From Bacilli bacterium (GTDB lineage: Bacteria > Bacillota_I > Bacilli_A > RF39 > UBA660), in assembly GCA_017398945.1 (NCBI GenBank), contig JAFQES010000012.1, positions 1 through 35,634 on the forward strand: a stretch of DNA of 35,634 nt, written 5' to 3'. The position numbers and the translations under genes are program-made. Positions 1-35,634 of this stretch are shown piece by piece. The notes beneath the pieces were generated by a model, which ran no database searches, was not told the DNA's origin, and saw only the letters and a program-made list of their open reading frames with translations. Each line of letters begins with the position of its first letter. Position 1 is the stretch's first letter.

Positions 1-1
1 A

Positions 2-766
2 GATTTATGGAATAAACCTATTAAATGTTCTACTAGAAATGATGTTCAAAAGTTCTTAAAAATTATTCTTAATTGGGGAATGAAAATGTATGATATAAAT
101 CTAATGCGTTTTTATAAAAAAATAGAGTTCTTTAAAGACCCCAATGAAATGAAAGAAGAAAAAGATGTTTACACTTTTGAAGAGTTTCAAAAATATATAA
201 CAGGAACTACTAATCTAAATGATAAAGCAATGTTTGAAATGTTATATTATTGTGGATTACGTCGTGGTGAAGCAAGAGGTCTTCAATGGTCTGATATTGA
301 CTGGAATAATAAGTTAGTATCCATTACTAAACAAGCTAATAGTGTTAAGGACAGTCAAAAGTATTATGAACTAACTCCACCTAAAACATCTAAAAGTATT
401 AGAACATTACCTCTTACTGAAGTTTTATATAACGATTTAGTAAATTTATACAATGAAAAAAAGAAGTACTATGGCTTCAATGACAAATGGTTTATCTTCG
501 GAGAACATGAACCATTAACTTTTGGAATGATGTCTAGAATTAATGGTAGAATTGCTAAAAATGCAGATATCCGAAGAATAGCACTTCATTGTTTTAGACA
601 TAGTTGTGCTTCTTTACTAATAAATACTGGACAACCAGTAACAACTGTATCAAAATATTTAGGACATGCTAGTACTAAAGAAACATTAGACACATATGCT
701 CATATGTTTCCAAATAATCTAACCGATGTAAAAAATACTATGGATAATTTAAATCTAAGTATTTAA
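2..766 (+). CDS. Tyrosine site-specific recombinase (phage/ICE-type integrase), 5' partial
   Basis: This protein cuts and rejoins DNA at attachment sites through a covalent 3'-phosphotyrosine. The frame is open to the left edge of the window, so the N-terminus is missing; an internal ATG at 80 only looks like a start. Counting from that ATG, the catalytic set is complete: Arg61 in GLRRGEA, Lys102 in the PPKTSKSIR beta-hairpin, His170 and Arg173 in HCFRH, His196 in LGHAS, and nucleophile Tyr206 in DTYAH. The residues before the catalytic domain look like the end of a core-binding domain. The overall type matches Tn916- and phage-like integrases. No excisionase or other element gene is visible, so this is probably the right end of an integrated element whose body lies to the left. 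Short repeats follow the stop. Confidence 0.9.
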   Translation, partial: DLWNKPIKCSTRNDVQKFLKIILNWGMKMYDINLMRFYKKIEFFKDPNEMKEEKDVYTFEEFQKYITGTTNLNDKAMFEMLYYCGLRRGEARGLQWSDIDWNNKLVSITKQANSVKDSQKYYELTPPKTSKSIRTLPLTEVLYNDLVNLYNEKKKYYGFNDKWFIFGEHEPLTFGMMSRINGRIAKNADIRRIALHCFRHSCASLLINTGQPVTTVSKYLGHASTKETLDTYAHMFPNNLTDVKNTMDNLNLSI

Positions 767-790
767 ATAAACTTAAATAAAAAAAATATT

Positions 791-834
791 TAGTATCTAA
801 AAACTAATATTTGGTATCTAGTATGGTATCTAGT
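791..834. repeat. Short direct repeats downstream of the integrase
   Basis: GGTATCTAGT occurs twice, at 813-822 and 825-834. A related AGTATCTA lies at 792-799. Closely spaced repeats just after an integrase gene could be integrase arm sites or part of an attachment site. This is inferred from position and pattern only. Confidence 0.4.
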
Positions 835-873
835 TAAATTCAAAATAGTTAAAAATCCCTTATAAACAAAAGT

Positions 874-895
874 ATTCCCCTCTCTCGAGGGGAAT
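874..895. other. Perfect 9-bp hairpin, GC-rich
   Basis: ATTCCCCTC and GAGGGGAAT form a 9-bp stem with a TCTC loop. This is GC-rich against an AT-rich background and lies between the integrase and the next gene. No long T-tract follows, so it is a poor terminator. It may be an att core or a protein-binding site. Confidence 0.45.
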
Positions 896-944
896 TTCAG
901 GGGGTTTTGGTTAGATTGACCACAATAACCGTGATACAATCATC

Positions 945-966
945 AGCATGATTAATCTATCATGCT
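945..966. other. Inverted repeat AGCATGAT/ATCATGCT
   Basis: A perfect 8-bp inverted repeat with a 6-nt spacer lies beyond the 3' end of the DUF975 gene. It lacks a clear T-run on either strand. Its function is unknown; it could be a weak transcript end or part of an integration boundary. Confidence 0.35.
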
Positions 967-1001
967 AAATTAATGATAACTATTTTTTTAATATTTGTCA
1001 A

Positions 1002-1676
1002 TTAGTTTTTAACAGTTTTTAAATTTTCGTAGTAAAGTGCATGTGAAATTTGATAGTATGGTAAAACCCAAACTAATAAAATTCCAAATGTTAGTAAGGA
1101 AAGAAATATCCATCCCATAAAACTTAAATCAAATAGTAAATAATCCAAGCGGTGTCCTTTAATTAATTCTTTGCTCTCATTTAACGTTTCTTTTACTCCT
1201 TTTTGTTTATCAGCATATACGAATGATACTAATGAATAATTTAAGGAAATGATAATTCCAGGAATGATAAATAATAATGATCCTATTTGAGTTAAAACAT
1301 ATACAACTAAATTAATTAACGCAATAACTATAAATTCTTTTTTAAATTTAAATATATCATTAGCATCAAATTTTTCCTTACGAACTATTTTTAAAATATA
1401 ATAGATAAAACCAAATGTTAATGGAGCAACTATTAAAGAAATCACTAAACTTCCAATACTATTTACAATACTTCCATTGGATAAAATACATTCTTGATCA
1501 CCTAAAATATTCATCGAATATAAACATTTATTAAAGATTCTTAGCGCACTTAATTTTGATACTAAAAATTGTAGTACATATGTAAGAATTAAAATTAAGG
1601 CATAACCTCTCCAGAAATCTCCTAAATGTTCATTAGCTATTTTTTTTGCTTTTGCTTTTATTTCTTTTCTATTCAT
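1002..1676 (-). CDS. DUF975 family integral membrane protein
   Basis: A polytopic membrane protein of unknown function. The N-terminus MNRKEIKAKAK followed by a conserved Trp and a long hydrophobic helix is the usual opening of the DUF975 family. The rest shows about four more hydrophobic segments. A conserved-looking stretch near residues 155-180 (VKETLNESKELIKGHR) precedes the last pair of helices, as in other family members. The start is well supported by GGAGAATTT just before the ATG. It begins 8 bp after the recG stop on the same strand, so it is probably co-transcribed with recG. No role in recombination is implied. Confidence 0.8.
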   Translation of the reverse strand: MNRKEIKAKAKKIANEHLGDFWRGYALILILTYVLQFLVSKLSALRIFNKCLYSMNILGDQECILSNGSIVNSIGSLVISLIVAPLTFGFIYYILKIVRKEKFDANDIFKFKKEFIVIALINLVVYVLTQIGSLLFIIPGIIISLNYSLVSFVYADKQKGVKETLNESKELIKGHRLDYLLFDLSFMGWIFLSLLTFGILLVWVLPYYQISHALYYENLKTVKN

Positions 1677-1684
1677 AAATTCTC

Positions 1685-3655
1685 CTAATCTAAACTTGTT
1701 ATTTCTTTTATTATATCATTATAATATGAACTATTTAAGTATTCTTTACTATTTATATACTCTTCACTATCTTTTTTCGCTTGTAATAATATTTTTCCAT
1801 CGCTATACAAGTTAGCTATTTTGAAATTCATTGTTCCGCTTTGTCTTGTTCCAAAAAGATCCCCTTCTTTTCTTAATTCAAAATCTTTTTGGCTAATATA
1901 AAAACCATCATTACTTTCTTCTAATACTTTTAGTCTTTCTGTGTTATAATCACTTATTAAATAACAGGAGCACTCTAAATCATTTCTTCCTACTCTTCCT
2001 CTTAACTGATGTAATGTTGCTAGCCCAAATCGTTCAGCATTAAAGATAACCATCATTGTTGCATTAGATACATCTACTCCTACTTCAACCACTGTTGTAG
2101 ATATTAAAATGTTGATAACTCCATTTTTAAAGTTATTCATTATACTTTGTTTTTCTTCATTAGATAATTTTCCGTGTAGTATTTCTATGTTAATATTTTT
2201 AAAGGCTTTTTGAAATTTTTCTTTTAGTGCATTTACACTTTCTAAGTCACTTTCTTCAGAATCCTCAATTAATGGCGATACCACAAATATTTGATGCTTT
2301 TCTTTTAATTCATCATATATTGCTTGTAATACTATTTTTAAATTTTTAAAATCTACTACTTTAGTAAATATTTCTTTTCTTCCAGCAGGCTTAGTTTTTA
2401 TTAAAGAAACATCTAAATCTCCATATAACGCCAATGCATAAGTTCGAGGAATTGGCGTAGCACTTAAATACAAAGCATCCGGATTAATTCCTTTTTCACT
2501 TAATAATTTTCTTTGCATTACGCCAAAACGATGTTGTTCATCTGTAATTACTAAACCAAGCTTACTAAATGTTACACTTTCTTGTATGAGCGTATGAGTT
2601 CCAACAATAATATCTATTTCATTGTTGATAAGTCTTTTTATAATATTATCTTTTTCTTTCTTAGTCATACTTCCTACTAATAATTCAGTAACTATATTAA
2701 ACGGTGCTAGCAATTTATTGATGGAATTATAATGTTGCTGAGCTAAAATTTCCGTAGGAGCCATAAAAGCTGATTGATATTCAGCCAAATAATTGGCATA
2801 CATTGCAATAACACAAAGGATAGTTTTTCCACTACCAACATCACCAATTATTAACCGATTCATTTTAGATGATGAAGTTAAATCTTTGTGGATATCTTGT
2901 AATGTACTTAATTGATCTTCTGTTAGAGAAAAAGGCAAATTGCTTATAAATGTATTTACAAGATCTTCTGAATATTCTTTTTTTATTCCACTAATGTTTT
3001 TATTTTGATATTTTAAATAGTTTACTTTAAAAGTAAAATCAAAAAACTCTTTATATATTAATTTAAGTTTAGCTTTCTTTAACAAAGTTGTGCTAGTCGG
3101 ATTGTGGATAATCTTTAATGCTTCGTTATGAGAAATAAAATCATATCTGTCATTTAAATAACTTGGTAATATTTCTTTTTCTTCATAACTAGCTAACGCA
3201 CTATTTATATATTTTGCTAAAGCTTGATTAGTCAGACCACTCGTCAAATGATAAACCGGCTGTACCATATTATCTGGAATATTTAAAAAGATATTTGAAG
3301 CAACAAAAGTATTTTTCTTTTCATCATATTTACCTTGTAAATATATTTTTTTATCCACAGTTAAATTTGGTTTCATAAATGCTCTATTAAATATAGTTAC
3401 TTTAATACTTTTGTTTTCAATTATAACATTAAATGATAAACGATTAAAGTTTCGTTTGATATAATTAACAATCGGATTAGATATAATTTGAGCTGAAACA
3501 ATATTTTGGTCACTGGCTTCTTTTAAAGAAGAAATTTTAAAAATATTATAACGATATGGATAGTAGTTTACTAAATCAGATATATTAGTAATTCCTAATT
3601 TATTTAATAAACTTAATGATTTTGGACCAATTCCTTTTATATTTTGTAAGCTCAA
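1685..3655 (-). CDS. recG: ATP-dependent DNA helicase RecG
   Basis: RecG reverses stalled replication forks and branch-migrates Holliday junctions. The N-terminal wedge/OB region starts with a helix-hairpin-helix-like KGIGPKSLSLLNKLG. Helicase motifs follow: Walker A GDVGSGKT, motif II TDEQHRFG, SATPIPRT, and the C-terminal motifs through RFGLATLHQLRGRVGR. I chose a TTG start at 3655 because GGTGAT lies four bases upstream. The frame also runs to an upstream start at 3739 and through a GTG at 3664. The extra residues from 3739 are hydrophobic, unlike any RecG N-terminus, and cover the putative promoter. With the TTG start the protein has 656 residues, close to the family norm. The DUF975 gene follows closely. 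Confidence 0.93.
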   Translation of the reverse strand: MSLQNIKGIGPKSLSLLNKLGITNISDLVNYYPYRYNIFKISSLKEASDQNIVSAQIISNPIVNYIKRNFNRLSFNVIIENKSIKVTIFNRAFMKPNLTVDKKIYLQGKYDEKKNTFVASNIFLNIPDNMVQPVYHLTSGLTNQALAKYINSALASYEEKEILPSYLNDRYDFISHNEALKIIHNPTSTTLLKKAKLKLIYKEFFDFTFKVNYLKYQNKNISGIKKEYSEDLVNTFISNLPFSLTEDQLSTLQDIHKDLTSSSKMNRLIIGDVGSGKTILCVIAMYANYLAEYQSAFMAPTEILAQQHYNSINKLLAPFNIVTELLVGSMTKKEKDNIIKRLINNEIDIIVGTHTLIQESVTFSKLGLVITDEQHRFGVMQRKLLSEKGINPDALYLSATPIPRTYALALYGDLDVSLIKTKPAGRKEIFTKVVDFKNLKIVLQAIYDELKEKHQIFVVSPLIEDSEESDLESVNALKEKFQKAFKNINIEILHGKLSNEEKQSIMNNFKNGVINILISTTVVEVGVDVSNATMMVIFNAERFGLATLHQLRGRVGRNDLECSCYLISDYNTERLKVLEESNDGFYISQKDFELRKEGDLFGTRQSGTMNFKIANLYSDGKILLQAKKDSEEYINSKEYLNSSYYNDIIKEITSLD

Positions 3656-3659
3656 TTTT

Positions 3660-3677
3660 ATCACCAATAAAATTATA
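3660..3677 (-). promoter_or_regulatory. Extended -10 and RBS for recG
   Basis: On the minus strand TG-T-TATAAT (-10 at 3677-3672) is followed by GGTGAT (3665-3660) and the TTG start. If this -10 is used, the RNA would begin close to the Shine-Dalgarno, leaving almost no leader. No good -35 was seen. Confidence 0.4.
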
Positions 3678-3698
3678 ACAAAAATTTCAAAAAAAGTA

Positions 3699-3727
3699 TT
3701 GACAAAATATAGTTTATCCTTTAATAT
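3699..3727 (+). promoter_or_regulatory. Sigma-A-type promoter facing away from recG
   Basis: TTGACA at 3699-3704, a 17-bp spacer, then TAATAT at 3722-3727. It points into the recG-lipoprotein gap, where no + strand ORF exists but a chain of hairpins ending in a terminator does. Confidence 0.5.
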
Positions 3728-3733
3728 AACAAT

Positions 3734-3828
3734 CACCAATTCACTTAAAGGCGAATTGGTACTAGTATCACACTAGTCAACCCCTTTTTATTCTTTTGGA
3801 ACTGTCTTCAGGGGGCAGTTCCTTTTTT
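3734..3828 (+). ncRNA. Candidate small RNA, three stem-loops ending in an intrinsic terminator
   Basis: Three hairpins follow the promoter above. The first is ACCAATTC/GAATTGGT (8 bp, 10-nt loop). Directly abutting it is ACTAGT/ACTAGT (6 bp, ATCAC loop). The third is GGAACTG/CAGTTCC, extendable to 9 pairs with one G-T, followed by six T. About 95 nt, with no ORF. I do not recognise it as 6S, SRP RNA, tmRNA, a T-box or a known riboswitch. The 5' and 3' ends are inferred from promoter and terminator positions. Confidence 0.5.
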
Positions 3829-3844
3829 GTTAATAAAATTATAT

Positions 3845-3872
3845 GCAAAAAGCTATATCAAATGATATAGCT
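3845..3872 (-). terminator. Intrinsic terminator of the lipoprotein gene
   Basis: AGCTATATC and GATATAGCT form a 9-bp stem with a 4-nt loop, followed on the minus strand by TTTTGC. It begins directly after the stop codon. Confidence 0.8.
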
Positions 3873-4283
3873 TTATTTACATTTATAGCCTTGTTTTTTT
3901 AACTCTTCTAACAACTTATCTTGAGATAAATTAACATCAAATTCAAATTCAACTTTTTTCTTTTGAATATCACGATAGCTTATTGTATAAATGGCTGTTA
4001 TTTTTTTATCTTCTTTTTTATATTCACTTATAATATTATTTTCATTATAATTATTATATTTATTTTGATAAGCAATATAAGCATTATTAGCTTGATTCTC
4101 ATCAGTATATTCTTCTTTAATTGTTGATTTTAAATTAAATACTTTTTCTTCTTCAAAAGTTATCAACAGTGTTCTTTTATTTTTATAATTAAGATCTTTG
4201 TTTTCAAATGTACAAGTTACTTTTTCTTTGCCACATCCTGTAACTAAAAATAACATCATAACTAATAAAATTATTTTCTTCAT
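3873..4283 (-). CDS. DUF1307/YehR-like lipoprotein
   Basis: A small surface lipoprotein of unknown function. The N-terminus is a typical lipoprotein signal: MKK, a hydrophobic stretch, then lipobox LVTGC with Cys17 as the expected lipidated residue. The mature part of about 120 residues is mainly predicted beta strand and contains a second cysteine soon after the first (VTCTF) and one near the C-terminus (YKCK), which could form a disulfide. Length and layout fit the DUF1307/YehR group. The gene stands alone: about 60 bp separates it from the upstream gene and a strong terminator follows. The family assignment rests on pattern recall, so it is moderate. Confidence 0.7.
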   Translation of the reverse strand: MKKIILLVMMLFLVTGCGKEKVTCTFENKDLNYKNKRTLLITFEEEKVFNLKSTIKEEYTDENQANNAYIAYQNKYNNYNENNIISEYKKEDKKITAIYTISYRDIQKKKVEFEFDVNLSQDKLLEELKKQGYKCK

Positions 4284-4344
4284 AATATAATCATCTACCT
4301 TAATAACATTTTAAAACAGAAATTTATTTTAGTAAATATCATAT

Positions 4345-4899
4345 TTAATTTTTTTCTAAATGTCTTACATGAGTCATTAGTACATTATGAGGTATTAAAT
4401 CATTATTAATATAATCAATTAATTCATTGGATATATGTTTTCCGAATCTAGTCCATATAATAATATAATCCGAAAGCTTTTCAGCAATAGTTACATCAAA
4501 TATATTAACAACATAAGAATCTCCTTCACGCCACATATACTCAATAAAGTCACAATATCTTTGGATGGTTTTTAAATCCTGGTATTCTTCAAGCATTTTC
4601 ATCAAGTGGTTTGTAAAATCATCAGCAAAATATACATGTCCTAATAATTCTTGATTAAATTCGATACTTTCATCCAAATACTTTTTTTCTTCTGGAATAT
4701 CTTTAATTAACTTTTCACAAATTTGTTCCAATGTTAATTTCTTTTGAATCTTTGATACTTCTATATTTTTCATATAATCCACTTTATTATTTCCTAAATC
4801 TACTTTTAGGCCATGAGAATATGCTCCCATAATTTCTGCGCCATCTTTTGGCATTAAACTTTCCTTCATCATTTTTTCATCTATCTTGTATATCTCCAT
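4345..4899 (-). CDS. Hypothetical protein, DUF7674-like
   Basis: A soluble, acidic, mostly helical protein of 184 residues. The central segment has the run GHVYFADDF, then a helix, then FIEYMWREGD and VVNIFDVTIAEKL. This looks like the helical repeat-like fold of DUF7674-type proteins, which are often scattered single genes. No catalytic motif is visible. The first 19 bases overlap the end of the upstream NTF2-like gene in another frame, so translation is probably coupled; there is no good separate Shine-Dalgarno. Function unknown. Confidence 0.6.
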   Translation of the reverse strand: MEIYKIDEKMMKESLMPKDGAEIMGAYSHGLKVDLGNNKVDYMKNIEVSKIQKKLTLEQICEKLIKDIPEEKKYLDESIEFNQELLGHVYFADDFTNHLMKMLEEYQDLKTIQRYCDFIEYMWREGDSYVVNIFDVTIAEKLSDYIIIWTRFGKHISNELIDYINNDLIPHNVLMTHVRHLEKN

Positions 4900-5243
4900 T
4901 GTTTAAAATAAGTGCATTTTCCTTCATTATTTAAAGATATTTGAAAAATGCCATCTATTTCTTGTTTTACATTATTACTAGTCATAGTTCTAGTCATTTG
5001 CCAATTTATAATGCAATTTTTTTCATCAAATACTACTATTTCATATTTATATTCTATATCCTTTTGATTATCAGCAACTACATTCCATAAATTTATTACT
5101 TCATCAAAGCTTTTACAAGGAGAGTCAATTGGATTTTCATAATACTCTACATCTTTTGCTAATGTTTCAAGCGTTCTTTTCCAATCTAAATCCTTCCACG
5201 AATCCATAAATTCTTTTGTCCAATTATCGTACTTATCTTTCAT
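4881..5243 (-). CDS. SnoaL-like / NTF2-fold protein
   Basis: A 120-residue protein with the features of the cone-shaped NTF2/SnoaL fold. An N-terminal amphipathic helix (WTKEFMDSWKDLDW) is followed by a strand that opens with a tyrosine pair and proline (VEYYENPID), a second helix (FDEVINLW), and four C-terminal strands ending in TYFKQWRYTR. Such domains bind small hydrophobic ligands or act as isomerases; nothing here fixes the substrate. The Shine-Dalgarno AAAGGAAC precedes the ATG. It overlaps the next gene by 19 bases, so the two are probably one unit. Confidence 0.75.
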   Translation of the reverse strand: MKDKYDNWTKEFMDSWKDLDWKRTLETLAKDVEYYENPIDSPCKSFDEVINLWNVVADNQKDIEYKYEIVVFDEKNCIINWQMTRTMTSNNVKQEIDGIFQISLNNEGKCTYFKQWRYTR

Positions 5244-5310
5244 GTTATAGTTCCTTTCTTTTTTAATAATTCCATTTAAAGTATATCATGTTTTCATATA
5301 CTTTAAAACT

Positions 5311-5925
5311 TTATTTAATACTTCTTTTTCTAATTATTTCTGTAACATATCCGGTACTACAGCACAATCTATTTGCTATTTGTCTACAATTTATAGTTCT
5401 ATTTTGTTGCTCTAGAAAATTACAATAATTATTTATTCGAGTATTAATCTTCTCTGTTTTTTTCATACTTTCTAAAAAATATTTTTCTTTATCAGGATCA
5501 TTATAAAAAATAAATAATTCATCGTATATGTTTTTCTCTTCTGGAAGAAGCTCATTAAGCATATTATTACAAAAACACATTAATACATTTAAAGCTTTTT
5601 CTATATTATCTATGTTAATATCATAAGCTCTCATAACAAAATCTATGATACTTCCACCACAACCGCATCCATAGCAAACCCATATTTTATCTGATTCTGC
5701 AATAGTTAAAGAAAGATCTTGCGTATTATGAAGACCACAAGTTACATAAAATCTTTGATTAGGTCTAACATTAACTTGATATTCTTTCTTATTTGATTCT
5801 AAGTAAGATAAATATAATTTTAAAAGACTTATCTTATTATTAATTATTCTAAATTGTTTTATATGTTCACTATCGCGATCCCAATATTCCATACCATCAT
5901 ATTTTGCTTCTATTAAATATCCCAT
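5311..5925 (-). CDS. Orphan CHC2-type zinc-finger protein with C-terminal HTH
   Basis: The middle carries a clear copy of the zinc ribbon of DnaG primases: a Cys-x2-His pair (CGLHN), a spacer of about 20 residues, then CYGCGCGGSIIDFVM, the signature Cys-x2-Cys plus GG and a hydrophobic helix. The zinc pattern therefore appears intact. No TOPRIM or primase RNA-polymerase domain follows. The last 50 residues instead look like an HTH (QIANRLCCSTGYVTEIIRKR), so DNA binding is likely. The start follows GGAGTGGGTT. Neighbours are a Ppx/GppA protein upstream and the NTF2-like pair downstream. It could be a plasmid- or phage-derived regulator; function not known. Confidence 0.65.
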   Translation of the reverse strand: MGYLIEAKYDGMEYWDRDSEHIKQFRIINNKISLLKLYLSYLESNKKEYQVNVRPNQRFYVTCGLHNTQDLSLTIAESDKIWVCYGCGCGGSIIDFVMRAYDINIDNIEKALNVLMCFCNNMLNELLPEEKNIYDELFIFYNDPDKEKYFLESMKKTEKINTRINNYCNFLEQQNRTINCRQIANRLCCSTGYVTEIIRKRSIK

Positions 5926-5948
5926 AACCCACTCCTAATTCAAATTTA

Positions 5949-6845
5949 TTATTCTTTATTAATAATATTATTTATTATTCCGTCTTCCATATTAATTTTT
6001 GTTGGAATAATATATTTGGCATCTATTTTATGTGATATTAAATTTGTAATAACCTTCATTGCTCTAGATCCATCAAACCATAATGGATTATCACTATTTT
6101 GTCTTATTTTATCTAATGAAGTTACTAGAGCATCTTGATCATAAGAATCACTTAAATCTCTGGTAATCATATATTGCTGTTTTTTATCATCATATAAAGT
6201 ATTTTTGTTTAGTTTATATCCTGCATTATTATACCAGTATAAATGATCACCACCTGCTAATATCAAAAGATCAGCTTTTAGATCAATATTGTTAACTAAA
6301 TCATCCAGATAAGAATACACTTCATCAAATGTACAAGTAGCATAATCATCTTTTAAACCGCTAAATTTATTAGTTACATCAACTACTCCAAAATCATAAT
6401 ATTTTTTATCTATTATTTTTTTATCGTTAACAAAAATTAATTCTGTGGATCCTCCTCCACCGATAAAAATACATATATTGCCATTATAATCCATATTATT
6501 AAAACATCCCTCAGCAGTGTATAAAGCTTCATCCTCTTGAGAGACCACTTCAATTTTTAAATTAAATTTGTTAATAAGATTTTGATTAATATTATCTAAT
6601 TCTTCTTGAGCAATATTCCTAAATATACTACATCCATATATATAAATATTTTTAGTATACTCTAAAGCCTTAAGAATAACATTTTCGAAAAGTTCCATAT
6701 CTTTTTCGTAAATTTTATGATTAATCTTATAATTTTTTTTAAATTCAATTGTCGTTGTATTATCATATATTAATTTTCTATTTTCATAAATATGAGTTTT
6801 TGTATTATTACTTCCTATTTCAATTATGGCAAATATATTTTTCAT
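5949..6845 (-). CDS. Ppx/GppA family phosphatase (exopolyphosphatase-like)
   Basis: This family has the actin/ASKHA fold and removes phosphate from polyphosphate or pppGpp. The first phosphate loop is IGSNNTK near the N-terminus, preceded by Glu where most members have Asp. The sequence QEDEALYTAEGCF is the usual acidic/Ala-x-x-G helix, and the second phosphate loop is FIGGGGSTELIF, a very good match. AGGDHLYW is the adenosine-motif region. At 298 residues it is the short type without the C-terminal HD domain. The start has an AAGGAG site. It sits between a HAD-like protein and the CHC2-HTH protein on the same strand. The exact substrate cannot be told from the sequence. Confidence 0.85.
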   Translation of the reverse strand: MKNIFAIIEIGSNNTKTHIYENRKLIYDNTTTIEFKKNYKINHKIYEKDMELFENVILKALEYTKNIYIYGCSIFRNIAQEELDNINQNLINKFNLKIEVVSQEDEALYTAEGCFNNMDYNGNICIFIGGGGSTELIFVNDKKIIDKKYYDFGVVDVTNKFSGLKDDYATCTFDEVYSYLDDLVNNIDLKADLLILAGGDHLYWYNNAGYKLNKNTLYDDKKQQYMITRDLSDSYDQDALVTSLDKIRQNSDNPLWFDGSRAMKVITNLISHKIDAKYIIPTKINMEDGIINNIINKE

Positions 6846-6908
6846 TTAATACTCCTTATGTTAATTATATTTATATTATAAATTATTTAAATAATATTAA
6901 CAATAAGT

Positions 6909-7892
6909 TTAGTTTAGCTTTCTTTGTAGTTCATTTACTCTTTCTAAATTGTCTAAGTTGTTATTATTTTTAAATTTTTCACCAAGCATAGCTAATATGT
7001 TATTTAAAGACTTTAATTCGTCCTTATCTGCCCCGTCTGTACAATTTAATATAAATAACCAGTTTAATATATCTCGATAATCAGCTTCATCTGCGAACCC
7101 TTCTTTGAAATATCTTTCGATATATTGGAATTCACCTTTTCTTAGTTTATCTACAAGTTCATAGCTAGCTAAATGAACCATCATATTTCTTTGAGTTTCT
7201 AAAATTTGGATTGAAGATAAATTTTTAATTTGATCTATATAACATTGTAAAGATTCTAATACTCCATCAAATCCTTTAGTCATTGTAGACTTATTCATAA
7301 AGTTATTGTATTTTAAGTAATATTCTCTTTGAGAAGGTCGACACACCACCATTGGATGATTATCTTGGAATTGTCTATAAGTTTCTTCTTTTATTTGATC
7401 ATCTATAATTGCAAACCACTTATTTTGAATAAACATATCACGAACGTAGTGTTCAGTAAAAGTTTTTACTTTATTTATATTATAATCAAACTCTCTAGGT
7501 TCGTTTATTTTTTTATCAAAATCATAAATTCCCCCATAATAAAAATTAAGTCCTATTTTAATATTTTTAGAAAGATTCCTTGCTAATATTTCTAAATATT
7601 TAACCATCTCTTTATAGTCACTGTAATGAGTAGATAAACTTATAGTTCCATATTCTGCCCCAAATTTTTTTCTGATAAATTCTAGTTGTTGCATAAATAA
7701 CTTAGCTTTATCATCATCTATATTGTCTATTGTTCCTTCTAAATCTAACATGACTGCAATAGTTTTAGATGGTTGCATCATACTTTCCATATTTAAATAG
7801 ACCATTTCAGCATTATTCTGATTTTTATTATAATGTTTTTCAAAAAACTTTTTTCTTCTATATTCTGAATCCCATCCATATTTGTTTTTCAT
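6909..7892 (-). CDS. HAD-like protein of unknown function
   Basis: Residues near 45-58 (IAVMLDLEGTID) resemble HAD motif I, with Asp as nucleophile but Glu where the second catalytic Asp is normally found. ISLSTHYSD fits motif II, a lysine in MTKGFDG may be motif III, and FAIIDDQ fits motif IV. The order and spacing suit a HAD hydrolase fold; the DxE change may alter or reduce phosphatase activity. The C-terminal 120 residues are helical and unfamiliar. AAGGTGG precedes the ATG. It is the first gene of the minus-strand accessory block after tRNA-Leu. The fold is inferred from motifs only. Confidence 0.55.
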   Translation of the reverse strand: MKNKYGWDSEYRRKKFFEKHYNKNQNNAEMVYLNMESMMQPSKTIAVMLDLEGTIDNIDDDKAKLFMQQLEFIRKKFGAEYGTISLSTHYSDYKEMVKYLEILARNLSKNIKIGLNFYYGGIYDFDKKINEPREFDYNINKVKTFTEHYVRDMFIQNKWFAIIDDQIKEETYRQFQDNHPMVVCRPSQREYYLKYNNFMNKSTMTKGFDGVLESLQCYIDQIKNLSSIQILETQRNMMVHLASYELVDKLRKGEFQYIERYFKEGFADEADYRDILNWLFILNCTDGADKDELKSLNNILAMLGEKFKNNNNLDNLERVNELQRKLN

Positions 7893-7953
7893 TTTAAAAC
7901 CACCTTAATAAGCTTTATTATAAATATATTCTTAAAAGTTTCAAGTAATTAAT

Positions 7954-7979
7954 AAAAAAACAGTCATATTTTAGACTGT
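7954..7979 (-). terminator. Terminator after tRNA-Leu
   Basis: ACAGTC/GACTGT stem with an 8-nt loop followed by seven T on the minus strand, downstream of the tRNA-Leu gene. Confidence 0.7.
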
Positions 7980-8025
7980 ACATGTATTAAAGGTTCGTTT
8001 TTTTCGAAGCCATTTCAATTCTTTA

Positions 8026-8112
8026 TGGTGCCTGTGGCCGGACTCGAACCGGCATGGTATCGCTACCACTGGATTTTGAGTCCAGCGCGTCTACCAATTT
8101 CACCACACAGGC
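8026..8112 (-). tRNA. tRNA-Leu (anticodon CAA)
   Basis: An 87-nt gene with acceptor GCCTGTG/CACAGGC, discriminator A and an encoded CCA. The anticodon arm is CTGGA-CTCAAAA-TCCAG, giving CAA. A long variable arm is present, as expected for tRNA-Leu, and the T-arm contains GGTTCGAGTCC. It reads UUG codons. Confidence 0.96.
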
Positions 8113-8147
8113 ATATAAAAGATTATAACAAATAAATTATTAAAAAT

Positions 8148-8714
8148 CTACTCATTTATATCTTCTTTATAAATCGAAGTGTATAAATCACTTTCTTTTT
8201 CTTCTTTTTCTTCAGAAAAAATTGTTGGTAAGTCTCCAATTGTAGCTAGCCCAAAGTAATCTAGAAAATCACTAGTTGTCCGATATAAATTAGGTCGCCC
8301 TGGTAATTTACTTTTTCCAGCTTCTTTAACTAACCCTTTTGCCACTAATTTTCTAATTAGATGAGCAGAGCTTACTCCTCTTAATTCATCTATTTCAATT
8401 CTTGTAATTGGTTGATTATAAGCAATGATCGCTAATGTTTCTAAACAAGAATTGCTTAATGTATTAGTTTTCGGATTTTCAATTAGCTTTGTAAAATAAT
8501 CTTTGTGTTCTTTTTTTGTAGTTAGCTTAAAACAATCTCCCAAGTAACTTACTCTAATTCCTCTATCTTCGGCATCATAACTATTTTTTAATTTCAAAAG
8601 AACTTCTTTTGCTTCTTCTTTGGATATTTCTAATATTTCACATATTGAATCTAGGTTTATCCCTTCATCCCCAACAGCAAACAATATACCTTCTAAAACA
8701 CCTTGTTTATTCAC
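8148..8714 (-). CDS. scpB: Segregation and condensation protein B (ScpB)
   Basis: ScpB is the winged-helix (kite) subunit that binds ScpA in the SMC condensin of Gram-positive bacteria. The opening VLEGILFAVGDEG and the central LSNSCLETLAIIAYNQPITRIEIDELRGVSS are the family hallmarks; GRPNLYRTT and FLDYFGL close the second winged helix. I prefer the GTG at 8714, since AGGTGA lies five bases upstream; an in-frame GTG at 8723 is also possible but lacks its own site. The start overlaps the end of scpA, so the two are translationally coupled. The C-terminus ends in an acidic tail. tRNA-Leu follows. Confidence 0.95.
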   Translation of the reverse strand: MNKQGVLEGILFAVGDEGINLDSICEILEISKEEAKEVLLKLKNSYDAEDRGIRVSYLGDCFKLTTKKEHKDYFTKLIENPKTNTLSNSCLETLAIIAYNQPITRIEIDELRGVSSAHLIRKLVAKGLVKEAGKSKLPGRPNLYRTTSDFLDYFGLATIGDLPTIFSEEKEEKESDLYTSIYKEDINE

Positions 8715-9432
8715 AAACCTCACCTGCTTTTATTAAAATATCTTTAAAATTATCTTCTTGAATAATCGTAATTTCTTTATTTTTACTCATGTCTAAAATA
8801 GATAAAAATGTTACTATAACATAATCTTTCGAATAGTCTTCGAATAAATCAAAAAAACTTACTTGTTTATTTATTTTCAAACGTTCTCTTATGTAACTTA
8901 TTCTTTTAGCAACACTTAATTCTTTTTTAGTAACACTAGTATTTAATGGTTTTTGATATTTTTGTCTTTCTTTAAATTGTAAAAATGCATTTATTAAATC
9001 ATCTAAAGATAGATCTGTATTTAAAGAAGTATTTTCATCTTTATACTCAGTAAGACTTTCTGGTATCTTCGTAAAATAACTTTGACGATTTTCTTCTAAT
9101 TCTTTAAATGTTTCACTTATCTTTTTATATTTTTCATATTCAATTAATTTCTTTTTTAAATCTTCTTCACTTGTTATAGCAACTTCTTCATCTTCGACAG
9201 GAGTATCACTATTAATAAGTTTTTTACTTTTTATGTGAACTAAATCAACTGCCATAATTAAATATTCACTAGCTACATCAATATTTAGTTCTTGTAAATT
9301 ATTTATATAATTAATATATTGTTCAATAATTTCACTTATATTTACTTCGTAAATATCTAATTTAGTTTGTTTTACTAGGTGTAATAATAGATCCATTGGA
9401 CCTTCAAAATTACTTAGTAAAATATGATCCAT
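8707..9432 (-). CDS. scpA: Segregation and condensation protein A (ScpA)
   Basis: ScpA is the kleisin that bridges the SMC dimer during chromosome condensation. The N-terminal signature LSNFEGPMDLLLHLVKQTKLDIYEVNISEI is textbook. The middle is charged and variable, and the C-terminal winged helix (VTFLSILDMSKNKEITIIQEDNF) binds the SMC head. At 241 residues it has normal length. An AGAGGTGG site precedes the ATG. It forms an overlapping pair with scpB, as in most Bacillota. Its location close to the spoVA genes matches the Bacillus subtilis order. Confidence 0.96.
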   Translation of the reverse strand: MDHILLSNFEGPMDLLLHLVKQTKLDIYEVNISEIIEQYINYINNLQELNIDVASEYLIMAVDLVHIKSKKLINSDTPVEDEEVAITSEEDLKKKLIEYEKYKKISETFKELEENRQSYFTKIPESLTEYKDENTSLNTDLSLDDLINAFLQFKERQKYQKPLNTSVTKKELSVAKRISYIRERLKINKQVSFFDLFEDYSKDYVIVTFLSILDMSKNKEITIIQEDNFKDILIKAGEVCE

Positions 9433-9442
9433 AACCCACCTC

Positions 9443-10342
9443 TTAATAACATTTATATTTTTTCAGACTATTTTGAAATGCCACTTTACTAGCCGTTTCA
9501 TCCAAAACATAAAACATTTCGTCATCTATATTTTGACTATCAACCATTGCTAAATCGATTGTTTTTGTAAAGTTAAAACCATTTTCTACATTAGAAAAAT
9601 ATTGCGATACACCTGTGTAAGATCCTGATTCTGCCATGTTTTGGTACTTTTTGTAATCATTTAAATATGAACTTTCGTTTTCATAGTCTGAATTTAAAGA
9701 ATTTACTTCTAGAGTCACCTTTTTTAATTTATTTTCATTAAATTCGTAATTGTAAGCAATCCTGTTCTTAGAACAAGTTAACTTTTGTATACCATTTTCA
9801 GCTCTTAATTCTAATTTAGGAAGCTCATCATTAGAAATTATACTAATTGATATTTTATATATTTCTTCTTGATTTACTATATCATATGTAAATGTTCTTT
9901 TCCCATACTTGTTTAATGATTCGTTTGACAAATCAATTCTTTCTAAAATTTTTTCCTCTTTATCATATAACTCAATGTAATAATATTTTAACGGAGTAAC
10001 AGATTCTTTAGTATTATTAGCCAGAACAGAAAGTTTATTATTGCTAATATTTATTTTAGAAAATTCAATATTTTTAATTGTTATTACAGTTTCACTATTA
10101 ATTATAAATATTTTCCCTTCGTCATCATAAACTTCACCACTTGGATTTCCATCATTAGGTATTTTTGTTCCTCTAAAATATTCAGTAAGAGTTGGCAAGT
10201 AGTATAAAGTTGCAAAAAGTATTGCAAATATAATTATTAACAAAAATGGGCCTTTTTGTTTAGAATCTAAATATCCAATAGTTGTTGGAGTTAATTCTTG
10301 ATTACTAATTTGTATATTTTTTAACATTTTTTTCTTTGCCAT
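9443..10342 (-). CDS. Single-pass membrane protein of unknown function
   Basis: I do not recognise this protein. A basic, Lys-rich N-terminus is followed by one strong transmembrane helix (about residues 33-55, GPFLLIIIFAILFATLYYL). An extracytoplasmic part of about 245 residues is rich in predicted beta strand and Asn/Ser/Lys. Two cysteines (LTCSK and the penultimate KCY) could pair outside the cell. The preferred ATG at 10342 has AAGGG eight bases upstream; an ATG two codons earlier sits too close to it. It lies between spoVAE and scpA, 10 bp before the latter, so it may be co-transcribed with scpAB. Confidence 0.7.
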   Translation of the reverse strand: MAKKKMLKNIQISNQELTPTTIGYLDSKQKGPFLLIIIFAILFATLYYLPTLTEYFRGTKIPNDGNPSGEVYDDEGKIFIINSETVITIKNIEFSKINISNNKLSVLANNTKESVTPLKYYYIELYDKEEKILERIDLSNESLNKYGKRTFTYDIVNQEEIYKISISIISNDELPKLELRAENGIQKLTCSKNRIAYNYEFNENKLKKVTLEVNSLNSDYENESSYLNDYKKYQNMAESGSYTGVSQYFSNVENGFNFTKTIDLAMVDSQNIDDEMFYVLDETASKVAFQNSLKKYKCY

Positions 10343-10390
10343 TTTCATATCCCTTCTTACTTATAGTAATTATAGCAAAAAAAGAGCAAA

Positions 10391-10412
10391 ATAAAAAGAG
10401 CTTTTAGCTCTT
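10391..10412 (-). terminator. Terminator of the spoVA operon
   Basis: AAGAGC/GCTCTT with loop TAAAA, followed by TTTATTTT on the minus strand. The spoVAE stop codon is in the loop. Confidence 0.65.
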
Positions 10413-10754
10413 AGGTTTAAAGATAATAGCAAGTATAGCAGAAAATACTACTGCTGAAACGATAGCAACAGAACTTGAGCATAATAATGTTTGAAACATT
10501 CCTAAAATTCCATTTTCTTTTAAGCCAATTAATCCTGATGAGTATAGTAGATGGCCAAAATTAGAAATAATAACGGTTGCTCCCGCTCCAGCCCAAGCAA
10601 TTAATTTATCATAAATTCCTAAAAATGATAGGATTGCTCCAAGTACTGTAAATATACTAGTTAAATGTCCTGGGGTAAATTTTGAATTGTCTAAAATAAT
10701 TTGAGCAATCATACACATTACTCCAGCAAAAATAAACGCTCTTACAAATTCCAT
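10404..10754 (-). CDS. spoVAE: Stage V sporulation protein AE (SpoVAE)
   Basis: A small membrane protein of the SpoVA channel, which moves dipicolinic acid into the forespore and releases it at germination. It has 116 residues with four hydrophobic segments. The family signature is visible: an ILDNSKFTPGHLTSIFTVLG stretch after the first helix, then GAGATVIISNFGHLLYSSGLIG. An excellent GGAGGTG site precedes the ATG, and the start overlaps the spoVAD stop by one base (TAATG). It is the last gene of a spoVAC-AD-AE trio followed by a terminator. spoVAA, spoVAB, spoVAEa and spoVAF are absent from the adjacent sequence. Confidence 0.93.
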   Translation of the reverse strand: MEFVRAFIFAGVMCMIAQIILDNSKFTPGHLTSIFTVLGAILSFLGIYDKLIAWAGAGATVIISNFGHLLYSSGLIGLKENGILGMFQTLLCSSSVAIVSAVVFSAILAIIFKPKS

Positions 10755-11731
10755 TATAGCACCTCCAGTGAAACAGCATGGGCAATTGCCGGAATTGTAT
10801 CTTTTTGATTTAGAAGATTTGGAGAATGCAATGCTCCTGTTCCGACTATTAAGATTTTTTTGAATTTAGTATTTTTTAATACTTTATTAAATAAAACTAA
10901 TGGTAAACTAACTGGGCCGCTTGCTCCAGCATTAACATCTTGACTTTTGGCAAAGATTTGTTCACCAGCATCAACATGTTTTTTTAATTTTATATTATAA
11001 TTAACTTCTAAATATTCAAGTAGTATTTTACTACCTACTGTTCCTAAATCTCCTGTTAAAATCAAGTCATAATAGTTGACATCTCTTTTTAAATCAGCTA
11101 AATGCCTTTTAATAGTATCAGCAGCTGCCGGAGCCATGGCAGCACCTAAATGGTTGGCATCTTTGCAATCTAAATCAACTGTAATTCCAATAGTTGCAGA
11201 CTCTATTTTGATATTATTTGCAACACCGGTTACTAATGCTCCAACGCTTCCAGTAGCGGTAAAAGTTGAAGTTTTTTTCTTAGGAGCTCCATATTCAACT
11301 GGAAATCGAAATTGTTTTTCGGCTACTAAATTATGACTGCTAGTTAAGGCAATAATTTTTTTCATTTTTTTACTATCTATAAAATTGGCAGAAATAATAA
11401 GTGCTTCAACAAAAGAGGCACATGCACTATAAATTCCTAAATTTGGTATTTTAAACTTTCTAGCTGTATAACTAGAAGCAGCAATTTGGTTAGTTAAGTC
11501 ACCACCAATTAGACAATCTATTTCCATAGTTGTACATTTATTTTTATAAAGTAAATTTTCAATAACAGTTTTTTGCATTTTTATTTCAGCTAATTCAAAA
11601 GTTTTTTCTCCAAAATAATAATCATCTAAAGTTTTATCAAATTTTCTTATTTGTCCTACTTTTTCCAGAGGACCAGCTACAGAATAAAAATCATTTATAT
11701 AAACATTATTAAATTTTAAACTAGGCACCAA
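10754..11731 (-). CDS. spoVAD: Stage V sporulation protein AD (SpoVAD)
   Basis: A soluble thiolase/KAS-III-fold protein that binds dipicolinic acid and works with the SpoVAC and SpoVAE membrane subunits. The sequence follows the family from VAGPLEKVGQI through DCLIGGDLTNQ, GIYSACASFVEALI (the old thiolase cysteine is present), ALTSSHN, FTATGSVGALVTG and GDLGTVGSKIL. At 325 residues it is slightly shorter than the Bacillus protein. The start is TTG at 11731 or the adjacent GTG, with GAGGT upstream. It overlaps spoVAC by 11 bases and spoVAE by one, so the three are translationally coupled. Confidence 0.95.
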   Translation of the reverse strand: MVPSLKFNNVYINDFYSVAGPLEKVGQIRKFDKTLDDYYFGEKTFELAEIKMQKTVIENLLYKNKCTTMEIDCLIGGDLTNQIAASSYTARKFKIPNLGIYSACASFVEALIISANFIDSKKMKKIIALTSSHNLVAEKQFRFPVEYGAPKKKTSTFTATGSVGALVTGVANNIKIESATIGITVDLDCKDANHLGAAMAPAAADTIKRHLADLKRDVNYYDLILTGDLGTVGSKILLEYLEVNYNIKLKKHVDAGEQIFAKSQDVNAGASGPVSLPLVLFNKVLKNTKFKKILIVGTGALHSPNLLNQKDTIPAIAHAVSLEVL

Positions 11732-12158
11732 TAATCAACCTCACAATCAACAAGAAAAAGGCACTTAATATCCCATATAAGAGTACACTTCCAGCAAGTT
11801 TAAAAAAGTTAGCCCCTAAACCCGTAATTAAACCATCTTTTTTATAATCAAGAGCACTACTAGCAATAGAATGAGCAAAACCTGTTGTTGGTAAAAATAA
11901 TCCAGCTTTGGCACAACTCACCCAGTTATCAAAGAAATTTAAAGCGGTAAAAAGTGAACCCAACAACACTAAAATAAGCGCTAACCAAGCATATGATTCT
12001 ACTCTTCCTAACCCAAAACAATTCATTAATACAACTACTATTATTTCACCAATAAGACCAATTGAACCTCCAACTAGGAAACTAACTACAGCATTTTTAA
12101 ATTTATTTTCTTTAGGCGATATTTTATCAACCATTTTTTTATACTCTTTTTTATCCAT
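11721..12158 (-). CDS. spoVAC: Stage V sporulation protein AC (SpoVAC)
   Basis: The mechanosensitive-channel-like membrane subunit of the SpoVA dipicolinic acid transporter. Its N-terminus (MDKKEYKKMVDKISPKENK) matches the usual soluble lead-in. It is followed by about four membrane helices, with the conserved loop FDNWVSCAKAGLFLPTTGFAHSI between them. GGAGG is present before the ATG. It is the first gene of the spoVAC-AD-AE operon. A sequence resembling a forespore sigma-G promoter lies upstream and overlaps the terminator of the preceding gene. Confidence 0.95.
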   Translation of the reverse strand: MDKKEYKKMVDKISPKENKFKNAVVSFLVGGSIGLIGEIIVVVLMNCFGLGRVESYAWLALILVLLGSLFTALNFFDNWVSCAKAGLFLPTTGFAHSIASSALDYKKDGLITGLGANFFKLAGSVLLYGILSAFFLLIVRLIIGA

Positions 12159-12174
12159 TATTTTCCTCCAATAT

Positions 12175-12203
12175 TATTATGATATAAAAAAAAAGAATTA
12201 TAC
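12175..12203 (-). promoter_or_regulatory. Candidate forespore sigma (sigma-G/F type) promoter before spoVAC
   Basis: On the minus strand GTATA (12203-12199), a 17-bp spacer and CATAATA (12181-12175) fit the Bacillus sigma-G consensus GHATR / CATNHTA. In Bacillus subtilis spoVA is read by sigma-G. The leader would be very short, and chance matches are common in AT-rich DNA. Confidence 0.4.
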
Positions 12204-12225
12204 AATTTAAAATCCTATAATTCTT
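12186..12225 (-). terminator. Terminator upstream of spoVAC
   Basis: Perfect 10-bp stem AAGAATTATA/TATAATTCTT with a 13-nt loop, then nine T on the minus strand. It starts right after the stop of the preceding gene and separates it from the spoVA operon. Confidence 0.85.
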
Positions 12226-12226
12226 C

Positions 12227-12823
12227 TTAAAAATCTCCATATAGTTTTCCGTTTATATCAATAAATATTGGACCGCGAGCACCACTAAAGCCATCACCAA
12301 ACAATCCAGGAATTATACTAACTATATTAGTGTAGCCAATATTTTTTTCTACAGCAATCTGATTATCACCTATTACCCCATATTCTGTATCTGCACTCCC
12401 AACGGTACCATTTTCATTTATAAAATAAATCATGTTGCCTATATCTTGTCCTACATTTATAACACTAAAACATAGAACCTTGTCAGCTATTTTATATTTG
12501 CCATATTTGTTATTAAGTTCATCATTAAAATATTGTACATATAGACTTCCCTTTTCATCTAAATAAACTTCATATCCTTCTTCAATTATATCATTTGATA
12601 TAAATTGATAATTTTGATTATTAGAATCATATTTTTTTAATTCGTTTTTTAAATTTTCAGTATATAATTCGTAACTATTTGATATTATCGAATTATTTTC
12701 TGGTGTATTTTGGTTTGAATTATTTGTTATTGTTTTATCATAAATAATATATCCACTTAACCCGATGACCACTAATAATAATACAACCACTAATACTAAT
12801 AAACCAGTATTTTTATTTTGCAT
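12227..12823 (-). CDS. Membrane-anchored exported protein of unknown function
   Basis: I do not recognise this protein. The chosen ATG follows AAGGGAAGTGGAG; the frame extends 18 codons further upstream, but those residues look untranslated. The N-terminus MQNKNTG is followed by one hydrophobic helix (about residues 7-30) and an Asn-rich linker (NNSNQNTPENN). An extracytoplasmic domain of about 150 residues comes next and ends with a Gly-rich stretch (PGLFGDGFSGARGPIFID). There are no cysteines suggestive of a lipobox. It lies between the sigma factor and spoVAC, where Bacillus subtilis has spoVAA and spoVAB, but it resembles neither. Confidence 0.7.
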   Translation of the reverse strand: MQNKNTGLLVLVVVLLLVVIGLSGYIIYDKTITNNSNQNTPENNSIISNSYELYTENLKNELKKYDSNNQNYQFISNDIIEEGYEVYLDEKGSLYVQYFNDELNNKYGKYKIADKVLCFSVINVGQDIGNMIYFINENGTVGSADTEYGVIGDNQIAVEKNIGYTNIVSIIPGLFGDGFSGARGPIFIDINGKLYGDF

Positions 12824-12888
12824 TACTCCACTTCCCTTTCTCGTTTTAATAATATCATAATGTAATTGGATATTCAACTAAAAAGGAA

Positions 12889-13536
12889 TTATACGGTCAT
12901 ATAATTTCTCATTTTTTCAACAGCTTTTTTTTCATAACGGGATACCATTACTTGCGTCATATTATATTTTTTAGCTACTTCGCTTTGAGTCATGTCTTTT
13001 AAATATCTTGCTCTAATTATCTTTTGTTCTCTATCGTCTAGACTATTTATACTATCATATAAATCTATTTTTTCATCTGGTAAAACGCTTTGTTCTTCCG
13101 CAATTGTTTCATAGTAACTTCTTTGATTATCGTTATCATCATCTAACGAAATGATTTCTTGAGCCGCTAAAACTGCCATATCAATTTCCGTTACATCCTT
13201 TTCTAAATACATTGCCAGTTCTACATTATTAGGTATTTTACCCAATCTTTGGGCTAACTTACTACGAGCCAGTTCAATACTTTTATATAATGATAAAATA
13301 TCACGACTTACTTTTAAAGATCTTGCTGAATTAACCTGCTTATACATTGTTCCAAAAATATACTTAAAAGCAAAGGTACTAAATTTAGTATTAGCATTTT
13401 GTTTATAATTGTCATAAGCATTATAAAGTCCAATAAAACCAGCTTGGATTAAGTCTTCTTTTTCTACATTATAAAAATGATTTGCTATTTTATATACTAA
13501 GTATTTATACTGCTCAGATAATTGTTCTTTTGTCAA
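12889..13536 (-). CDS. sigF: Sporulation-type sigma-70 factor (SigF/SigG group)
   Basis: An RNA polymerase sigma factor. Region 2 is clear: DLIQAGFIGLYNAYDNY, then KFSTFAFKYIFGTM, the -10 recognition and melting helices. Region 3 is present (ARSKLAQRLGKIPNNVELAMYL), and region 4 carries an HTH (MTQSEVAKKYNMTQVMVSRYEKKAVEKMR) for the -35 element. The size and three-region layout match SigF/SigG/SigB. The TTG at 13536 has AGGTGAT four bases upstream; an in-frame GTG at 13545, immediately after the spoIIAA stop, is the alternative. The upstream gene is SpoIIAA-like, but no SpoIIAB gene lies between them. Whether it is SigF or SigG cannot be settled by reading alone. Confidence 0.85.
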   Translation of the reverse strand: MTKEQLSEQYKYLVYKIANHFYNVEKEDLIQAGFIGLYNAYDNYKQNANTKFSTFAFKYIFGTMYKQVNSARSLKVSRDILSLYKSIELARSKLAQRLGKIPNNVELAMYLEKDVTEIDMAVLAAQEIISLDDDNDNQRSYYETIAEEQSVLPDEKIDLYDSINSLDDREQKIIRARYLKDMTQSEVAKKYNMTQVMVSRYEKKAVEKMRNYMTV

Positions 13537-13545
13537 TTTAATCAC

Positions 13546-13878
13546 CTAAACTCTAATTAAGTCAAATACCTTTCTTTCATTACTAACAAATTTAATTTTT
13601 AATCTTTTTAACATTTGCTCTAAAGACTCTGAAACTTCGCACAAACAAATCTTTCCTTTATTAGCTTTAATTGCACATTTTGTATTTAACATGGCATCTA
13701 CTCCAGCTTCATCTATATCTGATAGTTCATATAAGTTATAAACTAAGTATCTTATTTTATGTTTTAGTAAAACAGGCACTAAATAATTATTTAATTTATA
13801 ACTACTTTTTCTATTTAGTTTTCCTTTTAATCTTACAAATAAAATTCCTTTATTATATTCTAAATCCATATTCAACAT
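13546..13878 (-). CDS. spoIIAA: STAS-domain protein, SpoIIAA-like anti-anti-sigma factor
   Basis: A single STAS domain of 110 residues that aligns with Bacillus SpoIIAA without gaps over IRYLVYNLYELSDIDEAG. In the family this protein frees sigma-F by binding SpoIIAB and is switched off by SpoIIAB phosphorylating the serine after Asp in DSSG. Here that motif reads Asp56-Glu57-Ala58-Gly59, so the acceptor serine is Glu and the next serine is Ala. The strong site AAGGTGATTAT precedes the ATG. It abuts the sigma-factor gene directly. With no SpoIIAB present and no acceptor, the classical switch cannot work as described; it may act as a constitutive partner or have a new ligand. Confidence 0.8.
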   Translation of the reverse strand: MLNMDLEYNKGILFVRLKGKLNRKSSYKLNNYLVPVLLKHKIRYLVYNLYELSDIDEAGVDAMLNTKCAIKANKGKICLCEVSESLEQMLKRLKIKFVSNERKVFDLIRV

Positions 13879-13946
13879 ATAATCACCTTGCTAAATAAAT
13901 ATAGAGCAATTTTAATTTGTTTTAAACACATTCGACAAAAGATCAC

Positions 13947-13970
13947 AAAAAAAGCTTTCAATTGAAAGCT
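13947..13970 (-). terminator. Terminator of the LCP gene
   Basis: Palindrome AGCTTTCAATTGAAAGCT followed by seven T on the minus strand, one base after the LCP stop codon. Confidence 0.8.
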
Positions 13971-13971
13971 C

Positions 13972-15384
13972 TTAATTTTCTAAATAACTATTTATTTTTA
14001 ATTTTACATCTGCAATACTTTGTTCATCAGGAATCATAACATACAGTTGTTTTGATGGATAGCTATAAGTAAATTCTTTGGAATCTGTTCCTGTTAAACT
14101 AACAGTTTCAAATTGCCAACTAGGATTTTTATCTAACTGATACTTAATAATTTTAGAAATATTTTTATCATTAAAATCAGTCATAAAATTACCATCTAAA
14201 CTATTTAAAATACTACTATATTTTGTAAGAATTGCTGGGGTTAATGCTTTATTTACCAATGCCTGAATAACTAATTGTTGATTTTCACCTCTAATACGGT
14301 CCCCTCCAATTGAATCAAAAGCATGACGTTCTCTAACAAAAGACAAGGTTTGTTTGCCATTTAACTTATTGATTCCTTTTTTAAAACTTGTTCCATCCAT
14401 ACTTGTAAATGCATAATTAGAATTAACTTCTATGCCTCCAAGAGTATCAACAACTTTTTCTACAGAAGTAAAGTTAACTTTTAAATAATAATTTATATCG
14501 ATATCCAACAAATTTTCAATTGTTTTAATTGATGAATCTATTCCATAAATGCCAGCATGAGTAAGTTTGTCTTTAGCATTTTTGCCATCTAAACTAACAT
14601 AATAATCTCTTGGAATATTAGTAATTAAAGCTGTTCCTTTTTCAATATTTATAGTAACCAACATGTTTACATCACTTCTTGATACTCCTGTGATACTACC
14701 ATATTGATCATTCCCAGTTATATAAACAGTAAAAGGTTTATTCAAGATATCCACATTGTCTTGTTCTACTTTCACCTTTATTTTACTTTCAAAAACATCA
14801 AGAGTTTTAGTTAAAGTTAGGAATTCTCCTCTTTCTTCTCCTAAAATATTATACTGTGACTCTTCTAACAATATAGCACTAACCTCTTTGTTAAATAATC
14901 CATCAGCTAGCTTTTCGATGTCATTATATTTTTGTTTTTCAAAGTTAATTTCTTTATCTACTTTTTTAAAAGCTTCAGATAAACCTTTGAAACCTGCATC
15001 AACGTAACCTATATATTTATCTTCTAAGTCTTTTATATTTTCGAATGAAGAATTTTTTAAAACTACTAATTGATATTTTTCAGTTTTATAATCATAATGT
15101 TTAAATCCGCTTAGAAAGCCAATTGTACTTAGTAAGTAATAACTTATAATTGTTTGGATGATAAGCATAATTATAAAAAAGATGATTGGAGCTTTTCGTT
15201 TCTTTGTCTTTCTTAATATTAAACATAACATTCCATCTATCAAAATAAATGGCGCTAATATTACTATTAAAAATTTAGATGGCAATAAGTTTGCATAAAT
15301 TATTAAGCCAAACATTATTAGTGTCGATATAAGAAGGATAATACTTAAAACTTTTCCTCCTTTAAATATTTTATTTTTTTTCAT
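13972..15384 (-). CDS. LytR-CpsA-Psr (LCP) family glycopolymer transferase
   Basis: LCP enzymes attach wall teichoic acids or capsule polymers from lipid carriers to peptidoglycan, outside the membrane. The N-terminus has about four hydrophobic helices (residues 10-110), more than the single helix of simple LCP proteins. Next is a domain of about 120 residues opening NIKDLEDKYIGYVDAGF, which looks like part of a periplasmic-binding-protein fold. The LCP domain follows: SRSDVNMLVTIN, TNIPRDYYV, a catalytic-pocket region with KLTHAGIYG, and SFVRERHAFDSIGGDRIRGENQQLVIQA. The ATG at 15384 is preferred; a GTG five codons upstream exists. A terminator follows. The gene lies upstream of spoIIAA. Confidence 0.9.
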   Translation of the reverse strand: MKKNKIFKGGKVLSIILLISTLIMFGLIIYANLLPSKFLIVILAPFILIDGMLCLILRKTKKRKAPIIFFIIMLIIQTIISYYLLSTIGFLSGFKHYDYKTEKYQLVVLKNSSFENIKDLEDKYIGYVDAGFKGLSEAFKKVDKEINFEKQKYNDIEKLADGLFNKEVSAILLEESQYNILGEERGEFLTLTKTLDVFESKIKVKVEQDNVDILNKPFTVYITGNDQYGSITGVSRSDVNMLVTINIEKGTALITNIPRDYYVSLDGKNAKDKLTHAGIYGIDSSIKTIENLLDIDINYYLKVNFTSVEKVVDTLGGIEVNSNYAFTSMDGTSFKKGINKLNGKQTLSFVRERHAFDSIGGDRIRGENQQLVIQALVNKALTPAILTKYSSILNSLDGNFMTDFNDKNISKIIKYQLDKNPSWQFETVSLTGTDSKEFTYSYPSKQLYVMIPDEQSIADVKLKINSYLEN

Positions 15385-15457
15385 ATAACCACTTTCCACT
15401 TATATTATACCACCGTAAATAACGCAAGGAAAGTTTTGTTCAAATTTAGTGTAAACT

Positions 15458-15489
15458 AAAAAGATTGGTTATTTTTTATCTAACCAATC
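15458..15489 (-). terminator. Terminator of the symporter gene
   Basis: GATTGGTTA/TAACCAATC (9 bp) with a 9-nt loop, then TTTTT on the minus strand. The stop codon of the symporter is inside the stem. Confidence 0.8.
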
Positions 15490-16695
15490 CTTTCCTTCAA
15501 CATTTTTAGCTATCAACATAGATGCGGTAACATCTCCTACTACATTCATCGTTGTAGCTGGAGCATCGGCAATAAGTCCAATTGCATGGATTATTGGGAA
15601 AGCAGTAGCAGCAGGTAGTCCATATAATGAGACTATCAAAAGATCTCCGACTATATTTCCATCTGGTACCCCAGCTGTAACACAACTAGAGATAATTGCT
15701 ACTAGAATTGCTAGCAATAAAGTTGTAATCCCCGTAAAGTCGCGTCCAAATACCGCAAACAAGAAAGCAATTTTTATTATTACTAACAAAGCACTACCTT
15801 CCATATGCATTGTTGCTCCTGTTGACAAAGTTAATTCACTTATATCATCTGGAACCCCGATTTTCTTGGCTGCATCTATATTAGTTGGTAAAGTAGCTAA
15901 AGAACTTTGGGTTCCTAGCGATGTAACAACACTATTAATAATATTTTTATAAAATAATTTAATTCCCTTTTTTCCACCAGCTATATAAGCATATAAAGTA
16001 TAGAAAACAAAGAAGAATAATATACATACTACTAAGTAAATTATAAAACTTTTTAAATAGCCAGTTAAAAGTTGAGGCCCTAAATCAGCAATTAAACAAG
16101 CAAAGCAAGCACTCATTCCAATTGGAGCATAATACATAATGTATTTTACTAATTTTAGCATTACTTTTGATCCTTGTTCTAAGAAATCTTTAAATACTGT
16201 TGATTTTTCTTTTAAGTTTCCAGTGGCTAATCCTACAAACACAGAGATTATAATTAAAGCAAACATATTTGATCTTGATAATAATGCTGAAAAATCGTTT
16301 ACTGTTAACATCGAAGCTATTTGTTCACCTATATTTACTTTAGTAACTGCTTCGGTAGCATCTAAAGCTATTTCTTTAGCTCCCATAGGACTTATAAATG
16401 ACATAACTATAGTCATAACAATTCCAGCAATAGCAACAGTAATTAGAAATGTTAAAAAAATATGTTTTAATAATTTTCCTAATCTCTTAACATTTTTGAT
16501 GTTAGCAATTGAACTAGAAATAGTAAAGAATACTAACGGAACAACAATTGTAAAACATAAATTAACAAATATTGTCCCTAAAGGTTTTATAACTAAGATA
16601 TCTTCTTTAAAAATCAACCCTAGTATTACCCCTAATATTATTGAAGATAGTAAAATGAAGGAAGTTTTATAGTTTTCCCAAAACTTTTTAAACAA
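15469..16695 (-). CDS. DAACS-family sodium:amino acid/dicarboxylate symporter
   Basis: An elevator-type secondary transporter of the GltPh family. It has eight or so hydrophobic segments. Hairpin 1 is recognisable as SLGTQSSLATLP, TM7 as TGATMHMEGSALL (NMDGT in relatives), hairpin 2 as CVTAGVPDGNIVG, and TM8 as DAPATTMNVVGD. Aligned on the final VGD, the arginine that binds the side-chain carboxylate of glutamate/aspartate (Arg397 of GltPh) is Ala here, while the TM8 Asp394 and Asn401 equivalents remain. This points to a neutral or otherwise different substrate. The start is TTG with AAGGAG upstream. Monocistronic, with its own terminator. Confidence 0.88.
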   Translation of the reverse strand: MFKKFWENYKTSFILLSSIILGVILGLIFKEDILVIKPLGTIFVNLCFTIVVPLVFFTISSSIANIKNVKRLGKLLKHIFLTFLITVAIAGIVMTIVMSFISPMGAKEIALDATEAVTKVNIGEQIASMLTVNDFSALLSRSNMFALIIISVFVGLATGNLKEKSTVFKDFLEQGSKVMLKLVKYIMYYAPIGMSACFACLIADLGPQLLTGYLKSFIIYLVVCILFFFVFYTLYAYIAGGKKGIKLFYKNIINSVVTSLGTQSSLATLPTNIDAAKKIGVPDDISELTLSTGATMHMEGSALLVIIKIAFLFAVFGRDFTGITTLLLAILVAIISSCVTAGVPDGNIVGDLLIVSLYGLPAATAFPIIHAIGLIADAPATTMNVVGDVTASMLIAKNVEGKDWLDKK

Positions 16696-16809
16696 AAAAT
16701 CATCACTCCTTTTTTAATTGTATTTGTTTAAAGTATTGTTACAATTATATTATATTATAAATAGCAAGCATTTTTTATATTTTTTTGATATATTTACACT
16801 CCTTTGACG

Positions 16810-17964
16810 TTATAAACCGCTGGTTATTAATTTTAAATTCTTTTTAAAATAATCGAATATATTGGCTTTTTGAACATTTTCTAAAACGATAATATCCACT
16901 TCTTTAATAACTTCGTTAGAACTATTTTTTATTTGAGCTTTTCCTACAACATCACCTTTTTTTAATGGTGCTTTTACTTCATTAATTTTTAAAGTGTATT
17001 GATATTTTTCATTAGGATTTACACTGGTCTTATTAAGTAAGTGAGTGGCATCCTCTTTTAAATAAACTTCTATTTGTTGTTTTTTACCGTTGATAACTTT
17101 TACTTTTCCTAAAGATTTATCAGCTTTTAGAATTGTTTGTAACTCAAAACTATTAAATCCATAGTTTAGTAATTTTACAGTGTCACCACTTCTTAAATCG
17201 CTTGATTCTACACCCATAACTACTGTGATAAGGCGCATGTTACCTTTTTTAGCTGTAGCAGTTAAACAATATTTGGCTGTTGAAGTAAATCCAGTTTTTA
17301 AGCCATCTACTCCATCATAAAACCGAACTAATTTATTAGTATTAACAAGCCATGTTGTAGAGCCATCTGGTTTTGGCATGTAATATTCATAAATACTAGT
17401 GAATTCTAATATTTTTTCATGTTTAACTAACTCTTTTGCCATTACAGACATATCTTTTGCTGTTGTATAATGGTTTTCTGAATCTAATCCATGAGGATTA
17501 TCAAAATGCGTATTTAATAATCCTAGTTTTTGAGCTTTTTCATTCATCATTTCAACAAACTTCTCAACACTACCAGCAACTTTTTCGGCTAAAGCAACAA
17601 CGGCATCATTTCCAGATGCAATGGCTATGCCTTTTAATAATTCTTCTACAGGATATTTTTCTCCTGCTTGTAAAAATACTTGACTGCCACCCATACTTGC
17701 AGCTGTAGGACTTATTTCTACTTCATCAGTAAGTTTTAATCTTCCTTCATCTATCGCTTCCATAATTAGAAGCATACTCATTACTTTAGTCATGGATGCT
17801 GGTGGTAGTTTTTCGTCCGGATTTTTTTCGTATAAGACTTTTCCGGTACTTGTTTCAATTAAGATTGCGCTTTTAGAGTTTGGCGCTAAATCTTCTTCCG
17901 CTTTTACCGGTATTATATTTATTACAAAAAGCACTATCATAAAAAAAAGCATTTTCTTTAACAT
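16810..17964 (-). CDS. D-alanyl-D-alanine carboxypeptidase (DacF/PBP5 type)
   Basis: A class C penicillin-binding protein that trims the terminal D-Ala from peptidoglycan stem peptides outside the cell. It has a signal peptide with likely cleavage after VKA at residue 22. The active site is complete: Ser57-Met-Thr-Lys60, Ser117-Gly-Asn119 and Lys223-Thr-Gly225. A C-terminal beta domain (PBP5_C) follows, and the final FDYFKKNLKLITSGL is an amphipathic membrane anchor. AGAGGTG precedes the ATG. In Bacillus subtilis dacF lies immediately upstream of spoIIAA; here it is in the same order but separated by the symporter and LCP genes, which supports a DacF identity. Confidence 0.93.
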   Translation of the reverse strand: MLKKMLFFMIVLFVINIIPVKAEEDLAPNSKSAILIETSTGKVLYEKNPDEKLPPASMTKVMSMLLIMEAIDEGRLKLTDEVEISPTAASMGGSQVFLQAGEKYPVEELLKGIAIASGNDAVVALAEKVAGSVEKFVEMMNEKAQKLGLLNTHFDNPHGLDSENHYTTAKDMSVMAKELVKHEKILEFTSIYEYYMPKPDGSTTWLVNTNKLVRFYDGVDGLKTGFTSTAKYCLTATAKKGNMRLITVVMGVESSDLRSGDTVKLLNYGFNSFELQTILKADKSLGKVKVINGKKQQIEVYLKEDATHLLNKTSVNPNEKYQYTLKINEVKAPLKKGDVVGKAQIKNSSNEVIKEVDIIVLENVQKANIFDYFKKNLKLITSGL

Positions 17965-18041
17965 AAATTTTCACCTCTAGTAAAAATTATGTCATTAAAT
18001 GCTTTTTAGACTTAAAAATTATTTTTCACTCTTATCTTTGT

Positions 18042-20201
18042 TTATTTTTTTGATTTCTTTTCTTCTTTTTTATTTTCTTTTGATTTTGGTAAAGCTTCTT
18101 TACGACTTAAATTAAGTCTTCCACGATTATCATATCCTAATGCTTTAACAACCATTTCATCACCAACTTTAAATAAATCAGATGGTTTTTCAACTCTTTC
18201 ATGAGCTAAGTGAGAAACATGAACTAATCCTTCGCATCCTGGCCATAGTTCAACGAAGCAGCCGAAGTCTTCAACTTTTGTTACTACACCATTATATAAA
18301 TCTCCCGGCTCAACTTCTCTGATAATTTCTTCAATCATCTTACGAGCTTTAGCAATTATTTCTTTATCAGAATGATAAATAATTACTCTACCATCATCTT
18401 CTAAATCAATTTTGACAGCATCTTTATCATTTACAGCAGCAACATTACTTGATTCTAAAATGATTCTTGTAATTGTTTCTCCACCACGTCCGATAACTTC
18501 TTTGATTTTATCTGGATTAATTGTAAATGTTTCAATTTTTGGAGCATATTCACTTAATTCTTCACGTGGACTTTCAATTACATCAGCCATTACATCTAAA
18601 ATTTCCATACGTGCTTTTTTAGCTTGTTCTAAAGCTTCTTTTAAGATTGCTTTAGTAACGCCTTTTATTTTAATGTCCATTTGTAGAGCACAAACTCCTT
18701 TACGAGTTCCTGCTACTTTAAAGTCCATATCTCCCATATGATCTTCTAAGCCTTGAATATCTGTTAGAATTGTATATTTTTTACCATTAGAGATTAATCC
18801 CATAGCAATTCCCGCAACTGGAGCTTTGATTGGAACTCCGGCAGCCATTAAACTTAAACATCCTGCACAAATAGTTGCTTGTGAACTTGATCCATTACTT
18901 TCTAAAACTTCACTTACAACACGTACTGTGTATGGGAATTCTTCTTCACTTGGCATTACTTGAAGTAAAGCTCTTTCTCCTAAAGCCCCGTGACCAATTT
19001 CTCTTCTTCCTGGAGCACCATAACGACCTGTTTCTCCTACTGAGAAAGCTGGGAAGTTATAATGTAACATAAATCTTTTAGTATCTTCTAATCCAAGACC
19101 ATCTAAAACTTGATGTTCTCCTAAAGCTCCTAAAGTTGTAACTGCTAGAGCTTGAGTTTCTCCTCTTGTAAATACAGCTGATCCATGAGTACGTGGAAGT
19201 AAATCGATCATAGCACTTAAAGGTCTTATTTCATCCATCTTACGTCCATCTGGTCTAATTTTTTTGTCAGTGATTAGGCGTCTAACTTCATCACCTTCAA
19301 TTTTATCAACAACTTTTTTAACTTGTTTTAATAAGTCATCAATATTTTCTTCATCTTTATAAACTTCTGTAAAGTTTTCAATTGTTTCTTCTTTTACTTC
19401 ATCAATTCGAGCATATTTTTCTAATTTATCTTTAATTTGAATAGCTTCTAACATTTTGTCTTTAGCAAATTCAGTAACAGCTTTTTCTAAATCTTCATCT
19501 ATTTTTGCTAAAGTAAGTTCTACTTTTTCTTTACCAATTTCATCGATGATTTCTTGTTGGAATTCACATAACACTTTAATTTGTTCATGTCCAAACATAA
19601 TTGCTTCTAGCATTTCTTTTTCGGTTAGTTCGTTTGCTCCAGCTTCAACCATACAAATAGCATCCTTTGTTCCTGCTACTGTTAAGTTTAAAGTACTTTC
19701 TTCTAATTCATCAGCAGTTGGGTTGATAATATATCTTTTACCAATTTTTCCAACTACCACTCCTGCTACTGGTCCATCAAACGGTATATTACTGATTCCT
19801 AAAGCTAAACTTGAACCAAATAACGCTGTCATTACTGGCGAATTATCTTGATCAACAGATAATACAGTATTTACTACTTGAATTTCATTACGTAAATTTT
19901 CATCAAACATTGGTCTGATTGGACGGTCAATTAGTCTTGCAGCTAATGTTGCTTCATCACTTGGGCGCCCTTCTCTTTTAATAAATCCACCTGGGATTTT
20001 TCCTACTGAATATAATTTTTCTTGATATAAAACTTGTAGCGGAAAGAAATCTTGTGTTACAGCATTTTTTCCCATTACCGCAGCAGTTAAAACAACTGTA
20101 TCACCATATCTTACTAATACTGATCCATTAGATTGTTTTGCTAACATACCATTTTCTACAACGATTTTACGCCCTAAAAAATCTAATTCAAATTTTTTCA
20201 T
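18042..20201 (-). CDS. pnp: Polyribonucleotide nucleotidyltransferase (PNPase)
   Basis: PNPase degrades RNA 3'-to-5' with phosphate and is a core degradosome enzyme. It has two RNase PH domains: the N-terminal one begins [17 protein letters not shown] and includes [11 protein letters not shown], and the catalytic second one contains [17 protein letters not shown] and the run ending SGGETI-like [14 protein letters not shown] of the KH domain. The C-terminal S1 domain is [23 protein letters not shown], followed by a Lys/Glu-rich tail. The ATG at 20201 has AAGGAGTGAG nine bases upstream; an in-frame GTG at 20210 lies inside that site and is unlikely. Total 719 residues, normal. It follows rpsO, the usual pairing. 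Confidence 0.97.
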
Positions 20202-20229
20202 TTTTCTCACTCCTTTATAAAATAAAAGA

Positions 20230-20246
20230 CACTAAAAATTTTAGTG
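20230..20246 (-). other. rpsO-pnp intercistronic hairpin
   Basis: Near-perfect palindrome CACTAAAA/TTTTAGTG just after the rpsO stop, followed on the minus strand by TCTTTTATTTT. It could act as an attenuating terminator or an RNase processing site between rpsO and pnp. Confidence 0.5.
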
Positions 20247-20247
20247 C

Positions 20248-20517
20248 CTATTTTCTTAAATTTAATTTTTTAATTACTTCACGGTAGCTTACTACATCTT
20301 TATCTTTTAAGTAACTTAAAAGTTTCTTTCTTCTACCAACTTTCATAAACAATCCTCTTTTTGAATGGAAGTCATGTTTATGTTCTTTTAAGTGTTCAGT
20401 TAAATCGTTAATTTCTTTTGTTAAGATAGCGATTTGAACTTCTGAACTTCCTACATCATTTTTTGATTTTGCAAATTCTTTAATGATGCTTGCTTTTTCT
20501 TCTTTACTTAAAGCCAT
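20248..20517 (-). CDS. rpsO: 30S ribosomal protein S15
   Basis: S15 binds 16S rRNA early in assembly of the 30S platform. The protein is [15 protein letters not shown], then [32 protein letters not shown] and [15 protein letters not shown], all universal. The ATG at 20517 is fixed by a perfect AAGGAGG seven bases upstream and gives 89 residues, the standard length. The frame extends 13 codons further upstream but these are leader RNA. It is the first gene of the rpsO-pnp operon. Confidence 0.98.
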
Positions 20518-20557
20518 TTTAGTTTCCTCCTTTATTTTATTATTCGGTTTTATCATA

Positions 20558-20582
20558 GACTAGAATTGGAGAATCTCTAATC
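20558..20582 (-). promoter_or_regulatory. Possible S15 leader hairpin
   Basis: In the rpsO leader the minus strand folds GATTAGA with TCTAGTC (7 pairs, one G-T, 11-nt loop). S15 commonly represses its own mRNA through a structured leader; this hairpin is a candidate for that, by position only. Confidence 0.35.
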
Positions 20583-20602
20583 CAAGAAAAAACTACATGT
20601 TA

Positions 20603-20631
20603 ATTATATTATAGAACTTCCTAAAAATCAA
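20603..20631 (-). promoter_or_regulatory. rpsO promoter
   Basis: TTGATT (20631-20626), 17-bp spacer, TATAAT (20608-20603). A housekeeping-type promoter about 80 nt before the rpsO start. Confidence 0.75.
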
Positions 20632-20642
20632 TCTTTTATTTT

Positions 20643-21305
20643 TTAAACATTTCTTGATGATAAAGCTTCATTTAAGCCAGTAACAATCTGATTTAAATGG
20701 CTATTTTCTTTGGCATAATAACAAATAAGTGTGTTAAGCGTTCCATCTGATTGAATAAGTTTGGCAACATCTTTATAACTTATCTCGCTATCTTCATCTC
20801 CACCAAATTGTTCTTTATCAAAGTAAGCAAAATCTCCATTAATATTAATTTCTGTATATTCTTTATTAGGATATGAAATAATCGTTGTACATTCGTCCGT
20901 AACATTATTACTTTTTTCCAACTGAAAAACACTATTAATAACTTCAGCTTTATAACAAGTCGTTATCTCTGGGGTTATTAAAGCATATTCTATCGAACTA
21001 ACATAAGGCATTTTATTTTGATTTTCATTTTTATGAGAAATTGCTAGCGAAACTCCAACTGCCTTCATAGATGAGTGGGCATTTAAAATATTACTATCAT
21101 TAATATAATCTTCAAATGGTTCCATATAAGGTATCCCTATAAGCGAAATTTCTCGGTTACTTGGAATCCATTTAGCATATAATTTTACATCCATTTCTTC
21201 ATTATTATCCGTATCAAATAATCTTATTTGTTTTTTACTATCATTATCTACAACTAAATTAATTCCTAAACCATTTAATAAATTATTGACATTACTTAAA
21301 TCCAT
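20643..21305 (-). CDS. Hypothetical cytoplasmic protein
   Basis: I do not recognise this 220-residue protein. It is acidic, has no signal peptide or membrane segment, and is predicted mixed alpha/beta. It opens with MDLSNVNNLLNGLGINLVV, and the C-terminal third has an acidic patch (FDKEQFGGDEDSE) followed by a helix. Three of its four cysteines are in the C-terminal half. It is monocistronic, with an excellent housekeeping promoter of its own and GAGAGGAAG before the ATG, so it is likely well expressed. It ends just before the rpsO promoter. Confidence 0.7.
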   Translation of the reverse strand: MDLSNVNNLLNGLGINLVVDNDSKKQIRLFDTDNNEEMDVKLYAKWIPSNREISLIGIPYMEPFEDYINDSNILNAHSSMKAVGVSLAISHKNENQNKMPYVSSIEYALITPEITTCYKAEVINSVFQLEKSNNVTDECTTIISYPNKEYTEININGDFAYFDKEQFGGDEDSEISYKDVAKLIQSDGTLNTLICYYAKENSHLNQIVTGLNEALSSRNV

Positions 21306-21335
21306 ACTTTTTTTCTTCCTCTCTACACGGGATAT

Positions 21336-21364
21336 ATTATACTTTTATCGTGCAGATTTGTCAA
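21336..21364 (-). promoter_or_regulatory. Consensus promoter of the hypothetical gene, with flanking inverted repeat
   Basis: Perfect TTGACA (21364-21359), 17-bp spacer, perfect TATAAT (21341-21336). An imperfect inverted repeat, CTACACG at 21323-21329 and CGTGCAG at 21349-21355, brackets the -10 and could be an operator. Confidence 0.8.
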
Positions 21365-21392
21365 CTTTGTAAAACTTAACTATTGATACGTT

Positions 21393-21977
21393 TTAAGCTT
21401 TTTTACTGTATCCAGCTTCATCTAAGAATGTTCTTAATTCCGCCCTACTTAATCCTCCGATATAACCATCAATCAATTTGCCATCTTTAAAGATAACAAA
21501 TGTTGGAGTATAACCTTCATCTTTTAGAAATGCACCGATTGTTTTAGTAACCGCATCTTTACCTTTTATTTCAATTTCTTGTTTCTTAGTCAACTTTTTA
21601 GTAAATGTTGACCACTCTTTTGACTTTTTATCTAGTTCTTTAAAATTTAAATAATTAACTTCAATACCATATTCTTTTGATACATCTACTAGTTTAGGAA
21701 CAAACAATTCACATGGTTCACAACCTTCATAACCAATATAAATAAATGTTATTTCTTCTGATTTTATAAGTTCTAATACTTCTGATAAAGTAGATTTATT
21801 AAATGCTTCAGTTGTTTTTATTTCTTCTTTTAATTCAGTTGACTTATTATCCTTTAATTCTTTATTATCTTTAATTAAACTAATAATTAATAATATAACT
21901 AGTAAAATTCCTATTACTATCAAAAATTTATCTACTTTTTTAGCTTGAATTTTTTTCTTATTCTTTTTCTTAGACAT
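21393..21977 (-). CDS. Membrane-anchored thioredoxin-like protein
   Basis: A thiol-disulfide protein facing outside the membrane. A Lys-rich N-terminus is followed by one transmembrane helix (about residues 18-36), a charged linker, and then a thioredoxin fold. The active site is Cys86-Glu-Pro-Cys89 in GYEGCEPCELF, the cis-proline loop is TPTFVIFKDG, and the final helix is SRAELRTFLDEAG. CEPC is an unusual dipeptide between the cysteines, so its redox potential may differ from CGPC thioredoxins. An AGAGGTAATGTT site precedes the ATG. Whether it is an oxidase, reductase or isomerase cannot be told. No DsbD/CcdA partner is visible. Confidence 0.85.
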   Translation of the reverse strand: MSKKKNKKKIQAKKVDKFLIVIGILLVILLIISLIKDNKELKDNKSTELKEEIKTTEAFNKSTLSEVLELIKSEEITFIYIGYEGCEPCELFVPKLVDVSKEYGIEVNYLNFKELDKKSKEWSTFTKKLTKKQEIEIKGKDAVTKTIGAFLKDEGYTPTFVIFKDGKLIDGYIGGLSRAELRTFLDEAGYSKKA

Positions 21978-22126
21978 AACATTACCTCTTTGTCTTTATA
22001 TTATACTAATTTATCTGTTGTTTGCAAGTTCATTTTTATAATGTGTATATGTTTATAATTTTTATAAATTAAATATTTAATTTTGATAATTTATATATTA
22101 TAATACCTAAATATAAATTAAATGGG

Positions 22127-23140
22127 GTGATTGCAATTAATACGTTGCTAGATATGTTGAATAAAATTAACGAATTTTATAAAGAAGCCAAAGAAAATTG
22201 TAAGCATTTTAAGGCAGACGGTCACGAAGATTGTATAACTGAAGACGACTTTGATATGGACGAAAACAATTTAGAGTATATTGGTGAAGTAGAAAATCAA
22301 ATTCATGATAAAATTCAAGCTATGGCATTTTCTGACAGGAATGAATACGAAAATTTAATATCATTACTTATAATTTATTTTTATACAATTATAGCTAAAG
22401 GTGAATACTATGAAAATTTAAAAAAAGCTGAAGACGAAGATGAATACGAAGAAATATACGATGAATTAATAGAAATGATTATTAACTTAAACAAAGACGA
22501 TCTGATTAGTAGCATGGAAAATCAAGAAAACACATATTTATACGAATTAATAAGATTTGTTATTCAAAATGAAGTACAACATTATGAATATGAAAGCATT
22601 GAAGTTGAAGAAGATTATGATGATATTTTGTATATAAGATATACTTTACAAAAAGACGAAGGAATTAGAATTTATAAAAAATTTCATCCTAATTTAAAGC
22701 TAGATCTAACTCTTTTTGAACATCAGTTAAAAAAAGAAGAAATTTTTAAGAAGATGCAAGAAATTAAAATTAAAAACCTAACAGGTTTCTTTTATGCATT
22801 TAATTTAGTAAAAAGCCAATTAAAAACTAACACTTATATAAAATTAGTTTTAAGAAATATCTTATATGAAATCAAAGATAAAAATTTAATGCAAAAAATC
22901 AAAGAAATTCTTTTATCATATTATTATGTTTATCAAAAAAATCATAACGAAGAATTTTATGAAGAATCTTTTTTTAACATAGATGTAAAAAATGCTTTTG
23001 ACGATACTAGGGACTTTGTGTTAGCATGTGACCATGTCGTAAAATGTTTTTGTAATTTTGACATGAATGAATATTATAAACTTTTAAATAATTTATCCGA
23101 AGAAGAAAAACAAAAATTAAGTTTAACCAAAAAAAATTGA
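22127..23140 (+). CDS. Acidic helical protein of unknown function
   Basis: I do not recognise this protein. About 330 residues, strongly acidic in the first half (runs such as EDEDEYEEIYDE and VEEDYDDI), and almost all predicted helix. It has no signal peptide or convincing membrane span. Six cysteines are scattered, one pair as CFCNF near the end. The start is uncertain: GTG at 22127 lies inside a GGGGTGA site, and a TTG at 22145 or a rare start in between would be better placed. It is transcribed alone; a TATAAT at 22099-22104 is a possible -10, and a strong terminator overlaps the stop. Confidence 0.65.
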   Translation: MIAINTLLDMLNKINEFYKEAKENCKHFKADGHEDCITEDDFDMDENNLEYIGEVENQIHDKIQAMAFSDRNEYENLISLLIIYFYTIIAKGEYYENLKKAEDEDEYEEIYDELIEMIINLNKDDLISSMENQENTYLYELIRFVIQNEVQHYEYESIEVEEDYDDILYIRYTLQKDEGIRIYKKFHPNLKLDLTLFEHQLKKEEIFKKMQEIKIKNLTGFFYAFNLVKSQLKTNTYIKLVLRNILYEIKDKNLMQKIKEILLSYYYVYQKNHNEEFYEESFFNIDVKNAFDDTRDFVLACDHVVKCFCNFDMNEYYKLLNNLSEEEKQKLSLTKKN

Positions 23141-23170
23141 TAGTCTTATTTATAACGACTATCTTTTTTT
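23139..23170 (+). terminator. Terminator of the acidic protein gene
   Basis: GATAGTC/GACTATC (7 bp, 11-nt loop) followed by seven T; the stem begins within the TGA stop. Confidence 0.85.
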
Positions 23171-23173
23171 ACA

Positions 23174-23198
23174 AAATAAAAACTGACAATCGTCAGTT
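23174..23198 (-). terminator. Terminator of the five-tRNA operon
   Basis: AACTGAC/GTCAGTT with a 4-nt loop, then TTTATTTT on the minus strand, just past tRNA-Lys. It faces the convergent terminator of the neighbouring gene. Confidence 0.8.
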
Positions 23199-23209
23199 AA
23201 TATTTAAAA

Positions 23210-23285
23210 TGGTGTCCCGCCCGAGATTCGAACTCGGGACCCTTTGATTAAAAGTCAAATGCTCTACCTGCTGAGCTAACGGGAC
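23210..23285 (-). tRNA. tRNA-Lys (anticodon TTT)
   Basis: Acceptor GTCCCGT/GCGGGAC (one G-T), anticodon arm TTTGA-CTTTTAA-TCAAA, T-loop TTCGAAT, discriminator A, encoded CCA. Last gene of the operon. Confidence 0.96.
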
Positions 23286-23288
23286 ATC

Positions 23289-23364
23289 TGGCTGCCTCGG
23301 GTGGGTTCGAACCACCGGAATGTCAGAGTCAAAGTCTGATGCCTTACCACTTGGCTACGAGGCA
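23289..23364 (-). tRNA. tRNA-Gln (anticodon TTG)
   Basis: Acceptor TGCCTCG/CGAGGCA, anticodon arm TCAGA-CTTTGAC-TCTGA, discriminator G, encoded CCA. A second glutamine isoacceptor (CTG) lies next to gltX. Confidence 0.96.
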
Positions 23365-23370
23365 ATACCG

Positions 23371-23454
23371 TGGTGGAGGGAGATGGATTTGAACCATCGA
23401 ACCCGAAAGAACAGATTTACAGTCTGCCGCGTTTGACCACTTCGCTATCCCTCC
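23371..23454 (-). tRNA. tRNA-Tyr (anticodon GTA)
   Basis: Acceptor GGAGGGA/TCCCTCC, anticodon arm GCAGA-CTGTAAA-TCTGT, long variable arm as expected for bacterial tRNA-Tyr, discriminator A, encoded CCA. Confidence 0.96.
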
Positions 23455-23459
23455 GTAAA

Positions 23460-23535
23460 TGGTGCCGACAGAGGGAATCGAACCCCCAACCTACTGATTA
23501 CAAGTCAGTTGCGCTACCAATTACGCTATGTCGGC
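23460..23535 (-). tRNA. tRNA-Thr (anticodon TGT)
   Basis: Acceptor GCCGACA/TGTCGGC, anticodon arm ACTGA-CTTGTAA-TCAGT, discriminator A, encoded CCA. Confidence 0.96.
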
Positions 23536-23542
23536 AAAAAAA

Positions 23543-23619
23543 TGGTGGGCGCTATAGGACTCGAACCTATGACCCCCTGCTTGTAAGGCAGGTGCTCTAA
23601 CCAACTGAGCTAAGCGCCC
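23543..23619 (-). tRNA. tRNA-Val (anticodon TAC)
   Basis: Acceptor GGGCGCT/AGCGCCC, anticodon loop CTTACAA giving TAC, T-loop TTCGAGT, discriminator A, encoded CCA. First gene of the operon. Confidence 0.96.
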
Positions 23620-23638
23620 ATAACACTGGACGTAATTA

Positions 23639-23667
23639 AATATAACATTTTAGTTAAAAGATGTCAA
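23639..23667 (-). promoter_or_regulatory. Promoter of the tRNA operon
   Basis: TTGACA (23667-23662), 17-bp spacer ending in TG-T, then TATATT (23644-23639). The TG gives an extended -10. It drives Val-Thr-Tyr-Gln-Lys. Confidence 0.85.
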
Positions 23668-23684
23668 TTAATTTTTGCAAAATT

Positions 23685-24608
23685 TTAATTAAAATTGTTA
23701 TATTCAATCGTTTTTCCATTTAAAATGTATGTTTTTTCCCAGTTATTATTACTATCTTTAATTAAATAGTTAGTCAAGTCAATCTTTTTTCCAACTTTTA
23801 ATGGATCATTTCCTATTAAATATAAATACTCTTCATTGAGATTAATTTTTTTATAAATTTTATCATCTAATTTAAATTTATTGTTTTTTGTATTGATAAC
23901 TCCATTGATTTTAAGTTTTATACCATAACACTCTTTTCTTATTTTTTTATCAATAAATATATCTTTTTTAGTTAATTTAGTACACTTATCAACAACTGCA
24001 AGAGATTTTGTTGCATTATCAAAAACATCGTTTGTTAAAAAACCATCAGACACAAAATCACATTTTTTACCAATAACAAATGAGGTCATTGAATTACTTG
24101 CCAGAATACTTTGCAAATTTTCTAAACTATTATGTTTTGCATTATTAACAACTGCAAATACTCCTCTTAAATTGAAATGTTTTTCATTTTTTATTAACTC
24201 CATAGCTTTATAAAAATGTTTTGTTGATAACCCATCTTCAAAGTTATTAATGTCTAATTGCAAAAATAGTTGGAGCTCATCACGGATTTTTAAATGTTGA
24301 ATTTTTTCAAGTTCATCATAATCTTTAACAACTAATATTAAATTATTCATTATGACATCATATATTTGTTCTATATCATCTATTTCACTAATAATAATTG
24401 GAGTCTTTTTAAAAATATTTCTAATTTTTAGAGTTTCAGATAAATTATTTGTGAATACTCCTATATTATCTATCTTTAATATTTCATCTAATATATCTAA
24501 ACCTAAACCATATGCGTTATATCTTACATCTATCCAATTAAAAAGTTTATCTTTTATATTTTCTTTTATGTTATCTCTAATTTTATTTAAATCTACTGCT
24601 AATTGCAT
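23685..24608 (-). CDS. Alanine-racemase-like protein lacking the PLP lysine (probable pseudoenzyme)
   Basis: The layout follows the N-terminal barrel of alanine racemase. AVDLNKIRDNIK is the usual opening. VRYNAYGLG aligns with the VKANAYGHG motif, and FLQLDINNFEDGLS aligns with HLKVDTGMNRLG. FNLRGVFAVVNNA fits the barrel strand that normally ends in THFA. The lysine that carries PLP is Arg29, and the GYADG catalytic-tyrosine motif of the C-terminal domain is not found. At about 307 residues it is some 60 shorter than active enzymes. The ATG at 24608 has AGGTGA upstream; a GTG three codons earlier is less likely. It is divergent from the helicase gene. Racemase activity is unlikely; it may bind a ligand or regulate. 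Confidence 0.7.
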   Translation of the reverse strand: MQLAVDLNKIRDNIKENIKDKLFNWIDVRYNAYGLGLDILDEILKIDNIGVFTNNLSETLKIRNIFKKTPIIISEIDDIEQIYDVIMNNLILVVKDYDELEKIQHLKIRDELQLFLQLDINNFEDGLSTKHFYKAMELIKNEKHFNLRGVFAVVNNAKHNSLENLQSILASNSMTSFVIGKKCDFVSDGFLTNDVFDNATKSLAVVDKCTKLTKKDIFIDKKIRKECYGIKLKINGVINTKNNKFKLDDKIYKKINLNEEYLYLIGNDPLKVGKKIDLTNYLIKDSNNNWEKTYILNGKTIEYNNFN

Positions 24609-24704
24609 TATATTCACCTAGTAATATTATACCTTAAAATATTAGACAAAGAAAGAATATTATGATAAGATTTAAGGGCATTTGGATAATATAGAAAGGT
24701 TTTT

Positions 24705-26249
24705 ATGTATCCAAAATATTCTTATATAAAAAAACAAGATATAAAGAAAGTGCCTATTATAAATAGAGCGTCTGCATATCAAAATAATAAAAAATATTTA
24801 AAAGAACAAGATAAGCTTTATCATGAGTTGCTTGATAACATTAATGGTTATCCTTTAGATAAATATCAAAGAAAAGTTGTATATAGTAATGAAGATCATA
24901 CTATCGTAATTGCTGGAGCTGGTTGTGGCAAAACAACAACAATGATTGGAAAAATTAAATATTTAATAAATGTTAATAAAATAGCTCCAGAGGATATTAT
25001 TGCGATTTCTTTTACTAACGAATCAGCCAATAGTCTAAAAAATGCGTTGGAAAACAATAACATTTATAATGTTTATACTTCTACTTTTCATAAGTTAGCT
25101 TTAAATTATGTTGATAAACAAAATATCGTTTCCGATAATTACTTAGATTTTATTATAAATGAGTATTTTTATAGTTGTAATAATAGAACTAAAGCAATAA
25201 TTTGCAAAGCTTTTGGCATTTCTAATTATGAAGAATTATTTAAAGATAACTATATAAATTACAAAAAGATGGTTAAGAAAACATTAATGTTATGTCATAC
25301 TAATGATTTTACAACAAAAGATTTTATGAAAATTAAAGATAAAATAAACAAATTATTTTTCAAACGTCTTTCTTTACTCTGTTATTTATATTTAATAATT
25401 GATTTATATTATTTGTATGAAGAAGAAAAGGCTTCTACTAATGCGATTGATTTTGATGATATGATTATTAAAGCCACCAACAATCTTTCTAAACACAAGT
25501 TAAATACTAAATATGTTATTGTTGATGAATATCAAGACACTTCTTTAATAAGAGTTAAATTCTTACAAGAATTTATCAGATTAAGTAAGGCAAAGTTATT
25601 GGTAGTGGGTGATGATTATCAAAGCATTTATTGTTTTAATGGCTGTGATATTAATATCTTTTTAAATTTCAAGAAATATTTTGCTAGCCCTAAAACTTTT
25701 AAATTAAAAAATACTTATCGTAATAGCCAACAACTTATTAACATATCGGTTAAATTTATTTTAAAAAATCCGTTTCAAATTAATAAAAAGTTAATATCTA
25801 ATAAAAGATTAGATTGTCCAATAAAAATTATTTATTATAACGAAAAAAACAAAAAAAGTAAGTTTAGCAAACTATTAAAATATGTTAATAACAATTATGG
25901 AAATTATTTAGTTTTAGGTAGGAATAATTTTGATATAAATCATTATATAAGTACTCCGATAAATTATTTAACTGTGCATAAATCAAAAGGATTAGAAGCT
26001 GACAACATAATTATTATTAATTTAGAAAATAGTTGTTATGGATTTCCCATTAAAATAAAAGATTCAAAAATAGAAAAGATATTTTTTAATAATAAACAAA
26101 AATATCCATATGACGAAGAAAGACGACTTTTTTATGTCGCTTTAACGAGAACTAAAAACTATGTATTTTTATATGTTAATAAGTCTAATCCTTCTATCTT
26201 TGTTAAAGAACTAATTAAAGATAATGAAATCCAAGAAATTCGCATATGA
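24705..26249 (+). CDS. UvrD/Rep-family superfamily 1 DNA helicase, compact
   Basis: An ATP-driven 3'-to-5' DNA translocase. All SF1A motifs can be read: Q-motif DKYQRKVV, Walker A GAGCGKTTT, motif Ia SFTNESANSL, motif II VDEYQDTS, motif III VGDDYQSIYCFNG, motif IV NTYRNSQ, motif V LTVHKSKGLEADNI and motif VI VALTRTKNYVFL. At 514 residues it is much shorter than PcrA/UvrD (about 720), with reduced 1B and 2B domains. This resembles the core of helicase IV and UvrD_C_2-type proteins. The main chromosomal PcrA is probably elsewhere. AGAAAGG precedes the ATG. It is divergent from the racemase-like gene and convergent with the ABC exporter. Confidence 0.9.
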   Translation: MYPKYSYIKKQDIKKVPIINRASAYQNNKKYLKEQDKLYHELLDNINGYPLDKYQRKVVYSNEDHTIVIAGAGCGKTTTMIGKIKYLINVNKIAPEDIIAISFTNESANSLKNALENNNIYNVYTSTFHKLALNYVDKQNIVSDNYLDFIINEYFYSCNNRTKAIICKAFGISNYEELFKDNYINYKKMVKKTLMLCHTNDFTTKDFMKIKDKINKLFFKRLSLLCYLYLIIDLYYLYEEEKASTNAIDFDDMIIKATNNLSKHKLNTKYVIVDEYQDTSLIRVKFLQEFIRLSKAKLLVVGDDYQSIYCFNGCDINIFLNFKKYFASPKTFKLKNTYRNSQQLINISVKFILKNPFQINKKLISNKRLDCPIKIIYYNEKNKKSKFSKLLKYVNNNYGNYLVLGRNNFDINHYISTPINYLTVHKSKGLEADNIIIINLENSCYGFPIKIKDSKIEKIFFNNKQKYPYDEERRLFYVALTRTKNYVFLYVNKSNPSIFVKELIKDNEIQEIRI

Positions 26250-26286
26250 ACACTTAATAAACTCATCATTTTAAAACAAAAATAAA

Positions 26287-26304
26287 GCACCTATAATTAG
26301 GTGC
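26287..26304 (-). terminator. Terminator-like hairpin facing the helicase gene
   Basis: GCACCT/AGGTGC with a 6-nt loop. On the minus strand it is followed by TTTATTTTTG. It may stop transcripts from the ABC exporter entering the helicase gene. Confidence 0.6.
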
Positions 26305-26318
26305 AATACCCATATGTG

Positions 26319-26354
26319 GAGATACATCTAAGCCAAAAGATTATATCTCTTTTT
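26319..26354 (+). terminator. Weak terminator-like hairpin
   Basis: GAGATA/TATCTC with a 19-nt loop followed by TTTTT. Downstream of the helicase gene; a weaker candidate than the one at 26378. Confidence 0.4.
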
Positions 26355-26377
26355 CAATATTATTATATACATAATAG

Positions 26378-26401
26378 TTGCATTAATGCAATTATTTTTT
26401 T
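26378..26401 (+). terminator. Terminator of the helicase gene
   Basis: Palindrome TTGCATTAATGCAA followed by TTATTTTTTT on the plus strand. Confidence 0.6.
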
Positions 26402-26428
26402 AAGATTTCAAAAAAGCTTTAGTTTTAA

Positions 26429-28021
26429 TTAAATCTTCTTTTCTTTTAAATTATGATCTTCAAAATAATAAAATTTGTTACATATTTTATTTATTTTTTC
26501 ATTGTGAGTAGCTATAATTAATGTTTTGGCCGAAAAATATTTTAGAATAAAATTAACTACAATATCTTCTGTATGTTTATCTAAATTAGAAGTTGGTTCA
26601 TCTAAAACATAAATTTCTTTATTCATTAAATAGCTTCTTAACAAGTTAATGCGACGTTTTTGACCTGTGGATAACTTTAATCCTTTTTCACCAACTATAG
26701 TATCAATTCCTTCTTCAAACAATAGTATTTCATCTAGCTCTAACTCTTTTAAATAGTTCATTAATTCCTCATCGCTTATTTTCTTATTTAAACAAAGATT
26801 ATCTTTTATTGACATATTGAATAATTCAATTTCTTGACTTACGACTCCAATATCAAGTTTTACTAAATTAAAATCATTATCATCAATATTAATATTACCT
26901 TTAAATGTACTAATATTTCCCAAAAGTAAGTTGATAACAGATGTTTTTCCTTGACCAGACTTTCCTGTAATGGATATTTTGTCTTTATTATTTATTATTA
27001 AGTTATCAACTTTAATATCTAAATTGGTTTTAGGATAATGGATAATAACGTCACTTAATTTTACCTCTTTAAAATTACTTATTTTTTTCCGTTTATCAAG
27101 TTTTTTAAATATAACTTTTAATTTGTTTTTTATAGCTTTTAATTCATACCAATTAATTATATTAGTAGTTAATTCTTCAAAAACAAATCCCATCTCCACT
27201 TGTAAAGAAATATAAAAAGTAATTATACCAATTGTATCAATACCATTAGATAAATCGATAACAGCTTTAAGAAGACCTAGGAAAAACGGTACCACTATTA
27301 AAATATTACGTATCATTTCTTCTGTAGAATAATATTTTACATACTTTTCATTTTCTTTATAGCAATGCTTACCTTCTTTAGCTATTTTATCCACAAAGTA
27401 TTTATTAGAATTTAATAATTTAACTGTTCTTATATTGCTAATAAAATCCGTATAAATAGAAGAATATTTATATTCCTCATCGTATAATAGTTCTACTTGA
27501 TTATTAGCTTTTCTTAATATCTTTATACTTATCAACACACAAAGAATACTACTAATAAAAGATATTATAAAAAGAAAAAATGATTGGTTATATAATGTAT
27601 AAAAAAGAAATAAAAAAGTTATTAAAATGCTAATATATTCTGCTGATAAAATTCTTTGAACTAGATCTGTTATTTTGCTTATTATGTCTTCAAAGTATCC
27701 GGTTTGATATTTTGAAATAGTTTCAGTCGGAATTTCACTTAGTTTTTTATAATATTCTTCATATTGTACTTTAGAATATTCATATAAATAATTATCACTA
27801 TATTTTCTTAAAAGATAGTTACCACCTACTCTTAATATTTTTGATAACAAGAATATCCCAATTACTATAAATGCCTTTTGAGGAGTAAAAGGTAAAGTTA
27901 AAAATAAAGTAAATGAAAACGGGACAATATAGTAGATAATATCTAGAAAAGCTTCTAATATTAAGCAAATAGCTAACTTTTTCTTATTTAAGCTTTTAAA
28001 AATAAAATTTATATTTTCCAT
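26429..28021 (-). CDS. ABC transporter, fused permease and ATPase (exporter type)
   Basis: A half-transporter that should work as a homodimer. The N-terminal 300 residues hold about five or six membrane helices of the type I exporter fold. The ATPase domain has Walker A GKSGQGKTS, Q-loop VVSQE, signature LSTGQKRR (LSGGQ in most), Walker B YVLDEPTSNLD and H-loop IATHN. At about 530 residues it is slightly short but no motif is missing. ATG at 28021 has GGGAGTGA six bases upstream; a TTG two codons earlier is possible. No partner half-transporter is adjacent. The substrate cannot be deduced; a lipid, peptide or drug is typical of the group. Confidence 0.9.
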   Translation of the reverse strand: MENINFIFKSLNKKKLAICLILEAFLDIIYYIVPFSFTLFLTLPFTPQKAFIVIGIFLLSKILRVGGNYLLRKYSDNYLYEYSKVQYEEYYKKLSEIPTETISKYQTGYFEDIISKITDLVQRILSAEYISILITFLFLFYTLYNQSFFLFIISFISSILCVLISIKILRKANNQVELLYDEEYKYSSIYTDFISNIRTVKLLNSNKYFVDKIAKEGKHCYKENEKYVKYYSTEEMIRNILIVVPFFLGLLKAVIDLSNGIDTIGIITFYISLQVEMGFVFEELTTNIINWYELKAIKNKLKVIFKKLDKRKKISNFKEVKLSDVIIHYPKTNLDIKVDNLIINNKDKISITGKSGQGKTSVINLLLGNISTFKGNINIDDNDFNLVKLDIGVVSQEIELFNMSIKDNLCLNKKISDEELMNYLKELELDEILLFEEGIDTIVGEKGLKLSTGQKRRINLLRSYLMNKEIYVLDEPTSNLDKHTEDIVVNFILKYFSAKTLIIATHNEKINKICNKFYYFEDHNLKEKKI

Positions 28022-28041
28022 ACACAATCACTCCCAAAGTT

Positions 28042-28047
28042 ATTATA
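28042..28047 (-). promoter_or_regulatory. Extended -10 for the ABC transporter gene
   Basis: TG-C-TATAAT on the minus strand about 20 bases before the start codon. No clear -35 was seen, which is normal for an extended -10. Confidence 0.5.
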
Positions 28048-28067
28048 GCACAATCATTTTGTATGAG

Positions 28068-28110
28068 GTATTATTTTCACGGTGTCACGACCTTTTGTTC
28101 GAAATAATAC
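28068..28110. other. Inverted repeat GTATTATTT/AAATAATAC in a gene-poor gap
   Basis: A perfect 9-bp inverted repeat with a 25-nt loop, which itself contains the direct repeat TCACG twice. It lies between the ABC gene and the small ORF, in a stretch of about 480 bp with no gene longer than 30 codons. Role unknown. Confidence 0.4.
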
Positions 28111-28128
28111 TTTTAGGAACATTTAATT

Positions 28129-28273
28129 GTTGGGTGATTTGCCAAACTTCATTTAGAGGATAGACGATAAGGATGAACAAGAAGGATTTTTTAATTCCAT
28201 CTCAAGTAATTACTATCTTCCTATTAGTATTATTACTATTTATAGTTTTGATCTAAAAAGAAAATCACCTAAC
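28129..28273. repeat. 12-bp long-range inverted repeat enclosing a small ORF
   Basis: GTTGGGTGATTT (28129-28140) pairs with AAATCACCTAAC (28262-28273), 12 pairs with one G-T. The 145-bp unit contains the 27-codon hydrophobic ORF. It could be a 5'-3' fold-back in an mRNA or the ends of a small mobile cassette. No target duplication is evident. Confidence 0.5.
28173..28256 (+). CDS. Small hydrophobic peptide (27 aa), possible type I toxin-like ORF
   Basis: The ORF encodes MNKKDFLIPSQV followed by a 15-residue all-hydrophobic segment ending in LI. It has a charged N-terminus, one probable membrane helix, and a Shine-Dalgarno-like AGAGGA nine or so bases before the ATG. Size and layout resemble type I toxin peptides and other small membrane proteins, but no family match can be claimed. 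It is centred in the inverted repeat described separately. No antisense RNA promoter was found with confidence. It may simply be a decayed gene end, though the ORF and its start signal look intact. Confidence 0.4.
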   Translation: MNKKDFLIPSQVITIFLLVLLLFIVLI

Positions 28274-28280
28274 TCAGCAT

Positions 28281-28364
28281 TGATATGATCCCCAAAAGTT
28301 GGACACAGGAAGCGAGGTTTTTTATATGAAAAAATTAAGTTTTAAAGATAAAGCGAATATATGA
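28281..28364 (+). mobile_element. IS3-family (IS150-group) end remnant with truncated orfA
   Basis: TGATATGATCCCCAAAAGTT followed by GGACAC is typical of the terminal repeats of IS150-group elements. After it come a Shine-Dalgarno (GGAAGCGAGG) and an ATG at 28326 opening MKKLSFKDKANI, which looks like the usual start of OrfA before a stop after 12 codons. The rest of the transposase is missing, and a terminator and tRNA-Glu follow directly. A dead fragment. Confidence 0.6.
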
Positions 28365-28372
28365 TATAACAT

Positions 28373-28398
28373 AAAAACGACTTTCTTTCAAGTCGTTT
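28373..28398 (-). terminator. Terminator after tRNA-Glu
   Basis: AAACGACTT/AAGTCGTTT (9 bp, 6-nt loop) then TTTTTATG on the minus strand. It closes the tRNA-Gln - gltX - tRNA-Glu unit. Confidence 0.85.
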
Positions 28399-28410
28399 AG
28401 CTTGTTCAAT

Positions 28411-28487
28411 TGGTGGCCCGTATGGGTTTCGAACCCATGAATACTGCCTTGAGAGGGCAGCGTGTTAAACCACTTCACCAACGGGTC
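28411..28487 (-). tRNA. tRNA-Glu (anticodon CTC)
   Basis: Anticodon arm CTGCC-CTCTCAA-GGCAG, T-arm ATGGG-TTCGAAA-CCCAT, discriminator A, encoded CCA. The acceptor GACCCGT/ACGGGCC has an A-C mismatch at the second pair (2:71), where relatives have a G-C or G-T pair. It lies just past gltX with a hairpin (AACATTGT/ACAATGTT, 28493-28513) in between. It reads GAG; a TTC isoacceptor must exist elsewhere. Confidence 0.9.
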
Positions 28488-28511
28488 AGGAAAACATTGT
28501 AAAATACAATG

Positions 28512-30155
28512 TTATTTAATATTTGATTTAAAAAGTTCGATTCTATTTTTTATAGTGTCTTTTCCTAAAACATTTAAAATTTCATAAAGATCAGGAGTTT
28601 GTACTTTAGAAGTAATTGCAACTCTAATTAATTCACATACGTCTCCAACATGCCCTTTATAGCTTTCTGGATTTGCTTTATAAGCTTTAACTTCTTTAGC
28701 AAAGCCATGTTTTTCAGCTAGATCTTTTATTTTATTAAACCATGTATCTTTGTCATCTTTTTCATTATAATAATTATTTATATAATCTTCTAAGATATCT
28801 CCGTTATAGAATTCTTTAAATTCTACTTCATCATAAGCATCTTTTGTGAATAATTCATCATACATATACCAGAAATATTTTTTATAATCGCTATATGACG
28901 CTATATCTTTTCTTGGTCTAGCAATATATTTTTCAATATTTAGTGTATTTATAGTTTTTTCTTTACTATTTTTTACTAATTCATAAAATTCTGGATCATT
29001 GACTTCTAAATATTTTAAAAGATTTTCATAAATATCTTCACTTTTTTGTCTGCTGAAATAAATTTTAGAAATGCTCATTAATTTATCTATATCAAATAAT
29101 GAACCACCTACTGGCATTTTATCAAAAGTAAATTCATAATCATCTACAGTTAAAGTTGGATTGTTAGTATACCATTCTTCAAAAGCTGAATTATTAACAG
29201 TTGCTAAATATAAATTAATTACTTCCGTTGGTATTCCTAATTTATAGTAATAAGAAATAGCAGCTTCTGGATCTTTTCTTTTACTTAATTTTCTAATTGA
29301 ACCATTATCTTTAATAGTAATAGGTGCTATGTGACCAAACTTCGGTAATTCAAAACCTAACACCTTAAATAATTGATCATGGATTGGATAGCTTGATACC
29401 CATTCGTCTCCACGAAAAACATGCGTAGTGCGCATTAAATGATCATCAACAACATGAGCAAAATGATATGTTGGTAAGCCATCACTTTTTATAATAACGA
29501 TATCTAAATCATTTTCTGGCATTTCAATATGACCTTTAATTAAATCATTTAAAACTACTTTATTATCATAATTTCCAGGAGATTTGAAACGAATAATAAA
29601 TTTCTCACCGTTATTAATTTTTTCCATAACTTGTTCTTTGCTATAGTTACGGCAACGAGCGTATTTACCATAATATCCTATTCTAGCTTTTTTGATTTCT
29701 TGGTTTTTTCTAGTAATATCTAAAGTTTCTTCTGAACAAAAGCATGGATAAGCTAGTTCTTCTTCGATTAATTTACGAGCAAAAGCTTGATATATATCTT
29801 TTCTTTCACTTTGAATATAAGGTCCATATTCTCCGCCATATGAAGGACCTTCATCCCATTTTATATTTAAATCATTGAAATCTTTAATAATTCCTTCAAT
29901 ACCATTTTCTACTTCTCTTTTTTGGTCAGTATCTTCTATTCTTATGTAAGCTACTCCACCAGTTTGGTGAGCAAATTGTAAATCAGAAAATGATGTGTAT
30001 AAACTTCCCATATGAACAAATCCAGTTGGAGATGGTGCAAATCTTGTTACCATTGCTCCTTCTTTTAAATTTCTTTTTGGATATTTTTGTTCATAATATT
30101 CCCAATCATGTTCTACATTAGGAATTAAGATTTCTGCATATTCTTTATTTGTCAT
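28512..30155 (-). CDS. gltX: Glutamyl-tRNA synthetase
   Basis: A class I synthetase that charges tRNA-Glu and, in bacteria without GlnRS, also tRNA-Gln for later amidation by GatCAB. The HIGH motif is HMGS at residues 48-51 (PSPTGFVHMGSL) and KMSKS is KLSKR near residue 288. The zinc-like insertion contains CFCSEE and a later CRNY. It has a 35-residue N-terminal extension (NKEYAEILIPNVEHDW) and about 547 residues, as in the longer clostridial GltX type; the usual length is about 480. ATG at 30155 has AGAGGTGAAA upstream. It is flanked by tRNA-Gln(CTG) and tRNA-Glu(CTC) in the same direction, so all three are probably one transcript. Confidence 0.96.
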   Translation of the reverse strand: MTNKEYAEILIPNVEHDWEYYEQKYPKRNLKEGAMVTRFAPSPTGFVHMGSLYTSFSDLQFAHQTGGVAYIRIEDTDQKREVENGIEGIIKDFNDLNIKWDEGPSYGGEYGPYIQSERKDIYQAFARKLIEEELAYPCFCSEETLDITRKNQEIKKARIGYYGKYARCRNYSKEQVMEKINNGEKFIIRFKSPGNYDNKVVLNDLIKGHIEMPENDLDIVIIKSDGLPTYHFAHVVDDHLMRTTHVFRGDEWVSSYPIHDQLFKVLGFELPKFGHIAPITIKDNGSIRKLSKRKDPEAAISYYYKLGIPTEVINLYLATVNNSAFEEWYTNNPTLTVDDYEFTFDKMPVGGSLFDIDKLMSISKIYFSRQKSEDIYENLLKYLEVNDPEFYELVKNSKEKTINTLNIEKYIARPRKDIASYSDYKKYFWYMYDELFTKDAYDEVEFKEFYNGDILEDYINNYYNEKDDKDTWFNKIKDLAEKHGFAKEVKAYKANPESYKGHVGDVCELIRVAITSKVQTPDLYEILNVLGKDTIKNRIELFKSNIK

Positions 30156-30173
30156 AAATTTCACCTCTATACT

Positions 30174-30249
30174 TGGCTGCCCAGGTAGGATTCGAACCTA
30201 CGAAATGACGGAGTCAGAGTCCGTTGCCTTACCGCTTGGCGACTGGGCA
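30174..30249 (-). tRNA. tRNA-Gln (anticodon CTG)
   Basis: Acceptor TGCCCAG/CTGGGCA, anticodon arm ACGGA-CTCTGAC-TCCGT, discriminator G, encoded CCA. It reads CAG and lies 18 bp before the gltX start. Confidence 0.96.
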
Positions 30250-30274
30250 AGTTCTAACATATTTTAACATATAT

Positions 30275-30304
30275 ATAGTATTTTATAAAGAAAAAAAGTT
30301 TCAA
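30275..30304 (-). promoter_or_regulatory. Promoter of tRNA-Gln - gltX - tRNA-Glu, inside a terminator
   Basis: TTGAAA (30304-30299), 18-bp spacer, TACTAT (30280-30275), about 25 bases before tRNA-Gln. The -35 is part of the 3' arm of the terminator of the upstream operon. Confidence 0.5.
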
Positions 30305-30329
30305 TTATTTCTTCTTTCCTTGAAACTTT
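30291..30329 (-). terminator. Terminator of the mscL - paralogue operon
   Basis: AAAGTTTCAA/TTGAAACTTT (10 bp) with a 15-nt loop, then a seven-T run on the minus strand. It overlaps the last codons and the stop of the preceding gene. Confidence 0.8.
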
Positions 30330-31110
30330 TATTTAATCTTTCTCTTTTTATTGCTTCTTTTGCTCTTTTTTTCTCATTATTTACAATGCTATCAAAATTC
30401 TTTTCTTCTATAACATAATCATCTGCTAACGCAAACATGCGAATAGGATCTTTTCCATTAATAAGATATAATACATCTACTGAATAGTGTCTAAAAAGTG
30501 GTAAAGTATTACTATCATTACTATATATTCTTGTCCCTTTAGGATTGGCATATTTAACTTTTGTAGCAACCGCACTTTCGTTTTTTAATCTTTGATTTTC
30601 ATTGAGATTATTAAGTAATTTATTTATAGTATGATAATCTTCTTCAGTTATGAATGACCCTTCTATGTCTTTTAACCGAAGACTTCCTGGTGCATTAACA
30701 AGTCTTTTAGTTTCTTTTACAACACTAATATCATTCCAAATAGATACTACATCAAGAACTTTAGATTCACCCGCTAAGATTGTTGCTTGCATTTTTTGAA
30801 CAATAACATAATCAATTAATTTTGGTTCTTCGTCAGGAAGATAAAAATCAAAATTAGGAAATTCTTCTTTTAACTTTTTAAAAAGCCAGTATCCTACTAC
30901 AGTTTGCCAATAATCTCTTTCATCAAAAATATTGGCAATAAGTTTTTCAATGTATTTGGTTTGTGGTAACCAATCTAAAATAAGCGATTTAATATGATTT
31001 TCTTGAAGTTTTAAAAAATATGCATTGCGAATATCATTAATCATAGTTACACTAACATTTTCAGAATTTTTAATATATTCAATTAGTTCTTTATCTGCAT
31101 TTTTTAACAT
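30301..31110 (-). CDS. Unknown protein, second of two tandem paralogues
   Basis: I do not recognise this family. The 269-residue protein is about one-third alike, by eye, to the preceding gene. Shared landmarks are an N-terminal helix ending EYIKNSENV.. (YLKNTERI in the other), a WLPQT/LQPRT element, YWLFKKLKEEFPNF, YLPDEEP, a strand AGESKVLDVVS, and the C-terminal box KNFDSIVNNEKKR followed by a Lys/Arg tail. The middle looks alpha/beta without a known catalytic signature. It starts 17 bp after the paralogue and ends in the operon terminator. The conserved YLP-x-EEP and DSIVNNE boxes would make good search seeds. Confidence 0.65.
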   Translation of the reverse strand: MLKNADKELIEYIKNSENVSVTMINDIRNAYFLKLQENHIKSLILDWLPQTKYIEKLIANIFDERDYWQTVVGYWLFKKLKEEFPNFDFYLPDEEPKLIDYVIVQKMQATILAGESKVLDVVSIWNDISVVKETKRLVNAPGSLRLKDIEGSFITEEDYHTINKLLNNLNENQRLKNESAVATKVKYANPKGTRIYSNDSNTLPLFRHYSVDVLYLINGKDPIRMFALADDYVIEEKNFDSIVNNEKKRAKEAIKRERLNKSFKERRNN

Positions 31111-31127
31111 AAATATACACTCACTTT

Positions 31128-31925
31128 CTATTTTTTTGACTTTTTATTTCTTCTTGTTAATGCTAATTGTTCATTTTTTCTTTTTTGTTCATTATTAACG
31201 ATGCTATCAAAATCTTTATTTTCTTTAAAAGTACCATCTTCTGTAACATTATATAATCCAACTGTTTTTTTAGGATTTACTATCCATAGTTTTTTTATTT
31301 CAGGAACACTATCATAATAAGCCCCAAGAATATACCAATTACAATAAACTCTAACTTCCTCAGAAGTAATATGCTTTGTTCTTGTACCTGGTTCACATTT
31401 AATTCTTTGTCTTTCGTTTCGTTCATCTAAAATCTCATTTATTATTTGACATAGGGTTTCGGTTAAATTTAATCCTTCAATATTTTTCAAACCAATCTGC
31501 CCGCTTGGATTTACAACTCTTCCTGATTTTTTTACTACTGTAATATCATTATCTATAGAAATAATATCTATTACTTTTGTTTTCCCTACTAAAAAGGTCC
31601 TTTCCATTTTTTTTATAATATTGTAGTTAACTGTTTCAGGTTCTTCTTCTGGTAAATAATAATTAAAATTTGGTAATTCTTCTTTTATTTTTCTTAACGT
31701 CCAATATCCTAAAAGAGTTTCATAGAATTCTAAATCCTCATATATTTCATCAATTTTTTGAATTGTATCGAAAGTACGAGGTTGCAAATCTAATAATTTT
31801 TCTTTGAAAGTTGTATACTTGTATTTTAAAAAAATTGCAGCTCTTACTTCATTGATTATTTTTATTGTTATTCTTTCGGTATTTTTTAAATAACTAATAA
31901 ATTCTCTTTCTGTTATGCTTAACAC
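31128..31925 (-). CDS. Unknown protein, first of two tandem paralogues
   Basis: A 265-residue relative of the gene after it, with the same order of blocks: YLKNTERITIKIINEVRAA, LQPRTFDTI, GYWTLRKIKEELPNF, YLPEEEP, VGKTKVIDIIS, then KDFDSIVNNEQKR and a basic tail (RRNKKSKK). The basic C-terminal tail suggests nucleic-acid or ribosome contact, but that is only a guess. GTG start with AGGGGGTATTT upstream. It lies 18 bp after mscL, so it appears to be in an operon with mscL. The two copies have diverged in the middle, so this is an old duplication. Confidence 0.65.
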   Translation of the reverse strand: MLSITEREFISYLKNTERITIKIINEVRAAIFLKYKYTTFKEKLLDLQPRTFDTIQKIDEIYEDLEFYETLLGYWTLRKIKEELPNFNYYLPEEEPETVNYNIIKKMERTFLVGKTKVIDIISIDNDITVVKKSGRVVNPSGQIGLKNIEGLNLTETLCQIINEILDERNERQRIKCEPGTRTKHITSEEVRVYCNWYILGAYYDSVPEIKKLWIVNPKKTVGLYNVTEDGTFKENKDFDSIVNNEQKRKNEQLALTRRNKKSKK

Positions 31926-31943
31926 AAATACCCCCTAACCTTT

Positions 31944-32390
31944 CTATTTTTGTTTTTTTAATAGATCTCTAATTTCTTCTAAAAGTTGTACTTCATCAGA
32001 TTTTTTAGGAGCTTCTTTTTTTTCTTCTTTTACTTCTTCTTTGTGTTTAAATCTTTCAAAAACTTTTACCATCATAAAAATACAAGCTGCTACAATTAAA
32101 AAGTCTACAATTGTTTGAATAAATAATCCATATGCAATAGTAGCATCTTTAATTTTAATACTTAAGTTACTAAAATCTAAGCCACCCATTAAAGTTCCAA
32201 TTAAAGGCATTAAAACATCATTTACTAAACTTGTAACAATTTTCCCAAATGCTCCACCAACAATAACACCGACAGCCATATCAACAACATTACCACGGGA
32301 AATAAATGTTTTAAATTCTCCAACACTTTTCATTAATTTATTGTTTTTTAATTTTTCTACATTTTCTTTTACTATTTTATTTTTTGCCAT
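31944..32390 (-). CDS. mscL: Large-conductance mechanosensitive channel MscL
   Basis: A pentameric membrane channel that opens under tension to release solutes on osmotic downshock. The first membrane helix [37 protein letters not shown] is almost canonical, the second is [22 protein letters not shown], and the cytoplasmic bundle is [13 protein letters not shown]. It has an extra 20-residue charged N-terminus ([13 protein letters not shown]) before the usual start. ATG at 32390 has GGTGAT four bases upstream; a GTG four codons earlier is inside that site. TTGCTT-17-TATTAT (32437-32409, minus) is its likely promoter. The first gene of an operon with the two paralogues. Confidence 0.96.
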
Positions 32391-32408
32391 ACTTATCACC
32401 AATTAAAT

Positions 32409-32437
32409 ATAATAAAAGGAAAACACTAAAAAAGCAA
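32409..32437 (-). promoter_or_regulatory. Promoter of mscL
   Basis: TTGCTT (32437-32432), 17-bp spacer, TATTAT (32414-32409), upstream of mscL. Confidence 0.55.
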
Positions 32438-32454
32438 GTGAATCTCAGAAAAAA

Positions 32455-32483
32455 TTGCATAATTTAATACATTATTATATACT
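32455..32483 (+). promoter_or_regulatory. Promoter of the first kinase-like gene
   Basis: TTGCAT (32455-32460), 17-bp spacer, TATACT (32478-32483), about 24 bases before the start at 32507. Confidence 0.6.
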
Positions 32484-32506
32484 AAGTGACATTGAGGGAG
32501 TTTTTT

Positions 32507-33571
32507 ATGACGATAGATTTTAATGTTAGACATTTTGATTATGATAATAGAGTTGGTAATTTAACTAAAGAAGCAGTTGGCAAAGTAAAAAGCGAAAAAC
32601 ATTTTCCTATTTTTAACGAAAATGGAAAAGAAGTTATTTTTAAACCATTATCAAAAACTAAACCGCTTAGTACCCCTTTATTTGCTTATAGCGAAGTTCT
32701 TTGGTCTCATATCATAAAAACTTATTTTGACGAAAAAACACCATTATATCACTTGGCTGTGTGCGAAAAAATTGAAGAACTACATCCAAAATATTATCAT
32801 CATGGTACAGTTGTAGAAAGTATTACTAACAAAAATGAAGATTTAGTAAATCTATTAGAATACTATTTAGCTAATCCTCATGAGTCAGTTGATATTGCTA
32901 CATACATTAATTATTGTGAAAAGTTCTATGATTACTCTTTCTTTTTTGAAACACCAATATTTCAAGAAAACAAACAGATTAGTGAAAACTTTGCTTTACA
33001 AATATTATTATCTTTATTAAAAGCAGACCAAAATTTTCATTATGAAAATGTTGCTTTTAAAACTGAAGGCGGCAAAATAACTCAACTAGCGCCTAGTATA
33101 GATCATGAATTTTCAACAATGTTTTTGTATGCCGATGACCCTAATAGACATAATGTTTTATATAATAGATTTTTAGAAAAATTTAAAATAAAATCAGAAA
33201 ATTCCGTTGAAAATCAAATTTTCAATTTATTTAATAAAAATTCTGCACCAATAAAAAATTTAGATGCTGTAGTAAAACATCATCCAGATGTTGCCGCAAG
33301 GTTTTTAAAACAACTACAAAGACTATTGGCAGATTTAAAAAGAGAAAAGATTTTTTTACAGAACAAAGGTTACATGACACCATTTAATTCTAATAATTAC
33401 GAAATAGGTGAATTGCTATATAAAGAAAATGATGAGTTAGCAGCTAAAGCAAAAAGGAAACAACTAAATCAATATATTTTGAATTTAGGAATATTTAGCA
33501 ATCGAGTAAACGAAGAGATTATCGAAACTGGTAAAACATTAGAACGCGCTATTAGACATCGTTTAAGATAA
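32507..33571 (+). CDS. HipA-like kinase-fold protein, first of the three-gene cluster
   Basis: About 354 residues. The N-lobe shows VIFKPLS (candidate ATP-binding lysine) and a helix opening YSEVLWS (candidate alpha-C Glu). The C-lobe segment KADQNFHYENVAF aligns with the HipA catalytic loop (N-x-D-x-H-x-x-N), with Asn where the catalytic Asp would be. LAPSIDHEFS fits the metal-binding D of the HipA LAPxYD motif. It may thus be a weak or inactive kinase. Start chosen at the ATG with GAGGGAG upstream; the frame extends seven codons further. An MTIDFNVRHF beginning looks natural. No HipB partner is present. It is followed by a DUF3419-like gene. Confidence 0.5.
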   Translation: MTIDFNVRHFDYDNRVGNLTKEAVGKVKSEKHFPIFNENGKEVIFKPLSKTKPLSTPLFAYSEVLWSHIIKTYFDEKTPLYHLAVCEKIEELHPKYYHHGTVVESITNKNEDLVNLLEYYLANPHESVDIATYINYCEKFYDYSFFFETPIFQENKQISENFALQILLSLLKADQNFHYENVAFKTEGGKITQLAPSIDHEFSTMFLYADDPNRHNVLYNRFLEKFKIKSENSVENQIFNLFNKNSAPIKNLDAVVKHHPDVAARFLKQLQRLLADLKREKIFLQNKGYMTPFNSNNYEIGELLYKENDELAAKAKRKQLNQYILNLGIFSNRVNEEIIETGKTLERAIRHRLR

Positions 33572-33575
33572 TTAT

Positions 33576-33604
33576 TTGACAAACGAAAACTTTTTATATA
33601 GAAT
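33576..33604 (+). promoter_or_regulatory. Promoter of the DUF3419-like gene
   Basis: Perfect TTGACA (33576-33581), 17-bp spacer, TAGAAT (33599-33604). Transcription would begin near 33611, inside the following hairpin. Confidence 0.75.
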
Positions 33605-33632
33605 ATCTCTCAACAAAAAAGGGAGATTTTTT
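33605..33632 (+). promoter_or_regulatory. Hairpin with T-tract that covers the RBS of the DUF3419-like gene
   Basis: ATCTCTC pairs with GGGAGAT (7 pairs, one G-T), followed by six T and then the ATG at 33635. The 3' arm is the Shine-Dalgarno. It can act as a terminator for readthrough from upstream and can hide the RBS in that RNA. Confidence 0.55.
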
Positions 33633-33634
33633 AT

Positions 33635-34633
33635 ATGGAAGCAAAAAACATTAATATCACAGAAGCGTTAGATTATAGTTTACAACTTATGCATAAGCCA
33701 GTTGAACAAGAGGATACTTTTTCTAGATACTCCCCTATTTATTTGGCACCTACTTCTAATTTAAAAGATATGGTTAATTTGTTTGACGTTAATAAAGATA
33801 ATAAATCAGCTTTAGTAGTTGGATCTCAAGGAGGACTAGCTTTTGAATTATTATTAAAAGGTTATAAGAAAATAGATTGCTTTGATAAAAATATATTGCA
33901 ATATATGTATTTTGAATTAATTTTAGTAGCCATAAAAAATTTAACTTTTGAGGGTTTTACAAAATTTTTAACTGGTAATAAAAATCTGTTTTTACTATCT
34001 GATGATATATTAAATCATTTAATATATCATTTATCCCCAATGGCATTTGAATATTGGAGAGAATTACAAGATTTTAATTTCGGATTTATTAATATTAAAA
34101 ACGGATTATTTAGATCTGATTATTATTTAGATAAAGATTACTTAGCCAAGTTATCAAGCATATATAATGAAGCTGATTTTTTGCGTTTACAAAAAATATT
34201 AAATAGTAAGGAATATGAAATTGACTATCACATATGTGATATTGAAGATATTCCGTATGAATTTGAAGGAAACAAATATGATTTAATTATGTTTGATAAT
34301 ATTTTTCAATATTATAAATCTATCCCAAAATTAGATAACGTGGCAGCAGCTAATCGTTTTGCTACTGGCCAAATAAACGATATGTTAAATCCTCAAGGCT
34401 TTTTACAAATGGCTTATGGTTTTTATCTATCATGTACAGCCACAAAACAAAATTTGAACTTACCTACTCAAGCTTATCGTTATCCTAATTGGGCGATTGT
34501 TGACGAAAAAAAGAATGGTTTTATTCCCCAATTATTAAAAAAATATCCAAACAATTATAAACTTGATTTTATTCCCGGCGTTGAAGAAGGAAAAACAGAG
34601 AATGTCGTTTTATCTAGACAAAAGCATTTATAA
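33635..34633 (+). CDS. DUF3419/BtaA-like SAM-dependent transferase
   Basis: The N-terminal half has a Rossmann-like SAM-binding start, SALVVGSQGGLAFELLLKG. It is followed by KIDCFDKNILQYMYFELILVAI and FEGFTKFLTG. This arrangement (D-x-N-x-x-Q after the second strand, then a helix and an F-x-x-F-L-x-G block) matches DUF3419/BtaA, whose known member transfers the 3-amino-3-carboxypropyl group of SAM to diacylglycerol. The second strand pair, CDIEDIPY and YDLIMFDNIFQYY, is typical of methyltransferase folds. 332 residues. Strong SD GGGAG. It lies between the two HipA-like genes. The actual substrate here is unknown. Confidence 0.65.
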   Translation: MEAKNINITEALDYSLQLMHKPVEQEDTFSRYSPIYLAPTSNLKDMVNLFDVNKDNKSALVVGSQGGLAFELLLKGYKKIDCFDKNILQYMYFELILVAIKNLTFEGFTKFLTGNKNLFLLSDDILNHLIYHLSPMAFEYWRELQDFNFGFINIKNGLFRSDYYLDKDYLAKLSSIYNEADFLRLQKILNSKEYEIDYHICDIEDIPYEFEGNKYDLIMFDNIFQYYKSIPKLDNVAAANRFATGQINDMLNPQGFLQMAYGFYLSCTATKQNLNLPTQAYRYPNWAIVDEKKNGFIPQLLKKYPNNYKLDFIPGVEEGKTENVVLSRQKHL

Positions 34634-34692
34634 TTCGACATTTTTTTCGTATGTTTTATTATAAAATAAATATTATCTTATTGAGGTGAAAT

Positions 34693-35490
34693 ATGATTTA
34701 TTTAACAAAAGATGATTTAAAACAGTTAGAACATGAAAAAAATCTAAAATATAAATATGTTAATTTAAGTAGCGGTAATTATCATATGAAATGTTGTGAC
34801 CAAAGTAATATGGTTAAAGAACTATTTGGTAAAAAAATAGCTAATATAATAGGTTTATCTTGTCCTGATTATCAATATATTACAGAGGCTAATTGTATTT
34901 TAAGTAAAAACATTAAAATTGATCACACTTTTTTTTGGGCCCATGAACTAGGAATTGATGGTACTACTTTAAAAAATATTGGCGAATGTTTAGAATTTCA
35001 AAAAGCCAATTATAATAGATTTACCAATGTTCAAGAAATAATGTTTCAAGTTTACTTAATGCATTTTATGGATATAATCTTTAGTAATATAGATCGAAGT
35101 ATTGTAAATTTTGGCTTTAAATTAAATGATGATAATACCGGCTATCTAGCTATAATTGATCACGGAGAAATGTTTGATCATTTTAATTTAGCAACTCGCC
35201 CCCTATCCTTTGAAAAAGCTGGCAATTTAGATTATACTGCTTATACTAAAGTAATAGAATTTAAATGTTTTATTTCTAAAATGGCTCCAGAATTATTAAA
35301 AGTTTTTGAACAGTTGTTTTTATTATTTGAACCAAAAAAGATTAAACTTATGATTGAACAAATAGAAACAGAAAATAATTTAAAATTATTTAATAAAAAG
35401 GAAATATTAAAAAATTATAAAATTAACTATAAAGGATTAAGTAAAGTCCTTAAAAAAGATGTTTCTTTAAGACGAAAAAAACAAGACTAA
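34693..35490 (+). CDS. HipA-like kinase-fold protein, last of the three-gene cluster
   Basis: 265 residues. N-lobe: YHMKCCD (candidate lysine) and MVKELFGKKIANIIGL (candidate alpha-C Glu). The catalytic loop FSNIDRSIVNFGF follows the HipA N-x-D-R-H-x-x-N-F-G-F pattern with Ser in place of His but with Asp and the distal Asn kept. IIDHGEMF fits the second metal-binding D (PxFDxG). This copy keeps the catalytic Asp, unlike the first. GAGGTGAAAT precedes the ATG. No antitoxin-like gene is adjacent. It is followed by an IS-type remnant and a strong terminator. HipA-like proteins phosphorylate aminoacyl-tRNA synthetases or other targets; the target here cannot be told. Confidence 0.6.
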   Translation: MIYLTKDDLKQLEHEKNLKYKYVNLSSGNYHMKCCDQSNMVKELFGKKIANIIGLSCPDYQYITEANCILSKNIKIDHTFFWAHELGIDGTTLKNIGECLEFQKANYNRFTNVQEIMFQVYLMHFMDIIFSNIDRSIVNFGFKLNDDNTGYLAIIDHGEMFDHFNLATRPLSFEKAGNLDYTAYTKVIEFKCFISKMAPELLKVFEQLFLLFEPKKIKLMIEQIETENNLKLFNKKEILKNYKINYKGLSKVLKKDVSLRRKKQD

Positions 35491-35496
35491 TAGTGA

Positions 35497-35520
35497 TGTG
35501 AACCCCAAATAGGAGACATT
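35497..35520. mobile_element. Degenerate IS150-type terminal repeat
   Basis: TGTGAACCCCAAATAGGAGA plus CATT resembles the end at 28281 (18 of 26 bases match). No transposase is attached. A solo end left by an IS, or a weak coincidence. Confidence 0.4.
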
Positions 35521-35539
35521 AATAAAAAAACAGTAGATT

Positions 35540-35567
35540 AAAAAGAGAAAATTATTTTTCTCTTTTT
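35540..35567 (+). terminator. Terminator of the last kinase-like gene
   Basis: AAAAAGAGAAAA/TTTTCTCTTTTT (12 bp, 4-nt loop); the 3' arm supplies a T-rich end on the plus strand. Confidence 0.75.
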
Positions 35568-35595
35568 GTGTAAGTTTTTCTCTTTTTCTTAACTT

Positions 35596-35624
35596 TTGAC
35601 TTTAATCTAGTTGTATTGTAAAAT
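35596..35624 (+). promoter_or_regulatory. Promoter facing out of the window
   Basis: TTGACT (35596-35601), 17-bp spacer, TAAAAT (35619-35624). It should drive a + strand gene beyond the right edge. Confidence 0.6.
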
Positions 35625-35634
35625 AATATCCAAT

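Follow-up and report, generated by a model that had tools for sequence, protein, structure and literature searches.

Loss of the SpoIIAB-SpoIIE partner switch and divergence of a SpoIIAA-like STAS protein in a large family of gut bacteria with small genomes

Background

How is sigma-F controlled where its partner-switching kinase and phosphatase are missing? The question is raised by a spoIIA-like locus in a 35,634-nucleotide stretch of DNA (the window), in which a gene for a STAS-domain protein is followed immediately by a sigma factor gene. A published list of genes common to all spore-forming bacilli and clostridia includes SpoIIAB and SpoIIE (PMC3533761). Published predictions of spore formation disagree for the order RF39: it was predicted to form spores in a study that found spoIIAB and spoIIE reduced or absent, with spoIIGA and others kept (PMC10868615), whereas a recent predictor assigns a 0% chance to its RF39 MAGs, and all the MAGs that it classes as spore-formers carry spoIIAB (PMC12536801). 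The bare absence of spoIIAB and spoIIE in RF39 is therefore already published and is not new here. Our results resemble that reduced sporulation set, but the published analysis scored gene presence by KO, and its main text does not deal with spoIIAA, sigF, the phosphorylation site or a changed face of the STAS protein (PMC10868615). We found no description of the remodelled STAS protein in the literature.

The sigma-F locus in the window

The genome to which the window belongs amounts to 1.21 Mb in 35 contigs and is 95% complete. The genes of the locus are transcribed from the minus strand in the following order:

16810..17964, minus strand: D-Ala-D-Ala carboxypeptidase (DacF-like), by family match
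15469-16695, minus strand: dicarboxylate symporter, between the DacF-like and STAS genes
13972-15399, minus strand: LCP protein, also between the DacF-like and STAS genes
13546..13878, minus strand: SpoIIAA-derived STAS protein, 110 aa, with DEAG for DSSG (by Pfam, structure-relative alignment and orthologues)
13702..13713, minus strand: codons of its degenerate phospho-loop, Asp56-Glu57-Ala58-Gly59 in window numbering, equivalent to D57-S58-S59-G60 of SpoIIAA
12889..13545, minus strand: divergent orthologue of sigma-F (spoIIAC), 215-218 aa, with GTG 13545 or TTG 13536 as start (AGGTGA favours TTG)
12227..12877, minus strand: single-pass membrane protein between sigF and spoVAC, with only a weak family match (SpoIIIAH, E=0.013)
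11721..12158, minus strand: SpoVAC, by family match
10754..11731, minus strand: SpoVAD, by family match
10404..10754, minus strand: SpoVAEb, by family match

In Bacillus the order is dacF, spoIIAA, spoIIAB, sigF and then the spoVA genes, dacF being the customary upstream neighbour of spoIIAA; the slot of the membrane protein at 12227-12877 is presumably that of spoVAA/spoVAB. As in the spoIIA loci of Bacillus and Clostridia, the STAS gene and sigF are followed by spoVAC-AD-AEb and preceded, at some distance, by a dacF-like gene. Because the arrangement matches that of Bacillus apart from spoIIAB and the insertions, the window locus looks like the ancestral spoIIA/spoVA locus minus spoIIAB, plus a few inserted genes. 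Between spoVAEb and scpA lies a candidate lineage-specific sporulation gene (9443-10348, minus strand; 301-aa membrane protein, no family match), and downstream of scpA-scpB are two further genes, one whose 204-aa product has a DnaG-type zinc finger (5311-5925, minus strand) and one whose 298-aa product partially matches Ppx/GppA phosphatase (5949-6845, minus strand).

The STAS and sigma reading frames abut in the same frame, the stop codon TAG of the former (13548-13546) being followed directly by the listed GTG start of the latter. A Shine-Dalgarno-like AGGTGA overlaps this TAG at a spacing that suits TTG 13536 better than GTG 13545, so that sigma probably starts at the TTG and the true gap is about 9 nt. 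Whichever start codon is used, a kinase gene would not fit between the two, as an earlier note made from the letters of the window had remarked.

The STAS protein matches Pfam STAS at E=3e-13. Its best curated matches are ant_ant_sig and SpoIIAA, both under cut-off (42.7 bits on the SpoIIAA equivalog TIGR02886, against a cut-off of 114.75 bits), and its closest solved relatives are the SpoIIAA structures 1th8, 1tid and 1auz. Alignment to these sets DSSG over DEAG, as the same note had read it, and places S58 over Glu, so that the phosphorylatable serine is missing. The sigma protein, in which regions 2, 3 and 4 are present, scores 123 bits on the sigma-F equivalog TIGR02885 (cut-off 321 bits); its closest solved relative is chain C of 1l0o, the sigma-F of the SpoIIAB complex, and sigE, sigG and sigK are each encoded by a separate gene in the same genome. 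Judged by these matches and by a STAS gene in the spoIIA-operon place upstream of sigF and the spoVA genes, the two proteins are divergent orthologues of SpoIIAA and sigma-F. A chance resemblance to SpoIIAA is contradicted by the relatives, since 129 of 130 STAS genes of the family sit directly upstream of the orthologous sigma gene. The nearest named record, a Bacilli MAG from goat rectum (RGIG3081), has a sigma protein that is 97% identical. Single-sequence structure predictions for the STAS protein alone and for a STAS-TAG-sigma read-through fusion both gave a pLDDT of about 40, too low to be informative.

Absence of the kinase and phosphatase

The earlier note suspected that the partner switch had been lost or rewired, and a search of the whole genome bears this out. 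Neither HATPase_c_2 nor the SpoIIE domain has a match at E<=10, and RsbW and RsbU are without a match. None of the eight HATPase_c hits is a GHKL reading frame of SpoIIAB size: all lie in frames of at least 438 aa, compared to about 146 aa for SpoIIAB, and the two that were inspected are sensor kinases. The partners of SpoIIAA are thus not encoded, while the same genome carries spoIIGA-sigE, sigG, sigK, SpoIIR and spoVA genes.

The same holds for the 193 genomes of its order that we compared, all from one family (83 genera) and made up of incomplete MAGs, in which no stand-alone SpoIIAB is recognisable. The order is probably RF39, judging by gene content, genome size and host. Their listed HATPase_c_2 matches fall in long frames except for a few partial ones in frames of 146 to 259 aa, and we read the 146-aa frame, which lies beside a response regulator gene, as a probable kinase fragment. 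Of 247 class genomes, 48 carry a full SpoIIAB that scores above the cut-off of TIGR01925, and none of the 48 belongs to this family; that the profile detects SpoIIAB elsewhere in the class supports true absence here. A SpoIIE-domain match above cut-off occurs in four family genomes, two of them with PP2C-HATPase fusions (625-632 aa) and two with frames of 266 and 497 aa; none of these frames has the length of SpoIIE, and SpoIIE itself was found in none of the 193. These searches revealed no SpoIIAB encoded elsewhere, and we conclude that the loss of the partner switch of SpoIIAA, SpoIIAB and SpoIIE is family-wide and not local. SpoIIR is present in 180 of the 193 genomes, the sigma alignment matches 188 at E<=1e-30 (some of these being sigma-G only), and a STAS orthologue is found in 148, leaving 45 STAS-negative.

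The PP2C-HATPase fusions (L047, L048, L077 and L078, in genomes G135 and G193) resemble RsbU and RsbW in one chain, and the fusion of G193 has as its direct neighbour a separate STAS protein whose motif reads SSAG. The window locus shares a STAS-domain antagonist with the RsbV-RsbW-RsbU (sigma-B type) module but differs from it in that its genome lacks RsbW and RsbU, the fusion occurring in only two genomes of the family.

Divergence of the STAS protein

We compared the 130 family STAS genes with 26 SpoIIAB-bearing loci of the class. The distance between the STAS gene and sigF is -22 to +66 nt in 129 of the 130, compared to 406-563 nt in the 26 relatives. In the SpoIIAB-bearing loci, twelve STAS columns show conservation of at least 90%; of these, five are kept in the family (L3, G20, D57, G60, G76) and seven are lost (retention E21 10%, D23 15%, F55 4%, S58 11%, S59 19%, G62 2%, R67 2%); mean identity is 35% in the family and 45% in the comparison set, which may inflate the losses and works against gains. 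Other columns are conserved only in the family: E8 (89%), G12 (91%), F15 (91%) and R17 (95%), also I13 and I56. These gained-column figures, like the tree change counts, sigma-F site comparison and subclade and background residue counts given below, include a duplicate (L001/L044) or paralogue (L048/L077) and shift by at most 3. G20, N49, G76 and R17 are near-invariant in the family.

S58 and R67 belong to both the SpoIIAB and the SpoIIE interfaces (PMC11418112), Glu21 is the point of clash with sigma-F on SpoIIAB, and Asp23 of RsbV contacts an arginine of the kinase (PMC7340262). The alignment thus shows that the contact residues for SpoIIAB and SpoIIE, the acceptor Ser58 among them, are no longer constrained while those of the fold stay. 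This is the pattern that would be expected if one binding face had been given up and another acquired, and it does not name the partner; the gained residues could instead reflect a structural shift. Compared to the spoIIA switch, the two proteins of the window remain closest to SpoIIAA and the 1l0o sigma-F but score far under the family cut-offs.

Retention of the STAS gene and control of sigma-F

The STAS protein is under purifying selection similar in strength to that on sigma-F, with dN/dS of 0.055 and 0.114 respectively in the pair from the window's own genus and medians of 0.22 and 0.25 over 26 pairs, in many of which dS is near saturation. Its presence follows sporulation capacity as marked by SpoIIR, being found in 145 of 180 SpoIIR-positive genomes compared to 3 of 13 SpoIIR-negative ones (Fisher p=3e-5).

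Because the kinase and phosphatase of the switch are gone and the old docking face of the STAS protein is worn away, early spore gene expression in this family must be controlled by other means; the stripped-down control of spore-gene transcription suggested by the earlier note is a fair inference. We propose that spoIIAB and spoIIE were lost before the family diversified, as the gene content of the sampled genomes indicates, so that sigma-F would neither be bound by an anti-sigma kinase nor depend on partner switching for its release. The SpoIIAA descendant would have stayed in the operon and ceased to be a phospho-switch, Glu58 being one of many replacements, and sigma-F would most likely be confined by the time and place of its making (promoter control, translation, proteolysis) and not by a SpoIIAB-type anti-sigma factor, feeding a downstream cascade whose usual genes (SpoIIR, SpoIIGA, sigma-E, sigma-G, sigma-K) are present. 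Given the retained STAS fold, the purifying selection and the new conserved residues of the first beta hairpin, the protein would most likely be kept as a non-switching adaptor for another sporulation partner. We consider this account, with the switch gone, sigma-F confined by its production and the STAS protein retained as an adaptor, to be a reasonably probable one.

The family thus keeps SpoIIR and the sigma cascade, with SpoIIGA and SpoVA also in the window's genome, and lacks the switch linking septation with sigma-F. Either partner switching is dispensable for forespore-specific sigma-F activity, or these genes have a role other than sporulation. A bolder version, which we regard as possible but doubtful, is that the family sporulates with sigma-F under no anti-sigma kinase and that the SpoIIAA descendant now binds a new partner through its first beta hairpin instead of the phospho-loop; if true, this would be a novel way to set up forespore-specific transcription.

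Among the alternatives, sigma-F may be restrained by an unrecognised replacement for SpoIIAB, either a non-GHKL anti-sigma factor or a very divergent kinase, with the STAS protein as its antagonist or not. The mother cell must somehow silence sigma-F, and Bacillus has a SpoIIAB-independent inhibitor of it, Fin (PMC3174212). We nevertheless think such a replacement unlikely: the window's genome has no small GHKL reading frame, the STAS phosphorylation site is not conserved, and Fin as a substitute is rejected, as no match to it exceeds the cut-off in the 193 genomes of the family and none was found in the window's own.

The earlier note also raised the idea that the STAS protein may bind sigma directly, and it could in principle be an anti-sigma factor or chaperone that acts on sigma-F without SpoIIAB. 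The adjacency of the two genes in 129 of 130 loci and their matched selection would fit, but the genes owe that adjacency to the old operon. At 19 examined loci (L233, L234 and L236-L252) sigma-F has no upstream STAS gene, even with HMMER filters off; these are natural deletions in genomes that mostly keep SpoIIR, and on the sigma-F tree the present/absent state of the STAS gene switches at least 12 times. Since it has been lost in many lineages that bear sigma-F, STAS function is dispensable in them. Moreover, none of the sigma-F positions that are conserved where STAS is present becomes more variable where it is absent, and those gained by sigma-F in the family are conserved to nearly the same degree, or to a higher one, in STAS-less genomes, so that we see no sign on sigma-F of a surface for binding STAS. 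Repeated loss and the lack of STAS-dependent constraint speak against an obligate contact between the two proteins, and we give little credence to direct regulation.

The same losses could instead mark a relic that has been decaying slowly since its partners disappeared and is kept partly through coupled translation of sigF. The dissolved switch face is consistent with this, as are internal stops in a few family copies (G117 and second copies in G059 and G182). However, the low dN/dS, the near-invariance of G20, N49, G76 and R17 and the new conserved columns E8, G12 and F15 across many genera all argue for continued use, and simple decay seems to us a rather poor prospect. Our preferred reading, an adaptor for another sporulation partner, accommodates both the selection and the new residues.

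Variation at position 58

S58 is invariant in the 26 SpoIIAB-bearing loci. In the 130 family proteins the position holds E (34), N (17), S (14), M (12), I (9), L (9) and others (including K), making it the sixth most variable of 86 columns, with at least 65 residue changes and about 13 between E and non-E on a FastTree tree of sigma-F. Glu is nevertheless enriched over background (26% compared to 6-8%); it is found in both genomes of the window's genus and in 23 of 37 members of its subclade, the others including 2 D, 6 N and 3 S. DSSG survives in 3 of the 130, including that of G034, which is 62% identical to the window protein.

Glu58 is thus a recurrent clade-level state, neither fixed nor a change in one genome. 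Its fixation in relatives, a point left open by the earlier note, is borne out only as a majority within the subclade, and although relatives with Ser exist, which that note took as the sign of a local change, the loss of the switch is family-wide. Its suggestion that Glu mimics the phosphorylated state fares worse. A STAS protein locked like phosphorylated SpoIIAA, with a target of its own, might account for E or D in 25 of the 37, for Glu as the commonest residue and for its repeated changes, but it is very improbable given N, M, I, L, K or S in other members, the loss also of S59, R67, D23 and E21, and the absence both of a protein to read the phospho-state and of the partner to be kept away. 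The high variability of the position rules out phospho-mimicry as a general explanation, Glu being rather a frequent local solution.

In a second large subclade (e.g. L011, L012, L014, L015, L025, L088-L094, L142 and L153) the two serines give way to a hydrophobic residue and Lys; the resulting D-(M/I/L)-K-G is conserved within that subclade, where the loop may have taken on another role.
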